A stretch of 64,000 nucleotides of DNA, taken from contig NZ_AP027081.1 in NCBI RefSeq assembly GCF_030295425.1, positions 2,172,965-2,236,964 on the forward strand. Direction: 5' to 3'. The DNA is from Mesoterricola sediminis (GTDB lineage: Bacteria; Acidobacteriota; Holophagae; Holophagales; Holophagaceae). Within the stretch, counting starts at the first letter, position 1. Each line of letters opens with the position of its first letter. The position numbers were made by a program, and so were the translations under genes. The notes beneath the pieces are model-generated. The model was not told where the DNA came from, did no database searches, and saw nothing but the letters and a program-made list of their open reading frames with translations. Shown piece after piece: positions 1 through 64,000 of this stretch.

Positions 1-535
1 CCAGGACATGGGCGGTGATGAACACGGCGGTGGCGTGGCCGCTGGGATAGGAGAAGTAGCCGGGATCCAGGACGCCGCCCTTCTGCTCCTGGGGCGGGGT
101 CACGCAGGGCTGGACGCGCTTGTCCTGGATGGGCGGGCGCAGGCGCCGGTACTGGAGCTTGGCGGCGTGGTTGGCGCTTTCGCCGTCCCCGAGGGCCTCC
201 TGGAGGAGCTTGGCGCACACGGGGAGGTTGGAGGGCGTGAACCAGGGGCCCAGCACTTCGGCCACATCGAAGTAGTTGAGGCGGTCGGTTTTCCGGGCCC
301 ACGCCACTTCCTCGGCGGTGCGCCAGGCCTGGAGCTGGAGGATGGTCTCCAGGTCGGCCTGGGCGGCGAGGGTGCCAACGGCGGGCGGGGCGGGGAGGGG
401 GGTCAGGTCCAGGGTGCGGGCGTCGAAGAACCGGTGACCGGGCACAAGGCGGGCGGGCTCAGGCGTCTGGGACTGGACGGGGCCCGCGACGAGCAGGGCC
501 AGGATCAGGGCCGGGGGGGCCAGGGGGATGCGCAT
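1..535 (-). CDS. PAP2-family acid phosphatase, secreted (partial, C-terminus outside window)
   Basis: The minus-strand frame is open from an ATG at 535 to the window edge, giving 178 residues. It begins with a signal peptide (hydrophobic stretch about residues 4-20, then QSQTPEPAR). Near the edge is the PAP2 signature: YRRLRPP at about 130, corresponding to the KxxxxxxRP element, and SYPSGHAT at about 162, containing the phosphatase SGH motif with the catalytic histidine. This order, in an exported protein with a long helical N-terminus, matches class A bacterial non-specific acid phosphatases (PhoN/PhoC type), which hydrolyse phosphomonoesters in the periplasm. The final conserved SRxxxxxHxxxD motif would lie outside the window. 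The ribosome binding site is weak. The nearest gene, pntB, runs in the same direction about 80 nt upstream. Confidence 0.85.
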   Translation of the reverse strand, partial: MRIPLAPPALILALLVAGPVQSQTPEPARLVPGHRFFDARTLDLTPLPAPPAVGTLAAQADLETILQLQAWRTAEEVAWARKTDRLNYFDVAEVLGPWFTPSNLPVCAKLLQEALGDGESANHAAKLQYRRLRPPIQDKRVQPCVTPPQEQKGGVLDPGYFSYPSGHATAVFITAHVL

Positions 536-614
536 GCGTAACCTGTGGGAGGGCCAGCGGTTGCCGGCGGGTCAAGCGCCATGGTAGCACCTGACCGGAC
601 GGCCCGGGCGGGCC

Positions 615-2030
615 TCAGGGGTGGCGCGCCTCCCCGCCCAGCTGTCGTACCAGGTCCCCGATCACCGCCTTGGCGTCCCCGAAGAGCATGAAGGTCTTGT
701 CCAGGGCGTAGAGGGGGTTGTCGATGCCCGCGAAGCCGGGGTTGCGGGACCGCTTGACGGCATACACGGTGTGCGCCCGGTCGGCATCGATGATGGGCAT
801 GCCGTAGATGGGGCTGGCCGGGTCGCTGCGGGCGGCTGGGTTGACGACGTCGTTGGCCCCGACGACGAGGCAGACGTCGCAGACGGGCATCTCCCCGTTG
901 ATGTCGTCCATCTCCACGAGATCGTCGTAGGGGATCTCCGCCTCGGCCAGGAGGACGTTCATATGGCCGGGCATCCGGCCCGCCACGGGGTGGATGGCGA
1001 ACTTCACGGTGACGCCCCGGCGCTTCAGGAGGTCGTACAGCTCCCGGAGCTTGTGCTGGGCCTGGGCGACGGCCATGCCGTAGCCGGGGACGACCACCAC
1101 CAGGCCGGCCTGGGCCAGGATCTGGGCCGCGCTCTCCGCCGTGTCGGCCTTCAGGGCGCCCGCCGCGCCGGCCGCGACGGGGGCGGTCTGGCCGAAGGCC
1201 CCGAAGAGCACGTTGGCGAAGCTGCGGTTCATGGCCCGGCACATGAGCACGGAGAGGATGAAGCCGGAGCTGCCGTCCAGGGCCCCCGCCGTGATCAGCA
1301 GCTTGTTGTCCAGCACGAAGCCCATGGCCACGGCCGACAGGCCCGCGTAGGCGTTGAGGATGCTGATCACGGTGGGCATGTCGGCCCCGCCGATGGGCAG
1401 GACCAGGAGAATTCCGAAGGCCAGGGAGAGGAGGACGAGGAGGCCGAAGGCCCAGGGGGCCCAGGGGGCGAGGGGCGCTGCGACCAGGGCGGCGGCGGCC
1501 CCGACGGCCAGCGCCAGGAGCCCGAGGTTCACGGCGTTCTGGAAGGGATAGGTGACGGGGCGCTGGGGGATCCAGCGCACCTCCTGGAGCTTGCCGGCCG
1601 CGAGGAGGGAGCCGGTGAGGGTGAGGAAGCCCAGGAGGACCTCGGCGCCCAGGGCCGCCGTGACGAAGGGACCGAGGGCCTCCCGGCCGCCCTCGGCGTA
1701 GGCGTGGACGAACTTGGCGGTGCCCACGAGCCCGGCAGCCATGCCGCCGAAGGCGTGGGAGAGGGCCGTCCGCTGGGGCACGGCGGTGAGGGGCACCTGG
1801 GCGAGAGGGTAGCCCGCGGCCGCCCCCAGGGCGAAGGCCGCCAGGATGGCCAGGCCGTGGGTGCCGCCCCCCGCCGCCGCCCCCGCCAGGGTGCCCGCCA
1901 CGGCCAGGGCCATGGCCGCGGCGCCGGCGAGGACGCCCCGGCGGGAGGTCCCGGGGTCGCCCATCCACCGGAGGCTCTGGATGAAGAGGGCCGCGGCGGC
2001 CAGGTCCGGGAGCAGGCGCAGCGGGCTCAC
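615..2030 (-). CDS. pntB: NAD(P) transhydrogenase subunit beta
   Basis: Membrane subunit of proton-translocating transhydrogenase, which couples hydride transfer from NADH to NADP+ to the proton gradient. The 471-residue product is close to the usual 460-465. The first ~290 residues are a series of hydrophobic helices (domain II). The last ~160 form the NADP(H)-binding domain III, with VPGYGMAVAQAQ, HPVAGRMPGHMNVLLAEA, and GANDVVNP followed by GMPI, all hallmarks of the family. The start is a GTG at 2030 that overlaps the stop of pntAB by four bases (GTGA), so translation is probably coupled. It is the last gene of the pntAA-pntAB-pntB operon. Confidence 0.96.
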   Translation of the reverse strand: MSPLRLLPDLAAAALFIQSLRWMGDPGTSRRGVLAGAAAMALAVAGTLAGAAAGGGTHGLAILAAFALGAAAGYPLAQVPLTAVPQRTALSHAFGGMAAGLVGTAKFVHAYAEGGREALGPFVTAALGAEVLLGFLTLTGSLLAAGKLQEVRWIPQRPVTYPFQNAVNLGLLALAVGAAAALVAAPLAPWAPWAFGLLVLLSLAFGILLVLPIGGADMPTVISILNAYAGLSAVAMGFVLDNKLLITAGALDGSSGFILSVLMCRAMNRSFANVLFGAFGQTAPVAAGAAGALKADTAESAAQILAQAGLVVVVPGYGMAVAQAQHKLRELYDLLKRRGVTVKFAIHPVAGRMPGHMNVLLAEAEIPYDDLVEMDDINGEMPVCDVCLVVGANDVVNPAARSDPASPIYGMPIIDADRAHTVYAVKRSRNPGFAGIDNPLYALDKTFMLFGDAKAVIGDLVRQLGGEARHP

Positions 2031-2338
2031 GGCGGTCCCTCCCCCTTCTTCCGGAACATGCGGAGCATGCGGTCGGTGATGAGGAAGCCGCTGACGATGT
2101 TCGTGGTGGAACAGAAGATGGCCAGGAGCCCCAGGAGGGTGACGGCGGCGGGCTGGCCGCGGCCGGCGGCGACGAGGAGGGCGCCCACCACCGCGATGGC
2201 GGAGATGGCGTTGGTGAGGCTCATGAGGGGGGTGTGGAGGAGGCGGGAGACCCGCTGGATGCTCATGAGCCCCACGTAGGTGGCCAGCATGAACACGAAG
2301 AGGGACCCGCCGAGGTCCGCGGGGGCCTGGGCGCTCAC
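2027..2338 (-). CDS. pntAB: NAD(P) transhydrogenase subunit alpha part 2 (membrane domain)
   Basis: A 103-residue membrane protein equivalent to the C-terminal membrane domain of single-chain PntA. It has three or four predicted helices, including FVFMLATYVGLMSIQRVSR, and the conserved stretch HTPLMSLTNAISAI that characterises this subunit, then a helix ending in TNIVSGFLITDRML. Start is GTG at 2338, overlapping the pntAA stop by four bases; its own stop overlaps the pntB GTG in the same way. The split of the alpha subunit into two polypeptides is the three-gene arrangement known from Rhodospirillum rubrum and many other bacteria. Confidence 0.93.
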   Translation of the reverse strand: MSAQAPADLGGSLFVFMLATYVGLMSIQRVSRLLHTPLMSLTNAISAIAVVGALLVAAGRGQPAAVTLLGLLAIFCSTTNIVSGFLITDRMLRMFRKKGEGPP

Positions 2339-3474
2339 GGGGCCGCCTCCGCCCGGAGGGCCTCGCGGGTGGGGCCGTGGACCACCCCGCCCTCCCGGGT
2401 GAGGACGCAGGCCCGGAGCAGGTCGTCCTCCCAGTCGGGCCGGAAGGCCCCGTCGGCCCAGAAGGCCTCCAGGAGGTGCACGAGGTTGCGGCCGAAGAGG
2501 GCGCTGGCGTGCTGGGGCATGGTGGCGGGCAGGTTCAGGGGGGCCAGGATCCGGACCCCGCCGTGGACCACGGTCTCGCCCGGCCGCGAGAGTTCGCAGT
2601 TGCCCCCGCCGTCGGCCCCCAGGTCCACGACGACGCTGCCGGGGCGGAGGCGCTCCACCAGGTCCCGGTCGACCAGGCGTGGCGCCCGGACGCCGCCGAT
2701 GAGGGCCGTGGTGATGAGGGCGTCCATGCCGGCGCCGTGCTCGGCCAGCAGCTGGGCCTGGCGGGCCCGGTCCTCGGCGGTGAGGTCCGCGGCGTAGCCG
2801 CCGCCGGGACGAGGGCCGGGCGCCAGGTCGATGCCCACGTAGCGCCCGCCCACGGACGCGATCTGCTCCTTCACTTCGGGCCGCACGTCGGTGGCGCTCA
2901 CGGCCGCGCCCAGGCGGCGGGCGGTGGCGATGGCCTGCAGGCCGGCCACGCCCGCCCCGATCACGAACACCTTGGCCTGGGGCGTCGTGCCCGCGGCCGT
3001 CATGAAGAGGGGGACGTACCGGGGCAGGGCCAGGGCGGCGAGCAGGGCGCCCCGGTATCCGGTGATGTTGGCCTGGCTGGACAGGGTGTCCATGGCCTGG
3101 GCGCGGGTGGTGCGGGGCAGGCAGTCGGTGCTGAGGGCGGTGACGCCCGCGGCCGCGAGGGCCCGCACGGTGTCCAGGTGACGGCTGGGGAAGAGGGAGC
3201 CGAGGAGGAAGGTGCCCGGTCGCAGGCGGAGGGCCTCCTCCGGCCACGGGGCGGTCACCCGCAGGACCAGGTCGGCGGTCTCCAGCAGCCCCGCGTCCGG
3301 GACCACGGACGCGCCGGCGGCGGCATAGGCCGCGTCGGGGAAATGGGCGGCCTCCCCGGCGCCGGCGCCCACGGCCACCTTGGCGCCCAGGGCCACGAGG
3401 CGGCGGACGGCATCCGGATCCGCGGCGACCCGGGTCTCCCCGGGCCGCGTCTCCTTCGGTACAGCCACGCGCAT
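2335..3474 (-). CDS. pntAA: NAD(P) transhydrogenase subunit alpha part 1 (NAD-binding)
   Basis: Soluble NAD(H)-binding domain I of transhydrogenase, in the alanine dehydrogenase/PNT family, 379 residues. The N-terminus MRVAVPKETRPGETRVAADP is the standard PNT start. STDCLPRTTRAQAMDTLSSQ and the Rossmann motif VIGAGVAGLQAIATARRLGA (about residues 170-190) mark the nucleotide fold. The ATG at 3474 is preferred over an upstream TTG at 3501, because the family starts here and a purine-rich site precedes it. The gene is first of the pnt operon and has its own candidate promoter about 30-55 bases upstream. Confidence 0.95.
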   Translation of the reverse strand: MRVAVPKETRPGETRVAADPDAVRRLVALGAKVAVGAGAGEAAHFPDAAYAAAGASVVPDAGLLETADLVLRVTAPWPEEALRLRPGTFLLGSLFPSRHLDTVRALAAAGVTALSTDCLPRTTRAQAMDTLSSQANITGYRGALLAALALPRYVPLFMTAAGTTPQAKVFVIGAGVAGLQAIATARRLGAAVSATDVRPEVKEQIASVGGRYVGIDLAPGPRPGGGYAADLTAEDRARQAQLLAEHGAGMDALITTALIGGVRAPRLVDRDLVERLRPGSVVVDLGADGGGNCELSRPGETVVHGGVRILAPLNLPATMPQHASALFGRNLVHLLEAFWADGAFRPDWEDDLLRACVLTREGGVVHGPTREALRAEAAP

Positions 3475-3501
3475 CCAGCCCCCAGGGAACACCCGGGGCA
3501 A

Positions 3502-3529
3502 AAGATACGCGGATTCAATCTCGCATCAA
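3502..3529 (-). promoter_or_regulatory. candidate sigma-70 promoter of the pnt operon
   Basis: On the minus strand, TTGATG (3529-3524) and TATCTT (3507-3502) are separated by 16 bases, in the 95-base gap between the upstream ferredoxin gene and pntAA. The start would lie near 3495, giving a leader of about 20 bases. Found by eye only. Confidence 0.5.
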
Positions 3530-3541
3530 GGGGCGGGATCG

Positions 3542-3557
3542 GCGGCCCGGAGGCCGC
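3542..3557 (-). terminator. short GC hairpin after the 4Fe-4S gene
   Basis: GCGGCC (3542-3547) and GGCCGC (3552-3557) form a 6-bp stem with a 4-base loop, 13 bases past the stop of the 4Fe-4S gene. No run of U follows, so it would be at most a weak terminator or a 3'-end stabiliser. Confidence 0.3.
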
Positions 3558-3569
3558 GCGCCGCGGGGG

Positions 3570-4397
3570 TCAGGCGACCCACTGCTCCTTGCGGACGGCG
3601 CCGTCCACGCCGACGACGACGGCCTTGATGGGCACCCGGCGGGAGGCGGCCTGGGCCGCCATCTGGGCCTGGCGGAGGAGGCCGCCGCAGCAGGGGACCT
3701 CCATGATCATCACCGTGATCGTGTTCACCTCGGCCTCGTCGATGAGGGCGGTGAGCTTGCTCACGTAGACGTCCTGGTTGCTGTCGAGCTTGGGGCAGGC
3801 GATGGCCAGCTTCTTCCCGGGGAGGCAGGCCTGGTTGAAGTCGGCCATGGCGAAGGCGACGCAGTCGGCGGCCAGGAGGAGGTCGGCCTTGTGGAAGACC
3901 GGGTTCATGGGACTGATGAGGTGCATCTGCACGGGCCACTGGGTGAGCTGGCTCTGGAGGCCGTCCCGGGTCTCGGCGGAGGCGGGGGCCCGCTCCAGGG
4001 TGCGGGGGGCGGAACCGGGGCACGCGTGCATGGGCTTCTCCTTGTAGTCGGGGACGGCGACGCCGAGCTCGGCCAGGTAGGCCTCGGCCTCGCGCAGGTA
4101 GGCGGTCTGGGCGTGGTGGTGCAGGTGCTTGAGGTGGGCCTTCAGGGTGTTGGCGCCCATGGGCAGGATGTTGTCCAGGGTGGCGCGCTCGCTGTAGGGC
4201 GCGGCCTCGCGCGTCTCGACGAGGATGGCCCCCTGGGGGCATTCGCCGACGCAGGCCCCCAGGCCGTCGCAGGTGATCTCGGAGACGAGCCGGGCCTTGC
4301 CGTCGATGATCTGGAGGGCCCCCTCGGGGCAGCCGTCGGCGCAGAGGCCGCAGCCGTCGCACTTCTCCTCGTCGATCCGGATGATCTGGCGTTCCAT
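3570..4397 (-). CDS. 4Fe-4S ferredoxin-domain protein
   Basis: A 275-residue iron-sulfur protein. The N-terminus carries CDGCGLCADGCPEG (about 14-27), a complete CxxCxxCxxxCP 4Fe-4S motif. The second motif, CDGLGACVGECPQG (about 44-57), has leucine where the second cysteine should be, as seen in other members of this family. The remaining ~200 residues have further cysteines, including HACPGS, ADCVAF, QACLPG, IACPKLD and the C-terminal VPCCGGLL. They resemble the conserved uncharacterised domain of anaerobe-type ferredoxin-like proteins. A GGAGGT ribosome site precedes the ATG at 4397. The gene is upstream of the pnt operon and an FNR-type box lies in its upstream region, which suggests a redox role. 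The electron partner is unknown. Confidence 0.85.
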   Translation of the reverse strand: MERQIIRIDEEKCDGCGLCADGCPEGALQIIDGKARLVSEITCDGLGACVGECPQGAILVETREAAPYSERATLDNILPMGANTLKAHLKHLHHHAQTAYLREAEAYLAELGVAVPDYKEKPMHACPGSAPRTLERAPASAETRDGLQSQLTQWPVQMHLISPMNPVFHKADLLLAADCVAFAMADFNQACLPGKKLAIACPKLDSNQDVYVSKLTALIDEAEVNTITVMIMEVPCCGGLLRQAQMAAQAASRRVPIKAVVVGVDGAVRKEQWVA

Positions 4398-4443
4398 GGG
4401 ACCTCCACGGACCCCAGGATGCCCCGGAACCGGGGACCGCACC

Positions 4444-4457
4444 TTGATCTGCGTCAA
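4444..4457. promoter_or_regulatory. FNR/CRP-family-like binding site
   Basis: TTGAT-CTGC-GTCAA matches the FNR consensus TTGAT-N4-ATCAA at nine of ten positions. It lies between the divergent 4Fe-4S gene (start 4397, minus) and the TonB-like gene (start 4500, plus). The same TTGATC (4444-4449) with GATAAT at 4468-4473, an 18-base spacer, also reads as a sigma-70 promoter for the plus-strand gene. A bound regulator would therefore cover the -35 of that promoter. Confidence 0.5.
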
Positions 4458-4499
4458 GATCCGGCGGGATAATGGCCGTCCATCATCCACGGCGGAACC

Positions 4500-5351
4500 A
4501 TGGAAGCACGAGGGGGGTCGGAGTCGCCGGCCGGCCAGGGCGGGCCACCGCCAGCCTTTCCGGTACCCGGGGGGCGCCCCGGCCGGCATGTGGCGGCCTC
4601 CTTGGCCCTGAGCCTGCCGCTCCAGGCCGCCTTCCTGGCGGGCCTGGCCTGGGTCCAGCCCTGGGGCCCCGCCCGGGCCCGGGCGCCCCGGGCCGTGCTG
4701 GGCGTCGTCCTGGCCCCCCTCCCGGAGCTGCTGCCCCCGCCCGGGCCGGCCCGTCCGGCTCCGGCGGCGGCGCCGACGCCCGTCGCGGGCGCGGCCGGCG
4801 AACCCGGGGGCAGCTGGGGGTCCCGGGTGAAGGCCCCCGTGGCCCTGGATACCCTCGGCGGACTGCCGGATCCGTCGGGAATGGCGGCCCTGGCGGACCT
4901 GCCGGCCTCGGCGCCCGGCGTTCCCCCCGGGCCGTCGGCCCTCCGGATCCCGGAACACCCCTTGGGCGGCGCCGGCTACGGGCGGGGCAGCGGAACGGGT
5001 GAGGGGGATGGCCACGGGGCCGGGAAGGGGACCCGGTCCCGGACCCAGCTGGCGCGCATGGCCGCCGAAGGCACGCCGCTGCCCATGGAGGATTTCAAGG
5101 TCCTCTCCATGACGACGCCCCGCTACGCCTTCCGGGAGGATGAACGGGGGCTCCAGGGGAGCGTCGTGGTGGTGCGCCTCCTCCTGGACGCCGACGGGGT
5201 GCCCCTCTTCGTGGACGCGCTGTCCGGGCCCGAGGTCCTCGTGGGCCCCACCCTGATCGCGGCCCGGCGCTGGCGCTTCCTGCTGGCCGCCCACGTGAGG
5301 GACCGGGCCCCGGTGCCCGTGGTGATCCGCTACCGGTGGGTCCTGTCCTGA
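4500..5351 (+). CDS. TonB-like energy-transducing protein
   Basis: A 283-residue protein with TonB architecture. There is a short cytoplasmic N-terminus, one membrane helix (about residues 31-52, SLALSLPLQAAFLAGLAWV), a proline- and alanine-rich periplasmic linker (about 58-110), a glycine-rich stretch (about 155-180) and a C-terminal TonB-type domain (about 195-283). In that last domain TPRYAF, GSVVVVRLLLDADG and AARRWRF follow the pattern of the family (YP..A...G..G.V.V...V...G.V........A...WRF). No exbB or exbD is adjacent, so the partner motor would be encoded elsewhere. The last 22 bases overlap the convergent gene. The ATG at 4500 is used; no strong ribosome site is visible. Confidence 0.75.
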   Translation: MEARGGSESPAGQGGPPPAFPVPGGRPGRHVAASLALSLPLQAAFLAGLAWVQPWGPARARAPRAVLGVVLAPLPELLPPPGPARPAPAAAPTPVAGAAGEPGGSWGSRVKAPVALDTLGGLPDPSGMAALADLPASAPGVPPGPSALRIPEHPLGGAGYGRGSGTGEGDGHGAGKGTRSRTQLARMAAEGTPLPMEDFKVLSMTTPRYAFREDERGLQGSVVVVRLLLDADGVPLFVDALSGPEVLVGPTLIAARRWRFLLAAHVRDRAPVPVVIRYRWVLS

Positions 5352-6046
5352 CGGGCCTCCTCCAGGCGGAGCGCCACCGCCTCGTCCCCGGGATCCCGGG
5401 CCAGGGCCTCCTCCAGGAAGGGGATTGCCCGCGCGAAGCGCTGGGCCGCCTCCGGGCCGCCCTCCCGGGCCCGCTCGACGAGGCAGCAGCCCAGGATGCG
5501 CCGGTTGCGGCCCCGGGCCGCGTGGATCCGCATCCGCGTCCCGGGGGTGGAGGCCGCCGCCAGGGCTGCCGAAAAGAGGCGTTCCGCCGTCCACAGGCCG
5601 TCCTCCGCCTCGGCGAAGCGCCCCGCGTTGAAGGGGACGATGGCCGCGTTGTAGGCCTCGCCCGCGGCCATGGCCTCCGCCTCGCCGGGCAGGGCCAGGG
5701 GCACGCCGGGCTCGGCGTTCGCGGCCTCGACGGGGGTGAGGAGCCGCAGGTCCAGGCGCACCCAGTCGTCCCCGGCCAGGCTCAGGGGCGCCAGCCTGGG
5801 CTGGAAGCCCGGTGCCGCGCAGGTGACCCAGTGGACCTGCCCGGGGAGGAGGCCCGTGAGGCGGAACCGGCCGTCGGGGCCGGCCCGGAAGGTGCGCACG
5901 GGGCCTCCGGGGTCGGGGGCCACGGTGAGCACGGCCCCGGGCACGGGGCGGCCCTGGCTGTCGGTCACGGTGCCGCGGGCCTCGCGGGCGGTGCCCGCCC
6001 CGAGCGCGACGGCGAGGGCGAAGGCGGGAAGGAGCGTGAGCCTCAT
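5330..6046 (-). CDS. exported carboxypeptidase-regulatory-like domain protein
   Basis: A 238-residue exported protein. A signal peptide (about 1-20, LTLLPAFALAVALGAG) precedes a beta-sandwich of the carboxypeptidase regulatory-like type, starting ARGTVTDSQGRPVPGAVLTV and continuing to about residue 105 with the typical GPDGRFRLTGLLPG. The C-terminal ~110 residues look helical and TPR-like (AYNAAIVPFNAGRFAEAEDG, then AIPFLEEALARDPGDEAVAL). Such proteins often bind or display surface polymers, but no specific role can be assigned. A GGAGGGG site precedes the ATG at 6046. Its 3' end overlaps the TonB-like gene by 22 bases on the opposite strand. Confidence 0.7.
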   Translation of the reverse strand: MRLTLLPAFALAVALGAGTAREARGTVTDSQGRPVPGAVLTVAPDPGGPVRTFRAGPDGRFRLTGLLPGQVHWVTCAAPGFQPRLAPLSLAGDDWVRLDLRLLTPVEAANAEPGVPLALPGEAEAMAAGEAYNAAIVPFNAGRFAEAEDGLWTAERLFSAALAAASTPGTRMRIHAARGRNRRILGCCLVERAREGGPEAAQRFARAIPFLEEALARDPGDEAVALRLEEARQDRTHR

Positions 6047-6459
6047 GGTCCCCTCCAGGCTCCGCTGGCTGCGGGCGGCGGTCAAGGCTTGCAGCCCCTG
6101 GGACGGCCTCCCCGGCGCCTCGGCGATGGCCTTCCCAGGCGGAGGCCGGCGCGAAGACGGCCTGCGCCGAAGCACCTGTCGAAAAGCGCTGCGCCCCTGA
6201 ACTGCCATGGTTCGTTGAACCGCCAGGATTGGAATGGACGGGGATGGAAAGGACCAACCATGCGCCCTGGGCTCACCCAGCCGCAGGGTCCCGCTTGACC
6301 CGACCCATCCCTCCGTCGGCCCTGCGGTGGAAGGGGTTCGCGCAGATGGTAAGGAAAAAAGGGGAGAGGCCCCCTTGCGACGTTCCCCCTCCTCCTTGTC
6401 GGGGCTGTCTTTGGTTTGCCGACCGCGCCTAGAATGGAGCCTCACGTTGAAGGAAGCCC
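6047..6459. other. 413-base divergent intergenic region upstream of ettA
   Basis: No gene was seen. It holds a small inverted repeat GGTTC-GTT-GAACC at 6209-6221. A -10-like TAGAAT at 6430-6435 lies 25 bases before the ettA ATG, without a convincing -35 at the right distance. A ribosome site AAGGA is at 6450-6454. Confidence 0.5.
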
Positions 6460-8142
<1,683 letters not shown>

Positions 8143-8160
8143 GGGTTGCGCACGGTCACT

Positions 8161-8196
8161 AATTAATTATTAATTTGGCAGTCCCCCGAGGCTGCC
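8161..8196 (+). promoter_or_regulatory. AT-rich palindrome and start-proximal hairpin
   Basis: AATTAAT-T-ATTAATT (8161-8175) is a perfect palindrome in very GC-rich surroundings. It overlaps a possible -10 (TATTAA at 8168-8173, 16 bases after TTGCGC at 8146-8151). Directly after it, GGCAGTC (8177-8183) and GGCTGCC (8190-8196) can form a 7-bp stem with one G-U pair, ending at the base before the ATG at 8197. This stem would hold the only Shine-Dalgarno-like bases (GAGG at 8188-8191). Confidence 0.45.
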
Positions 8197-8805
8197 ATGC
8201 CCTTTCCGTCCTTCCGCGCCCCCCTCCCGGTCCTCGCCGCCGCCTTCCTGGTGGCGGGGGCCGGAACCCTCCAGGCGGGGAAACCCGCGACGCATCGCAT
8301 GGGGTGCATGGTCACCAACCATTCGGGCCACGATGTGGTGCTCTTCGCCACGGCGGTGCAACCCTTCCAGTACTGGGTGCTCGAGCCCAGGCACCGGTTC
8401 TGGTTCGGGCACGGGGCGGAGCGGGAGTCCGGCCCCTTCCCGGTGCGGGAGGCCTTCTACCTGCCCCTCGCCCACGGGAACACCGTCATCCTGGACACGG
8501 ACCCGGATTGGGACGACCGGCCCTTCGACGCCACCTTCAAGGTCTTCCGCCGCAGGGACGTCGACCACTACCTCTCCCCCGAGCTCCTGGCCTACGGCCC
8601 GGGCTCGGCGGATTTCGGGGGCCTCCTCCAGATGACGGGCCTGACCAGTGAACAGTCGCGCCTCGCCCTCCGCTACGCCACCGGCGCGCCCCGCCTGGAG
8701 ACCTCCCGGGCGGCCGTGACGCCGGTGACCTGGTTCACCGGCACGGACCCGGAGATCGCCGTCCGGGCCGAAAACGAACGAGCCGTCGTGCTGGTACGGC
8801 GGTAG
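8197..8805 (+). CDS. secreted protein of unknown function
   Basis: A 202-residue protein that I do not recognise. It has a clear signal peptide (about 1-27, PLPVLAAAFLVAGAGTLQAG) and then a mixed beta-rich body with several tryptophans and aromatic residues (HRFWFGHG, DPDWDDRPFD). Two cysteine-poor halves suggest a small periplasmic or secreted domain. The start is supported by the signal peptide. The ribosome site appears only inside the hairpin described at 8177-8196. It stands between ettA and the SRAP gene with its own upstream AT-rich element, so it is probably transcribed separately from ettA. Confidence 0.7.
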   Translation: MPFPSFRAPLPVLAAAFLVAGAGTLQAGKPATHRMGCMVTNHSGHDVVLFATAVQPFQYWVLEPRHRFWFGHGAERESGPFPVREAFYLPLAHGNTVILDTDPDWDDRPFDATFKVFRRRDVDHYLSPELLAYGPGSADFGGLLQMTGLTSEQSRLALRYATGAPRLETSRAAVTPVTWFTGTDPEIAVRAENERAVVLVRR

Positions 8806-8834
8806 GGCGCGGAGGCCGGGTTAGAATCGGGGCC

Positions 8835-9509
8835 ATGTGCGGACGCTACGCCCTCAGTTCCCCGGTCCAGGCCCTGGAGGTCCAGTTCGAGGCGGAGGCG
8901 CAGGTGCTGCTGGCCCCCCGCTACAACATCGCCCCCACCACCCCCGTGCCCGTGGTGCGCAACGGGGGGGCCGGCCGCATCCTCGTCCTGCACCGGTGGG
9001 GCCTCGTGCCCGCCTGGTCCCGGGAGCCGGGCGCGGGGGCCCCGATGGCCAACGCCCGGTCGGAGACCGTCGCGGAGAAGCCCGCCTTCCGGGGGCCGTT
9101 CCGCCGCAACCGCTGCCTCATCCCCGCCGACGGCTTCTACGAGTGGCGGGCGGTCCCCGGCGGGAAGCAGCCCTTCTTCATCCGGGCGGCGGAAGGGGTC
9201 CTGGCCTTCGCCGGGCTCTGGGACCGCTGGGAGGGCCCGGAGGGCACCCTCGATTCCTGCACGATCCTCACCACGGCCGCCCAGGGCCCCATGGCCCGGA
9301 TCCACGACCGCATGCCCGTGATCCTCGCCCGGGAGGCCTACGCCCAGTGGCTGGATCCCGCCACCCCGCCGGACGTGCTGAAGGGCCTGCTGCGGCCCTG
9401 CCCGGAGGCCTGGCTCCGCATGCACCCGGTGGACCGCCGCGTGGGCAGCGTGCGCAACGACGATCCCGGCCTCGTGGAACCGCTCCCCGGGGAGCCCTTC
9501 GATGCCTGA
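8835..9509 (+). CDS. SRAP-family protein (YedK/HMCES-like abasic-site DNA-protein crosslinker)
   Basis: A 224-residue SOS response-associated peptidase family protein. After Met removal the invariant Cys2 of MCGRYAL becomes the catalytic N-terminal residue that forms a thiazolidine crosslink with abasic sites in single-stranded DNA. The other family residues are visible: RYNIAPT (about 35-41), WGLVPAW (about 55-61), ANARSET (about 74-80), the glutamate in GFYEW (about 100) and HDRMPVIL (about 157-164), with the active-site histidine. The family's known role is protection of abasic sites. The stop overlaps the start of the next gene by eight bases, indicating translational coupling. No LexA-type operator was identified upstream. 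Confidence 0.93.
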   Translation: MCGRYALSSPVQALEVQFEAEAQVLLAPRYNIAPTTPVPVVRNGGAGRILVLHRWGLVPAWSREPGAGAPMANARSETVAEKPAFRGPFRRNRCLIPADGFYEWRAVPGGKQPFFIRAAEGVLAFAGLWDRWEGPEGTLDSCTILTTAAQGPMARIHDRMPVILAREAYAQWLDPATPPDVLKGLLRPCPEAWLRMHPVDRRVGSVRNDDPGLVEPLPGEPFDA

Positions 9510-10086
9510 ATGGGCCTATGTCGCCCTCATCGCCGCCGCCCTGTTCGGGCTCCACGCCCTCCGGCGGGCGTTCTGGCTCTTCGCGCTCCTGACCCTCCCG
9601 GGCACCCTCGCCCATGAGACCTGCCACCTGGTCCTGGGGCTGCTCCTGCGGGCCCAGCCCAGCGGGTTCACCGTGGTGCCGCGGCGGGAGGGGCGGGGCT
9701 GGGCCATGGGCTCGGTGAGCTTCGCCCGCATCCGGTGGTACAACGCCTTCTTCGTGGGGGTGGCACCCCTGCTCCTGCTGCCGGCCGCCTACGGGCTCCT
9801 GCGGTGGCGCCTGGGGGCCCACCCGGGCATCGGCTGGCCGGAGGCCCTGGCCATCTTCGCCATCGCCAACCTGGTCTACGCCTCCGTGCCGTCCTGGCAG
9901 GACCTGCGCATCGCCGCGCGCTCCCCCATCGGCTGGCTGCTCCTGGCCGGCGGGCTCGCCTGGGGCTGGCACACCCTGCGCCAGCCGCGCCCCCTCCGGC
10001 CCGCGGGCCGGGTTCAGGCCTCGATGGGGGCCGCCATCATGCGGGACACCCGCTCCCCGAACGCCTCCCGGCTGAACGGCTTCTGA
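9502..10086 (+). CDS. multi-pass membrane protein with HExxH-type motif (possible M50-like)
   Basis: A 194-residue membrane protein. It has an N-terminal helix, then GTLAHETCHLVLGLLL (about 33-48), which contains an HExxH motif (HETCH) inside a hydrophobic stretch, as in intramembrane M50 metalloproteases. Further helices are FFVGVAPLLLLPAAYGLL (about 84-101), ALAIFAIANLVYASVP and IGWLLLAGGLAWGW. The second zinc ligand motif of M50 proteins (NxxPxxxxDG or similar) is not obvious; only SVPSWQD is near the expected place. Peptidase activity is therefore uncertain. It begins inside the end of the SRAP gene, and its last 73 bases overlap the 3' end of the convergent histidine kinase gene. Confidence 0.65.
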   Translation: MPEWAYVALIAAALFGLHALRRAFWLFALLTLPGTLAHETCHLVLGLLLRAQPSGFTVVPRREGRGWAMGSVSFARIRWYNAFFVGVAPLLLLPAAYGLLRWRLGAHPGIGWPEALAIFAIANLVYASVPSWQDLRIAARSPIGWLLLAGGLAWGWHTLRQPRPLRPAGRVQASMGAAIMRDTRSPNASRLNGF

Positions 10087-12614
10087 AGGAAGTCGGTGCC
10101 CGGCGGCAGCTGCCCGTGCTCGACCAGGATGCTGTCGGTGTGCCCGGACATGAAGATGGCCCGGAGCCAGGGCTGGGTCTCCCGGAGGCGGTGGTAGAGC
10201 TGGGGCCCGTTCATGCCGGGCATGATGACGTCGGAGATGAGCAGGTCGACGCGGTGCCCCGTGGCGAGGACGAGGGCCTCGGCGGGGGCGGGGGCCTCCA
10301 GCACCTCGAATCCCAGCCGGTGGAGGAGCTCGGCGGCGATGGCCCGCACGAGGTCGTTGTCCTCCGCGAGGAGGGCGATCTGGCCCCGGGCCGCGGCCTG
10401 GGGCAGGGCGGAGGCGGCGGGGGCCGGCTCCGGCGCCGCGGGGCCCTGGTGGGCCGGGAGGGTCACGACGAAGCGGCTGCCCTCGCCGGGGGTGGATTCG
10501 ACGGTGACTTCGCCCCCGTGCTGCTGGACGATGCCCAGCACGGTGGCGAGCCCCAGCCCGGTGCCCTCCCCCTTGGGCTTGGTGGTGAAGAAGGGCTCGA
10601 AGACGCGCCGCAGCGTCTCGGCGTCCATGCCGCAGCCGGTGTCCTCCACGGCGATGCGGACCCTGGCCTCCCGGGGATCCCGCCAGGCGCGGATGCGGAT
10701 CCGGCCCCCGCCCTGGATGGCGTCGCCGGCGTTGATGACGAGGTTCATCAGGACCTGCTCGATCTGGGTGGCGTCGGCCCGGACCAGGAGGGGCTGGTCG
10801 GCGCATTCGACGGTGATGTCGATGTTCTCCCGGATCGTCCGCCGGATGATGTCGATGAAGGACTCGATGACGCGGTGGATGTCGACGATCTCCAGGTTCA
10901 GGATCTGCTTGCGGCTCAGCCCCATGAGCTTGGAGATCAGGGCCTTGGCCTTGGCGGCGGCGGAGAGGATCTGGTGGGCCTTCCGTCCGTCCCGGCTCCC
11001 GGCGGCGGGGTCCTCGGCGAGGAGCTCGCTGTAGATCATGATGGGCGTCAGGAGGTTGTTGAAATCGTGGGCGATCCCGCCCGCGAGGCGCCCGATGGAT
11101 TCCATCTTCTGGGCCTGGTGGAGCTGCTCGGTGAGCCGGCCCCGCTCGGCCTCGGAATCCTTGCGCTCCGTGATGTCGCGCACGAGGACCAGGCAGCGCT
11201 CGGCGCCGCCCAGGGTGGCCCGGCGCATGCTCACCTCGGCCCAGAACAGGGACTGGTCCCGGCGCCGGGCACGCCATTCGAAGACCTGGGGCTCGCCCCC
11301 GGCCATCCGGGCGAAGTGGGCGGCGGCGTCGGCGGAGGTGTAGGGCGGCTCCCCGAGGCTCAGGTCGGAGATGGTGGCCCCGAGGGCCTCCTCCCGCGTG
11401 TAGCCGTACATGGCGCACATGGTCTGGTTGACGTCCAGGATCGCGTGGCCATCCAGGTCCAGCACCAGCAGGGCGTCGCTGATGCGGTCGATGAGGGTGC
11501 GGAGCTTGCCTTCGCTCTCCCGGAGCGCGGCCTCGGCCCGGTCCCGCTCCTCCTGCCGGGCCTCGAGGGAGGCGACCATCTTGTCGAAGGCCCGCCCCAC
11601 CTGGCCGATCTCGTCCTGCCGGGTCTCCAGCTGGGACCGGATGGCGAAGTCGCCGGAGCCTGCCTCCCGGGCGACGCGGCTCAGGCGCCGGATGGGGCCC
11701 ACCAGGTGGCGTTCGGCGAGCAGGTGCAGCAGCCCGAAGGCGAGGGCCGCCGTGAGGAGGAAGCTGCCCAGGGCCCACCCCGCGAAGCGGTTGGCGTCCG
11801 CGAAGGCGATGGGCACGGGGATCGTCACCCGGGCGTACAGGTAGGGCGCGTCGCCGGGGTGGAGCCGGAGCCGGCGGAATCCGAAGAGGCGTTCGACCTT
11901 GTCCAGGCCCACTGCCCGGAAGACCCCTTCCTCGCGGGTGCCGTCCACCTGGGCGCGCAGGTGCGGCTGGTCCTGGAGGCCGGGCTTCACCACCGGATCC
12001 CGGGGATGGCGGTAGATGACCCGGCCGTTGTGGTCAGTCAGGTTCAGGACGGCGCCGGGGGGCAGGTTCTGGTGGGAGATGATGGTCTCGAACCGGTTCA
12101 GGTTGTAGGACGCGAACAGGACGTGGGTGACGCGGCCCTGGGGGTCCAGCACCGGCAGCGAGAAGTGGAGGGTGGGGTGCCCCGTGGCGCGGCCCACCAC
12201 GTACTCCCCTACGCTGAAGGCGCGGGTGCGGAGGGCGTCGAGGAAGTACTTGCGGTCCTCCACCCGGTAATGGCCCTGGACGGACGAGGCGATGACCCGG
12301 CCTTCGGCGTCGGCGAGGCCCAGGTTGTCCACGTACGGGGTGGAGGCGTGGACCCGCTCGAGGATGGCCAGGCATTCGCCCGGCTGGGGGTTCCGCATGG
12401 CCGGGTGGGTCGCCAGGGTTTCCAGGAGGGCGTGCAGGCCATCCACCTCGGCCGCGTACTCGCGGGTGAGGGCCAGGGCGGCCCGCAGGGACTTCTCCTC
12501 GGCCGCGCGCAGATCCGACTTGTAGTTGGCGAAAACGCCCAGGCCGAAATAGAGGAAGAGCGGCGCCGTGGCCATCAGGAAGATGGCCAGCAGCCTGCCC
12601 TTGATCGTCCTCAT
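10014..12614 (-). CDS. hybrid sensor histidine kinase (Cache-HAMP-PAS-HisKA-HATPase-REC)
   Basis: An 866-residue membrane hybrid kinase. TM1 is at about 8-28; a periplasmic double-Cache-like sensor (about 35-265) has GQGHYR-type elements such as [15 protein letters not shown]2 is at about 273-295, HAMP at about 296-350, and PAS at about 365-480 ending [13 protein letters not shown]. HisKA has [13 protein letters not shown] (His about 513). HATPase has N box [12 protein letters not shown] (about 625) and G boxes DTGCGMD and [13 protein letters not shown]-terminal receiver (about 740-860) carries the phosphoacceptor in [13 protein letters not shown] (about 796) and Lys in FLQKPFS. It probably senses a small periplasmic ligand and passes phosphate to its own receiver. 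No partner regulator is adjacent. Confidence 0.92.
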
Positions 12615-12687
12615 GCTTCGCGTGGTCCCTCCCGCGGTGGCCTATGGATGTGCGATGCATAACAGTGGTCGTTCCGGGCGGCGCCTG

Positions 12688-14757
12688 TCAATGGGCCGCC
12701 ACCAGGACGGGCAGCGCGAGGGAGACGCTGAAGCCCCCCACCGTCACGGCGGTCACCCGGACCTCGTGGGCGCCGGGGCCGGCGAAGGTGTGGCTGAAGA
12801 CCAGCCCCCGGCCCGGGTCCGGCGCCAGGGTCTCGGGGCCCCGGAGCACGGTCCCGGCGGCGTCGGCGACCTCCAGGATCCACCGGTGGACCGGGTCCTC
12901 CGGCAGGAGATCCGGCCCCCCGTCGGGCAACATCAGGTGGAAGGGGCGGCCCTGGGTCGCCGGCTCGGGGCGGTCCGCGACCTCGGGCTCCAGGAAGATC
13001 AATGGACCGGCGGGCGGAGCCTCGCAGGCGGAGAGCCGCGCGATGCCCCCGCCCGTGGCCACGAAGGCCCCGTCGTCCCCGTCCCCGGCGACGCCGCGGG
13101 GGGCCGGCAGGGCCGCATAGGCCTCCGTGAGGGGCCAGGGCCTGCCCGCGCGCAGGAGGCCCCAGCGCAGGTCCGGGGCCGCGGCGTCGCCGGCCAGGGG
13201 GATGAGTTCGTGCCGGGCCGGGAGGAGGGGGTTCCGCCGGAGGCGGTGGACGGCGTGGCCCCCCTCCTCCGTCACCAGCAGGCCGGACTCGACCACCGCC
13301 AGGCCCCAGGGGCGCGCCAGGGCGGGCCCCTCGGACCGGGGGTGCCGGGACTGGCCCGCTTCCGCCACCCGGCCCAGGACGGTCCGCACCTCGCCGTCGA
13401 CGGTCACCGTCCGGATGGCGTGGCCGTCCACCGCGTAGAGGAGGCCCCGCCACCAGGCGAGGCCCCTCAGGGCCGTGAAGGAGGCCTGGGCGCCCGCTCC
13501 GTCCCGGTCGCCGGGCTCCAGGGACCCCGCCAGGGTGGAGACCCGGCCCGCCGGGTCGATGCGGCGGATGGCGTGGTTGCCCGCGTCGGCCACGTACCAG
13601 TTCCCGTCCGGATCCTGGGCGAGGCCCTGGGGGGCGCAGAACCGGGCTTCCGGGCCCCGGTCCGCGTCCACCCGGCCCGGAACCCCGTCCCCCGCCAGGG
13701 TCCGCACCTGGCCGTCCAGGCCGATGCGGCGGATGGCGTGGTTCCCCGTGTCGGCCACCAGGAGGCCCGGTGTTCCCTCCCGGGGCCGGCGGGCCTCGGA
13801 GGCCAGGAAGGTGGGAAGGCGGAAGCGGGCCTCGGCCCCGGCGCCGTCCCGGAACCCGGCTTCCCCGGCGGCCCCCGCGAGGGCCCTGAGCCGCCCGCTC
13901 CCCTCCACGCGCAGGACCTGGTGGCCCGCCTCGTCGGCCACCGCGAGCGCCCCGGCGGGAAGGGAGGCCAGCCCCGCGGGCGCCCGCAGGGCGGGGGCCG
14001 CGCCGTCCTGGGCGCCCGCGGTGTGGGGCACCAGGCCCCGGGCCCGCAGGTGCATCCGCCGGATGCGGCTGGTCCACCGGTCCTGCCGGCGGTCCACGGC
14101 GTCCAGGGCCTCCAGCAGGCCCATCCGGCTCCCCTCCCGGAGGCACAGGTCCTCGCAGGTCTGCCCCGTCACCACCCGGCGCACCCAGAAGGCCCCCTCC
14201 TGCCAGGCGAGCTGGAGGGCCTCCGCCGCCGCCAGGTCCGGGGCCCAGGCGAGGCGGATCGCCAGCCCGCACCCCAGGATGCGGGTCAGGACGGCGCCCT
14301 CCTCCCCGTCCACCACCACCCGGGCCTCCCGGTCCCGCCGGCCCGTCGCCGGGTCCAGGAAGGGGAGGCCCCCCCCGGCGAAGCCCTGCCGGAGCGCGTC
14401 CTCGCCGAGGTCGGCCATGACCCGCCACAGGTGGCCGAGGGCGGGGTCGTCCCGCAGCACGAGCAGCTCGGCCTCGGCCCAGGCGCCGGAGGGCAGGTCG
14501 GCGCGCACCCGCACGAGGCGGCTGGCCTCCAGGGCCGGGGCCGTGTACCGGCCGTCGGCGGTGATCGTGCCCGGGTGCTCCCCCAGGGACCACACGACCC
14601 CGGCGGGGCTGTCCTCGTCCAGGAGGGCTTCGCAGGGGGTGGAGGCGCCCGCGGCGAGGATGGTGTCCGGACACTGGATTCGCAACCGGCCCTGCGCGGC
14701 CAGGGGCAGGGCCGCGGCGGCCAGGGCCAAGGCCAGGCGATGGAATGAAATGAACAT
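12688..14757 (-). CDS. secreted NHL-repeat protein
   Basis: A 689-residue exported protein with a signal peptide (FHRLALALAAAALPLAAQG). An Ig-like N-terminal part (about 25-90) includes GTITADGRYTAPA, typical of bacterial Ig-like domains. From about residue 270 there are at least four NHL beta-propeller repeats, recognised by VADTGNHAIRRI, VADAGNHAIRRID, VDGHAIRTV and EEGGHAVHRL. The C-terminus (about 580-689) has PKD-like strands (FSHTFAGPGAHEVRVTAV). Such propellers bind proteins or polymers; the partner is unknown. The ATG at 14757 is chosen because a GGGGAGGT site and the signal peptide follow; an upstream ATG at 14805 lacks both. It lies 73 bases downstream of emrB and may be read from the same transcript. 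Confidence 0.85.
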   Translation of the reverse strand: MFISFHRLALALAAAALPLAAQGRLRIQCPDTILAAGASTPCEALLDEDSPAGVVWSLGEHPGTITADGRYTAPALEASRLVRVRADLPSGAWAEAELLVLRDDPALGHLWRVMADLGEDALRQGFAGGGLPFLDPATGRRDREARVVVDGEEGAVLTRILGCGLAIRLAWAPDLAAAEALQLAWQEGAFWVRRVVTGQTCEDLCLREGSRMGLLEALDAVDRRQDRWTSRIRRMHLRARGLVPHTAGAQDGAAPALRAPAGLASLPAGALAVADEAGHQVLRVEGSGRLRALAGAAGEAGFRDGAGAEARFRLPTFLASEARRPREGTPGLLVADTGNHAIRRIGLDGQVRTLAGDGVPGRVDADRGPEARFCAPQGLAQDPDGNWYVADAGNHAIRRIDPAGRVSTLAGSLEPGDRDGAGAQASFTALRGLAWWRGLLYAVDGHAIRTVTVDGEVRTVLGRVAEAGQSRHPRSEGPALARPWGLAVVESGLLVTEEGGHAVHRLRRNPLLPARHELIPLAGDAAAPDLRWGLLRAGRPWPLTEAYAALPAPRGVAGDGDDGAFVATGGGIARLSACEAPPAGPLIFLEPEVADRPEPATQGRPFHLMLPDGGPDLLPEDPVHRWILEVADAAGTVLRGPETLAPDPGRGLVFSHTFAGPGAHEVRVTAVTVGGFSVSLALPVLVAAH

Positions 14758-14830
14758 GGGACCTCCCCGCCGGGCATCGCCCGCACAAGGAGGTCCCTGG
14801 TTCATGGGCCCCGGTGGGTTCCCGGGAACC

Positions 14831-16405
14831 TCAGTGGTCCATCACCACCGGCTTCTGGCCCGCGTGGGTCTTGCGCATGAGCAGGAGGAGGGGCAGCAGC
14901 ACGAAGCACAGCACCCCCATGATCCAGAAGGTGTCCGAGAAGGCCATCATGTTGGCCTGCCGGAGCAGGGTCCCGTAGGCCATCCCCTGGGCCTGGTGGG
15001 CGGCGTCGGGGAGGCTGGAGCCCTTGGCCACCAGCACGTGCTGGGCGTTCTGGAGGAAGCCCTGGTACTGGAGGCTGCCCGGGTGGAGGTTGCCCACGAG
15101 GTTGGCCTGGTGGACCTGGCCCCGCCTGGACAGGATGGTGCTCACCAGGGCGATGCCGGTGCTTCCGCCGATGTTGCGCACGAGGTTCAGCATGCCGGTG
15201 GCGTAGCTGGTCTTGTCCATGGGCACGTTCTGGAAGGCCGTCACGTTCATGGGGATGAAGAGGAAGGCCAGGCCCAGGCTCTGCAGCATGCGGCTCATCA
15301 TGGCGGTCTGGAAGGGCACCTGCAGGTTGAAGGCGGACATCCAGAGGAGTCCCGCGCCGCAGGTCATGAACCCGAAGGCGATGAGCTTGCGGGTGTCCAC
15401 GAACTTCAGGAGCCGCGCCACCAGGGGCATCATGAACAGGATCACCACGCCGCCGGGGCTGAGGATCCAGCCCGAGAGGCTCGCGGTGTAGCCCAGCAGG
15501 GTCTGCAGGAAGATCGGGAGCACCGCGAGGCTGCCGTAGAGCACGAAGCCCAGGACGAACAGCATCACCGTGGAGACCGCGAAGTTCCGGTCCTTGAGCA
15601 GGCGGAGGTCCAGGATGGGATGGTCCTTCTTCAGCAGGTAGAAGACGACCCCCACGAGGCAGACCACGGCCAGCACGGCGCAGACCACGATGAGGTTCGA
15701 GGCGAACCAGTCCCTGCGCTGGCCCTCGTCGAGCACGATCTCCAGGGCGGCGAGGCCCAGGGTCAGGATGCCGATGCCGAGGTAGTCGACCTGGAACCCT
15801 TCCTTGATGGACGCGCGCTTGAGGGTCGGCGGATCGTGGACCATGCGGTAGGTAAGGAAGAGGCTGAGGGCCCCGACGGGCACGTTGATCAGGAAGATCC
15901 AGTGCCAGCTGTAGTTGTCGGTGATCCAGCCCCCCAGGACGGGGCCGACGATGGGGGCCAGGACGACGCCCATGCCGTAGAGGGCCATGGCCGCGCCCCG
16001 CTTCTCGTGGGGGAAGTTCTCCACGAGGATGGCCTGGGACGTCGGCTGGAGGGCGCCGCCCCCCAGGCCCTGCATGATCCGGAAGAAGATGAGCCACGGA
16101 AGGCTGGGCGCGAGGCCGCAGAGCAGGGAGCTCACCGTGAACAGCAGCACGCAGGTCATGTAGAAGCGCTTGCGGCCGAACAGCATGCCGAAGTAGCCGC
16201 CCAGGGGCAGGACCACGGCGTTGGCCACCAGGTACGACGTGAGCACCCAGGTGGCCTCGTCTACCGTCGACGACAGGTTGCCGGCGATGTGGGGCAAGGC
16301 CACGTTGGCCACGGAGGTGTCGAGCACCTCCATGAAGGTGGCGATCATCACCACGAGGGCGATGAGCCAGGGATTGAAGGCCTTCTGCGGCCTTTCAGGG
16401 GTCAT
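14831..16405 (-). CDS. emrB: DHA2-family MFS multidrug exporter (EmrB-type)
   Basis: A 524-residue inner-membrane drug:proton antiporter with about 14 predicted helices. Family motifs are FMEVLDTSVANVALPHIAG in helix 1 (motif D1), the loop GMLFGRKRFY (motif A), FFRIMQGLGGGALQPTSQA (motif B) and GPVLGGWITDNYSWHWIF (motif C) followed by INVPVG, all typical of EmrB/QacA-like transporters. It is the last gene of a tolC-emrA-emrB unit, 10 bases after emrA, so it should work with the periplasmic adaptor and the outer-membrane channel to expel hydrophobic compounds. The substrate cannot be read from sequence. Confidence 0.92.
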   Translation of the reverse strand: MTPERPQKAFNPWLIALVVMIATFMEVLDTSVANVALPHIAGNLSSTVDEATWVLTSYLVANAVVLPLGGYFGMLFGRKRFYMTCVLLFTVSSLLCGLAPSLPWLIFFRIMQGLGGGALQPTSQAILVENFPHEKRGAAMALYGMGVVLAPIVGPVLGGWITDNYSWHWIFLINVPVGALSLFLTYRMVHDPPTLKRASIKEGFQVDYLGIGILTLGLAALEIVLDEGQRRDWFASNLIVVCAVLAVVCLVGVVFYLLKKDHPILDLRLLKDRNFAVSTVMLFVLGFVLYGSLAVLPIFLQTLLGYTASLSGWILSPGGVVILFMMPLVARLLKFVDTRKLIAFGFMTCGAGLLWMSAFNLQVPFQTAMMSRMLQSLGLAFLFIPMNVTAFQNVPMDKTSYATGMLNLVRNIGGSTGIALVSTILSRRGQVHQANLVGNLHPGSLQYQGFLQNAQHVLVAKGSSLPDAAHQAQGMAYGTLLRQANMMAFSDTFWIMGVLCFVLLPLLLLMRKTHAGQKPVVMDH

Positions 16406-16415
16406 GGGCGGGGGC

Positions 16416-17507
16416 CTACTTGGTGAGGATGGTGGCGTCGACGTTCATGCCGGGGCGGAGGATGACCTTGTCGGCGTCCTCCTTGTCCAGCCGGATCTTC
16501 ACGGGGATGCGCTGGACGACCTTCACGAAGTTGCCCACCGCGTTCTCGGGGGGGAGGAGGCTCATCCGGCTGCCGGTGGAACCCGCCACGCTGTCGACGG
16601 TCCCGTGCAGGGTCATGCCGTTCATGTCCACCTCGACCTCGGCCTTCTGGCCGGGGCGCACGTTCTTGAGCTGGGTCTCCTTGAAGTTGGCCGTCACCCA
16701 GGTCTGGTGCAGGGGCACGAGGGTCAGGAGGCCCTGGCCGGGCTGGATGATCTGGCCGGGCTCCACGGTCTTGCGGGTCACGACCCCGTCCACGGGGGCG
16801 ACGATGCGGGTGTAGCCGATCTGGAGGAGCAGGGCGTCCAGGTTGGCCTTGGCGGCGGCGATGCCGGCGGAGGCCTGCTTGGTGCGGGCCTCGGAGGCGC
16901 TGAGGGCGGCGCGGCGGATGTCGGCCTCCTGCTTCACCCCGGCGAGGCGGCGCTGGGCGGCCTTCCATTCGTTCTCCGCGACCTCGGCGGCGTTGCGGTA
17001 GGCGTCGAACTGCTGCGCGCTGATCTCCTGGCGGTCGGCGAGGGGCCGGGTGCGGACCACGTCGGCCTTGGCCTTCTCGAAGGTGGAGCGGCGGGCCTCG
17101 AGGTTGGCCTCGGCCACCTGCAGCTCCGAGCTCCGGGCCTGCTCCAGGCTCACCCGGGAGCGGTCCACGTCGGCCGAGGCGCTGGAGGCCTGGGCCTCGG
17201 CCTGGGCGAGGGCCGCCCGGGCCTGGTCCACGCGGGCCTGGAGGTCGCGGGCGTCCAGCTCCACGAGGACGTCGCCGGCCTTCACGGGCTGGTTGTCCTC
17301 GACGGCGATCCGCTCCACGCTCCCGCCGACCTTGGCGGAGACGGGGACGAGATGGCCGTCCACCTGGGCGTCGTCGGTGCTGACCCGGTCCTTGAAGTGG
17401 TACCACCCCGCGCCCGCGGCCAGCACGGCCACGACGGCGGCGGCGGTCAGGGCCAGGCGGGTGCGGTCGCGCCGCGAATTGTCTTTCATCTCGGTGATCT
17501 CGGTCAT
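16416..17507 (-). CDS. emrA: HlyD/EmrA-family membrane fusion protein
   Basis: A 363-residue periplasmic adaptor of an EmrAB-TolC type efflux pump. It has a short cytoplasmic N-terminus, one membrane helix (about 19-38), and a lipoyl-like half-motif STDDAQVDGHLVPVSAKVGG (about 43-62). A long alanine-rich coiled-coil hairpin (about 90-200) follows, then the second lipoyl half (YTRIVAPVDGVVTRKTVEPG, about 220-240) and a beta-barrel C-terminus. DDAQVDGH is the hallmark of EmrA-like proteins. The ATG at 17507 lies 11 bases after the tolC stop, and the stop is 10 bases before emrB. Confidence 0.93.
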   Translation of the reverse strand: MTEITEMKDNSRRDRTRLALTAAAVVAVLAAGAGWYHFKDRVSTDDAQVDGHLVPVSAKVGGSVERIAVEDNQPVKAGDVLVELDARDLQARVDQARAALAQAEAQASSASADVDRSRVSLEQARSSELQVAEANLEARRSTFEKAKADVVRTRPLADRQEISAQQFDAYRNAAEVAENEWKAAQRRLAGVKQEADIRRAALSASEARTKQASAGIAAAKANLDALLLQIGYTRIVAPVDGVVTRKTVEPGQIIQPGQGLLTLVPLHQTWVTANFKETQLKNVRPGQKAEVEVDMNGMTLHGTVDSVAGSTGSRMSLLPPENAVGNFVKVVQRIPVKIRLDKEDADKVILRPGMNVDATILTK

Positions 17508-17518
17508 GGTCGGCTCCG

Positions 17519-19123
17519 TCAGTGCGCGAAGAGGGGTTCCAGCTGCCCCATGGCCTTGGCCAGGTCGGCGCGGGCCTGGTTGAGGCGGTGGAGGGCGTTG
17601 ATGCGGTTGTCGGTGGCCCGCGCCAGGTCGTCCTGGGCGGCGGTCACCTCGATGTTGTTGGAGACGCCGGCCTCGAACCGGTGGCGGGCCTGGACCATGG
17701 CCTCCTCGGCGAAGGCCACGGCGCTCGTGGTCACGGCGACCTCGTTCTTCGCCGACTCGATCTCGGCCTGGGCGACCTGGACCTCGTAGCCCACCTGGCT
17801 GCGGATCTCCTTGCGCTCCTGCTCGACCCGGGCCAGCTCGGTCTTGGCCTTGGCCACCTGGGCGGAGACGCGGCCGCCGGTGAAGAGGGGCACCTTCACG
17901 CCCACGCCCAGGGTGTAGATGGGCACCCAGGGCTGGCCGGGGTAGAGCCCGGTGGAGTTGTAGGTGCCGGTGGCCACGACGGTGGGCAGGCGCAGGCCGC
18001 GCGCGGCGTCCTGCAGGTCCTTCGCCGCCCGCTCCCGGGCGTCCAGGGCCGCCAGCTCGGGGCGCTGGGCCAGGCCCTTGCCGTAGGCCTCCTGGAAGGT
18101 GAAGGCCGGCGCCTCCGGCGCGGCGAGGGGGTCGGTGAGCTCCAGCCGGGTGTCCGGCGCGAGGTCCAGGAGCTTCACGAGCCCGTACTGGGCGGTGCGC
18201 CACTGGGTCTCGGCCTGGATGAGGCGCTGCCGTTCCGACTGCAGGGCCACCTGGGCCCGGAGGGTGTCCAGCCGGGTGCCGATGCCGTTCTTCTGCTGGT
18301 TCTCGGCCAGGGTTTCCAGCGCCTGGGCGAGCTCGACGCGGCTGGCGGCAGCCTTCATGGCCTCCGAGGCGCGCTGGCTGCGCAGGTACTGGCCCACGAT
18401 GAGCGCCGCGATCTGCTCCCGCACGGCCCGGGCCTGGGCCCGCACCGAGGCCTCGCCCTGCTGGGACGCCTTCCAGCGCTTGTAGAGGGAGAGGTCGAAG
18501 AGGGGGGCCTGGGCCTCGATGCCCACCTGGCCCGCGTTGAACGGCCCCACCACGTTGGGGCCGCCGGGGGTCGGCGTGCCCAGGAGGATGTCGAAGTTCT
18601 CCTTCATGCGGGTGATCGCGGCCTCGGCGCCCACGCTGGGGAGCAGGGCACCGGCGGCCATGCGCCGGTCCTCCTGGGCCTGGGCCACGCTCAGGAGCGA
18701 TTTCTGGACCTCCGGGTTGCGGCTCAGGCCCTGGCGGAGGGCCTCGGCCATGCTGAGGGACATGGGCGGCTCGGCGGCGGCCAGGGCGCCCGCGGCCGTC
18801 GCCGCGGCCAGGGGGAGCCAGAGGAAGCGCAGGCGGGCCGCGCCCACCTCGCCCCCGTGGAGGATGGCCTGGACGATGGGTCCCACGTAGCAGCCGGCGC
18901 CGACGAGGCCCAGACCCTCCCGGTGCAGGTCCGACAGGAGGGCGCGGCCCGCCTCGTCTACGAACCATACATTGCGAAGGTCCACCGTGGCGGCGCGGGG
19001 ATCCGTGGCGGCCCGGCGTTCGCTCCAGGCCTGGGCCAGCTCGGCCACCCAGGGACCCGACAGTTTGCCCTCCAGGACCAGGGTGAGCCGGCCGGCCTCG
19101 TCCTTGGGCGTGATTCGTAGCAT
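17519..19123 (-). CDS. TolC-family outer-membrane efflux protein with N-terminal STAS-like domain
   Basis: A 534-residue protein in one uninterrupted frame. Residues 1-91 resemble a STAS domain: TLVLEGKLSGPWVAEL, then VDLRNVWFVDEAGRALLSDL, the usual 'VDLS.V.F.D..G...L..L' pattern. Residues 97-117 are a signal-peptide-like segment (LRFLWLPLAAATAAGALAAA), and about 122-530 is a TolC/OEP domain with two copies of the helical repeat (MSLSMAEALRQGLSRNPEVQ; FTFQEAYGKGLAQRPELAAL). GGAGGTT lies before the ATG at 19123. TolC must cross the inner membrane, so the STAS part would either stay cytoplasmic on an uncleaved tether or be removed. Alternatively translation can restart at GTG 18847 (codon 93) to give a normal TolC precursor. 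Confidence 0.85.
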   Translation of the reverse strand: MLRITPKDEAGRLTLVLEGKLSGPWVAELAQAWSERRAATDPRAATVDLRNVWFVDEAGRALLSDLHREGLGLVGAGCYVGPIVQAILHGGEVGAARLRFLWLPLAAATAAGALAAAEPPMSLSMAEALRQGLSRNPEVQKSLLSVAQAQEDRRMAAGALLPSVGAEAAITRMKENFDILLGTPTPGGPNVVGPFNAGQVGIEAQAPLFDLSLYKRWKASQQGEASVRAQARAVREQIAALIVGQYLRSQRASEAMKAAASRVELAQALETLAENQQKNGIGTRLDTLRAQVALQSERQRLIQAETQWRTAQYGLVKLLDLAPDTRLELTDPLAAPEAPAFTFQEAYGKGLAQRPELAALDARERAAKDLQDAARGLRLPTVVATGTYNSTGLYPGQPWVPIYTLGVGVKVPLFTGGRVSAQVAKAKTELARVEQERKEIRSQVGYEVQVAQAEIESAKNEVAVTTSAVAFAEEAMVQARHRFEAGVSNNIEVTAAQDDLARATDNRINALHRLNQARADLAKAMGQLEPLFAH

Positions 19124-19205
19124 GGGAACCTCCGACCGGGAGACCATTGCCGGAACCGTGCCATTTGTAAAAGTGAACTAAATGCTTAAGATAACTCCGA
19201 CGAGC

Positions 19206-19270
19206 TGCCGAAGTGCCGAACCGGAATTGCCGAAAAGTCGGCAGTCTGCCGAAATGTCGGCCCGTTCGGC
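19206..19270. promoter_or_regulatory. repeated TGCCGA operator-like cluster upstream of tolC-emrAB
   Basis: TGCCGAA occurs at 19206-19212, 19214-19220, 19228-19234 and 19247-19253. The last two belong to inverted repeats: TGCCGA-AAAG-TCGGCA (19228-19243, perfect) and TGCCGA-AATG-TCGGCC (19247-19262, one mismatch), with centres 19 bases apart. A further TTCGGC is at 19265-19270. The cluster sits between the efflux operon (minus) and the Vps62-like gene (plus). A perfect -35-like TTGACA is at 19288-19293 and TATATAAT-rich sequence at 19316-19325, though their spacing is long. Confidence 0.6.
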
Positions 19271-19342
19271 GGAGTGACCCGCGTGCCTTGACAGCAGGGG
19301 CGGGGCTCCTAGGTTTATATATAATTAATAACAGGGGTGCCC

Positions 19343-20470
19343 ATGAAAGCCTTGCTCCTCCTGGCCCTTCCCGCCCTGCTGGGCGCCCAGGATCCGTCGA
19401 GCGCCGCGACCGAGAAACCCCGGCTCGCCAAGGAGGTCCTCCTGAAAGCCATCCAGGACAACGCGCCCATCCTGGTGCCCCACGGGGACGAGCTCTACCA
19501 GGTGACGAGCGTGGAGAGCTTCCTGGCTGTTTCGGAGGTCTACCCATACAACGAGGGAGGCCAGACCCATCATTTCGGGCTCCGCCTCAAGGGCGCGAAG
19601 GACACCGGCCTCAAGGGCATCTTCTCCAAGGACACCCGGGCCAAGGGCGGCGACCCCAAGAACGCCAAGGTCTACATCAATGTGAAGGTGGGGAAGGAGA
19701 CCACCGACCTCCAGTACTGGTTCCTGTACGCCTACAACGGTCCGGGGAGCGTCTATTTCGCGACCGGCAACGCCCTGCCGAAGGTGCTCCCGGCCTTCCT
19801 GACCCTCAACCAGCTCAAGAAGACCTATTCCAGTCCCAACCAGCCCATCCAGCTCCAGACGCTGGGGGCCCACGAAGGGGACTGGGAGCACCTCACGGTG
19901 CGGATCTCCAACGTCGACGGCCAGCGGATCCCGGACAAGGCGGTCTTCATGTCCGCCCACGGCGACGGGGGCTGGTACCCCGAACGCTCCGTCCTCGCGC
20001 CCGACCTGAAGGGCAAGGGGAGCCGGATCTGGGCCTTCGCCTCGAAGAACGGCCATGCCCTGTTCACGACGCCGGATGTCCACCTGTACAGCCAGTTCAA
20101 GTCGCCCATCACGGGGCTGGCGGTCTTCGCCCTCGTCAACGACACGTCCAAGCTGGGCGGCCAGGCGCTGACCGTGGACTTCGGGCTGCCCCTGCCCGGG
20201 GGCAAGGGGAGCCGCCTGGAGATCATGGGCGTCCAGGGGGATCCGGCCCTCGTCAAGGCCCTCGGCTTCACGCCGCCGGCCTGGATCGCCAAGTACCCGG
20301 ACCGGTGGGGGCGCTATGTGGAGAAACCGGTTCCCCTGGAGAATGTCCCGGGCCTGAAGACGCCGATGAAGCAGATCCTGGACAAGCTCGGGCTCCTGAC
20401 CGAGATGACCCTTGAAGCGGGCCCCCAGCCCCCCTGGAAGAAGGGCATCTGGGACAAGGAGGACGAGTAG
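19343..20470 (+). CDS. secreted Vps62-related (DUF946-like) protein
   Basis: A 375-residue exported protein with a signal peptide (about 1-16, ALLLLALPALLGAQ). The core resembles the Vps62/DUF946 family: LQYWFLYAYNGPGS (about 130-143), GAHEGDWEHLTVRISN (about 174-189) and FMSAHGDGGWYP (about 201-212), with conserved His, Glu and Asp residues clustered in HEGDWEH. The family is widespread in plants, fungi and bacteria and has no settled biochemical role. An ATG at 19343 after a GGGG stretch is preferred over a GTG two codons upstream. An AT-rich promoter region precedes it and it lies across the operator-like cluster from the efflux operon. Confidence 0.7.
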   Translation: MKALLLLALPALLGAQDPSSAATEKPRLAKEVLLKAIQDNAPILVPHGDELYQVTSVESFLAVSEVYPYNEGGQTHHFGLRLKGAKDTGLKGIFSKDTRAKGGDPKNAKVYINVKVGKETTDLQYWFLYAYNGPGSVYFATGNALPKVLPAFLTLNQLKKTYSSPNQPIQLQTLGAHEGDWEHLTVRISNVDGQRIPDKAVFMSAHGDGGWYPERSVLAPDLKGKGSRIWAFASKNGHALFTTPDVHLYSQFKSPITGLAVFALVNDTSKLGGQALTVDFGLPLPGGKGSRLEIMGVQGDPALVKALGFTPPAWIAKYPDRWGRYVEKPVPLENVPGLKTPMKQILDKLGLLTEMTLEAGPQPPWKKGIWDKEDE

Positions 20471-20489
20471 GGCGGGGCCTGCCGGCCCG

Positions 20490-22574
20490 TCACCCCACCG
20501 GCCGAAGCGGGCCCTCGCCGATCCCGAGCTTCTTCATGCGGCTCTGGAGGGTCGTGCGCTTCATGCCCAGCCGGGCCGCGGCGCCGGCCGCGCCGCCCAC
20601 CCGGCCCCCGCTGGCCTCCAGGGCCTTGAGGATGGCGCTCCGCTCCGCGTCCCGCAGGGTCTCGCCCTCGACCTGGGCGGGGCGGGCGGGGGCCAGCTCG
20701 GCGAAGGGGATGCGCAGTTCCCGGCCCGGGCTCAGGATCACGGAGCGCTCGATGAAGTTCTCCAGCTCCCGCACGTTCCCGGGCCAGTTCCAGGCCGCCA
20801 GCGCCTCCATGGCGCGGGCGGGGATGGCGTCGATGGGCTTGTGCATGCGCTGGGCGAACTTCTGGGTGAAGTAGCGGACCAGATCGGGGATGTCCTCCCG
20901 GCGCTCCCGGAGGGGCGGGATGCGGATGGGGAACACGTTGAGGCGGTAGAAGAGGTCGGCCCGGAAGGTCTTCGCCTCCACCATGGCCGCGAGGTCCTGG
21001 TTGGTGGCGGCGATGAGGCGCAGGTCCACCTTGCGGGGCTTCACGCCGCCGAGACGCTCGAACTCCCGTTCCTGGAGGGCCCGCAGGAGCTTGGGCTGGA
21101 GCTCCAGGGGCAGGTCGCCCACCTCGTCGAGGAAGAGGGTGCCCTCGTGGGCCAGCTCCAGGCGCCCGGCCTTGGCCGAGATGGCGCCGGTGAAGGCCCC
21201 CTTCTCGTGGCCGAAGAGCTCGCTCTCCATGAGCCCGGCGGGGATGGCGGCGCAGTTGATCTGGACGAAGCTCTTCTCGGCCCGGGGGCTGAGGCCGTGG
21301 ATGGCCCGGGCCATGAGTTCCTTGCCCGTGCCGGTCTCCCCCAGGAGCAGCACCGTTGCGCCGCTGGGGGCGACGGTCTCCACCTGCCGCAGGACCTTCA
21401 TCAGGCTGGCGCTGTTGCCGATGATCTCCAGGCCGTAGTCCCGGTCCATCTCCTCCTGCAGGTAGAGGTTCTCCTGGGCCAGCTTGTCGCGGAGGGCCTG
21501 GATCTCCTCGTAGGCGAAGGCGTTGTCCAGGGCGATGGCCACCTGGGCCCCGGCCCGGCCCAGGAGGTCGGCCACCGCGGGCGGGAAGGCCCCTTCCCGG
21601 CGCGACGCGAAGCTCAGCACCCCCATGACCCGGTTGCGGCTGATGAGGGGCACGCTGCACATGGAACGCAGGCCTTCGCCCTCGACCATGACCTGGGGCA
21701 CCGGCGGCGGGAAGGCCAGGAGGTCCTCCCGGGTGAAGACGCAGGGCTGGCGGAGCTCCATGGCCCGCCCCGTGGGGCCCAGGCCCGGGGCGAAGCCCCG
21801 GTTCTCCTGGATGTGGCCCCGGCTGCCGGGGAAGTCGATGAACCGCACCTCCACTTCCCGCCCGTCGTTCTGGGCGACCACGAGCACGAGGCCGTCGTAG
21901 GCGATGTGGCGGCGGAGGTTCGCGGAGATGGCCTCGAAGAGGTCCCGGGGCTCCCGGTGCGCCATGAGCTCGTTGGTGATCTCCAGCAGGACCCGCTGCT
22001 GGTCCCGCTCCCGGGTCAGGCTGGCGTTGAGTTCGTCCAGCTGGCGGAGGCGGAGGATGCGCAGGGCGTAGCTGGAGAGGAACCGGGCGAGGAAGATCAG
22101 GTAATCGTGGCCGACGGCCTGGAAGGCGCCGGGCTCCCGGCTCGCCAAGGCGAGGCCCCCCACGAGGCGCTCCGGTGTCCGCAGGGGCAGGAGAACGGCT
22201 GAACGGAAGCCCATGTCCTTCAGCACCCGGCCCATGCCGCCCGAACCGCAGGCTTCGGCCTGTTCCAGGCAATAGAAGTCCTTGGCCAGGTTCCGGGTGG
22301 CCTCGACCCAGGCGGGCAGGGGGCTCACCGGGTCCAGGAGGCCGTCCGGTCCCGATTGGGCGGCCCACTGGGAGAGGGGCAGGCCCTCGTCGGGGGCGCC
22401 CAGCCAGAGAGCCAGCCGATGGAGGGGCAGGTCCTCCTGCAGCACCCGGTACAGGGCCGGGCCCAGGGTCTCCAGGTCCCGGCAGGGGCCCAGGGCCGCG
22501 GCCGCGTCCAGCAGGTGGGCGAGGCGGGCGGGATCCAGGTCCCGGAAGGCCGGGGTACGGGGCTCAGGCGTCAT
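20490..22574 (-). CDS. sigma-54-dependent regulator with two GAF-like domains
   Basis: A 694-residue enhancer-binding protein. Two GAF-like sensory domains occupy about 15-190 and 205-350; the second contains QPCVFTREDLLAFP and SMCSVPLISRNRVMGVLSFA. The AAA+ domain (about 375-610) has Walker A GETGTGKE (about 411), the sigma-54-contacting GAFTGA loop (about 460), Walker [13 protein letters not shown], and RADLFYRLNVFPI and WPGNVRELEN. The C-terminus is a Fis-type helix-turn-helix (AAARLGMKRTTLQSRMKKLG). This is the NorR/FhlA-like layout without a receiver, so a ligand or redox signal acting on GAF is likely. It is convergent with the Vps62-like gene and targets are unknown. Confidence 0.93.
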   Translation of the reverse strand: MTPEPRTPAFRDLDPARLAHLLDAAAALGPCRDLETLGPALYRVLQEDLPLHRLALWLGAPDEGLPLSQWAAQSGPDGLLDPVSPLPAWVEATRNLAKDFYCLEQAEACGSGGMGRVLKDMGFRSAVLLPLRTPERLVGGLALASREPGAFQAVGHDYLIFLARFLSSYALRILRLRQLDELNASLTRERDQQRVLLEITNELMAHREPRDLFEAISANLRRHIAYDGLVLVVAQNDGREVEVRFIDFPGSRGHIQENRGFAPGLGPTGRAMELRQPCVFTREDLLAFPPPVPQVMVEGEGLRSMCSVPLISRNRVMGVLSFASRREGAFPPAVADLLGRAGAQVAIALDNAFAYEEIQALRDKLAQENLYLQEEMDRDYGLEIIGNSASLMKVLRQVETVAPSGATVLLLGETGTGKELMARAIHGLSPRAEKSFVQINCAAIPAGLMESELFGHEKGAFTGAISAKAGRLELAHEGTLFLDEVGDLPLELQPKLLRALQEREFERLGGVKPRKVDLRLIAATNQDLAAMVEAKTFRADLFYRLNVFPIRIPPLRERREDIPDLVRYFTQKFAQRMHKPIDAIPARAMEALAAWNWPGNVRELENFIERSVILSPGRELRIPFAELAPARPAQVEGETLRDAERSAILKALEASGGRVGGAAGAAARLGMKRTTLQSRMKKLGIGEGPLRPVG

Positions 22575-22601
22575 CCGGGGATGATAGCAGGAGGGGCTTC
22601 C

Positions 22602-24674
22602 CTACTTCAGCCACCGCCCCAGCCAGCCCTGGACTTCCTGGAACCAGTGGCGGCTGTCCTCGCCCTTGCTGATCCAGTGGTTGGCGTCGGGGAAGACCAG
22701 GAGGCGGCTGGGCACCTGGAGGCGCTGCTGGAGGGCGAAGTTCATGAGGGCGTTGTTGAGGGGGACCCGGAAGTCCTTCTCGCCGACGGTGATGAGGATG
22801 GGCGTGCGGAAGCCGGTGCCCTTGTCGTGGTTCCCGGCCTGCAGCAGCGGGCTCTGGTCGGTCCAGGCCTTCGCCCCCGCCCACACGGGGCCGCCGGTGG
22901 AGATCTCCCGGTGCCAGCCGCCGTCGCTGGTGCCCCACTGCATGGCCAGGTCCATCTCCCCGGCGTGGCTGACGATGGCCTTGAAGCGGGTGGTGGTGGC
23001 CTGGAGCCAGTTGGCCAGGTGCCCGCCGTAGCTGGCGCCGGCCGCGGCCTGGCGGGAGGCGTCCACGAAGGGGAACCGGGCGATGGCGTCGTCCGCGGCC
23101 GCCAGGATGTCCAGGGCGGGGCCGCGGAGGGGATCCAGCTGGATGGCGCGGGCGAAGGCCTCGCCGTAGCCGGTGGAGCCGGTGTAGTCGGTGAGGAGGA
23201 CCACGTAGCCGGGCTCGGCCATCAGATGGTAGTTCCAGCGCAGGCCGAAGGCGTCCCGCCACATGTTGGCCGCGCCGCCGTGCATCAGGACGAGGAGGGG
23301 GTACCTGCGGGCAGGGTCGAAGCCGCCGGGCCGGATCAGCATGCTGTGGATCCGGCGGCCCCGGGAGACGGTCCAGAAATGCTCGACCGGGGACCAGCGG
23401 AGATCCCGGGCCTGGGCGGCATTGAAGGCGGTCAGGGGCCGCGCGCCGGCGGGGCCGAAGGCGTGGATCTCGGCGGGCCGGACGGCGCTCTCCCACTTGC
23501 CCACGAGGGCGGGTCCGCCCGCGGCCAGGCCGGTGACGCAGCCGGTGTCCGGGCAGGGCTCGTCCCGCACCGTGCCGCCCTCCAGGGGCAGGGAGTGCAG
23601 GCGCTCCAGGCCGGCCTCCTCGTACGTGAAGTAGACGCGGCCGGCGCCCTCGGGCAGGGCGTAGCGCTCCACGCTGCGGTCGAGGGCCGCGGTGAGGACC
23701 CGGGGCGTGTCCTGGAAGGGCCAGGGGTAGCTCACCAGGCGGGTGACGTCGTAGACCTGGCCCGGCGTCTCCGCGCTCCGGGCGCAGAAGAGGCGCCGGC
23801 CGCCGGGGGCGAACGCCAGGTGGCCGTGGTGGCCCTCCCCGGAGGTCAGGCGCCGGGGCTCGCCGCCCCGGGCGTCCACGAGGAAGAGGGGGGTCTGGAG
23901 GTTGGCCAGGGCGGCCTGGTCGCGGTTCACCGTGGCGGCGAAGACCACCCCTGCGCCGTCCGGGGTCCAGGCGGCCTCCAGGGTCTGGCCCCCGTCGTTC
24001 TGGAGGGTGCCCGAGAACCCGGGGGAGGCGGCGAGGGCGGACCCGGCGAGGAGATCCACGGCGGGGGCCCCCGCCCGGGCCTCCTGCACGAAGAGGTGGG
24101 CCTTCCGTTCGCCGAGCCAGTGGTCCCAATGGCGCACGGGGTAGGCGTCGTAGGCGCGCACGTTGTACTTCCGATCCTTGCGCTCCCGGGTGGCGGCCCT
24201 GTTCTCCGCCTCGGTGCGGGCCCCGGGCCAGACCTCGCTCACGTAGAGGAGGCGGGTCCCGTCGGGGCTCCAGCGGGGCGCGTCGGCCCCGAGGGCGGCG
24301 TCCGTGATCCGCTGGGCCTCGCCGCCCCCGGCCAGGTCGAGCACGTAGACCTGGGGCGCCTCGTCCCCCTCGCGCTTCGCGGTGAAGGCCAGGCGCCGGG
24401 AATCGGGACTCCAGGCCACGTCCCCCTCGGCGCCCCGGGTGAACGTGATCTGGCGGGGCGGGGCCCCGTCCTCCAGGGACCGGATCCACAGATCGGAGGT
24501 CTGGTCCTTGGGATCGTAGGCGGGGCTGGTGACCGTGAAGACCACCCGCTTGCCGTCGGGGCTGGGCACGGGGGAGCCCACCCGCTTCATCAGCCAGAGG
24601 GCCTCGTGGGTGACGGGGCTCCCGGCGAAGGCGGGCGCCAGGAGGGCGGCGGCGAGGAGGATGGACCGGAGCAT
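22602..24674 (-). CDS. S9-family prolyl oligopeptidase-like serine peptidase, exported
   Basis: A 691-residue exported peptidase. A signal peptide (SILLAAALLAPAFAG) is followed by a WD40/TolB-like beta-propeller (about 30-420), with PSPDGKRVVFTVTSP, WSPDSRRLAFTAKR and WSPDGTRLLYVSE. The alpha/beta hydrolase domain (about 440-690) contains the nucleophile in GASYGG (Ser about 549), the acid in GEKDFRVP (Asp about 633) and His in DANHW (about 663), the standard catalytic triad. PLLVLMHGG and LLTDYTGSTGYG are also typical. It probably cleaves peptides in the periplasm, as acylaminoacyl- or dipeptidyl-peptidase-type enzymes do. The ATG at 24674 follows a GAGGT site. It diverges from the C45 gene and lies 27 bases upstream of the sigma-54 regulator. 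Confidence 0.93.
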   Translation of the reverse strand: MLRSILLAAALLAPAFAGSPVTHEALWLMKRVGSPVPSPDGKRVVFTVTSPAYDPKDQTSDLWIRSLEDGAPPRQITFTRGAEGDVAWSPDSRRLAFTAKREGDEAPQVYVLDLAGGGEAQRITDAALGADAPRWSPDGTRLLYVSEVWPGARTEAENRAATRERKDRKYNVRAYDAYPVRHWDHWLGERKAHLFVQEARAGAPAVDLLAGSALAASPGFSGTLQNDGGQTLEAAWTPDGAGVVFAATVNRDQAALANLQTPLFLVDARGGEPRRLTSGEGHHGHLAFAPGGRRLFCARSAETPGQVYDVTRLVSYPWPFQDTPRVLTAALDRSVERYALPEGAGRVYFTYEEAGLERLHSLPLEGGTVRDEPCPDTGCVTGLAAGGPALVGKWESAVRPAEIHAFGPAGARPLTAFNAAQARDLRWSPVEHFWTVSRGRRIHSMLIRPGGFDPARRYPLLVLMHGGAANMWRDAFGLRWNYHLMAEPGYVVLLTDYTGSTGYGEAFARAIQLDPLRGPALDILAAADDAIARFPFVDASRQAAAGASYGGHLANWLQATTTRFKAIVSHAGEMDLAMQWGTSDGGWHREISTGGPVWAGAKAWTDQSPLLQAGNHDKGTGFRTPILITVGEKDFRVPLNNALMNFALQQRLQVPSRLLVFPDANHWISKGEDSRHWFQEVQGWLGRWLK

Positions 24675-24776
24675 GGATACCTCGTGATACGACAACCATA
24701 GCATCGCGGGATCCGGGGCAGGGGGGGGAGGACAAACTGGCAGCCTCATGGTTTGATGTATTTGGAGATCCCCTTC

Positions 24777-27700
24777 ATGCGACCCATCCCCACCCTCTTG
24801 GGCGTCTGCCTGCCGACCCTCGTGGCCGCGGCGGCGGAACCCGTCCCCGTGCCGGTCTTCAACGCCGGGTTCGAGCAGCAGCAGGACGAGAAACCCCTGG
24901 GCTGGTCCCTGGCCGCGGGCCCCGGGACCGTGTCCATCGGGCCCGGCCGGAAGCAGGGCTTCCGCAGCCTGCGCCTGGCCCATCCCGCCGGCGGCGCCGC
25001 GTCCACCGTCGTCTCGGAGCCCGTGAAGCTCCAGGTGGGCCAGCTGTACCGCCTGAGCGCCTGGATCCGGACCGAGGGCGTGGCCGTCGATCCCACCGCC
25101 CGCTACCCCACCGCCCTGGGGGCCTGCCTCTCCATGAAGAGCTTCCCCTTCACCAACGCCTCGCCGACGGTGGCCGGGAACGGCGCCCGGAAGGTGTCGG
25201 TGGTCTTCTTCGCGACGGCCTCCACGGACCGCATCCAGCTGCACCTGGGCCGCAACGGCAAGGCCACGGGCACCGCCTGGTTCGACGGGGTGACGCTGGA
25301 GAAGATCGACGACATCGGGGAGGCCATCGCCCTGGAGACGGTGCGGTGGGCCGGGAAGGGCTTCCGGTACGAGGAGGGGGGCTGGACCTTCCTCCACATC
25401 GAGGGCGGCCCCTATGAACGGGGGTGGCAGCACGGGCAGCTGATGGCCCAGGAGCTGGCCGTCTTCGTGGAGAAGCTGGCCAATCTCCAGGACAGGACCA
25501 ACCCGGGCGCGGGCTGGGAGCGCCAGCGGGGCCTGGCCGACGCCCTCATGCTGCGCAAGTACGAGCCCGAGTTCCTGGAGGAGATGAAGGGCATCGCCGA
25601 CGGCGCGGCCAAGGCCGGCGCCAGGTTCCAGGGCCGGCCCATCGACCTGGTCGACGTGGTGGCCATCAACTCCGACATCGACCTGGGGGAGATCGCCAAG
25701 GCCGCGAAGGTCACGGCCACCCCCCTCACGGGCCGCTCCTTCGCGGCGCCCGAGGAGGGCGAGCCGGGCCGGACGGACCGGTGCTCCTCCTTCGTGGCCA
25801 CCCAGAGCGCCACGCCCGACGGCCGCATCGTCATGGGCCAGATCTTCATGTGGCCTCCCGGATACTCGGGGGTGGACTGGAACGTCATGGTGGATGTCCA
25901 GCCGACCCAGGGGCGCCGCTTCGTGATGCAGACCTTCGCGGGCGGCATCAGCTCCGGCACGGACTGGTACATCAACGACGCGGGCATCATCATCGGCGAG
26001 ACCACGGTGGCCCAGACGCCCTTCGAGCCCGCGGGCACGCCCGAGGCGAACCGCATCCGCAAGGCCGCCCAGTACGCCACCAGCATCGACCAGGTCGCCG
26101 AGATCCTCAAGGCCGGCAACAACGGGCTCTACACCAACGACTGGACCCTCGCCGACATCAAGACCAACGAGGGCGCCGACTTCCTGCTGGGCACCAGGCA
26201 GACCCGGATGTGGCGCACCGGCAGCAAGGGCCACCCCGCGGACACCCCCGGCGGCCTCAAGGACTTCATCTGGGCGGACAACAACAACCGCTCCCTGGAG
26301 GTCCGCAAGGAGCTCGTGCCCAACCTGGAGAACAACCCGGTGGACCTGGCCTTCAGCCCGGCCAACCGCGACGTGGCCTTCCAGGAGGTCTACCAGCGCT
26401 ACGCCAAGGGCGGTTTCGACCTGGCGGCAGGCGTGGCCCTCCAGGCCTCCAGCCCCATCAACCGGCCCCACGCCTGCGACGGGAAGCTGACCACCTCCGA
26501 GATGGCCGAGAAGCTCATGTTCATCGCCCACTACGGCAAGACCACCCTGCGCGAGAAGTGGGTGGGGGGCCGGTGGATGGCGGACCTGCCCCAGGCCGTG
26601 CCCCACCTCACCCTGGGCTACACGACCTTCAGCCCCCTGTACGTGGTCGAGAAGCTGAAGGCCCTCAAGGCCGCGCCGGCGCCCCAGCCCGCCGCCCCCA
26701 GGCCCGACGTGGCCGCGGTGAAGGAGGCCTGCGCCTTCCCCAAGCGCCTGCTGTGGAAGAACACCGTCTTCCCCGCCACCGACGGCGAGAACTGGTTCGT
26801 CAGCGGAAGCGCCGCCTACCACGCCATCCTCCGCCGCCTCCCCGAAGCCCCGGACAAGGCCTTCGACCTGACCCGGGACGCCCTGGCCGACCTCAACGCG
26901 CGCTACGCGTGGATCACCGCCCGGGAGGGCAGCCTCGCCCCCCGCAAGGCCGTCACGGCCTACGACCGCTACGGCGCCTACCAGATCCCCCGGATCAAGG
27001 GCGCCTTCCTCCTGCACCAGCTGCGGCTCCTGCTGGGGAACGCGGCCTTCGGCAAGGTCATGGAGGCGGTGCACGGGACCTTCCACGACCGGACCATGAC
27101 CTCGGACGCCTTCATCACGACCGCCTCCCAGGCGGCCGGGCGTGACCTCCGGGCCTTCGTGGAGCCCTGGCTGGACCGGGAGGACCTGCCCGATCCGGCC
27201 GTGGCGGTCTCCGCCGCCCAGGGCGCCGAGGGCTGGGACCTGGCCCTCCAGGTCACCCAGGCCGGCAAGCCCTGGCACTTCGTGGCCACGGTGGAGATCC
27301 GCACCGCCAAGGGCGCGCGCCTGGAGCGGGTGGAGGTGAAGGAGGGGGCCTCCCGCTTCACCTTCCGCTGCGCCGAGAAGCCCGTGCGCGTGGTCTTCAA
27401 CGCGGGCCGGGACCTTCCTGTGCGCCTGGACAACCCCTACACCCTGCCGAACCAGCTGGACGACTTCGACCGGCTCCTCTACGTCCACGGGACCTCCCGG
27501 GAGGTCGAGGCCGCCCGCAGCCTGGCCCTCAACCACCGGGAGCTCTTCGCGGACAACTTCACGGAGATCCTGCCCCCGGTCAAGCCCGACGCCGAGGTCA
27601 CCGACGAGGACCTGGCCTCCCGGGACCTGGTGGTCTTCGGCGGCCCGGAGGTGAACGGCCTCCTGGCGCGCATGGTCGAGGAGAAGAAGCTGCCGGTCAC

Positions 27701-27953
27701 CTTCGGCAAGGGCTGGTTCCGCTTCCAGGGCCGGCTCTACGCGCGGCCCGAGGACGGGCTGGCCCTGGCCCTCCCCAACCCCTGGAACCCGAAGCGGGCC
27801 CTCTTCCTCTACACGGCCAACACCCGCCTCGAGCTGCACCAGATGACCAAGGCCTTCCAGCGGGGGTTGCCCGAATGGGTCGTCTACCGCGGATCCGAGG
27901 CCGTGGCCAAGGGCTACGGCCCCGAGGCCCGCTTCGACCTCGGGGTCGAATGA
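24777..27953 (+). CDS. large exported C45-type autoproteolytic hydrolase with M1-like C-terminal region
   Basis: A 1058-residue exported protein with a signal peptide (about 1-20). Residues ~25-180 form a jelly-roll-like carbohydrate-binding-type domain (NAGFEQQQDEKPLGW, YRLSAWIRTEG). The middle (about 185-620) resembles C45/phospholipase-B-like Ntn hydrolases. It has GGPYERGWQHGQLMAQEL, then TDRCSSFVATQSATPDGRIV, in which Cys336 is the expected autocatalytic nucleophile. The C-terminal ~400 residues resemble the end of M1 aminopeptidases (AFLLHQLRLLLGNAAFGKVM, TSDAFITTASQAAGRDLRAF, VEPWLDREDLPDP). No HExxH is present, so that part is likely non-catalytic. The ATG at 24777 has GGAG 9 bases upstream; a TTG and an ATG further up are possible. 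The substrate is unknown. Confidence 0.8.
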   Translation: MRPIPTLLGVCLPTLVAAAAEPVPVPVFNAGFEQQQDEKPLGWSLAAGPGTVSIGPGRKQGFRSLRLAHPAGGAASTVVSEPVKLQVGQLYRLSAWIRTEGVAVDPTARYPTALGACLSMKSFPFTNASPTVAGNGARKVSVVFFATASTDRIQLHLGRNGKATGTAWFDGVTLEKIDDIGEAIALETVRWAGKGFRYEEGGWTFLHIEGGPYERGWQHGQLMAQELAVFVEKLANLQDRTNPGAGWERQRGLADALMLRKYEPEFLEEMKGIADGAAKAGARFQGRPIDLVDVVAINSDIDLGEIAKAAKVTATPLTGRSFAAPEEGEPGRTDRCSSFVATQSATPDGRIVMGQIFMWPPGYSGVDWNVMVDVQPTQGRRFVMQTFAGGISSGTDWYINDAGIIIGETTVAQTPFEPAGTPEANRIRKAAQYATSIDQVAEILKAGNNGLYTNDWTLADIKTNEGADFLLGTRQTRMWRTGSKGHPADTPGGLKDFIWADNNNRSLEVRKELVPNLENNPVDLAFSPANRDVAFQEVYQRYAKGGFDLAAGVALQASSPINRPHACDGKLTTSEMAEKLMFIAHYGKTTLREKWVGGRWMADLPQAVPHLTLGYTTFSPLYVVEKLKALKAAPAPQPAAPRPDVAAVKEACAFPKRLLWKNTVFPATDGENWFVSGSAAYHAILRRLPEAPDKAFDLTRDALADLNARYAWITAREGSLAPRKAVTAYDRYGAYQIPRIKGAFLLHQLRLLLGNAAFGKVMEAVHGTFHDRTMTSDAFITTASQAAGRDLRAFVEPWLDREDLPDPAVAVSAAQGAEGWDLALQVTQAGKPWHFVATVEIRTAKGARLERVEVKEGASRFTFRCAEKPVRVVFNAGRDLPVRLDNPYTLPNQLDDFDRLLYVHGTSREVEAARSLALNHRELFADNFTEILPPVKPDAEVTDEDLASRDLVVFGGPEVNGLLARMVEEKKLPVTFGKGWFRFQGRLYARPEDGLALALPNPWNPKRALFLYTANTRLELHQMTKAFQRGLPEWVVYRGSEAVAKGYGPEARFDLGVE

Positions 27954-27992
27954 CGGGTGGAGCCGGCATCCCCGGAGGCGCTGGCGCCGGAT

Positions 27993-28487
27993 TCAGGTCC
28001 AGCGGCCTTCGGGGCGGCCCTTCCAGGCCCAGATGATGTAGTCCACGTTGAGGGGCCGGCCCCCCAGGTCCTTCAGGCGGGTCATGAGCTGGCCCCGGTG
28101 GTGCTGGGTGTGCATGGCCACCTGGGTGAGGGCCTCGTCCACGGAGATGACGCAGGGCGGGCCCGGGAACCAGGGGATGACCACCTCGCGGGCGAGGCCG
28201 GCGGGGTCCAGCCCGTCCAGGAGCGCGCGGTAGGCGGCGTGGTGCTCGCGGGTGGCCTGGCGCAGGGCCTCGTACGAGGGCAGGGGGCTCTCCCGGTCGA
28301 AGGCCACGTCCCGCCCGTCCAGGACCTGGAGGAAGGCCGTCTCCACGTCGACCATGTGCCGGACCCGGGCCCGGAGATCCTCGTCGCCGCGCGCATCGGA
28401 GCGGCCCCAGGCCTCGAACCAGACGGCGTCCGCCCAGGCCATGTGGTCGTGCATGTCCTTCAGGTGGTCGAGCAGGGTGGTCGGCAT
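27993..28487 (-). CDS. DinB-family four-helix protein
   Basis: A 164-residue DinB/YfiT-like protein of the metal-binding four-helix bundle family. It starts LLDHLKDMHDHMAWADAVWF, with the usual N-terminal histidine helix, has HMVDVETAFLQVLDG in the second helix, and ends with HTQHHRGQLMTRLKDLG, the classical HxxxHRGQ motif contributing metal ligands. Relatives include bacillithiol or mycothiol S-transferases and proteins of unknown function. No thiol pathway gene is nearby. The ATG at 28487 follows GAGG. It is convergent with the C45 gene and divergent from the peptide transporter. Confidence 0.88.
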   Translation of the reverse strand: MPTTLLDHLKDMHDHMAWADAVWFEAWGRSDARGDEDLRARVRHMVDVETAFLQVLDGRDVAFDRESPLPSYEALRQATREHHAAYRALLDGLDPAGLAREVVIPWFPGPPCVISVDEALTQVAMHTQHHRGQLMTRLKDLGGRPLNVDYIIWAWKGRPEGRWT

Positions 28488-28633
28488 GGCGGGCCTCGGG
28501 AGGAGGCCCCAGGATAGCCGGAACGCCCGGGCCGCTGGTCCCATGGAATCCAGGGCGCGGCCCGCCCCAGAAGTGACGCCCGTGGAGGCCGGAATCGGTT
28601 ATAAGTAGGCATACCGAAATGGGAGAACCGACC

Positions 28634-30205
28634 ATGAACGTGGACGTTCGACAGGAAACGGCTGCGCAGCCGAAAGGCCAACCCGCCGGCTTGTGGGTGC
28701 TGATCTTCACCGAGACCTGGGAGCGCTGGAGCCACTACGGCATGCGCGCCATCCTCATCCTCTACCTCACGGCCCCCGCGGCCCTGGGGGGCCTGGGCCT
28801 GGACAAGCAGCGGGCCGCCGGGATCTTCGGCGGGTACCTCCTGGCCATCTACCTCTTCGCCCTTTCCGGCGGCCAGATCGCCGACCGATTCCTGGGCGCC
28901 AAGCGCACCATCGTCCTGGGCGGCCTCCTCATCGCCGCCGGCCAGATCCTCCTGCAGGTGCGCACCCTGAACGGCCTGGTGGCCAGCCTCGTGCTCATCG
29001 CCATCGGCACCTGCCTCCTGAAGCCCAATGTGAGCGCCAGCGTCGGCCGCCTCTTCACCAAGGAGGACCCCCGCCGGGACGGCGCCTTCACTTACGAGTA
29101 CATGGGCATCAACCTGGGCGCCATGCTCGCGCCCATCTTCTGCGGCTACATGGCCGAGCAGCCCACCTTCATCGCCTTCCTCAAGCGCCTGGGCCTCAGC
29201 TCGCCCTCCGGCTGGGCCTGGGCCTTCGGCCTCTCCGGGTTCGGGATGCTCGCGGGCCTCATCGTGTTCGCCCTGTTCCGGCACCACATCGTGGACGTGA
29301 ACCTGCCCGAGGGCCAGAAGGAAGTGGCGCCCCGGGGCACCGGGTTCCTGTTCATCCTCGTCCCGGTGCTCCTGGCCGCGGCCTGGATGGTCATCGGGGG
29401 CGGCATCTGGCCCGTGCAGCTCGTGGGCGGCGCCGCCGCCAGCATCGGCATCATGGCGATCGTGGGCTGGCTCCTGAAGCGGGGCCACATCCAGGGCCGC
29501 GCCACGGCCTCGGGCCCGGCCGGGGATCCGGCCGCCGAACCCACCCTCGGCCCCGAGGACATGCGGCGCCTGGGCGTCGTCGGCCTGATGCTCTGCTTCA
29601 GCATGACCTTCTGGGCGGTGTTCCAGCAGGCCGGCAGCAGCCTCAACCTCTTCGCCAAGGAATACACCCAGCGGGTGATCTTCGGCTTCGAGGTGCCCGC
29701 CGCCTGGTTCCAGTCAGTGAACGCCCTGGGCATCATCCTCCTGGGCTCCGTCTTCGCTTGGCTGTGGACCCGCCGCGCAGGCAAGTGGCCCAGCAGCCCC
29801 GTCAAGTTCGCCCTCGCCCTGATGTTCGCCGCCCTGGGCTTCTACCTCCTGGTGCCGGCCTCCCTCATCGCCCAGGGCACCCCGGGCCAGGTGACCCGCG
29901 TTTCCATGGGCTGGCTGGCGGGCGTTTACACCTTCCACACCATCGGCGAGCTCTGCCTCTCCCCCGTGGGCCTCAGCTACGTGTCCAAGCTCGCCCCCAA
30001 GCACATGAGCAGCCAGCTCATGGGCGCCTGGTTCTTCGCCACCGGCCTCGGGTCGTACCTGGCGGGCAAGGCCGCCGGCCTCATGGGCCAGATCCCCCTC
30101 TGGCAGCTCTTCGGCGCCTGCGCCACCGTGGCCCTGGTGGCCTCCCTCCTCCTCTGGATCGTGGTGTCCCCCATCATCCGGCGGCTCATGGGCGGCCACA
30201 GCTAG
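28634..30205 (+). CDS. POT/PTR-family proton-dependent oligopeptide transporter
   Basis: A 523-residue peptide MFS transporter (family 2.A.17) with 12-14 predicted helices. The hallmark ExxER motif is in FTETWERWSHYGMRAILI (helix 1). GGQIADRFLGAKRTIVLGG is the loop 2-3 motif, and GIGTCLLKPNVSASVG (helix 4) and TFHTIGELCLSPVGLSYVSK (helix 10, with the conserved GE and SP) complete the PTR2 pattern. It imports di- and tripeptides with protons. GGGAG lies 8 bases before the ATG at 28634, so this start is preferred over ATG 28619. A -10-like TATAAG is at 28600-28605. Nearby exported peptidases could supply its substrates, but no co-transcription is evident. Confidence 0.93.
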   Translation: MNVDVRQETAAQPKGQPAGLWVLIFTETWERWSHYGMRAILILYLTAPAALGGLGLDKQRAAGIFGGYLLAIYLFALSGGQIADRFLGAKRTIVLGGLLIAAGQILLQVRTLNGLVASLVLIAIGTCLLKPNVSASVGRLFTKEDPRRDGAFTYEYMGINLGAMLAPIFCGYMAEQPTFIAFLKRLGLSSPSGWAWAFGLSGFGMLAGLIVFALFRHHIVDVNLPEGQKEVAPRGTGFLFILVPVLLAAAWMVIGGGIWPVQLVGGAAASIGIMAIVGWLLKRGHIQGRATASGPAGDPAAEPTLGPEDMRRLGVVGLMLCFSMTFWAVFQQAGSSLNLFAKEYTQRVIFGFEVPAAWFQSVNALGIILLGSVFAWLWTRRAGKWPSSPVKFALALMFAALGFYLLVPASLIAQGTPGQVTRVSMGWLAGVYTFHTIGELCLSPVGLSYVSKLAPKHMSSQLMGAWFFATGLGSYLAGKAAGLMGQIPLWQLFGACATVALVASLLLWIVVSPIIRRLMGGHS

Positions 30206-30262
30206 AAAGCGGACTAGGAAAGTTCCGGCTCCGGGCCTATCATCGGGTGGGCCTGGAGCACC

Positions 30263-31399
30263 ATGCAGAACAAGACCGAACCCTCGATCCGCAACGCGGT
30301 GGCCATCCGCGAGGCCTTCGCCAGCGTCTGCGGCCGGGGCGAGCTGCTGCTCCTGGTGACCCCCTACGTGCGGTTCGAGTCGACCTTCCTCCGCCTGGAC
30401 GCGGACGCCGTCCACGTCCAGGCCACGATGAGCCGGGAGGACGCCCAGTACGGCCTCCGCAGTTCCGACCTGCGCATGCGCTTCCCCTTCGGCCACCAGT
30501 TCTTCGAGGCGCCCACGGCCCTGAAGGGCGTGGGCCTGGTGCGGGGCCGGCAGAGCCTGGCCCTGGCCCTGCCCGACGTCATGAACGTGGACGACTACCG
30601 CGCCAGCTACCGGGTCGAGCGGGTGGGGCGCCTCGTGGCGACGTTCAGCTCCCGCAGCTACGACCTCCTCCTGGGCACGGTCGTGAACATCAGCACGTCG
30701 GGGATCCGCCTCTTCGCCCAGCGGGACCTCGAGGAGGGCGAGGTGCGGGTGGACGACCTGATCCACCTCTCCGTCACCGTCACCCCTGACATCGCCCTCA
30801 ACTGCAAGGCCAAGGTCCGCTACCTCAAGGACCGGATCCTGGGCCTGGAGTTCCGCCCCCGCCCCGACGGGGAGCTCCTGGACCGCTTCGCGCGCTGGGT
30901 CTTCCAGAAACAGGCCGAGGAGCAGATCCTCCTCGCGGGCCGGGGCGACGCCGAGGCCGGCGCGGCGCCCGCGGAGGCCCGCCCCGGCCCGGGCGCCCCG
31001 GCCGTCGTCCTCGTGAGCGGCGACGCGGACCTGGAGGCCCGGCTCCGGGGCCCCCTCCGCGAGGCCGGCGAGCTCCGCCGCGTGCCCCCCTCCCTCCAGG
31101 CGATGAAGGACCTGGCCGCCGCCGGGCGCTCCCTCGCGGTCTTCCACGTCCAGGGCCTCGGCATGGACGACCGGAAGCGGATCCGCACCCTGGCCGAGGC
31201 CCTGGGCGGGAAGCTGCCGGTGCTCCTGCTGGGCACGGGCGAGGTGGAGGGGGCCGGGCTCTTCGAGCTGGGCAACGAGGTCAGGGCCGTCGCGGTCTAC
31301 AGCCTCGGACCGGTGGTCTCGGGCTTCCTGCCCCGCCTCCTGCAGGGCATCCCGCGCAAGCACTTCGGGCGGGAGGAGCCGGGCGCTCAGTTGGTGTAG
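30263..31399 (+). CDS. PilZ-domain protein with degenerate receiver-like C-terminus
   Basis: A 378-residue cytoplasmic protein. An N-terminal YcgR-like domain (about 1-105) precedes a PilZ domain (about 108-225). This has the c-di-GMP-binding RxxxR in YRASYRVERV (about 111) and NISTSGIRL (about 142), the position of the [D/N]xSxxG motif. The last ~120 residues (PAVVLVSGDADLEARLRGPL onward) have the strand order of a response-regulator receiver. The acidic pocket and the phosphoacceptor are missing (VFHVQGLG where DxxxPG is expected), so it is probably a pseudo-receiver for protein contact. It likely reads out c-di-GMP made elsewhere. Its 3' end overlaps the convergent pyrD by 13 bases. Confidence 0.82.
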   Translation: MQNKTEPSIRNAVAIREAFASVCGRGELLLLVTPYVRFESTFLRLDADAVHVQATMSREDAQYGLRSSDLRMRFPFGHQFFEAPTALKGVGLVRGRQSLALALPDVMNVDDYRASYRVERVGRLVATFSSRSYDLLLGTVVNISTSGIRLFAQRDLEEGEVRVDDLIHLSVTVTPDIALNCKAKVRYLKDRILGLEFRPRPDGELLDRFARWVFQKQAEEQILLAGRGDAEAGAAPAEARPGPGAPAVVLVSGDADLEARLRGPLREAGELRRVPPSLQAMKDLAAAGRSLAVFHVQGLGMDDRKRIRTLAEALGGKLPVLLLGTGEVEGAGLFELGNEVRAVAVYSLGPVVSGFLPRLLQGIPRKHFGREEPGAQLV

Positions 31400-32481
31400 T
31401 AGGTCCGCTCCGCCAGCTCGCGGTTGATGCGGCCCACCAGGAGCGGGCCCTCGAAGATCAGGGACGAGTAGATCTGGACCAGGGAGGCGCCGTCCTGGAG
31501 GGCGACGGCGGCGTCCTCGCCGCTCCCGATGCCGCCGCAGGCCATGAAGGCCAGGCCGCGCGGGATGCGCCGGAGGACGCGGCGGTGGATCTCCCGGGCC
31601 TTGATCTTGAGGCCGCGGCCGGAGAGGCCGCCCATGCCCAGGGCCTCGACCCGGGCGCGGTTGGTCTCGGAGACGATGGTCCGGTCGAGGGTGGTGTTGG
31701 TGGCGATGAGGCCGGAGACGCCGCTCTCGACCACCGCGTCCACGGTGGCGTCCAGCTCCTCGGGGGCCAGGTCGGGCGCGAGCTTCACCAGGAGGGGCTG
31801 GGCCTCGAGGCCCATCTCCTTCCGCAGCGCGAGCATCCCGTCCAGGAGGGGCCGGAGGGCCTCCGGCGCCTGGAGGCGGCGCAGGCCCGGGGTGTTGGGG
31901 CTCGACACGTTGAGCGCCACGTAGTCCACGAGGGGGGCGACGGCGCGGTAGGCGGCGGCGTAGTCGGCCAGGGCCTGCCCCTCGGGGGTCTCCTTGTTCT
32001 TGCCGATGTTGCCGCCGACGATGAGATTCCGGGGCCGGCTGCGCAGGCGCCGCGCCACCACCTCCGCCCCCTCGGAATTGAAGCCCATGCGGTTCAGGAT
32101 CAGCTGCTCCTCCGGGAGCCGGAAGACGCGGGGCTTGGGGTTGCCGGGCTGGGGGCGGGGCGTCACCGTGCCCACCTCCACGAAGCCGAAGCCCAGGGCC
32201 TGCCACAGGGGCAGCAGCTCGGCGCCCTTGTCCAGGCCCGCGGCGAGGCCCACGGGGGAGGGGAAGCGGAGCCCGAGCACCTCCCGGGCCAGGCCGGGAT
32301 CCGGCCGCCCGCACGCTGACGCCAGCAGGCCCAGGACCCCGGGAATCCGCTGGGCCGCCGCGCCCGCCGTGAACGCCAGCCCATGGGCCGTCTCCGGGTT
32401 GAGCTTGAAGATCAGGGGCCGCAGGAGGGCGTACAGATCGGGGGCAGGTTTCATGTTGGGCTCATCCGGGTCTGGGACCAT
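31387..32481 (-). CDS. pyrD: dihydroorotate dehydrogenase (quinone), class 2
   Basis: A 364-residue FMN enzyme that oxidises dihydroorotate to orotate at the inner membrane with quinone as acceptor (pyrimidine synthesis). Class 2 features are the N-terminal membrane-associating helices (LYALLRPLIFKLNPETAHGL), FPSPVGLAAGLDKG, NRMGFNSEGAE, GGNIGKNKETP and NVSSPNTPGLR. In NVSSPNTPGLR the catalytic residue is serine, as in the quinone-linked class. TNTTLDRT and MACGGIGSGEDA bind FMN phosphate. The ATG at 32481 has GGGGAG 8 bases upstream; a second ATG at 32454 has a poorer site. Confidence 0.95.
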   Translation of the reverse strand: MVPDPDEPNMKPAPDLYALLRPLIFKLNPETAHGLAFTAGAAAQRIPGVLGLLASACGRPDPGLAREVLGLRFPSPVGLAAGLDKGAELLPLWQALGFGFVEVGTVTPRPQPGNPKPRVFRLPEEQLILNRMGFNSEGAEVVARRLRSRPRNLIVGGNIGKNKETPEGQALADYAAAYRAVAPLVDYVALNVSSPNTPGLRRLQAPEALRPLLDGMLALRKEMGLEAQPLLVKLAPDLAPEELDATVDAVVESGVSGLIATNTTLDRTIVSETNRARVEALGMGGLSGRGLKIKAREIHRRVLRRIPRGLAFMACGGIGSGEDAAVALQDGASLVQIYSSLIFEGPLLVGRINRELAERTYYTN

Positions 32482-32570
32482 TATGGCCGCTCCCCTCGCG
32501 GCGGGGCAGTGAACCAGGGCATAATCGGCCTCGGCCTTGATTCCCCGTGGATCCCCCCGCCGAGGTGCCC

Positions 32571-34211
32571 ATGCGATACCTGATCACGAACCTCCCCCTG
32601 GCCCTCGGAGACGAGAAGCGGCCCCTGGCGGAACTCCTCACAGCCCTCTTCGGGGGCGGCCCCGGGGAGTACCGGGACCCCGTCCTGGAGCGCCTCAGCC
32701 TGGACGCGCGCCACAAGGGCGCCATCCGGTTCCTGGCCGCCCTCTCCTTCACGACGGCGCGCCGCCTGGACGGGATCGAGCTGCCCAAGGGCGCCCAGGT
32801 GGCGCCGGCGCCGGCCTCCCCCGCCTGGGAGGTGGCGCGGGTGGCCCGGCCCCCCCGGGTGGTGGTGGTCGGCAGCGGCCCCGCCGGCACCTTCTGCGCC
32901 CTGCGCCTGCTGGACTACGGCATCGAGCCCATCGTCCTGGAGCGGGGCGCGCCCATGTCCGAACGGGTGCGCGCGGTGGCGGGGCTCTGGTCGGGCGGGC
33001 CCCTCGACCTGGACGCCAACGCCCAGTTCGGCGAGGGCGGCGCGGGCACCTTCTCCGACGGCAAGCTCACCACCCGCATCGGCCATCCCGCCATCCGATT
33101 CGTCCTGGAGACCTTCGTCCAGCACGGCGCGAACCCCCGGATCCTCCACCTGGCCAAGCCCCACGTGGGCACGGACGTGATCCGCAAGTGTTCGGTGCTG
33201 ATCCGCAAGGCCGCCGAGGCCCGGGGGGCCCGGTTCCGCTTCCGGGCGCGCCTCGCCGACCTCCGGTTCCGGGACGGGGCCGTTTCCGCCGCCGTCCTCG
33301 CGGACGGGGAGGAGATCCCCTGCGACGCCCTCGTGCTGGCGCCGGGGCACAGCGCCCGCGACACCTTCGAGATGCTGCACCGCCACGGCGTGGCCATGCG
33401 CCAGAAGGCCTTCGCCATGGGCGTGCGCGTGGAGCATCCCCAGGATCTCATCGACCGGAGCCAGTACGGGCCCTCCCAGGGCCACCCCAGCCTGGCCCCC
33501 GCGGACTACAAGGTGGTCTGCAACTTCAGCACCGCCCGGGCCGCCTACAGCTTCTGCATGTGCCCCGGCGGCGAGGTCATCCAGTGCGCCTCGGAGGAGG
33601 GGGGCGTCGTCGTCAACGGCATGAGCAACGCGCGGCGGGATTCCGGCTTCGCCAACTCGGGCCTGGTGGCCAAGGTCAACACGGCGGACTTCGGGTCGGA
33701 CCACCTGCTGGCCGGCATGTACTTCCAGCGCCGTTGGGAACAGGCCGCCTACCGCGCCGCCGGCGAGACCTACGGCGCCCCCGCCATGTCCGTGCAGGAC
33801 TTCCTGGCGGGGAAGGCCACGGGCCGCCTTCCGGCCACCAGCTTCCGCCCCCGGGCCGTGCCTTCGGACCTGGCCCTCTGCCTTCCGGACTTCATCCAGG
33901 AGCAGCTGCGCGGCGCCATCCCCGACTTCGACCGCAAGATCCGCGGGTTCGCGAGCCGCCAGGCCCTCCTGCTGGCCATCGAGAGCCGCACCAGCAGCCC
34001 CGTCCAGCTCCTGCGGGCCGAGAACGGCGAGAGCGCCAGCCACCCCGGCCTCTACCCCTGCGGCGAGGGGGCCGGCTTCGCCGGCGGCATCACGAGCGCC
34101 GCCGTGGACGGCATCCGGGTCGCCGAATGGATCGCCCGCAAGGCCGGGGCCCCGGTCTTCGCGCCCTTCGAGCGGAACGTGAAGGCCGGGGACTACGCCA
34201 CGGAATACTGA
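32571..34211 (+). CDS. NAD(P)/FAD-dependent oxidoreductase, uncharacterised family
   Basis: A 546-residue flavoprotein. An N-terminal ~90-residue domain of the FAD-dependent-protein family precedes a dinucleotide-binding fold, VVVVGSGPAGTFCALRLLD (about 96-114), with the acidic end of strand 2 in PIVLERG. The motif GEGGAGTFSDGKLTTR (about 154-169) is diagnostic for this family. The C-terminal CGEGAGFAGGITSAAVDGIR (about 500-520) closes the FAD site. Members occur widely in bacteria and are annotated only as FAD-dependent oxidoreductases; the substrate is not known. GAGGT precedes the ATG at 32571. The gene diverges from pyrD with about 90 bases between them. Confidence 0.88.
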   Translation: MRYLITNLPLALGDEKRPLAELLTALFGGGPGEYRDPVLERLSLDARHKGAIRFLAALSFTTARRLDGIELPKGAQVAPAPASPAWEVARVARPPRVVVVGSGPAGTFCALRLLDYGIEPIVLERGAPMSERVRAVAGLWSGGPLDLDANAQFGEGGAGTFSDGKLTTRIGHPAIRFVLETFVQHGANPRILHLAKPHVGTDVIRKCSVLIRKAAEARGARFRFRARLADLRFRDGAVSAAVLADGEEIPCDALVLAPGHSARDTFEMLHRHGVAMRQKAFAMGVRVEHPQDLIDRSQYGPSQGHPSLAPADYKVVCNFSTARAAYSFCMCPGGEVIQCASEEGGVVVNGMSNARRDSGFANSGLVAKVNTADFGSDHLLAGMYFQRRWEQAAYRAAGETYGAPAMSVQDFLAGKATGRLPATSFRPRAVPSDLALCLPDFIQEQLRGAIPDFDRKIRGFASRQALLLAIESRTSSPVQLLRAENGESASHPGLYPCGEGAGFAGGITSAAVDGIRVAEWIARKAGAPVFAPFERNVKAGDYATEY

Positions 34212-34213
34212 GG

Positions 34214-34672
34214 CTACTTGCCGGCGCCGGAACGTGCCACGTAGGTGAAATCAATCCGCTCCGAGGCGGAAACCCCGTACTCCGCGCTGAGGCTCCATTC
34301 CTGGGGCACCGGTTGTTCGAGGACCCCCGACAGGGGAGGGGTGCCTGCCGGGGCGTTGAGGGTGAAGGTGGCATTCTGGCCCGCGTGGCCCAGGCTGCCG
34401 GCCAGGGCGATCTCGCCATCCCAGGGGCGACTGAAGGTGCCCTTCAGGACCAGGGGCTTCTTGAACTTCCCGTCCTTGTTCGTGTCCGTGGGGCCCGTGC
34501 TGGCGCTCCGGAGGATCTGGAGGGGGACGAGGCTGTCGATGTCGGAGAAGGTCAGCGTTCCCGAGGGGCTGCCAGCCAGAACCAGGGTGTAGGTGGGGGA
34601 AGCGGCGGCGGGTTCGTCGGCGAGGAGGGGCAGGGCCAGGAGGGCCGCGGCCGCGAGCATGCGTGTGGACAT
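34214..34672 (-). CDS. small secreted protein of unknown function (a)
   Basis: A 152-residue exported protein that I do not recognise. A signal peptide (MLAAAALLALPLLADE) is followed by a beta-rich domain with YTLVLAGSPSGTLTFSDIDS at the start. It ends in a strand ERIDFTYVARSG, with no cysteines. GGAG lies before the ATG at 34672. It is 16 bases downstream of a second secreted protein on the same strand and probably co-transcribed from the promoter at 35366-35393. The two products share a general layout (signal peptide, single beta-rich domain ending in a Tyr/Phe-containing strand), but clear homology between them cannot be claimed by eye. Confidence 0.75.
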   Translation of the reverse strand: MSTRMLAAAALLALPLLADEPAAASPTYTLVLAGSPSGTLTFSDIDSLVPLQILRSASTGPTDTNKDGKFKKPLVLKGTFSRPWDGEIALAGSLGHAGQNATFTLNAPAGTPPLSGVLEQPVPQEWSLSAEYGVSASERIDFTYVARSGAGK

Positions 34673-34688
34673 GGTGGTCTCCGAAGGA

Positions 34689-35294
34689 TCAGGGGAGGGT
34701 CGTGGTGCCGGTCGTGGTGCCGGTCGTGCCGCCCGGGAGCTGGGCGGTGTCGCCGCCCACGGCGCCGGTCGTGGTTTCGCCGCTGGTGCCGCCTCCGGCC
34801 AGGCCTGTGGCATCGCCGGGCGGCGGGGGCGGGGCGACGCGCTGGGCGCTGAACGTGGTGTACTCGCACCGGATCTGGATTTGGCCGTCGTCTTCGCAGG
34901 CGGGGTCGTCGTCCTCGTCATTCCAGCCGGCGACCCGGGAGAGGTTGCCCAGGGTGAGCCGGGTGTGCTGGGCGGCCAGGGGGCCGGAATCGGCGCTGAA
35001 GGTGACCACCGCCGACACGGGGTCGCCGCTGGCCAAGGCCTGGCGGAGGCGGCCGGGGAGGTTGGTGCCGTCGTCCTGGAAGGTGAGCTTGAGGATGTGG
35101 CGGCCGCCCCGGGTGGGGGTGGCGGGACGCTCCTCGATCTGGATGCGGGTGGGCGCCTGGACCTGGGTCTGGGTCAGGGCCCCGCTGACGCTGGTGAAGG
35201 CGACGGAAAAGACCGGCCCGGCGGCCTGGGTGGGAACGGCGGCCAGGCCCACAAGACAGGCGGCCGCAAGGGGTGTCCGGATGCGCAGGGGCAT
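34689..35294 (-). CDS. small secreted protein of unknown function (b), Thr/Gly-rich tail
   Basis: A 201-residue exported protein with a signal peptide (about 1-24, AAACLVGLAAVPTQA). A beta-rich domain (about 25-150) is followed by a low-complexity tail of Pro, Gly and Thr (APPPPPGDATGL then a Thr-Gly-rich run ending GTTTLP). The middle contains an acidic loop, NDEDDDPACEDDGQ, with a nearby cysteine pair (ACED and IRCEY). The tail resembles surface-exposed linkers. GGAGGAT precedes the ATG at 35294. It is the first gene of a two-gene unit whose promoter contains a palindrome in the spacer. Function unknown. Confidence 0.75.
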   Translation of the reverse strand: MPLRIRTPLAAACLVGLAAVPTQAAGPVFSVAFTSVSGALTQTQVQAPTRIQIEERPATPTRGGRHILKLTFQDDGTNLPGRLRQALASGDPVSAVVTFSADSGPLAAQHTRLTLGNLSRVAGWNDEDDDPACEDDGQIQIRCEYTTFSAQRVAPPPPPGDATGLAGGGTSGETTTGAVGGDTAQLPGGTTGTTTGTTTLP

Positions 35295-35365
35295 GGGATC
35301 CTCCGGAGTGTTGGTGTTGCGTAAATAGTGCTAATTCAAGGTTTGGAAGCGGCCGCTCCGAAGGA

Positions 35366-35393
35366 ATGATAGGTTATTAATAACTGGTCGCAA
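35366..35393 (-). promoter_or_regulatory. promoter with palindromic operator in the spacer
   Basis: On the minus strand, TTGCGA (35393-35388) and TATCAT (35371-35366) are separated by 16 bases. The perfect 12-base palindrome GTTATT-AATAAC (35373-35384) sits in that spacer. A protein bound there would block RNA polymerase. The transcript would start near 35359 and read the two small secreted protein genes. Confidence 0.55.
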
Positions 35394-35405
35394 TCCCTTT
35401 TGTGG

Positions 35406-35513
35406 CGCGGGATGGGCGCCTGTCCCGCGGTTCGGACGCAGTCCTGCCGCCGGGGGCCGGTTGCCGCTATACTGGTCCCGAGCGGCCTCCGCATCCGGGG
35501 CCGCTCCCTTTTT
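35406..35513 (+). terminator. prfC leader: two hairpins, the second with the form of an intrinsic terminator
   Basis: CGCGGGA (35406-35412) pairs with TCCCGCG (35423-35429) in the first hairpin. GAGCGGCC (35480-35487) pairs perfectly with GGCCGCTC (35499-35506) and is followed by CC and five T (35509-35513), 11 bases before the prfC ATG. A -10-like TATACT lies at 35468-35473. No plus-strand gene lies upstream for it to terminate, so it is either a leader attenuator or the end of a short RNA. Confidence 0.6.
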
Positions 35514-35524
35514 GTGACGGGCCC

Positions 35525-37090
35525 ATGAACCTGAGCGACGAAATCCAGCGCCGGCGCACCTTCGCCATCATCAGCCATCCGGACGCCGGCAAGACCACCC
35601 TCACGGAGAAGCTCCTGCTCTACAGCGGCGCCATCGACCGCGCCGGCAGCGTCAAGGGCCGGGAGGGCGCGGGCCACGCCCAGTCGGACTGGATGGAGAT
35701 CGAGCAGGAGCGCGGGATCTCGGTGACGTCCGCGGCCATGCAGTTCGAGTACCGGGACCACGTGCTGAACCTGCTGGACACCCCGGGCCACCAGGACTTC
35801 AGCGAGGACACCTACCGGGCCCTGACGGCCGCGGACAGCGTCGTGATGCTGCTGGACTGCGCGAAGGGCGTGGAGGAGCAGACCAAGAAGCTCTTCCGGG
35901 TCGCCAACGACCGGGGCCTGCCCATCTTCACCTTCGTGAACAAGCTGGACAGGCCCGGCCGGGAGCCCGTGGAGCTCATCGACGAGGTGGAGGAGCTCTT
36001 CGGGCTCCGGGCGGTTCCCATGACCTGGCCCATCGGCTCGGGACCCGATTTCAAGGGCGTCTATGTCCGCGCCACGGGCCAGATCCAGGTGTTCGAACGG
36101 GCCAAGGCCGGGCGCAAGGCGCGGGTGGCGGGGCAGGGCAGCCTCGACGATCCGGAGATCTCGGCCCTCCTGACCCCCGACGAGCTGCAGCGCCTCAAGG
36201 ATGACGTGGAGCTCATGGACCACGTCCTGCCGGCCTTCGACCTGGAGGAGTTCCTCGCCGGGCGCCAGTCGCCGCTCTTCTTCGGCAGCGCCCTCAACAA
36301 TTTCGGCATCGCCGAGTTCCTGGACGAGTTCCTGGACATGGCGCCGGCCCCCCACGCGCGGCCCCTGGCCGCGGGCGGCGAGGTGGGGCCCGAGTCGCCC
36401 TTCACGGCCTTCGTGTTCAAGGTCCAGGCCAACATGAACAAGGCCCACCGGGACCGGGTCGCCTTCGCGCGCGTGGTCTCGGGCCGCTTCGAGCGGGGCA
36501 TGGACGCCCTCCACGTGCGCGGCCAGAAGTCCATCAAGCTCAACTACCCCCACATGTTCTTCGGGCGGGAGCGGCTGATCGTCGACGAGGCCTTCCCCGG
36601 GGACATCCTGGGCCTGATCAACCCGGGCCTCTTCCGCATCGGCGACGTGCTGAGCGCGGCGGGCCCCGTGGAGTTCCATGCCGTTCCGCGCTTCTCCCCC
36701 GAGCAGTTCGTCTCGGTGCGCCTGGCGGATCCCGGCGCCCGCAAGGGCTTCCTCAAGGGGGTCCAGCAGATCGCGGAGGAGGGCGTGGTCCAGGTGTTCT
36801 GGCCCCGGGGCGGCGCGCCCCTGCCCATCCTGGGCGCCGTGGGCCGGCTGCAGTTCGACGTGCTCCAGCACCGCCTCAAGACCGAATACGCCTGCCCCGT
36901 CCTCATGGAGCCGAGGGGCTTCCAGATGGCCCGCTGGATCCAGGGCGGCTGGCCCGAGCCCAGCCGGTTCTGGGGCGAACTGGTGGAGGATTCGGAGGGC
37001 CGCGCGGCGATCCTCTTCGAGAACGACTGGCAGCGCAGGACCACCGCCGAGAAGAACCCGGACCTCACTTTCCAGGAACACCCCGCGTAG
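35525..37090 (+). CDS. prfC: peptide chain release factor 3
   Basis: A 521-residue translational GTPase (E. coli RF3 has 529) that recycles RF1/RF2 after termination. G motifs are SHPDAGKTT (G1, about 17-25), the switch I stretch with QSDWMEIEQERGISVTSA, DTPGHQDFSEDTYR (G3) and NKLDRPGREP (G4). The last of these, with DR and PGREP, is specific to RF3 rather than EF-G or LepA. The C-terminal domain contains FSPEQFVSVRL and GAVGRLQFDVLQHRLKTEY, also typical of RF3. No clear Shine-Dalgarno precedes the ATG at 35525, and a terminator-like hairpin lies directly upstream. Confidence 0.95.
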   Translation: MNLSDEIQRRRTFAIISHPDAGKTTLTEKLLLYSGAIDRAGSVKGREGAGHAQSDWMEIEQERGISVTSAAMQFEYRDHVLNLLDTPGHQDFSEDTYRALTAADSVVMLLDCAKGVEEQTKKLFRVANDRGLPIFTFVNKLDRPGREPVELIDEVEELFGLRAVPMTWPIGSGPDFKGVYVRATGQIQVFERAKAGRKARVAGQGSLDDPEISALLTPDELQRLKDDVELMDHVLPAFDLEEFLAGRQSPLFFGSALNNFGIAEFLDEFLDMAPAPHARPLAAGGEVGPESPFTAFVFKVQANMNKAHRDRVAFARVVSGRFERGMDALHVRGQKSIKLNYPHMFFGRERLIVDEAFPGDILGLINPGLFRIGDVLSAAGPVEFHAVPRFSPEQFVSVRLADPGARKGFLKGVQQIAEEGVVQVFWPRGGAPLPILGAVGRLQFDVLQHRLKTEYACPVLMEPRGFQMARWIQGGWPEPSRFWGELVEDSEGRAAILFENDWQRRTTAEKNPDLTFQEHPA

Positions 37091-37142
37091 GTATCCTAAA
37101 CCCGGGGAGCGGCCCGGCCGATACCCTGGGGAGGGGGTACCG

Positions 37143-37445
37143 ATGCGCCAGGAGATCAAGCCCGAGGACCTGATCGTCACCGAGAACGACGGGACGCGGC
37201 GCATCAACCACGATGTCCTCGAGTCCTACGGGCTGTTCAACCTGCCCAAGTCCATCATGCGCAGCGCGCTGATGGTCTACTACGACAACGCCGCCCGGCA
37301 GGGCCGGGCCGCGGCGCAGACCGTGCGCACCTTCATCTCCCTGGCCTCCTCCATCACCCGGTTCCCCAAGCCGGTGGCCATCAACTTCACCCGCGGCGCC
37401 GCCTACCGCCGGAACATGCGGATGCTCCGGCGCTACAGCCGCTAG
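37143..37445 (+). CDS. small conserved-looking cytoplasmic protein of unknown function
   Basis: A 100-residue basic protein that I do not recognise. The N-terminal third is mildly acidic (QEIKPEDLIVTENDGTRRIN). The rest is helical and rich in Arg and aromatic residues (SIMRSALMVYYDNAARQGRA, ending RRNMRMLRRYSR). A strong GGGGAGGGG ribosome site precedes the ATG at 37143. It begins 52 bases after prfC and ends one base before the next gene, so it is probably co-transcribed with prfC and the lipoprotein gene. No cysteines or membrane helices are seen. Confidence 0.75.
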   Translation: MRQEIKPEDLIVTENDGTRRINHDVLESYGLFNLPKSIMRSALMVYYDNAARQGRAAAQTVRTFISLASSITRFPKPVAINFTRGAAYRRNMRMLRRYSR

Positions 37446-37446
37446 C

Positions 37447-37944
37447 ATGCGCCGGTCCGCGGCCCTCCTGGCGGTCCTGGCCCTGGCCTGCGCCCGGGAG
37501 CGGCCCTTTCCCTTCGAGCAGCGGAACCTCGGCGTGAGCGCCACCTTCCCGGGGGAGCCCCTGCAGGCCTTGTACCCGGAGGACACGCCCTTCGGGCGGA
37601 TGCAGTGGACCACCTTCGCCTACGCCCCCGGGGGGCGCATGGACCTGGGCTTCCACCTGGACGTGGGCAACCTGCCGCCGGGGGACCAGGGCGGGGACAC
37701 CGTGCCCGCGGCCCTCGCGACCTACGAGCGGTTCCTGGCCTCCCGCCTCGGGCCCCTGGTCCGGACGGACCTGCCGCCCCAGCGGGGCCCGGGCTTCCAG
37801 TACGTGGCGGGAAGCCGCCGGGGCGTCCATGTGGAAGGGGTGGTGATCCTGAAGCGGGGCCGACTGCACCACGCCCAGGCCACGACGGCCCGGGCGGACG
37901 ATCCCAGGCTCCGGGCCTTCCTGGATAGCTTCACGGTGGCGTGA
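37447..37944 (+). CDS. putative lipoprotein of unknown function
   Basis: A 165-residue protein with a short signal sequence ending in a lipobox (LALAC, Cys about 17), so probably a lipoprotein. The mature part contains GVSATFPGEP, FGRMQWTTFAYAP and a central beta-rich domain (FQYVAGSRRGVHVEGVVIL, about 117-135). It ends in a helix (DDPRLRAFLDSFTVA), a layout common to small periplasmic proteins in which the last helix reports on displacement of residues. It starts one base after the stop of the 100-residue gene (TAG C ATG). The precise family was not recognised. Confidence 0.78.
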   Translation: MRRSAALLAVLALACARERPFPFEQRNLGVSATFPGEPLQALYPEDTPFGRMQWTTFAYAPGGRMDLGFHLDVGNLPPGDQGGDTVPAALATYERFLASRLGPLVRTDLPPQRGPGFQYVAGSRRGVHVEGVVILKRGRLHHAQATTARADDPRLRAFLDSFTVA

Positions 37945-37960
37945 GGGGCCGGGGCTTGAT

Positions 37961-38001
37961 GTAAAAATTATTTTTACGGGGGTCCCCCTCCCGCGTATCC
38001 T
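37961..38001 (+). promoter_or_regulatory. promoter of the kinase-regulator operon with AT-rich palindrome
   Basis: GTAAAAAT-T-ATTTTTAC (37961-37977) is a perfect inverted repeat with 8-base arms. Its right end overlaps TTTACG (37973-37978), which with TATCCT (37996-38001) and a 17-base spacer makes a plausible promoter. The inferred start is near 38008, giving a leader of about 35 bases to the ATG at 38043. Confidence 0.5.
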
Positions 38002-38042
38002 GGTAGCCGGATTCCCGCATGGACTGGGGGGGGTGGAGGCGC

Positions 38043-39977
38043 ATGACCGAGGGCCCGAAGGGGGCTTCGCTGGGGTCATTTTATGATTTCCTTGCGGATG
38101 CCATCCGTATCCATCCCGGCCCACCCGGGGTGGCCGCCTGGAGTTGTGTGCCGGCCTTCCTGGCCCTCGTTCTCATCCTGGCCGTCCTCCGGAATTCAGG
38201 AGTGTATGAAAATTCAATACTCCTGGGCTTCGGCAACCTGGTCCTGACCGGGGGCGGATCCGCCGCGGTGGCGTGGCTGCTCTGGCGGGCCTTCCTCGCC
38301 CAGGGGAACCCGGGCATGCTCCTCCTGGGCTGCGGGGCCGCGGCCTGGGGCGCGTCCGGCCTGGCCTCCCTCGTCGGCGGCTACGGGCCCAATGTCCTCA
38401 TCACGGTCCACAACCTGGCGATCCTCCTGTCGGCCCTGTTCCAGCTCGGCGGCGCCCTCTACCCGCCGGGGGCGCCGGGGGTCCCGCCCGAGCGGCGGCC
38501 GGGGCTGGTGGCGGCCGGGGCCGCCGCCGTGGCCTTCGGAATCGGGCTGGTGGTCGTGGCCACCCTCCAGGGGGCCACGGTGCCCTTTTTCATTCCGGGG
38601 GAGGGCGGCACCCTCATCCGCCAGATGGTCCTGATCGCGGCCATGGGCGCGCTGGCGATCACCGCCGTGGCCGTGGGCCGCCCCGGTTTCGGGGACGGAT
38701 CCCCGTTCAGCGCCTGGTATGGCCTGGCCGTGTGGATGGTGCTCATCGGGCTGCTGGGCATCCTGCTCCAGCGCCAGGCGGCGACCTGGCTCGGCTGGGT
38801 GGGCCGGGTCGCCCAGTTCCTGGGCGGCGCTTTCCTCCTCCTCGCCGCCCTCTCGGCGGACGCCGAGGCGCCGCGCCTCCCCACCCGCGGGCTGCCCAGC
38901 CTCTACCGGTACGGCGTGGCCTGCGTGGCCGTGGCCGCGGCCTTCGCCCTGCACCTGCCCTTCGGGTTCGAACTGGAGACCGGCATCGCCCTCATGCTCT
39001 TCATCCCCGCGCCGGGCCTTTCCGCCCTGTACGGGGGCCTGGGGCCGGGCCTCGCGGCCACCCTCGCCTCGGCCATCCTCGCCAACTACTTCTGGATGGG
39101 ACCCCGCGGCTTCACCCTCCCCCGGACCTCCGAGGGCCTGGCCCTGGCGGTCTTCGTCCTGTCCTGCCTGACCCTCGTCCTGGCCACCACCGCCCTGCAG
39201 CAGGCCCATGCCCGCGCGGCCAAGGCCGAGGCCGATTCCCGGGAGGCCGCGGAACGGGCCCGGGGCGAGGCCGCCCTGCGGGAGACGGTGCGCCAGCTGA
39301 CCCGAACCAACCGGGAACTGGAACTCTTCGCCTACGTGGCCAGTCACGACCTCCAGGAACCGCTGCGCATGGTCCGGGCCTACGTGGGCCGGCTCGAGCA
39401 CTGCCTGGGGGCGGACCTGGACGGCCGCGCCCGGCAATACCTGACCATCGTCCAGGAGGCGGCGGGCACCCTGTCCGTCCTCATCGAGGACCTCCTCGCC
39501 TATGCGCGCCTGGGTTGGCAGGTCACGGAGACCGCGCCGGTGGACCTGGGCGTCTGCGCCGCCCGGGCCCTGCGGGGGCTGGAGGCCCAGGTGGAGGCCG
39601 CCGGGGCCCGGGTCGAGCTCGACGCCCTTCCGCGGGCGAGCGGGGACGCGGCCCTCCTCACCCAGGTCTTCCACAATCTCCTGGCCAACGCCCTCAAGTT
39701 CCGGAAGGGGCCGGGCCCCAGGATCCGCGTGGGCGCCCGCGCCGGCGCGGTCTTCGTCCAGGACGACGGAATCGGCCTGGACCCGGCCCACGCGGAGCGG
39801 ATCTTCGAGGTCTTCCAGCGGCTGCACCCCCGCGAGCGCTTCCCGGGCAGCGGCATCGGCCTCTCCCTCTGCAAGAAGATCGTGGAAGGCCATGGCGGCC
39901 GGATCTGGGTGGAGTCCGCGCCCGGGGAGGGCGCGACCTTCTTCTTTCAACTTCCTGGACCGGAGGACCCCGCGTGA
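38043..39977 (+). CDS. membrane sensor histidine kinase (MASE-like and DUF4118-like membrane domains)
   Basis: A 644-residue kinase. The N-terminal half has about eleven hydrophobic segments. The later ones (ALHLPFGFELETGIALMLFI, then LGPGLAATLASAILANYFWM) match the four-helix DUF4118 domain found in KdpD. A coiled segment rich in Ala and Glu (about 380-420) leads to HisKA with SHDLQEPLRMV (His about 437), the phytochrome-like subtype. HATPase has LTQVFHNLLANALKF, DDGIGLDPAHAERIFEVF and GSGIGLSLCKKIVEGHGG. The ATG at 38043 follows GGAGG; an ATG at 38019 has no ribosome site. The stop overlaps the response regulator start, so the two form a pair. The stimulus is unknown. Confidence 0.9.
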   Translation: MTEGPKGASLGSFYDFLADAIRIHPGPPGVAAWSCVPAFLALVLILAVLRNSGVYENSILLGFGNLVLTGGGSAAVAWLLWRAFLAQGNPGMLLLGCGAAAWGASGLASLVGGYGPNVLITVHNLAILLSALFQLGGALYPPGAPGVPPERRPGLVAAGAAAVAFGIGLVVVATLQGATVPFFIPGEGGTLIRQMVLIAAMGALAITAVAVGRPGFGDGSPFSAWYGLAVWMVLIGLLGILLQRQAATWLGWVGRVAQFLGGAFLLLAALSADAEAPRLPTRGLPSLYRYGVACVAVAAAFALHLPFGFELETGIALMLFIPAPGLSALYGGLGPGLAATLASAILANYFWMGPRGFTLPRTSEGLALAVFVLSCLTLVLATTALQQAHARAAKAEADSREAAERARGEAALRETVRQLTRTNRELELFAYVASHDLQEPLRMVRAYVGRLEHCLGADLDGRARQYLTIVQEAAGTLSVLIEDLLAYARLGWQVTETAPVDLGVCAARALRGLEAQVEAAGARVELDALPRASGDAALLTQVFHNLLANALKFRKGPGPRIRVGARAGAVFVQDDGIGLDPAHAERIFEVFQRLHPRERFPGSGIGLSLCKKIVEGHGGRIWVESAPGEGATFFFQLPGPEDPA

Positions 39978-40360
39978 AGCATCTCCTCATGGTGGACGAC
40001 AACCGGGGCGACGCCCTGCTCCTGGAGGAGGCCCTGGAGACCACGGGCTGGGGCGGCCGGCTGGAACGCATCGCCGATGGCTCCGCGGCCCTGGCGCGGC
40101 TGCAGACCGGTCCCCGGCCGGACCTGCTGGTCCTGGACCTGAACCTGCCCGGCTGGGGCGGGCGGGAGCTCCTGGCCCGGCTCCAGGGCCGGCCCGATCT
40201 GGCCGGGATTCCGGCGGTGGTGTTCAGTGGGAGCCCCTGGGAGGAGGCCGCCCTGGTGGCCGAAGGGTTCCCCGCGGGCCGCTACCTGGTCAAGCCGGAT
40301 TCCTTTGACGGCTTCGTCGGGATCGCCAATATCCTGATGAATATCATGGGTAAGGCCTGA
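39974..40360 (+). CDS. single-domain response regulator (Rcp1-like)
   Basis: A 128-residue receiver without output domain. The acidic pocket is in LLMVDDNRGDALLLEEAL (about 4-21), the phosphoacceptor Asp in LLVLDLNLPGWGGRELL (about 55), the switch Ser in VVFSGSP and the Lys in RYLVKPDSFDG. NRGDALLLEEAL resembles the Rcp1 branch, which partners phytochrome-like kinases. The start is GTG at 39974, overlapping the kinase stop by four bases (GTGA), so the two are translationally coupled. It probably relays phosphate to another protein. Confidence 0.92.
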   Translation: MKHLLMVDDNRGDALLLEEALETTGWGGRLERIADGSAALARLQTGPRPDLLVLDLNLPGWGGRELLARLQGRPDLAGIPAVVFSGSPWEEAALVAEGFPAGRYLVKPDSFDGFVGIANILMNIMGKA

Positions 40361-40364
40361 CCTC

Positions 40365-41066
40365 TCAACTGCCTTGCAGGTGGCTCCGAAGGGCTGCCAC
40401 GAAGGCATCCGCGTCCGGGTAGTCCTGGGGGTGGAGCCGGGGCCCCGGCGTCACCGCCACATGGGTCGCCCCTGCCTCGGCGAGGGCCCGCAGGTGGGGC
40501 ATGAGGGTGGCGTCGCCGGTCCAGGGGTAGTGGCGGTCGGGGCTGTCGAGGCGGAAGGGCAGCACCGGGATGCCCAGGCGGTAGGCCATGCGCAGGCCCC
40601 CCTCCCGCAGCGGGGCCAGGCCCTGGCCCGAGGTGGTCGTCCCTTCGGGGAAGAGGAGGAAGGACCGGCCCCGGCCCAGGTCCCGCGCCAGGGCCCGGAG
40701 GGCCGTGGCGCGGCTGAAGGGGTTGTCCCGGTCCACGAACCGGAGGCCCGCCAGACGCGCGCCCGCCCCCACCAGGGGGTAGCCCGCCACCTCCAGCTTG
40801 GCCAGGGCGCCGGAGGGGCGCAGGGCGAGGAAGACCACGGGATCCAGCCAGCTCAAGTGGTTGGACACCCACAGGGGCGCGCCCTCGGGGATGGGTCCTG
40901 TCAGGTCCGCCGTCACCCCCAGGTGCTTGAGCAGCCTGCGGGACCACCGATGGAGGGCCTCCTCCGGGGCCCGGGCGCCCCCCACGGTGGCCGCCGTCCA
41001 GAGGGTCCCCCCCAGGGCGGCCAGGAGCCGCAGGGAGGTCAGGGTCCGGCCGCGGCGGGGGGTCAC
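40365..41066 (-). CDS. 1-acyl-sn-glycerol-3-phosphate acyltransferase family protein
   Basis: A 233-residue PlsC-family acyltransferase. The catalytic HX4D motif is NHLSWLD (His about 69), the glycerophosphate-binding block is LRFVDRDNPFSRA, and FPEGTTT (about 140) is motif III. There is one hydrophobic helix near the N-terminus (LRLLAALGGTLWTAATVGG). The family acylates lysophosphatidate or ornithine-type lysolipids at the membrane. The start is GTG at 41066, overlapping the stop of the upstream gene by four bases. It is the last gene of a four-gene minus-strand operon with an agmatinase-like protein, which leaves an amine- or amino-acid-derived lipid as one possible product. That link is speculative. 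Confidence 0.88.
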   Translation of the reverse strand: MTPRRGRTLTSLRLLAALGGTLWTAATVGGARAPEEALHRWSRRLLKHLGVTADLTGPIPEGAPLWVSNHLSWLDPVVFLALRPSGALAKLEVAGYPLVGAGARLAGLRFVDRDNPFSRATALRALARDLGRGRSFLLFPEGTTTSGQGLAPLREGGLRMAYRLGIPVLPFRLDSPDRHYPWTGDATLMPHLRALAEAGATHVAVTPGPRLHPQDYPDADAFVAALRSHLQGS

Positions 41067-41557
41067 GGCTGCCTCACGCCGCCCCGGTCCCGGAGGAAGG
41101 CCTGGATGGCTTCGGGGTGGGCCTGGGCGGGGCGCTTCTCCCAGGGGGCCGACCGCGTCCAGAGGCCCAGCATGTCCTCGGGGCAGCCCACGAGCTCGTA
41201 GATGGTCTCCACGGCCAGGGCCAGCGCCTCGGCGCCCAGGGGCGCCGCCAGCGCGTCCTGGAGGAGGGCCGTCCGCCAGTGGTCCTGAGCCTGGGCCCAG
41301 CGGCGTCCGCCGGGGCGGGGGACCTTGCCCGTGGCTTCCCGGACGGCCGCCCACAGGGCGGCCTCGAAGGTGAGGAGGGCCGGCCCGGTGAGCCCGGCCA
41401 GGGCCTCCGCCGAAGGGCCCCGGCCGGGCAGGTTCGCGGCCCAGGCCTGGATCTCGGCCGGGGGAAGGATGCCGAAATCATGGCCCACCAGGATCTCGTC
41501 CCACCCGATCGCGAAGCCCTGGCGCGCCAGCACGGAAAGCCAATGTCCAGAGGTCAT
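41063..41557 (-). CDS. cytoplasmic protein of unknown function
   Basis: A 164-residue mostly helical protein that I do not recognise. It has the N-terminal MTSGHWLSVLARQGFAIGWD and an Ala-rich middle (PALLTFEAALWAAVREATGK), without membrane segments. It begins after an AAGGAGA site, 10 bases past the agmatinase-like gene, and its TGA overlaps the GTG of the acyltransferase. It should be translated together with its neighbours. Confidence 0.72.
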   Translation of the reverse strand: MTSGHWLSVLARQGFAIGWDEILVGHDFGILPPAEIQAWAANLPGRGPSAEALAGLTGPALLTFEAALWAAVREATGKVPRPGGRRWAQAQDHWRTALLQDALAAPLGAEALALAVETIYELVGCPEDMLGLWTRSAPWEKRPAQAHPEAIQAFLRDRGGVRQP

Positions 41558-41567
41558 GGGGATCTCC

Positions 41568-42500
41568 TTAACTGAGTAATTGAAGGGCGGCGTGGGCGGC
41601 GACCCGGGCGCTCTCGCCGGCCCCTTCCAGGGTGGGCGCCAGCTCCATGAGGTCCGCCCCCACCCAGGACCACCGGCGGGCGTGGGCGAGGAGGGCGAAC
41701 AGGTCGAGCACGGAGAGCCCCCCGGGCACCGGCTCGGCCACGGCCGGGCAGAAGGCGGGGTCCAGGACGTCCAGGTCCACGCTCACGTAGGCCGGTTTCT
41801 GGCCGACCCGGGCGATGTCCCCCTGGAGCTGGGTCGCCAGCCGCGGGTCGCGCAGGTCCAGGGGGGTCCAGATGCGCACCCCCGCGTCCAGGAGGAAGAC
41901 CAGCTCCTCGCTGTCGAAGCGCGGGGCGCGGATTCCCAGCTGGACGGTGTGCCGGGGGTCCACCAGGCCTTCCTGGATCGCGCTCCGGAGCCAGGTGCCG
42001 TGGTGGTGCTCGGTGCCCCACGCCGCGCCGGTGCCCGCGTCGGGATGGGCGTCCAGGTGCATGAGGCCGAGGGGGCCGTGCCGGCGCGCCAGGGCCCGCA
42101 GCGCCCCCAGCGTCATGAGGTGGTCGCCGCCCAGCAGGAGGGTGCGGGCCCCCTGGGCCGACCAGGCCCCCACCGCCGTTTCCACGGCCGCGAGGGCCCC
42201 GCCCAGGGAGAAGGGCGGGGTGGGGATGTTGCCCCCGTCCACCCAGTCCAGGGCGGCCAGGGTGCGGGGGAAGTCGTCGGGCCCCTGGAGGCGGGCCGGC
42301 ATGGCGACCCGCCCCAGGCCCAGGGTCGCCGCCCGCAGGGCCCAGGGGCCGAGGCGGGCCCCGGGGCGGTTCAGCACCCCGCCGTCGAAGGGGACGCCCA
42401 GGACGACGCCGGGGACGGGCGCCGGCGCGGGGGCGAGGGGGAGGCCCATGAAGGGCGTCACGCCGGACGCGAGGGAGGCCAGGAGGTCGTCGGGTCTCAA
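41568..42500 (-). CDS. arginase/agmatinase (ureohydrolase) family protein
   Basis: A 310-residue binuclear-manganese ureohydrolase. The metal-ligand motifs are all present: GGDHLM (about 124), HLDAHPDAG (about 148), the EHHHGTWLR block and SVDLDVLDPAFCPAV (about 233) followed by EPVPGGLS. The family cleaves guanidino compounds to urea plus an amine (arginine, agmatine, guanidinobutyrate) or formiminoglutamate. The substrate cannot be fixed from motifs. The start is taken as TTG at 42500, which has GAGGA 4-5 bases upstream and follows the GNAT stop by 7 bases; a later start would remove conserved N-terminal sequence. A GNAT acetyltransferase upstream in the same operon could act on the amine product. 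Confidence 0.9.
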   Translation of the reverse strand: MRPDDLLASLASGVTPFMGLPLAPAPAPVPGVVLGVPFDGGVLNRPGARLGPWALRAATLGLGRVAMPARLQGPDDFPRTLAALDWVDGGNIPTPPFSLGGALAAVETAVGAWSAQGARTLLLGGDHLMTLGALRALARRHGPLGLMHLDAHPDAGTGAAWGTEHHHGTWLRSAIQEGLVDPRHTVQLGIRAPRFDSEELVFLLDAGVRIWTPLDLRDPRLATQLQGDIARVGQKPAYVSVDLDVLDPAFCPAVAEPVPGGLSVLDLFALLAHARRWSWVGADLMELAPTLEGAGESARVAAHAALQLLS

Positions 42501-42507
42501 CGCGTCC

Positions 42508-43050
42508 TCACGAGACCAGCTTGAGCCGGGTGTAGCGCGCCCGGAGGCGCTCCAGGTCCTGCTGGTCGATGACCGACCAGAGCCTGAGGTCCCCCTCCCG
42601 GTAGTAGTCGGGCTTCTCCGCGACCACCCGCGCGCCCAGGGACGCGTGGACCGCGCGGGCCTCGTGGTTGTCGGGCTCCACCAGGAACGTGCAGGCCTCC
42701 ATGTTCTCGTCCAGGAGCTTGCGGACCAGGGCGCGGATCAGGAGGTAGTTCACCCGGGTCTTCTGGTAGTCGGGGTGGACCGCCAGGGTGGCGCAGTAGT
42801 TCACCTTGCCGTTGGGGAAGTTGAGGACGTAGCCCGCGGGCCGGTCCCCGTCCATGGCGATGAAGCACCAGTCCGGGTAGATGTCCGTGCAGAGCCGCTG
42901 GTAGTACGGGCAGAGTTCCCCGACCCCGTCCTGGGACCAGATCTCGCGCTCCAGGCGGCGCAGGTGCGGGTAGTCCGAGGGCCGCATGGGCCGGACCTCG
43001 TAGCGGGCAACGCCTGGGCCCGCCTGGATTTCCTGCATGGGGACGGTCAT
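42508..43050 (-). CDS. GNAT-family N-acetyltransferase
   Basis: A 180-residue GNAT enzyme. The core runs from YEVRPMRPSDYPHLRRLERE to the acetyl-CoA region. Motif A is represented by NYCATLAVHPDYQKTRVNYL, where the usual R/QxxGxG/A loop is weakly conserved (QKTRVN in place of QGKGIG). This is followed by LLIRALVRKLLDENMEACTF. GAGG lies before the ATG at 43050. It heads an operon with an agmatinase-like gene, an unknown gene and an acyltransferase. An amine substrate is possible but only inferred from context. Confidence 0.85.
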   Translation of the reverse strand: MTVPMQEIQAGPGVARYEVRPMRPSDYPHLRRLEREIWSQDGVGELCPYYQRLCTDIYPDWCFIAMDGDRPAGYVLNFPNGKVNYCATLAVHPDYQKTRVNYLLIRALVRKLLDENMEACTFLVEPDNHEARAVHASLGARVVAEKPDYYREGDLRLWSVIDQQDLERLRARYTRLKLVS

Positions 43051-43099
43051 GGTCCACCTCCTGCCCCCCAGGATCGGGCGGCCCCGTGACGGCGGGGCT

Positions 43100-44971
43100 T
43101 CAGGCGCTTTGCGTGCCGCATCTTTCCTGGAAAAATCCTGTGACCGGCGCCCGGCGCTCCACGAACAGGGAGCTCCCCTCGAGGCGCTTCGCCTCCTTCT
43201 TGGCCACGGCCGCGGCGGCGGCGACCTCGTGGTGGGTGTGGAAGGCGCCCGGCCGCACCTCGACGGCGCCGATGGAGAGGCTCACCAGGGGGTGCAGGAC
43301 CGGCTGGTGGCGCCGGTCCTCGCCCAGGTAGCCGCCGCGGGCCAGGTCCGCCGCCCCGAAGAACCGCGTCCGCCCCGCCTCGAAGGCCGCCAGCAGGCCC
43401 TCGCAGCGTTCGCGCCAGTCGGGGCTCCGGAAGACGAGGATGAAGTCGTCCCCGCCCACGTGGCCCACGAAGTCCAGGTCCGGGCGGCAGGCGGAGGAAA
43501 GCAGCTCCCCGGTCCAGTGGATCACCTCGTCCCCCTCCCGGTAGCCGTACACGTCGTTGTAGGGCTTGAAGTGGTCCAGGTCGCAGTAGGCGGCGGTGAA
43601 GGGGAGGCCCTGGCGCAGGAGGTCGTCCAGGTGCTCGTTGATGGGCACGTTCCCGGGCAGCCCCGTGAGGGGGTTGGCGTAGCGCGCGGAGCGGATCTGC
43701 ATCTGGGTGATCTCCCGCATCAGGTCGTGCCCGCTGCCCATGCCCGCGTAGACGCCGTCCCGGGTGAGGATGAAGCCGTGGAGGATGTGGCGGCGGTCCG
43801 ACTCCACGATGAGGCGGCTCAGGTCGTGCAGGCTCGTGCGGTGGTCCAGGACCAGGATGTTGCGGTCCATCAGGGACTCCACCGGCCGCTTGCCGTGGAT
43901 CTCCCGGGAGAAGGGCCGGAACAGGAGATCCATGAACACGTGGCGGTTGATGAGGCCCACGGGCACGCCGTCCCGGACCACGGGGATGGACTGCAGTTCC
44001 CGGTCCTCCAGGAAGCGGCGCTCGATGGCCAGGTTGGGCGTGCCCGGGTCCACGGGCGCGATGTCCAGGGTGAGCCGGGCGGCCGTGCCGCCGGCGTCCC
44101 GGAGCCAGGCGGAGCCGTCCTGCACCCGCCCCCGCCGGCGGAAGAGGTGGGCCGGGGTTCGGGGGACCGGCTCGGGCTCGGGCCGCCCGAAGAGGTAGCC
44201 CTGCCCGAAGGGGAGGCCCAGCTCCTGGATCACCGCGAAATCCGCCTCGAACTCGACCCCTTCGCCCACCACGCGGGCGCCGGTCTTGGCGGCGATGTCG
44301 CAGAGGGAGCGCAGGAACTGGTGCTTGACCGGATCCCGGCTCACGCCCTGGATGAAGTGCATGTCCACCTTCACATACTCGGGCCGGAGCTCGGACCAGA
44401 GGCGGAGGCTGGAGAAGCCCTCCCCCAGGTCGTCCAGGGCGATGGCGAAGCCCATCTGCCGGAAGACGCCGATGGCCCGGGCCAGGTCCCCCAGGTCCTG
44501 GACGGGCAGGGCCTCGGTGAGCTCGATGACGATCCGGCCCGGGTCCAGGCCCAGCTCCTCCAGCCGGCGCAGGGGCACCAGGGCCCGCTGGACGGAGGCC
44601 GTGAGGCTGCCGGGGCTGAGGTTCAGGAAGAGCTTCCAGGGCGCCCCCGAGGCGGCGAAGGCGGTGGCCAGGGTGCGGCAGCAGGCCCGTTCCAGGTCGA
44701 AGAGCTGGCCGGTCAGCCCCGCCACCTTGAAGAGGCTGGCCGGGGACTGGAGCAGGGAATCCGAGGGCCCGCGGATGAGCCCCTCGAAGGCGTGGATTTC
44801 GCCCGTGGCGAGGTCCACGATGGGCTGGAAGGCCGGCTTGAGGCGGTCCTCCCCGAGGATCCCCCGGAGGGCGGCGCCCAGGTCGGCGAGGCCGCGGCCT
44901 GCCTCCTCCTGGGAGGCGGCCGGCGCCTGGCGGCGGGCCGCCGCGTGGGACAGGGACGAGAGAGGGACCAT
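43100..44971 (-). CDS. c-di-GMP turnover protein, EAL-CBS-GGDEF order
   Basis: A 623-residue cytoplasmic protein. The N-terminal EAL domain (about 40-280) keeps the catalytic series: FEGLIRG in the EAL position, NLSPGSL, ELTEAL, DDLGEGFSSL, VKVDMHFI, EGVEFEAD and FGQGYLFG. Loop 6 is altered from DFGTGYSS to DLGEGFSS, so activity is likely but not certain. A CBS pair (about 310-430) has LQSIPVVRDGVPVGLINRHV. The C-terminal GGDEF domain (about 450-600) has VGGDDFILVF, i.e. GGDDF instead of GGDEF, and no clear RxxD inhibitory site, so cyclase activity may be reduced. GAGGT precedes the ATG at 44971. Confidence 0.9.
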   Translation of the reverse strand: MVPLSSLSHAAARRQAPAASQEEAGRGLADLGAALRGILGEDRLKPAFQPIVDLATGEIHAFEGLIRGPSDSLLQSPASLFKVAGLTGQLFDLERACCRTLATAFAASGAPWKLFLNLSPGSLTASVQRALVPLRRLEELGLDPGRIVIELTEALPVQDLGDLARAIGVFRQMGFAIALDDLGEGFSSLRLWSELRPEYVKVDMHFIQGVSRDPVKHQFLRSLCDIAAKTGARVVGEGVEFEADFAVIQELGLPFGQGYLFGRPEPEPVPRTPAHLFRRRGRVQDGSAWLRDAGGTAARLTLDIAPVDPGTPNLAIERRFLEDRELQSIPVVRDGVPVGLINRHVFMDLLFRPFSREIHGKRPVESLMDRNILVLDHRTSLHDLSRLIVESDRRHILHGFILTRDGVYAGMGSGHDLMREITQMQIRSARYANPLTGLPGNVPINEHLDDLLRQGLPFTAAYCDLDHFKPYNDVYGYREGDEVIHWTGELLSSACRPDLDFVGHVGGDDFILVFRSPDWRERCEGLLAAFEAGRTRFFGAADLARGGYLGEDRRHQPVLHPLVSLSIGAVEVRPGAFHTHHEVAAAAAVAKKEAKRLEGSSLFVERRAPVTGFFQERCGTQSA

Positions 44972-45143
44972 GGATGACCTCGCTGGGGCCAGGATGCGGG
45001 CGCCGCGTCTCCGGGGCGCGAATCCCCTGGAACGGACCTGTGAATTCCGGCCCGGATCCCGCCGTCACCGGGATTTTGCACCGCCGCCATGGCGCCGTCG
45101 CCCCGGGAACCCAGCCTTGGGGGGCCGCAGGGCGGAGGGGACC

Positions 45144-45392
45144 ATGATCATCTACGAATTCACATCCCAGGCGCATTTCCACGCGGCCTGCCGGCTCTTC
45201 GAGGCGGCCGGGGTCCGCTTCGACGTGGAGGCCGCCCACGAGGAATGGCGCCCCAACCTGCTGTGGCTCTTCGAGGACGCCGTGGCCACCGGCGCCCAGT
45301 GGAAGGCCGTGGAGCAGGCCCGCCAGTACGAGCGCGCGGACCGCTGGCAACGCCGCCACCAGCCCCTGCCCCAGCTGGCCGTGCCCCAGTGA
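45144..45392 (+). CDS. small cytoplasmic protein of unknown function (82 residues)
   Basis: An 82-residue protein starting MIIYEFTSQAHFHAACRLFE and rich in Trp and acidic residues (EEWRPNLLWLFEDAV). It has a strong GGAGGGG ribosome site and high-GC codon use like its neighbours. The opening strand-helix (HAACRLFEAAGVRFDVEAA) suggests a ferredoxin-like alpha/beta fold of the type found in small DUF3343-like or ACT-like proteins. It diverges from the EAL-GGDEF gene and is convergent with the YfiR-like gene. Function unknown. Confidence 0.75.
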   Translation: MIIYEFTSQAHFHAACRLFEAAGVRFDVEAAHEEWRPNLLWLFEDAVATGAQWKAVEQARQYERADRWQRRHQPLPQLAVPQ

Positions 45393-45399
45393 AGGCGGG

Positions 45400-45418
45400 C
45401 CCCGGCCTTCCGCCGGGG
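45400..45418. terminator. GC hairpin between convergent genes
   Basis: CCCCGGC (45400-45406) and GCCGGGG (45412-45418) form a 7-bp stem with a 5-base loop, placed 7 bases after each of the two convergent stop codons. There is no U run on either strand, so its terminator function is uncertain. Confidence 0.4.
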
Positions 45419-45425
45419 GGGCCGA

Positions 45426-45836
45426 TCAGCGGACCTTGGCGATCTTGAGGAGGGCGTCCGAGACGCCCACCCCGCTGGCGGCGAGGTTCCGGCTGTGGAT
45501 GAGGAGCACGGGGCGGCCCGCTTCCCGGGCGATGGCGATCGCGGCCCCCGCGTCCAGCAGGGCGGGGTCGCCGGCGATCACCAGCTTGCCTTCGGCCAGG
45601 TAGGCCTCCAGTTGGCTCCGGTTGGCGGCCCAGGCGAGCGGCGCCTTGGCGTCGGGGGAAATGCCGCCCTTCTTGAGGGCCATGGCCAGGTCCAGGTCGC
45701 GGCAGGCCACGCGGCCCGGCGCCCCGGCGCTGACCGAGATGACCTTGAGGAAGGGAATGAGCTCTGCGGGGGCGATGGCGGGCGGGGCCGCGTTCAGGGC
45801 CGGGGCGAGGCAGAGGAGATGGACCAAATAGCTCAT
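45426..45836 (-). CDS. short YfiR/HmsC-like periplasmic protein
   Basis: A 136-residue exported protein. A hydrophobic N-terminal signal (MSYLVHLLCLAPALNA) is followed by FLKVISVS and ends with GRPVLLIHSRNLAASGVGVSDALLKIAKV. That end matches the closing motif of the YfiR/DUF4154 family (N..A...G...SS.LL.LAK.V). Members are periplasmic inhibitors of diguanylate cyclases. Compared with typical YfiR (about 170-190 residues) it is short at the N-terminus. It lies just downstream of the PiT gene and near the EAL-GGDEF gene, but that protein is cytoplasmic and lacks a YfiN-like periplasmic domain, so a direct partnership is doubtful. Confidence 0.6.
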   Translation of the reverse strand: MSYLVHLLCLAPALNAAPPAIAPAELIPFLKVISVSAGAPGRVACRDLDLAMALKKGGISPDAKAPLAWAANRSQLEAYLAEGKLVIAGDPALLDAGAAIAIAREAGRPVLLIHSRNLAASGVGVSDALLKIAKVR

Positions 45837-45932
45837 GGGCGGGCTCCATCCCGAGGATGGCCCGCGGCCATGACGCCCTGATGAACCGCCCGTAACTTCG
45901 GGCCCGCGGCCCGCGGGTCCCGGCGGTGGGGA

Positions 45933-46931
45933 TCAGAAGAAGGGCTGGATCAGCTTGAAGCAGCCGGCGGCGGCCAGGGCGGAGGCGGGGATGGTCAGGA
46001 CCCAGGCCACCATGATGTTGCCGGCCACGCCCCAGCGCACGGCGGAGGCGTTCATGCTGGCGCCGACGCCCATGATGGCGCCCGTGATGCTGTGGGTGGT
46101 GGAGACGGGGATGCCGAAGTGGGCGGTGGTGAAGAGGACGATGGCGGCGGCGGTCTCCGCGGCGAAGCCGTGGATGGGCCGGAGCTTCACGATCTTGCTG
46201 CCCATGGTCTTGATGATCTTCCAGCCGCCGCTGGCGGTGCCCAGGGCCATCATGGTCGCGCACCCGATCTTGACCCAGAGCGGCACCACCATGGCGTGGC
46301 CGGGGGCCACGTGGAGCTTGCCGTAGATGATCAGGGCCAGGCAGATGATCCCCATGGCCTTCTGGGCGTCGTTCTGGCCGTGGGTGAAGGCCATGGCGCT
46401 GGCGGAGACCAGCTGGAGCTTGCGGAACATGACGTTGACGCGGTTCTGGGAGACCCGGCGGAAGATCCAGAGGATCACCACGATGAGGATCATGCCCATG
46501 AAGAAGCCCAGGACGGGGGAGATGACGATGAAGGCCGCGATCTCCTCCAGCTTGGTCCAGTGGAGGGAATGCCAGCCGGCGTGGGCGACCACGGCCCCGG
46601 CGAGCCCGCCCATGAGGCTGTGGCTGGTGCTGGAGGGGATGCCGAAGTACCAGGTGAGCAGGCCCCAGAAGATGGAGGCCACCAGGGCGGCGATGATGAC
46701 CTGGGGCACGACGAACTGGGCGTCCGCGATGCCCTTGGCGATGGTCGTGGCCACGTGCGTGCCCAGGAGGGCGCCGCCGAAGTTGAGGATGGCGGCCATG
46801 ACGATGGCGTTCCGGGCGGAGAGGACGCCGGTGGAGACGACGGTGGCGATGGCGTTGGCCGTGTCGTGGAAGCCGTTGATGTAGTCGATGGCCCAGGACA
46901 GGAGGACGATGAGTATCAGGGACAGGATCAT
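45933..46931 (-). CDS. pit: PiT-family inorganic phosphate transporter
   Basis: A 332-residue low-affinity phosphate transporter with about 10 helices. The duplicated PiT signatures are NGFHDTANAIATVVSTGVLS (about 19-38) and AFTHGQNDAQKAMGIICLAL (about 190-209), and the paired GIPSSTSHSLMGG and GIPVSTTHSITGA motifs are diagnostic. It imports metal-phosphate with protons. The ATG at 46931 lies 14 bases after the DUF47 gene, so both are surely in one unit. Placing it downstream of pst-phoU-phoB puts high- and low-affinity phosphate uptake together. Confidence 0.95.
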   Translation of the reverse strand: MILSLILIVLLSWAIDYINGFHDTANAIATVVSTGVLSARNAIVMAAILNFGGALLGTHVATTIAKGIADAQFVVPQVIIAALVASIFWGLLTWYFGIPSSTSHSLMGGLAGAVVAHAGWHSLHWTKLEEIAAFIVISPVLGFFMGMILIVVILWIFRRVSQNRVNVMFRKLQLVSASAMAFTHGQNDAQKAMGIICLALIIYGKLHVAPGHAMVVPLWVKIGCATMMALGTASGGWKIIKTMGSKIVKLRPIHGFAAETAAAIVLFTTAHFGIPVSTTHSITGAIMGVGASMNASAVRWGVAGNIMVAWVLTIPASALAAAGCFKLIQPFF

Positions 46932-46945
46932 GGGGGCGGCCGGCC

Positions 46946-47596
46946 TCAGGCGTTGCGCATGACGGTGGAGCCCACCACCTTCGAGACGAGCTCGATGCGG
47001 TCCGTGGCGTCCTCGAGGAGGGCCAGGATCTCCTTCCACTTGATGAGCTCGATGGGATCCTTGGGGTTCTCGAAGATCTCGGCGAGGGCCGCGTGGAAGA
47101 CGGCGTCGGCCTGGTTCTCCAGCTCGTTGCAGCTGAGGATCCGCCGGCTGATGGTCTTCTCGTCGCTCAGGTTCCGCAGGTGGCCGATGAGGGGCCGCAG
47201 CTCCTCGGCGCCGGCCTGCATGAGCTTGCCCAGTTCGATGGCCAGGGGCATCACGTGGGTGATCTTGTAGAGGATCATCCGCTCGCAGACACCGTCCAGG
47301 CAGTCGACCACGTCGTCCAGGGCGTGGGCCAGGTGGAGGATGTCCTCCCGCTCGATGGGCGTGACGAAGGTGCGGTTCAGGCGGTCCACGATCTGGTGGG
47401 TGATCTCATCGCCCGCATGCTCGAAATCCTTCATCTTCCGGCGCATGGCCACCCACTCGCCGGGAGTCTGGCGGGACTTGAATTCGCTGGTAAAAAAGCG
47501 AGCAGCCTCCGTGAGGTTGTCGGCGGAGGCCTCCAGGAGATCGAAAAAGACGAATTCCCGGGGCTTAAGCCAGCTGATGAGCGAATTCAGGGACAT
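46946..47596 (-). CDS. DUF47/PhoU-like accessory protein of PiT
   Basis: A 216-residue helical protein of the DUF47 (TIGR00153, YkaA-like) family, distantly related to PhoU. It begins LNSLISWLKPREFVFFDLLEASADNL. ERIDI-type helices (DFEHAGDEITHQIVDRLNRTFVTPIEREDI) contain the conserved acidic E..ADEI..... pattern that binds metal clusters. It ends ALLEDATDRIELVSKVVGSTV. Genes of this family are almost always paired with pit, as here, and are thought to regulate the transporter. GGAG lies before the ATG at 47596. Confidence 0.93.
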   Translation of the reverse strand: MSLNSLISWLKPREFVFFDLLEASADNLTEAARFFTSEFKSRQTPGEWVAMRRKMKDFEHAGDEITHQIVDRLNRTFVTPIEREDILHLAHALDDVVDCLDGVCERMILYKITHVMPLAIELGKLMQAGAEELRPLIGHLRNLSDEKTISRRILSCNELENQADAVFHAALAEIFENPKDPIELIKWKEILALLEDATDRIELVSKVVGSTVMRNA

Positions 47597-47670
47597 GGGG
47601 GGCTCCAAGTCGGTCCAACCCTTCCATTGTGCCCTGCGCCCCCCGCATCACCTAGGGGAATGGTCACATC

Positions 47671-48381
47671 TCAGGCGTCGACGCTCCCCATGCGGTAGCC
47701 GACGCCCACCACCGTCTCGATGAGGGAGGCGGCCTCGCCCAGCTTGGCGCGCACCCGGCGCACGTGGGCGTCGATGGTGCGGCTCTCGCCCAGGTATTCC
47801 AGGCCCCACACCTGCTGGAGGATCTTCTCCCGGCTCAGGACCCGGCGGGGGTTCTGGAGGAAGTAGGCCAGCAGCTCGAATTCCCGCCGGGTCAGCTCCA
47901 GGGCCGTCCCGTCCACCCGGGCGATGTGCTGGTCGAGGTCCACGGAGATGGGCCCGAAGGTCAGGTGCTGGGGCTTCTCGCCGGGGGCGAGGAAGGAGGC
48001 CCGGCGGAGGATGGCCCGGATCCGGGCGACCAGTTCCCGGCTGGAGTAGGGCTTGGAGATGTAGTCGTCGGCGCCCAGCTCCAGGCCCAGCACCCGGTCG
48101 ATCTCCTCGTTGCGGGCGGTCACCAGGACCACGGGCAGGGCGCGCAGCTTGGCGTCGGCGCGGATCATGCGGAGCACGTCCAGCCCGTCCACGTCCGGGA
48201 GGGTCAGGTCCAGGAGGACGACGTCGGGGCGGGCCGTGGTGCCGGCCGACCCGTGGGCGAGATGGCGCATGGCCTCCTTCCCGGTGCCGAAGCCGCTGAC
48301 GGAGAAGCCCTCCCGGCGGAGGTGCTCCTCGAGGCCCAGGCGGATGTCGGCGTCGTCTTCGAGCAGGAGGAGGTGGGGCAT
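47671..48381 (-). CDS. phoB: phosphate-type response regulator, OmpR/PhoB family
   Basis: A 236-residue two-domain regulator. Receiver (1-120): acidic pair LLEDDADIR, phosphoacceptor D58 in VVLLDLTLPDVDG, Thr in VLVTARN, and Lys in DYISKPYSSREL. Winged helix (about 140-232): ELTRREFELLAYFLQNPRRV and SRTIDAHVRRVRAKLG, ending VGVGYRM. Its place directly after phoU in the pst operon marks it as PhoB rather than another OmpR-type regulator. No kinase gene (phoR) follows. It would bind the Pho-box-like repeat before pstS. Confidence 0.92.
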   Translation of the reverse strand: MPHLLLLEDDADIRLGLEEHLRREGFSVSGFGTGKEAMRHLAHGSAGTTARPDVVLLDLTLPDVDGLDVLRMIRADAKLRALPVVLVTARNEEIDRVLGLELGADDYISKPYSSRELVARIRAILRRASFLAPGEKPQHLTFGPISVDLDQHIARVDGTALELTRREFELLAYFLQNPRRVLSREKILQQVWGLEYLGESRTIDAHVRRVRAKLGEAASLIETVVGVGYRMGSVDA

Positions 48382-48392
48382 CGGGGCTCCGT

Positions 48393-49073
48393 TCAGGATT
48401 CCGGTTCGGGGTTCGCCTGGAGGTAGGGATGCTTGACGTTCACGCCGCCGATGATGAAGAGGACCTCCTCGGCGATGTTGGTGGCCTGGTCGGCAATCCG
48501 TTCCCAGTTCTTCAGGACGATGATGAGGTGGCTGGCCCGCTCGATGGAAGCGGGATCCTCCTTCATGACCTTCAGCAGGTCCCGGTTGATCTGGATGTAG
48601 AGGCCGTCCACGGAGTCGTCCGCCTCGATGACCGACCGGGCCATCTCCGCGTCCCCGTTGACGAAGGCGTCCACGGCCCGGCGGACCATGACGGCCGTCT
48701 CCTCCCCGAGCCGCCGCAGGTTGCCGCCCAGGTCCAGGGGGGGCATGGGGTTCAGGATGAGGGCCCGGCGGGCGATGTTGGTGCAGTGGTCCCCGATCCG
48801 CTCCAGCTCCGGCACGATCTTGAGGGTGGAGGCGATGAGGCGCAGGTCGGAGGCGAAGGGCGCGCGGAGGGCCAGGAGGTCGATGCAGGCCTGGTCCAGG
48901 CGGAGCTCGAGCTCGTCCACCTTCTTGTCCAGCTCGTTCACCTGGCGGGCCTTGGCGTCGCTGCGCTCGATGAGCGCCTCCTGGGTGAGGCCGATCATCT
49001 CCTCCACCTGCCCGGCCATGGCCAGGAGGCTGAACTTGAGGTCCCTGAGCTCGTTGTCGAAGTGCCTGGCCAT
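48393..49073 (-). CDS. phoU: phosphate signalling protein PhoU
   Basis: A 226-residue protein with two three-helix PhoU repeats. Metal-binding acidic motifs are present in each: ELERIGDHCTNIARR (about 90-104) and NWERIADQATNIAEEVLFI (about 190-208), the classical E...D...N pattern. It links Pst transport to PhoB activity. The start is ATG 49073, sharing one base with the pstB stop (TGATG), so translation is coupled. The stop is 11 bases before phoB. Confidence 0.95.
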   Translation of the reverse strand: MARHFDNELRDLKFSLLAMAGQVEEMIGLTQEALIERSDAKARQVNELDKKVDELELRLDQACIDLLALRAPFASDLRLIASTLKIVPELERIGDHCTNIARRALILNPMPPLDLGGNLRRLGEETAVMVRRAVDAFVNGDAEMARSVIEADDSVDGLYIQINRDLLKVMKEDPASIERASHLIIVLKNWERIADQATNIAEEVLFIIGGVNVKHPYLQANPEPES

Positions 49074-49984
49074 CAACCGAATCTCCCGCTGATGTAATCC
49101 TCGGTCATGCGTGCCACCGGGTTGGTGAAGACCTTCTCGGTCAGGCCGGTCTCGATGAGTTTACCCATCCAGAAGAACGCGGTGAAGTCACTGACCCGGG
49201 CCGCCTGCTGCATGTTGTGGGTCACGATGACAATGGTGAAATTCCGCTTCAGCTCGAAGATCAGCTCCTCGATGCGGCTCGTGGCCAGGGGGTCCAGGGC
49301 CGAGCAGGGCTCGTCCATGAGCAGCACCTCGGGCTTCACCGCCAGGGCCCGGGCGATGCAGAGGCGCTGCTGCTGGCCGCCGGAGAGGCCGAGGGCGCTG
49401 TCCTTGAGCCGGTCCTTCACCTCGTTCCAGAGGCCGGAGGCGATCAGGCTGCGCTCCACCGCCTCGTCCAGGACGGACCGGTCCTTGACCCCCTGGATGC
49501 GCAGCCCGTAGGCCACGTTCTCGTAGATGCTCTTGGGGAAGGGGTTGGACTTCTGGAACACCATCCCCATGCGCTTGCGGAGGGAGATGACGTCCACCCC
49601 CGGCGCGTAGACGTCGTCCTCGCCCACCGTGACGCTGCCTTCGATGCGCACGTTGCCGATCAGGTCGTTCATGCGGTTGATGCACCGCAGCAGCGTGCTC
49701 TTGCCGCAGCCGGAGGGGCCGATGAGGGCCATCACCGAGTGCTCCCGGACGTCCAGGTTGATGTCGAACAGGGCCTGCTTCCCGCCGTAGAACAGGTTGA
49801 GGTCCTGGATGCGCACCAGGGGCGGGGCGCTGAGCACCGCGGTGTCGGTGAGGGGCACCTCGCTGACCTTGGGGGCCGCCTGGACCACCGGCGGACCCCC
49901 TGGCGAGGCCGGGGCTCCGGCCGGGAGGGGCTCCGGCACGGCAGGTTGGGGGTCGAATTCCGTCATGGTCGCTCCGGCGGACAT
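49073..49984 (-). CDS. pstB: phosphate ABC transporter ATP-binding protein PstB
   Basis: A 303-residue ATPase. Walker [10 protein letters not shown] (89-97), CINRMNDLI, the PstB-typical [12 protein letters not shown]-like stretch ([19 protein letters not shown]), signature [15 protein letters not shown] and Walker [13 protein letters not shown] are all present. About 50 residues of Pro/Ala-rich sequence precede the conserved core, longer than usual. The ATG at 49984 has GGAGGTGCC upstream and shares a base with the pstA stop; an internal ATG at 49966 is possible but has a weaker site. Confidence 0.95.
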
Positions 49985-51546
49985 CAGAAGGCACCTCCGC
50001 CCATTCTGGCGCGGAGCCGGCTGCGCAAGCGTAAGGCGAAGAGGTTGAGGACGACAACGATCAAGAGCAGGAGGAGGGCGGTCATGAAGACCATGGGCTT
50101 GGCGGCCTCGCTGTTGGGGCTCTGGAATCCCACGTCATAGATGTGGAAGCCCAGGTGCATGAACTTGCGGTCCAGGTGCAGGAAGGGGAAGGTGCCGTCC
50201 AGGGGCATGGAGGGGGCCAGCTTGACCACGCCCGTGAGCATCAGGGGCGCCACTTCGCCTGCCCCCCGGGCCATGGCCAGGATGAGGCCCGTCAGGATGC
50301 CGGGCATGGCGCCGGGGATCACCACGTTCCAGAGGGTCTGCCACCGGGTGGCGCCCAGGGCGAGGCTGGCCTCGCGCTGGCTGCGGGGGACGGCGGCCAG
50401 GGCCTCCTCGGTGGCCACGATGACCACGGGGACGGTGAGGAGGGCCAGGGTCAGGGCGGCCCAGAGGATGCCGCCCGTCCCGAAGGTGGGGGAGGGGAGG
50501 CGGTTGGGGAAGAAGATCCGGTCGAGGCTGCCGCCCAGGCCGTAGACGAAGAAGCCCAGGCCGAAGACGCCGAAGACGATGGAGGGGACGCCGGCCAGGT
50601 TGTTGACCGCCACCCGCAGGGTGCGGAGGACGAGGCCCTGCCGGGCGTACTCCCGCATGTAGAGCGCGGCCATCACGCCCAGGGGCACCACGAGGACCGA
50701 CATGATGAGGACCATCATCACCGTGCCGAAGATGGCCGGGAAGATGCCGCCCTCGGTGTTGCTCTCGCGGGGGTCGTCGGCGACGAATTCCGCCAGGCGG
50801 GAGAGGTAGACGCGGACCTTGCCCCAGGTGCCGAGGCGGTTGGCGGGGATGACGCGCAGGACGGAGGCCACGGGGAGGGTCTTGGTGGAGCCGTCCGAGG
50901 CCTCCAGGGTCACGGTGTCGGCGGCGGCCTGGGTCCGGAGGGCCTCGATGCGGGCCTGGACGGCCTGGTAGCGCTCGGTGAGGGTCCGGTTCCGGGCCTC
51001 GAGCCCGGCCCGCTCCGCCTCGGGGGCGCCCTTGAGGTCCAGGCGGACCTCCTCCAGGGCCAGGCTCACGGGGGTCAGCTCGGACTTCTCCAGGCGGTGG
51101 ATGCGCCGGGCGGTGTCCCGGGCGCCGGGGAGCAGCTGCCCGAGGATGTCGAGGGGGGCGCCGGGGAGGGCCTGGCCGCCCCGCTCCACCGCCTTGACCC
51201 GGCCGATGAAGGCGCCGTACTCCAGGCGCTCGATCTCCACGACGTCCGCGGGGTGGCGGGTCTCCTGGATGGCGCTGCGGGGGATCCAGCGGTAGTCCTG
51301 GCCGAACACGTCCCGGTTCCCGGTGCGCACCTGCACCTGGTCCGGCTCCCGGGCCGTGATCTGGCCCAGCACGGGGCCGTCCGCGGTGGCGAGCTCGACG
51401 ACGGGGGCGGGCCAGAAGAAGCCCAGGCCCTTCACCGAGATGTAGCCCACCAGACCGAAGATCATGACGAGGGAGAAGGCGAGGGCCGCCCCCGACAACC
51501 AGATGAAGGCGCTTCCGCGGCGGCGCCATTCGCTGAAGGTGGCCAT
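49984..51546 (-). CDS. pstA: phosphate ABC transporter permease PstA (long form)
   Basis: A 520-residue permease, far above the ~296 of E. coli but similar to the long PstA of pseudomonads. One N-terminal helix ([20 protein letters not shown]) precedes a ~240-residue periplasmic or coiled insertion, including [16 protein letters not shown]. The conserved permease core follows from [17 protein letters not shown], with [20 protein letters not shown] and the EAA loop [20 protein letters not shown]. It overlaps pstC by one base at its start and pstB at its end (both TGATG). Confidence 0.94.
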
Positions 51547-53702
51547 CAGAACGTCTCGTAGCGCTTGCGCAGGCGCTGGCGGACCAGCTCGGCTGCGGTG
51601 TTGAGGAGGAAGGTCAGCGCGAACAGGAGGGCCGCGGTGAAGAACAGGAGGCGGTAGAGGGTGCCGTGCACCGGGGCCTCCGGCGTCTCCACGGCGATGT
51701 TGGCCGCCAGGGTCCGCATGCCGTTGAAGGGGCTCCAGTCCAGGACGGGCGTGTTCCCCGTGGCCATGAGCACGATCATGGTCTCGCCGATGGCCCGGCC
51801 CAGGCCCACCATCACGGCGCTGAAGATGCCGGGGCTGGCGGTGGGCAGGACCACCCGCCACGCGGTCTGCCAGGGGCTGGCCCCGCAGGCGAGGCTGGCG
51901 GAGGCCAGGGAGCGCGGCACCGCGGACAGGGCGTCCTCGCTGATGGTGAAGATGATGGGGATCACCGCGAAGCCCATGGCGAAGCCCACCACGAGGCTGT
52001 TGCGCTGGTCGTAGGTGAGGTGGTGGGCGGAGAGGAGCCAGGTCCGGAAGTCGCCGCCCAGGAAGGCCCGCTCGAAGAGGGGCCCGGCCTTGACGGAGAT
52101 GAGGGCGGCCGCCGCCAGGAGGGGCACCAGCCAGAGCACCTCCCAGCCCGTGCCCCAGCCCAGGCGGACGCGGTTCGGCAGCTTCCGCCAGAGGGGGAGC
52201 AGGACCAGGCCCAGGCCCAGGCTCACCGCGGGCAGGACCAGGAGCACCGTGGCGGAACGCTCGAACAGCGGCGCCAGGACCAGGCCCGCCAGGAAGCCCA
52301 GGACCACGGAGGGCAGGGCGGCCATGATCTCCACCAGGGGCTTGATGATGTCCCGCAGGCCGGGGCTGGCGAACTGGCTCGTGTAGAGGGCGCCCAGGAT
52401 GGCCAGGGGCAGGGCGAACACCATGGCGTAGAGGGTGCCCTTCAGGGTCCCGAACACCAGCGGGACCAGGCTCAGCTTGGGCTCGAAGTCGTCGGTGCCG
52501 CCGCTGCTCTGCCAGACGTACTCGGCCTTGGGATAGCTCTCGTAATGGACCTTGCCCCAGAGGGCCTGTCCGCTGATTTCGGGGTGGGGGGCGTCCAGGC
52601 TCCATTCCCGGAGGGGGCCGCCGGCGACGGCGGCGTAGATGCGGTCCCCGCGGGGGGACAGGGCCCCTGCGGTGATCGCGCCCGCGTGGGGGGCGGCGAA
52701 GAGGCGGCGCTCCGTGGTCAGGTGGTCCACGGCCAGGCCGGTGGCGCTCCAGGCCAGGAAGCGCTTGTCCCGCTGGGAGGCCATGAAGCCCTTCACGGGT
52801 CCGTCCAGGGGCTGGAAGCGGTGGAAGAGCTGGAGCTGGGCGGGGCCTTCGGCCCGGATCAACTGGCACGCGACCATGCCGCCGCGGGCCCCGCCCACCA
52901 GGAGGGAGGTCTGGCCCAGGGCGAAGCCGAGGGCGGTGACGGGCTCGCCGACCTCGACCGTCGCGGCCGCTTCGGGCGCGTCCTCCAGGAGGATGGCGTG
53001 GACGGCGCCCTGGCGGGTGCCGGCGAAGAGGAGGGTGCCCTTGGGGTTCCAGGCCGCGCAGGTGGCGTCGGCCCCCTCGGGCAGGGGCAGGGGCTTCCAG
53101 GCCAGGGCGGCCTGGGCGGAGGCCTCCGTTTCGGCCCAGACGAGGCGGCCCTGGGCATCCAGGGCGGCCAGGCGCCACCGGCCGGCGTCGGCGAGGCCGC
53201 CCCCTTCCACCGGGTGGGCGGCGAGGAGCCGGACGTTCCCGGCCGGCATGGCTCCGGTCCAGCGGGCTTCCAGGCCCCAGGGGGCCGTCGCCTCCCCGGA
53301 CGGAGCGCTCCAGGCCAGTTCCAGGAAGAAGAGGCGCCCCTGGGCGTCCACCACCGCGCACCGCCCCTGGGCGTCCAGGGGCGTGGGGGCGGTCCAGGGC
53401 AGGGCGGGGGCCGCCGAGGCGGCGGGCGTGATTGGCTGCCCGTCACCCAGGGCGGCGAGGCCGGTCCGGGGATCGAGGCTGGCGATGCCCCGGCCCGTCT
53501 CGTCGACGGCGAGGGCCGCGCCGGGGGGGAGGGCCCCCGGCGCGAGTTCCCGGCTGCGGGGGGAGCGGAACAGGGGCAGGGCCTCGCTGCCGATGAAGAC
53601 GAGGATGCCCAGCACGGCCGCGATGATCGTCATCCCGCCCAGGGTGATGACCCAGTGCATGATGCCGTCCAGCCGCTTGGCCCTGTCGAGGATGCTGCTC
53701 AT
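51546..53702 (-). CDS. pstC: phosphate ABC transporter permease PstC (long form)
   Basis: A 718-residue permease; E. coli PstC has 319. An N-terminal helix (ITLGGMTIIAAVLGILVFIG) precedes a ~380-residue periplasmic insertion with propeller-like features (LGDGQPITPA, CAAWNPKGTLLFAGTRQGAV, ALSPRGDRIYAAVAGG). The permease core starts at LVFGTLKGTLYAMVFALPLA, with SQFASPGLRDIIKPLVEIMA, LPSVVLGFLAGLVLA and the EAA-type loop EDALSAVPRSLASASLACGA. The layout matches the long PstC of Pseudomonas-type Pst systems. It lies 27 bases after pstS. Confidence 0.93.
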   Translation of the reverse strand: MSSILDRAKRLDGIMHWVITLGGMTIIAAVLGILVFIGSEALPLFRSPRSRELAPGALPPGAALAVDETGRGIASLDPRTGLAALGDGQPITPAASAAPALPWTAPTPLDAQGRCAVVDAQGRLFFLELAWSAPSGEATAPWGLEARWTGAMPAGNVRLLAAHPVEGGGLADAGRWRLAALDAQGRLVWAETEASAQAALAWKPLPLPEGADATCAAWNPKGTLLFAGTRQGAVHAILLEDAPEAAATVEVGEPVTALGFALGQTSLLVGGARGGMVACQLIRAEGPAQLQLFHRFQPLDGPVKGFMASQRDKRFLAWSATGLAVDHLTTERRLFAAPHAGAITAGALSPRGDRIYAAVAGGPLREWSLDAPHPEISGQALWGKVHYESYPKAEYVWQSSGGTDDFEPKLSLVPLVFGTLKGTLYAMVFALPLAILGALYTSQFASPGLRDIIKPLVEIMAALPSVVLGFLAGLVLAPLFERSATVLLVLPAVSLGLGLVLLPLWRKLPNRVRLGWGTGWEVLWLVPLLAAAALISVKAGPLFERAFLGGDFRTWLLSAHHLTYDQRNSLVVGFAMGFAVIPIIFTISEDALSAVPRSLASASLACGASPWQTAWRVVLPTASPGIFSAVMVGLGRAIGETMIVLMATGNTPVLDWSPFNGMRTLAANIAVETPEAPVHGTLYRLLFFTAALLFALTFLLNTAAELVRQRLRKRYETF

Positions 53703-53729
53703 GGGGTGCGCTCCCCTCCCGGGATCAGG

Positions 53730-54680
53730 CTACTTGAGAAGGGCCAGGTTCTGGTCGATGACCTTCTTGGGCAGGGGGTAGTAGCCGTCCTTGACCACGA
53801 TCTCCTGGCCCTTGCGGCTGAGGACGAACTTCAGGAACTCCCGGACCAGCGGATCGCCGCTCTTGGGGTTGAAGTAGATGTAGAGGTAGCGGGCCAGGGG
53901 GTACTTGCCGTTGAGGGCGTTCTCGTAGGTGGGCTCGAAGAACTGCTTGCCGTCGCTGGAGAGGGCCAGGGCCTTCACGTCGGAGGTGCGGTAGCCGATG
54001 CCCGAGTAGCCGATGGCGAACTTGTCCGTGCCCACGCTCTGGACCACGGAGCTGGAGCCGGGCTGCTCCTTGACGGTGTCCTTGAAGTCGCCCTTCTCGA
54101 GGGCGTGCTCCTTGAAGTAGCCGTAGGTGCCGGAGGCGCTGTTGCGGCCGTAGAGGCTGATGGGCTTGGGGGCGAACTCGGCCTTGAGCCCCAGCTCGCC
54201 CCAGGTGCGGATCTCGCCGGCGCCGGACTTGCGGGTCTTGGAGAAGATCCCGTCCAGCTCCTTGACGGTCAGCTTCGTCAGGGGGTTCTTCTTGTTGACG
54301 AACACGCCCAGGGTGTCCAGCGCCACGGCGACCTTCACGGGCTTGACCTTGTGCCGGGCCTCGAACTTGTCGATCTCCTCCTTCTTCATCTCGCGGCTCA
54401 TGGGCCCGAGGTGGGAGGTGCCCTCGACCAGCGCCGGGGGGGCGGTGCCGGAGCCCTTGCCCTCGACCTGGATCTTGACGGCGGGGTACTCCTTGTTGAA
54501 GGCCTCCACCCAGAAGGTCATCAGGTTGTTCAGGCTGTCGCTGCCCACAGAATTGAGGTTGCCGCTGATGCCCGGGGCCTTCTTGTAGGGCGGGATCGCG
54601 GCGTCCACCTTGACGGCCTTGTCGGCGTGGAGGGCGAAGCCCACCGCGAGGCAGGCGATCATCCGGATGGCCTTTTGCAT
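53730..54680 (-). CDS. pstS: phosphate-binding protein PstS
   Basis: A 316-residue periplasmic phosphate-binding protein. A signal peptide (MQKAIRMIACLAVGFALHA) is followed by NSVGSDSLNNLMTFWVEAFN, GKGSGTAPPALVEGTSHLGP (phosphate-binding GxGSG loop) and NSASGTYGYFKEHAL, a second anion-binding segment typical of PstS. The ATG at 54680 is preferred because GGAGCAGC lies before it and the signal peptide starts there; an in-frame ATG 75 bases upstream has no such support. It is the first gene of the pst operon. Confidence 0.95.
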   Translation of the reverse strand: MQKAIRMIACLAVGFALHADKAVKVDAAIPPYKKAPGISGNLNSVGSDSLNNLMTFWVEAFNKEYPAVKIQVEGKGSGTAPPALVEGTSHLGPMSREMKKEEIDKFEARHKVKPVKVAVALDTLGVFVNKKNPLTKLTVKELDGIFSKTRKSGAGEIRTWGELGLKAEFAPKPISLYGRNSASGTYGYFKEHALEKGDFKDTVKEQPGSSSVVQSVGTDKFAIGYSGIGYRTSDVKALALSSDGKQFFEPTYENALNGKYPLARYLYIYFNPKSGDPLVREFLKFVLSRKGQEIVVKDGYYPLPKKVIDQNLALLK

Positions 54681-55030
54681 GTGCTGCTCCTTTACGTGAG
54701 GATTCCAGCATCCCCGCCGCCTGCTTCCATCCTGGGACAGGCCTGTAAAATGCATGTAACCTCGCGCGAATTCAAGGTCTGTTGAATCCCCCCCGGGAAG
54801 GGCTGTCCTGAAAAGACTTATTATTCCTTGCCCCGGAAGGGGGCCGATGGGACAATGGCGCCAGCCAAGGCAGGCCGGTCCCTGACCGCGTCACCTGGGC
54901 CCATCGATCCGGCTGTCCGGCGCTATCCGGTGCCACCCTTTCCAATCTCTCTCATTTCAAAACTTACATCAACCCATCGTGAAGCCCGACCGCCTTGCAC
55001 GGCCGAGGGCCTCTTACCAGGAGATCCGGT
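54681..55030. other. 350-base divergent region between pstS and rne
   Basis: It contains the Pho-box-like repeat (54744-54759) for the minus strand. For rne it has a plausible plus-strand promoter: TTGCCC at 54828-54833 and GACAAT at 54851-54856, with a 17-base spacer. That start would give an rne leader of about 170 bases. Long 5' leaders are used for autoregulation of RNase E in E. coli. No gene was seen. Confidence 0.45.
54744..54759 (-). promoter_or_regulatory. Pho-box-like direct repeat before pstS
   Basis: On the minus strand TTACA occurs twice with an exact 11-base period (TTACAtgcattTTACA), as expected for a PhoB/PhoP dimer site, which reads two direct repeats one helical turn apart. 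It lies 64 bases before the pstS ATG. A possible -10 is CAGGAT, about 11 bases downstream of the box. No third or fourth repeat is evident. Confidence 0.55.
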
Positions 55031-57292
55031 TTGCCCAGAAAAACCATGCTCATCAATGCCACGGACTCGGAAGAGATCCGTGTCGCGACCCTCGTGGACG
55101 GGGTGCTGTCCGACTTCGACATCGAGTTCGTCCACAACGAGAAGATCAAGGGGAACATCTACAAGGCCAAGGTGGTCCGGGTGGACCAGAGCCTCCAGGC
55201 CGCCTTCATCCACTACGGTGGCCAGAAGAACGGGTTCCTTCCCATCGGCGAGCTCCCCCGCGACCTGGTGAGCCCCGACGGCCGCCGCGGACGCATCCAG
55301 GACCTGCTGAACCGGGACCAGGAGATCATGGTCCAGGCCGTCCGCGAGGAGATGGGGTCCAAGGGCGCCATGATGACGGCCCAGATCTCCCTTCCCGGCC
55401 GCTACCTGGTGCTCACCCCCGGCAACCCCACCAACGGCATCAGCCGCAAGATCGAGAGCCGCGAGGAGCGGGAGCACTTCAAGAAGCTCATCGACGAGCT
55501 GGAGATCCCCCGCAGCTTCGGCGTCATCGTGCGCACCGCCAGCCTCGGCGTGACCAAGGAGGACTTCCAGCGCGACCTGGACTACCTCCTGGACACCTAC
55601 AAGGAGGTCCAGGCCCGCTACAAGCACCGCCACGGCCCCGGCCTCGTCTGGCAGGAGGACGACGTCGTCACCCGCACCCTCCGCGACACCTTCTCCAAGG
55701 ACGTGGAGGAGGTCCACATCGACGACCTGGAGACCTTCCACGCCGCCCAGGGCTTCTTCAAGCGCACCATGCCCCAGCACCTGGGGGTCCTCAAGCACTA
55801 CCTGGGCAAGAAGCCCCTCTTCTCCAAGTACGCCACCGAGGAGCAGATCGACCGCATCTACGGCCGCAAGGTGCCCCTCCCCAGCGGCGGCGCCCTGGTC
55901 ATCGACCAGACCGAGGCCCTGGTGGCCATCGACGTGAACTCCGGCAAGACCTCCGGCGACAACGTGGAGGACATGGCCTTCAAGACCAACATGGAGGCCG
56001 CCGAGGAGGCCGCGCGCCAGCTCCGCCTCCGCGACTTGGCCGGCCTCGTGGTCATCGATTTCATCGACATGAAGCGCGAGGGCAACAACCGCGCCGTCAT
56101 GGAGCGCCTCGTCCAGTGCCTGGAGGAGGACAAGGCCCGCATGGAGGTCGGCAAGATCAACCGCTTCGGCGTGCTGGTCATGACCCGCCAGCGCCTGCGG
56201 CCCAGCCTCCAGAACGTCACCCACGAGACCTGCCCCACCTGCCAGGGCACGGGCAAGGTCAAGAGCCTCGAGGCCCTCGTCCTCAGCGTCGTCCGCCGCC
56301 TCAAGGCCATCCTGAGCCGGGACGCCATCGCCGAGATCCGCGTCAAGCTGGCGCCGGCCATCGCCCTGGCCGTCCTGAACCAGAAGCGCAAGGACCTGGC
56401 CGAGCTGGAGGACCTGCACGACGCCCGCATCGTCATCGTGGCCGAGGGCGGCATGCCCTACGGCGAGATGGCGGCGGAGATCGAGCGCGCCGAGGAGGAG
56501 CCCGCCGAGAAGGCTCCCGCCCGCCAGGAACGCCGGGCCGACCCCGAGGACGAGACCGTCGTCCTGGGCGGCGACAGCCCCATCTCCTTCGAGAAGGCCC
56601 TCGGGGGCGAGGAGTCCCGCAAGGGCCGCGTCCGGGAGGCCCTGCCGGCCGCCGAGGCCCCGGCCGAGATCCGCTACGACCGCCGCGACGCCCAGCGCGC
56701 CGCCCTGGAGGAGCGGGAGCGCCTGCGCGCCCTCTTCGAGAGCGCCAAGCCCGAGGATGAGGCCCCCGAGGCCGCCGCCGGACCCGCCCCCGAAACGGGC
56801 AAGGCCTCCGGCGGCCGCCGCCGCGGCCGTGGCCGCGGCAAGGGCGACGCCCCCCGCGCCGAGGCGACCGCCCCGGTTCCGGCCGCCGCCGAGCCGGCCC
56901 CCGTGCCGCCGGTGCCGGTCCCCGCCCCCGAGCCCGTCTTCGTCTCCGCCCCCGTCGCGCCCGAACCCGAGCCCGGGACCCCCGAGCCGCCCCCCCTCCT
57001 GCTCACCGCCGACCTGGTGGCCGACCTCCTGACCCCCGCGCCGCGCCCCAAGTTCAAGCGCGCCGAGGAGGCCGCCCCCGCCCCCGAGGCGGCGCCCGCC
57101 GCCCCCGCCAAGGCCAAGGCCAAGCCCGGCCGCAAGCCCAAGGTCGCCGTCGAGACGACCGAGGCTGAGGCCGTCGAGGCGCCCGCGAAGCCCAAGGCCA
57201 AGCCCGGCCGCAAGCCCAAGGCCGCCGCTGAAGCGACGGAGCCTGCCGCCGAGGTGAAGGCCACCCCCAAGCCCCGTACCCGCAAGAAATAG
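55031..57292 (+). CDS. rne: Rne/Rng-family ribonuclease with long basic C-terminal tail
   Basis: A 753-residue endoribonuclease. S1-like RNA-binding domain at about 35-120 (GNIYKAKVVRVDQSLQAAFI). The catalytic region has AIDVNSGK (Asp about 303) and VVIDFIDMK (Asp about 345), the two metal-binding aspartates, and the zinc-link CPTC in ETCPTCQGTGKV (about 401-404). The C-terminal ~260 residues are disordered: [13 protein letters not shown], a Pro-rich stretch and two copies of KAKPGRKPK, probably for RNA or protein binding. A TTG start at 55031 is chosen because AGGAG lies about 8 bases upstream; ATG 55046 has no ribosome site. It initiates mRNA decay and rRNA maturation. Confidence 0.93.
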   Translation: MPRKTMLINATDSEEIRVATLVDGVLSDFDIEFVHNEKIKGNIYKAKVVRVDQSLQAAFIHYGGQKNGFLPIGELPRDLVSPDGRRGRIQDLLNRDQEIMVQAVREEMGSKGAMMTAQISLPGRYLVLTPGNPTNGISRKIESREEREHFKKLIDELEIPRSFGVIVRTASLGVTKEDFQRDLDYLLDTYKEVQARYKHRHGPGLVWQEDDVVTRTLRDTFSKDVEEVHIDDLETFHAAQGFFKRTMPQHLGVLKHYLGKKPLFSKYATEEQIDRIYGRKVPLPSGGALVIDQTEALVAIDVNSGKTSGDNVEDMAFKTNMEAAEEAARQLRLRDLAGLVVIDFIDMKREGNNRAVMERLVQCLEEDKARMEVGKINRFGVLVMTRQRLRPSLQNVTHETCPTCQGTGKVKSLEALVLSVVRRLKAILSRDAIAEIRVKLAPAIALAVLNQKRKDLAELEDLHDARIVIVAEGGMPYGEMAAEIERAEEEPAEKAPARQERRADPEDETVVLGGDSPISFEKALGGEESRKGRVREALPAAEAPAEIRYDRRDAQRAALEERERLRALFESAKPEDEAPEAAAGPAPETGKASGGRRRGRGRGKGDAPRAEATAPVPAAAEPAPVPPVPVPAPEPVFVSAPVAPEPEPGTPEPPPLLLTADLVADLLTPAPRPKFKRAEEAAPAPEAAPAAPAKAKAKPGRKPKVAVETTEAEAVEAPAKPKAKPGRKPKAAAEATEPAAEVKATPKPRTRKK

Positions 57293-57305
57293 CGTGAGGT
57301 AACCC

Positions 57306-58046
57306 TTGCCCTTCGACCACCTCTACTGGCTGGCCCCCATGGCCGCCCTCGCCACCCTGCTCGGGGGGTGGTTGGTCGTCCGCTTCCTCCAGGGCCGGGG
57401 CAGCCTCATGCGGCACATGTCCGGCGTCGCCGCCGGCTACCTGATGTCGGTGACCCTGGTCCGCGTCCTGCCCGAGAGCGTGGAGCAGGGGGGCGAGGCC
57501 ATGGCCCTCTGGGCCGTGGCCGGCTTCTTCCTGATCCACCTCCTGGAGCACGGGATCAGCCCCCACTTCCATTACGGGGAGGAGTCCCACAGCCACCACG
57601 GCACCCCCCTCACCGGCATCCTGGCCCTCCTGGGCCTGTCCCTGCACAGCTTCATGGACGGCATGTCCATCACCGCCGCCCAGCACACCCAGAGCGGGCT
57701 GGGGCTGATGGTGTTCACCGGGGTCCTGCTGCACCGGATCCCGGAAGGGGCCACCATCTCCTCGATCTTCCTCGTGCGGGGCTTCGGCAACCGCAAGGCC
57801 CTCATCGCCGCCGGCGTCCTGGCCCTCGCGGCCCTGCTCGGCTCCATGGGGCAGCACTACCTGAACATCCGCCTGGGTCCCGTGCTGGGACTCACCGGCG
57901 GCCTGAGCCTCTATGTCGCCTGTTCGGACCTCCTCCCGGAGGCCCAGAAGGAAAAAGGGTGGAAGAGCACGGCCGGCCTCGCTGTGGGCATCCTATTGTT
58001 CATGGCCATCCTGCACCTGGCCCCGCATCAACACCATGGCTCATGA
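57306..58046 (+). CDS. ZIP-family divalent metal transporter
   Basis: A 246-residue transporter with about seven or eight helices. The ZIP helix-4 motif is LHSFMDGMSI (about 113), and helix 5 carries LLHRIPEGATISSIF (about 140-154), the HxxPEG signature whose His and Glu bind metal. A histidine-rich loop (GISPHFHYGEESHSHHG) precedes helix 4 and another ends the protein (HLAPHQHHG). It probably imports zinc, or another divalent cation. The start is TTG at 57306 with GAGGT upstream, 14 bases after rne. Its stop overlaps lptD by 11 bases. Confidence 0.9.
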   Translation: MPFDHLYWLAPMAALATLLGGWLVVRFLQGRGSLMRHMSGVAAGYLMSVTLVRVLPESVEQGGEAMALWAVAGFFLIHLLEHGISPHFHYGEESHSHHGTPLTGILALLGLSLHSFMDGMSITAAQHTQSGLGLMVFTGVLLHRIPEGATISSIFLVRGFGNRKALIAAGVLALAALLGSMGQHYLNIRLGPVLGLTGGLSLYVACSDLLPEAQKEKGWKSTAGLAVGILLFMAILHLAPHQHHGS

Positions 58047-60357
58047 ACCGGCGGCGCTTCCAAGGCTGACGGCGATCCTCTGCGCGGCCTGCGCCGCCTG
58101 GGGGCAGGGCGCCCTGCCGCCCCTTCCTCCGCCTGTCCCGGACCTGGGGGCCCCCACCCCCGGCGAGCTCCTGCCCCTCCGCCCCCTTCCCGTCGAGGAG
58201 GGGCGCGAGGGGTCGGTGCGCATCCGCTACTGGGGCCGCAACGTCCAGGAGAGCCCCACGGGGTGGACCCTGGAGGACGGGGCGGTGGAGAGCCCGGATC
58301 TGCTCCTGCTGGCCGACCGCATCACCTACGCCACCGCCACCGGCGAGGTGGTGGCCGAGGGCCACATCCGCATGGAGGGCCCCGGCCTGCGCCTGCGCTG
58401 CGAGCGCCTGCGCATGGCCTGGAAGGAGAAGGTGGGCGAGGCCTGGGCCCTGGACATGGAACTGCCCCCGTCCTGGTACCTCAAGAGCCGGAAGGTGACC
58501 TTCAACACCCTCAAGCACTGGGACTTCGACCAGGTGGAGCTGAGCCCCTGCCCCCAGGAGCGGCCCGGCTGGAAGGCGCAGGTCACGCGCCTCACCGTCG
58601 ACCTGGACCGCTACGCCACCCTCCGGAACCTGTGGATCTGGGTGGGCGGCGTGCCCACCCCCTACTTCCTGCCCTGGGCCGTGTACCCCGCCAAGGCGGA
58701 GCGCACGTCGGGCCTCCTCCCCTTCAGCCTCTCCTTTTCCGGCCCCATGGGCGCCTCCGTCCAGGTGCCCTACTACCAGGTCCTGGGCGACGCCGCCGAC
58801 CTGACCGTCACCCCCGAGTACTTCACCCGCCAGGGGGTGCTCCTGGGCGCGGAGGGCCGGTGGAACCCCCTGCCCACGCACCAGGGCAGCTTCACCGGGC
58901 AGTTCATCCGCCAGCGCACCGATGACGCGCGGCGCTACCAGTTCAGCTTCAAGGAGGTCTGGCAGCGGGAGGACGGCTGGCAGCTCGCGGCCGATGTGAA
59001 CCGGGCCTCGGACCAGTTGCTGGAGGCCGACTACGGCCAGGGCATGGCCCGCCTGGGCGGCACCCCCTTCGACAGCGCCTTCTACGTGGGCCGGGCCTTC
59101 CCCTGGGCCAGCTTCTCCCTGACGGCCTCCGAGCAGAAGACCTTCTTCAACACCTCCGATTCGCCGCTCTTCAACCCCAACTTCCCCAGTTCCCTCAACC
59201 GCCAGGTGCTCCCCAGCCTCCAGGTCTCCGTGTACCCGGTTCCCCTGGCCGCCTTCTACCTGGACGGGGGCCTGCGCACGGGCCGCATGACCTACAAGCT
59301 GGACCTGGCGCCCGAGAACGCCGCCGAGATCCCCAATGACACGTACGCCTGGCGCCGGGACGACGCCTTCGTGCGCTTCTACGGGCGCCTGGGCCAGTGG
59401 GGCCCCCTGCGCGCGGACGTGGAGACCCTGGGCCGCTACACCCGTTACTCCCACTCCCTGGGCACCTCCCTCTTCGACGTGGGGAACGCCTCCAGCGGGA
59501 ACCTGGCCCTCACCGCCAGCCCCTTCGTGGTGGACGCCCAGGCCGAGGACCGGCTGCTGGGCTCGGCCCGCCTCCTGCTGTCCGGCCCGCCCTTCGGGCG
59601 ATCCTGGGACCGGGTGTCGCTCCTGGGCTACACCGGGGAACTCAAGCACGTCCTCAGCCCCTACTTCGCCGTCACCGTCAACTCCCGCAGCGCCACGGAC
59701 GCCCGCATCCCCCACTTCGACGATGTGGACGCCCAGCCCGGCGTGGCCGGGAGCGCCGCCGGGGAGCGGAGCCTGGAACTGGGGGTGAAGCAGCACTTCC
59801 TGGGCCGTCCCGGCCCCACCGCCTCCTTCCTGGACCTGGTGCGCTGGCGCGTGTCCGCCAAGTACCACATGACCCCCATCCTCCTCAACGACGGCCGCGT
59901 CCTGAAGGGGTGGGCCACCGTCGACAACGACATCGACGTCGAGCCCAGCGACCGCCTCCGCATCAGCTTCCGCCGCAGCTCGGACATCGCCGACAGCGAC
60001 GCCGACCAGTCCCTGTCCGCCGACTACCGGGCCGGGGACGGCACCCGGTTCCGGCTGGCCTACTTCTCCACCGGCATCAACCGCCTCCTGGTCAAGCAGA
60101 AGGGCATCCAGCTCGGCGGCCTCAAGCGCCTGTGGGGGGACACCCTCCGCCTGGAATTCCAGGCCAACTACGACTTCAAGAACCGCCAGTTCGCGGGGAG
60201 CCAGGTGGCCATCGCCCACATCACCCCCTGCGTGGCCACCTCGCTCCGCTTCTCCCACATCGGCCTCAACATCCCCGGCTCCGTCACCAAGGAGGACCGC
60301 CTGGACCTCGTCCTGACCCTGCGGGGCCTGGGCGACCTGGGCAAGTTCACCTTCTGA
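58036..60357 (+). CDS. lptD: LPS-assembly protein LptD (OstA)
   Basis: A 773-residue outer-membrane protein that inserts lipopolysaccharide in the outer leaflet. It has a signal peptide ([18 protein letters not shown]). An LptA-like OstA domain occupies about 65-190 ([37 protein letters not shown]). A large beta-barrel (about 215-773) starts [20 protein letters not shown], the conserved LptD barrel entry, and ends [12 protein letters not shown] with a terminal phenylalanine, as outer-membrane proteins do. It starts inside the end of the ZIP gene, and its last 11 bases overlap the convergent sigma-54 regulator gene. Confidence 0.88.
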
Positions 60358-61540
60358 GCCCGACGCCCGGCGCCAGGCCGGGCCGGGCGCGGGGGATGCC
60401 GGCCTTGCGCATGCGCCCCCGGAGGGTGCTGGGGTGGAGGCCGAGCAGGTCCGCGGCGCCGCCGGGCCCGTCGATGCGCCCTCCGGCCCGCTCAAGGGCC
60501 TGGAGGATGTGGGTCCGTTCCAGCTCCGCGAGGGTGGGGAAGGGGCGCCCCTCCGGCGCCGCGGCCGGCTCCAGGCGGTCCGCCACCCGCAGGGTGTCCC
60601 CGGGGGAGGTGAGCACCGCCCGCTCCAGGACGTTCTCCAGCTCCCGGATGTTGCCGGGCCAGGGGTAGGCCATCAGCCGCGCCAGGGTGCCCTCCGGGAT
60701 CGTCCGGATCTCCTTGCCCGCGGCCCGGGCGAACCGGTCCACGAAGGCCGCCGCCAGCCGGGGGATGTCCTCCCGGCGCTGGCGCAGGGGCGGGAGGAGG
60801 ATGGGGAAGATGTGGAGGCGGTAGTAGAGGTCCTCCCGGAAGCGGCCCCGGGCCATCTCCTCCTGCAGGTCCCGGTTGGTGGCGGCCAGGATGCGCGCGT
60901 CCACCCGGATGGGCCGCGGGTTGCCCAGTCGGCAGAACTCCTTCTCCTGGAGCACGTGCAGCAGCTTGGCCTGGAGTTCCAGGGGCAGGTCCCCCACCTC
61001 GTCCAGGAAGAGGGTGCCCTTGTCGGCGAGTTCAAAGCGGCCGATCTGCTGGGCGCTGGCCCCCGTGAAGGCCCCCTTCTCCCGGCCGAAGAGCTCGCTC
61101 TCGATGAGGTTGGCCGGCAGCGCCGTGCAGTTGACGTAGACCAGGGGCCGGTCCCGCCGGGGGCTCCGCGCGTGGATGGCCCGGGCCAGGAGGCCCTTGC
61201 CCGTGCCGGTCTCCCCCAGGAGGAGGACCGTCGTGTCCCGGGCCGCCACCGCTTCCAGCCGGGCGAAGACCTCGGCCAGGGCCGGGCTCGCCCCGATGAG
61301 CCCCTCCGGCGTGGGGGCCGGGGGCGCCCCCAGGGGCACCAGGGTCCGCTCCGCTTCCAGTTCGCGCCGGAGGCGCTCCACCTCGGCCCGGGCCTGGGCC
61401 AGGGCCGCGGCCCAGGCGCCCCCGTCGGGGGCGTCCGCCGCGTTCCGGGGCGCCTCCAGGACCGGCGCCAGGGCCCCCCGGTCCGGCGCGCCGTCCATCT
61501 CCGCGAGGAGGGCCTCGAGCAGGGAACGCAGGCGCCTCAC
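60347..61540 (-). CDS. sigma-54-dependent transcriptional activator
   Basis: A 397-residue enhancer-binding protein. The N-terminus (about 1-75) is short, Ala- and Leu-rich and probably a coiled coil ([21 protein letters not shown]), with no recognised sensory domain. The AAA+ module (about 80-310) has Walker A GETGTGKG (about 110), GAFTGA (about 157), Walker [14 protein letters not shown] and [14 protein letters not shown]. The C-terminal Fis-type helix-turn-helix is [20 protein letters not shown]. The start is GTG at 61540, with GGGAG six bases upstream. Lack of a receiver or GAF suggests constitutive or protein-protein control. It diverges from a gene with a sigma-54-like promoter, the likeliest target. 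Confidence 0.92.
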
Positions 61541-61913
61541 GGGCGTCTCCCGGAGGCCGGTTCCGGCCGGAGCGAGGGCGGGGCAGGGCGTTTCACGTGG
61601 GCGTCTGGAAAGGGGATCTCAATGGGCCGGCGGGGGCCGGGCCACCACCATGACAGAGCCCCGGCCGGGTTCCAACCCCGCGCCGGCGCGACGTGTTCGG
61701 CCGTTCCGGCGCCGCGCTGTCAAATGCGAAGGCCCCATCGTATGTGACCGTGGCCTCCCGGGGGCCCCCTGACTGGACATCGGTTTCAAACCAAGCCGGT
61801 CCAAGGATTTCAGTCAGAAATGGGTCCTGGCACGATCCCGGCCTTGACCCGGGCGCGGGTCGCAGGCTGGTGGCACCCGTCGCACGTTCAACCTTCTTTT
61901 CCAAAGGGGCATT
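61541..61913. other. 373-base divergent region with candidate enhancer repeats
   Basis: No gene was seen. It holds two inverted repeats: GGTTT-C-AAACC (61782-61792) and a wider pair CTGACTG (61769-61775) with CAGTCAG (61811-61817). Both lie upstream of the sigma-54-like promoter at 61828, where an enhancer-binding protein could bind. They are candidates only. Confidence 0.4.
61828..61843 (+). promoter_or_regulatory. candidate sigma-54 (-24/-12) promoter
   Basis: TGGCACG-ATCC-CGGCC: the -24 element is a perfect TGGCACG. The invariant GG (61829-61830) and GC (61841-61842) are separated by exactly 10 bases, as required for RpoN. The -12 element deviates from TTGCA (CGGCC here). It precedes the outer-membrane protein gene by 70 bases and faces away from the sigma-54 activator gene. 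Confidence 0.5.
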
Positions 61914-62450
61914 ATGTACCGACGTCTACTCGCTGTTTCCCTCCTCGGGAGCACCCTCGCGTTCGCGGCCCAGGGTGACCAGTGGCTGGTCCTGAAGGGC
62001 GCCTACACGCGGTTCGACAACAGCGTCCACCTCAAGGAGCAGGGAGGGCTCGGGATCGGGTACGGCAGCTGGCTCACCGACAACGTGGGCCTGGACTTCT
62101 CCCTGATCCGGAGCGACCTCAAGTCCGACCTGCCCACCGCCACGGGGAGCGGCACCCAGCACCAGCTCCTGGGCAGCGTCCTCATCGGCTTCCATCCCGA
62201 GGGGTACCGGGCCTTCCCCTACTTCTCGGCGGGCATCGGGGGCACCCGCATCGACCGGCCCTTCTCGGGCTCGGACCACGACACCACGCGCCTCAGCTAC
62301 CACGCGGGGCTGGGCGCCCAGTTCCGCGTGGGGTCCTGGGGCACCCTGACCCTGGACTCCAAGTACGTGCGCACCCAGGCGCTGGTGGCCCGCAACGACT
62401 GGGTGACCACCGTGGGCTTCGGCTTCGGCTGGGGGAACGGGCCCCGATAG
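61914..62450 (+). CDS. small outer-membrane beta-barrel protein
   Basis: A 178-residue exported protein with a signal peptide (LLAVSLLGSTLAFAAQG). A series of amphipathic strands follows (WLVLKGAYTRFD, GGLGIGYGSWLTDNVGLDFS, QHQLLGSVLIGFHP, FPYFSAGIGGTRI, LSYHAGLGAQFRVGS, WVTTVGFGFGWG), consistent with an eight-stranded barrel of the OmpW/OmpA-N type. AAAGGGG precedes the ATG. The sequence does not end in the usual Phe (GNGPR). It is the first gene after a sigma-54-like promoter and is separated from the next gene by a strong hairpin. Function unknown; envelope stress is plausible. Confidence 0.78.
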   Translation: MYRRLLAVSLLGSTLAFAAQGDQWLVLKGAYTRFDNSVHLKEQGGLGIGYGSWLTDNVGLDFSLIRSDLKSDLPTATGSGTQHQLLGSVLIGFHPEGYRAFPYFSAGIGGTRIDRPFSGSDHDTTRLSYHAGLGAQFRVGSWGTLTLDSKYVRTQALVARNDWVTTVGFGFGWGNGPR

Positions 62451-62469
62451 GCGACCCGCTCCCCGCCCG

Positions 62470-62496
62470 CGCCCGGCGGGGCCACCCCGCCGGGCG
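62470..62496 (+). terminator. strong hairpin after the outer-membrane protein gene
   Basis: A perfect 12-bp stem, CGCCCGGCGGGG with CCCCGCCGGGCG, and a 3-base loop, begins 20 bases past the stop codon and is followed by CCCTTT. The stem is very stable but the U run is only three bases, so it may terminate partially. It lies in the short gap before the hemerythrin-SRPBCC gene. Confidence 0.6.
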
Positions 62497-62521
62497 CCCT
62501 TTCCAACCAGGAGGAAGAACC

Positions 62522-63499
62522 ATGGAAAAGACCACCGCAACCAGCCTCTTGAGGGACGATCACCGCAAGGTGGAGGACCTCTACCGCCGCTTCAACCAGA
62601 CCCAGGACTACGGGCAGCGGGTGGGCCTCGCCGAGGACATCTGCAAGGAGCTGGAGATCCATGCCCGCCTGGAGGAGTGCCTCGTGTACCCGGACCTCGC
62701 CCGGGAAGGCGCGCCCACCGGCATGGCCCGGCACTTCGGCGATGAACATGGCACCGTCAAGCGGCTCATCAGCCAGGTGCGCATCTGCCACGCGGGGCAG
62801 GCCCCCGCCTTCGCGGAGGACGACGCGCTCGTGGCCCGCATCATGGCCAGCATCGAGCACCACATCCAGGAGGAGGAGGGCACCGCCTTCCCGCGCCTGG
62901 AGCAGGATCCCGACCACAACGCCTCCCTGGGGGCGGACCTGGCGACCCTCAAGATGAAGTTGAAGATGTGCCCGCCGGTCTTCGAGGCCATCGACGTGGA
63001 GGTGCCCGCCCGCGTCGCCTACAACCAGTGGACCCAGTTCGAGGCCTTCCCCCGCTTCCTGGACGCCGTGAAGGAGGTTCGCCAGCTGGACGATTCCCAC
63101 GTGCAGTGGCGGGTGGAGATCGCCGGCAAGGACTTCGGCTGGACCGCCGAGATCTACGAGCAGATCCCCGACGAGCGCATCGCCTGGAGCAGCGTGGACG
63201 GGGCCATCAACGCGGGTTCGGCCACCTTCCGCCCCCTCGGGGAGGGGGCCTGCCGGATCCTCGTGGAGATGGCCTACGAACCGAAGGGCCTCGTGGAGGA
63301 CCTGGGCGCCATGCTCGGCACGGTCTCGCGCAACCTGGCGGCGGCCCTGCGCAAGTTCAAGGACTACATCGAGACCACCTGCCGCGAGGACGGCGCGTGG
63401 CGGGGGGACATTGCCGGCAACCCGGTGGATCCCGAACTGGCCCGCCAGGGCCTGCCCAAGGAGGAGCCGGGCACTCCCCGTCCCCTGCCCGGCCTTTGA
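62522..63499 (+). CDS. hemerythrin-like and SRPBCC fusion protein
   Basis: A 325-residue cytoplasmic fusion. Residues ~1-145 form a hemerythrin-like HHE domain: LLRDDHRKVEDLY, ELEIHARLEECLVYP, DEHGTVKRLI and SIEHHIQEEEGTAFPRLE, with the His/Glu ligands of a diiron site. About 155-285 is an SRPBCC (polyketide cyclase-like) domain: ARVAYNQWTQFEAFPRFLDA, IAWSSVDGAINAGSATFRPL and EPKGLVEDLGAML. It ends with a short charged tail. Each domain is well known; SRPBCC proteins of this type are common in general stress regions. AGGAGGAAG precedes the ATG. A diiron-dependent sensing of oxygen or nitric oxide, coupled to the hydrophobic pocket of SRPBCC, is inferred. Confidence 0.88.
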   Translation: MEKTTATSLLRDDHRKVEDLYRRFNQTQDYGQRVGLAEDICKELEIHARLEECLVYPDLAREGAPTGMARHFGDEHGTVKRLISQVRICHAGQAPAFAEDDALVARIMASIEHHIQEEEGTAFPRLEQDPDHNASLGADLATLKMKLKMCPPVFEAIDVEVPARVAYNQWTQFEAFPRFLDAVKEVRQLDDSHVQWRVEIAGKDFGWTAEIYEQIPDERIAWSSVDGAINAGSATFRPLGEGACRILVEMAYEPKGLVEDLGAMLGTVSRNLAAALRKFKDYIETTCREDGAWRGDIAGNPVDPELARQGLPKEEPGTPRPLPGL

Positions 63500-63504
63500 T
63501 ACCT

Positions 63505-63532
63505 GCGGACGGCGCCCCTGCCGTCCGCTTTT
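63505..63532 (+). terminator. intrinsic terminator after the hemerythrin-SRPBCC gene
   Basis: GCGGACGGC (63505-63513) and GCCGTCCGC (63520-63528) form a perfect 9-bp stem with a 6-base loop, followed by TTTT. It starts 5 bases after the stop codon and ends 11 bases before the ATG of the BON gene, so that gene depends on read-through or on a promoter inside the preceding gene. Confidence 0.75.
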
Positions 63533-63543
63533 CCGGAGTTCCC

Positions 63544-63906
63544 ATGAAAGCCCACGTGCTGACGATCCTGCTCGCCACCGGCCTCGGGGCCGCGGCCCAG
63601 CAGCCGCCTCCCACCCCACCGCCCGATCGGCCTACCCACGAAGGGCGCACCCATAAGCACGCCCAGGACCAGGGCGCGGCCGATGCCGACACCGCCCTTG
63701 CCCGCCAGATCCGCAAGGAACTGAAGGAGACCAAGGGCCTCAGCGCCAAGGCCCGGGCCCTCAAGGTGGCCGCCAAGGGCGGCCAGGTCACCCTCCGGGG
63801 GACCGTGGCCACCGCCGAAGAAAAGGACCAGGTGGAGGCCATCGCCCGCCGCCTGGCCGGAGAAGGGAAGGTGACCAGCGAGGTGAAGGTGAAGAAGGCC
63901 CCCTGA
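63544..63906 (+). CDS. periplasmic BON-domain protein
   Basis: A 120-residue exported protein. A signal peptide (HVLTILLATGLGAAAQ) is followed by a Pro/His-rich linker. One BON domain (about 50-118) contains TALARQIRKELKETKGLSAK, VAAKGGQVTLRGTVATAEEK and EAIARRLAGEGKVTSEVKVK, with the conserved glycine pair of the OsmY-type fold. BON domains bind phospholipid at the envelope and OsmY is a stress protein in E. coli. GGAG precedes the ATG at 63544. It follows a terminator, so its expression may be lower than that of its neighbour. Confidence 0.88.
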   Translation: MKAHVLTILLATGLGAAAQQPPPTPPPDRPTHEGRTHKHAQDQGAADADTALARQIRKELKETKGLSAKARALKVAAKGGQVTLRGTVATAEEKDQVEAIARRLAGEGKVTSEVKVKKAP

Positions 63907-64000
63907 TCCGCGTTCGTCGCGCGCCCAACCCCCGCGCGGTTTCCCGCCCATCCGTGATCTCCGTCCCCGGGAATCCCGGTAGGCTGGAGGCATGCAGTTC
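63907..64000 (+). other. end of window: gap and possible gene start
   Basis: The 94 bases after the BON gene hold no complete gene. An ATG at 63992 lies directly after GGAGG with only one base of spacing, and the window ends after three codons. It may be the first codon of the next plus-strand gene, but this cannot be judged here. Confidence 0.25.

Follow-up and report, generated by a model that had tools for sequence, protein, structure and literature searches.

One gene of Mesoterricola sediminis fuses a small cytoplasmic signalling domain of the STAS superfamily to an outer-membrane channel of the TolC type, with the signalling domain placed ahead of the channel's export signal. In the genome sets searched, 24 genomes showed the same in-frame order, so that at least 24 bacterial genomes carry it. 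The fusion is conserved and probably old, and in it a cytoplasmic regulatory domain precedes the signal sequence of a protein bound for the outer membrane. In the stretch of DNA analysed here (64,000 nucleotides, hereafter the window), the fusion gene belongs to what reads as a sigma-54-controlled efflux operon, and its STAS domain to a wider subfamily that travels with sigma-54 enhancer-binding proteins (EBPs). The joint gene comes first in the operon, which suggests a switch-controlled pump that carries part of its own control device. We found no prior account of a STAS domain with TolC or with EBPs in the open-access literature searched.

The STAS-TolC gene and its two domains

A preliminary description of the locus had proposed a STAS part fused to TolC without an intervening stop, a GTG at 18847 (codon 93) and a signal-like segment between the two parts. 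All of this, the coordinates included, was correct: an open frame of 534 amino acids starts at the ATG at 19123 and runs on the minus strand to 17519 with no internal stop. Its parts are listed below in window positions.

17519-17521, minus strand: stop codon of the STAS-TolC gene
17522..18772, minus strand: TolC-type outer membrane channel, residues 118-534 (PF02321 and Foldseek)
18773..18859, minus strand: linker and putative internal Sec-type signal sequence, residues 89-117 (hydrophobic core, charge, cleavage site, low pLDDT, substitution pattern)
18845..18847, minus strand: GTG codon 93, proposed internal restart (a Leu codon in sister genomes; judged not to be a conserved start)
18860..19123, minus strand: STAS domain, residues 1-88 (AlphaFold2, Foldseek, TM1442 profile match, sub-threshold STAS_2)
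19129..19133, minus strand: GGAGG Shine-Dalgarno sequence of the STAS start (from sequence; kept in genus relatives)

The C-terminal part, of 417 residues, matches PF02321 (OEP) in two stretches (Pfam, E 1.3e-58), corresponding to two OEP repeats, and its TolC fold is borne out by Foldseek, which returned TolC (E 6e-19), OprN and OprM. The N-terminal part carries the motifs LEGKLSGPW and VDLRNVWFVDEAG. Its own match to STAS_2 (PF13466) is sub-threshold (E 0.0033, 18 bits against a cut-off of 29.2), as is that to mlaB_1 (E 7e-4), and with 20 bits against a cut-off of 90 bits for NF033618 (MlaB, NCBIfam) it falls outside the MlaB family. Membership of the STAS superfamily can nevertheless be considered secure, since the relatives L110 and L119 pass PF01740. 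Furthermore, a profile built from 49 relatives matches TM1442 (PDB) and SpoIIAA, the AlphaFold2 model has a mean pLDDT of about 96-97 over residues 1-90, and Foldseek places that model in the STAS fold, a beta sheet with alternating helices, with RsbV, SpoIIAA and MlaB as matches (E 2e-5 to 1e-3). A mismatch to STAS, which would have spoken against the initial assignment, was thus found only at the level of the domain's own Pfam score; by fold and by relatives the domain is STAS.

Classical anti-sigma antagonists have a conserved phospho-Ser/Thr (PMC7367683). The window protein has D56-E57-A58-G59 where TM1442 and SpoIIAA have D-S-[SA]-G, and so offers no phosphorylatable Ser or Thr at this site; in the family, the position after the conserved Asp is mostly Ala or Glu. 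Given the Glu in the window and a Ser in just 9 of 88 members, the domain is not a standard phospho-switched antagonist. The host genome is complete (4.52 Mb) and holds no other strong member of this STAS subfamily.

The efflux operon, its promoter and the recurring activator

What the STAS part may do is indicated by features absent from the preliminary description: a sigma-54 promoter, two operators and an EBP. They are listed here with the remaining pump genes.

14831..16405, minus strand: MFS multidrug exporter, EmrB-like (PF07690 6.5e-64)
16416..17507, minus strand: HlyD/EmrA-type membrane fusion protein (PF16576 3.4e-22, PF13437 6e-20)
19148..19163, minus strand: sigma-54 promoter (-24/-12) TGGCACGGTTCCGGCA, 40 nt before the start codon, score 20/22
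19228..19243, no strand assigned: palindromic operator TGCCGACTTTTCGGCA, probable upstream activating site of the EBP
19247..19262, no strand assigned: second palindromic operator GGCCGACATTTCGGCA, 19 nt from the first
20490..22574, minus strand: sigma-54 enhancer-binding protein (EBP), GAF - AAA+ - Fis HTH (PF00158 2.4e-71, GAF, HTH_8)

The promoter score of 20/22, reached with p 0.005 in shuffled sequence, is that of a -24/-12 element, and no sigma-70 promoter was found in a scan of 19100-19400. Scores of at least 19/22 occurred in 39% of 82 homologous upstream regions, compared with 2.6% of control stretches, and the strong matches lay mostly 38-75 nt before the start. Both palindromes follow TGCCGA-N4-TCGGCA at a spacing of 19 nt, a core pattern that occurs in the 4.5 Mb host genome in this intergenic region only. 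Palindromes of the same type also precede STAS genes in other Acidobacteriota and in Nitrospirota (L049, L061). The neighbouring EBP, one of only 14 encoded in the host genome, shares 72% identity with the EBP that L046 encodes directly 5' of its fusion. The locus thus has both the tandem operators and the nearby EBP gene expected of sigma-54/EBP-controlled operons.

Two side observations concern this region. A single-copy gene for a Vps62-like secreted protein (19343-20470, plus strand; PF06101, E 1.3e-18) lies divergently between the EBP gene and the STAS-TolC operon, with which it has the operator region in common; L046 has no such gene between EBP and fusion. At L103, a palindrome of like geometry with other half-sites (TGTCCATATGTGGACA) lies about 150 nt 5' of the STAS gene in a same-family operon that pairs STAS with an RND adaptor, which would fit a separate operator for each EBP.

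Searching 84,980 genomes with a STAS profile made from ten sequences gave 80 loci; the conservation of the LEGKL/FID motifs among them stems in part from the patterns used to search, a bias from which the HMM survey is free. The subfamily was found beside GAF-type sigma-54 activators in Acidobacteriota, Nitrospirota, Planctomycetota and Proteobacteria. Of the 71 loci whose upstream sequence extended to 1 kb or more, 31 have an EBP gene on the same strand whose end lies no further than 900 bp from the STAS start; no EBP was detected within that distance in the other 40, some of which have one further off. A GAF domain was recognised in each of the ten EBPs scanned, in some of them only by a weak or partial match, and several contain PAS domains. 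The complete order EBP, STAS-TolC, HlyD, MFS is present in G001 and G302. Across the loci, the genes 3' of STAS vary between HlyD plus MFS, an RND adaptor, an ECF sigma factor and Crp. By its gene neighbourhoods, the recurring partner of the subfamily is thus the EBP and not the pump.

Several loci show further arrangements. Stand-alone STAS genes are followed by an ECF sigma gene at L119, L117, L078 and L121 and by a Crp/FNR-type regulator at L113 and L083; most of these loci sit behind an EBP gene, and STAS-headed cascades from sigma-54 to ECF or Crp are possible. At L108 (2068-2898), a STAS domain of the same subfamily is apparently in frame with sigma-70 region 2 (ECF-type; PF04542, E 1.5e-13) downstream of an EBP gene, giving this domain a second type of fusion. 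G302 holds, besides its STAS-TolC fusion, a separate STAS gene between HlyD and MFS in the same operon (L185:2258-2620, L185:3890-5620). At L055 and L058 the order is reversed: the EBP gene comes directly after STAS and overlaps it, and TolC and MFS lie further 3'.

The explanation that best accounts for these data, to which as a whole we give about an even chance, is an EBP-driven efflux operon whose first product is cut after synthesis. The STAS-TolC gene would be the first cistron of a sigma-54-dependent operon of the EmrAB-TolC type, and we infer that the GAF-domain EBP (20490-22574) binds the tandem palindromes and drives the -24/-12 promoter before the STAS start. A single polypeptide would be made, in which STAS folds in the cytoplasm and the internal hydrophobic segment directs the remainder to Sec. 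Cleavage by signal peptidase I at ALAAA|E would then release TolC to the outer membrane and leave behind one STAS domain per channel subunit, anchored in the inner membrane through the signal segment. This tethered domain would act on its EBP, as feedback or as a signal relay. Since the EBP gene recurs as a neighbour while the downstream genes vary, gene order makes the EBP the most likely target.

A less probable target, which we consider unlikely though worth retaining, is the pump or the way it is assembled. There is precedent in STAS domains that regulate transporters, as MlaB does by acting on the ABC subunit MlaF (PMC7367683), and one sub-threshold match of the window domain is to mlaB. 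However, the operons that this subfamily heads contain MFS, RND, ECF-sigma or Crp genes and share no transporter on which it could act, and it is the EBP that recurs across loci. Conceivably, the domain affects export instead.

If STAS does act on the EBP, these activators, a large class of regulators, would gain a partner of a new kind, and through the fusion the control of the efflux genes would be coupled to the channel's own export. A bolder version, which we put forward as speculation, is an export-coupled feedback switch, in which each exported and cut TolC leaves one tethered STAS that reports channel number to the EBP, the wider subfamily being a general and so far undescribed partner of GAF-type EBPs. 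In that event, the cell would count its finished outer-membrane channels by a fragment of their own precursor.

The predicted internal export signal and the number of products

Two explanations had been offered for a signal-like segment (residues 97-117) behind a cytoplasmic-type domain: cleavage with STAS kept in the cytoplasm, or a translational restart at GTG 18847. The first is favoured by the features of the segment. In all 24 fusions, a stretch of non-negative charge, a hydrophobic core and a signal-peptidase-like site follow one another in that order, the site being mostly A/G-Q, the most frequent form, or A-E. In the window, the predicted signal peptidase I cut falls after residue 117 (ALAAA|E) and the core is weak, with a 12-residue mean of 1.74, a value that does not exceed those found elsewhere in the protein. 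In related genera, the unfused orthologues start with an ordinary signal peptide at the corresponding position, and the AlphaFold2 model has low pLDDT at residues 91-116, between two well-folded parts. Within the genus, substitutions per site in the linker and signal region amount to 0.17, 0.075 and 0.375 at the first, second and third codon positions, a pattern resembling that of the STAS and TolC parts, and by this measure the region evolves as translated, selected coding sequence. The simplest reading is one polypeptide with a predicted cut at an internal signal sequence.

A restart would instead give two products from one cistron, with STAS made by low-level read-through and TolC mostly by re-initiation, for example at GTG 18847. 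This codon does have a G-rich stretch just 5' of it, and some in-frame start codons lie near the segment in L080, L091 and others. The GTG is, however, replaced by a Leu codon in four sister genomes (L045, L046, L007, L008), and four fusions (L050, L065, L072, L138) have no ATG, GTG or TTG at all from residue 71 to the hydrophobic core. Moreover, separate translation would not need the open frame that all 24 fusions keep, nor does it fit the coding-type evolution of the linker. We therefore regard re-initiation as improbable.

Equally improbable, in our estimation, is an uncleaved fusion, in which the hydrophobic segment would be a permanent anchor holding the channel at the inner membrane while STAS stays cytoplasmic. 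The large cytoplasmic domain before the segment recalls a signal anchor, and the charge would give an N-in/C-out topology. Against this, every fusion keeps the signal-peptidase-like site, the segment aligns with the ordinary signal peptides of the unfused orthologues, and the TolC barrel has to reach the outer membrane. Cleavage of a single precursor hence stays the preferred reading.

Distribution, origin and comparison with known systems

The fusion is in frame in all six genus genomes examined, at 62-74% identity, and in another genome of the Holophagaceae (G022); the other 17 of the 24 are nearly all acidobacterial. Two of the metagenome-assembled genomes are labelled Pseudomonadota and may be misbinned. 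The total is made up of the scan, in which about 20 of the 80 loci carry an in-frame fusion (roughly 530-560 residues long when complete), G302 (L138) and the genus members. The frame is broken at L099 and ends early at L072 (445 aa), both of which we read as local error or decay; L052 is truncated by the end of its contig. Long frames in G279 and G091 were rejected as additional fusions, being ordinary STAS proteins of another type. A stop or frameshift between the parts in homologues, which would have pointed to a sequencing error, was thus not what the 24 in-frame homologues showed. That two genes were joined by sequencing error or misassembly, an idea with nothing in its favour except the odd topology, can be set aside as having a negligible chance, the junction being the same in 24 independent genomes, complete ones included.

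A tree of the TolC parts, a quick one with long branches, contains two fused groups and implies at least 2-3 changes: one group comprises the 17 sequences from outside the Holophagaceae, and in the other the seven Holophagaceae sequences are intermixed with 14 unfused ones. A tree of the STAS domain, intended to date the fusion, gave no resolution over its 90 columns. These sequences are compatible both with one ancient origin followed by losses and with more than one gain of the fusion.

Among known systems, the EmrA-EmrB-TolC tripartite pumps of the MFS type likewise combine an HlyD adaptor, an MFS exporter and an OEP channel in one operon, whereas the window's channel gene has an N-terminal STAS domain and its operon a sigma-54 promoter and an EBP. 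The GAF-type EBPs (NorR/FhlA-like) and their targets share the GAF - AAA+ - Fis HTH architecture, the tandem palindromes and the -24/-12 promoter; here, in contrast, the operon makes a STAS domain as its first product, a combination that we did not find described in the literature searched. The anti-sigma factor antagonists SpoIIAA and RsbV (PF01740) are alike in fold and length, and a role in transcriptional regulation would be expected by analogy. Unlike them, the window domain lacks the phospho-Ser/Thr and has its own motif, LEGKLxGPW, and no anti-sigma kinase gene was noticed adjoining it. MlaB (STAS_2, NF033618) is likewise a minimal STAS protein of about 90 aa, with a weak sequence match and a Foldseek match to MlaFEB, whereas the window domain scores far under the family cut-off and no MlaF-type ABC ATPase was seen in the operon. 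A parallel for the proposed processing is Bradyrhizobium fbcH (cytochrome b/c1), a bacterial polyprotein cut at an internal signal sequence. It too yields a cytoplasmic or membrane N-terminal part and an exported C-terminal part from one frame, separated by signal peptidase. However, fbcH joins two enzyme subunits, whereas the fusion gene of the window places a regulatory domain before an outer-membrane channel.
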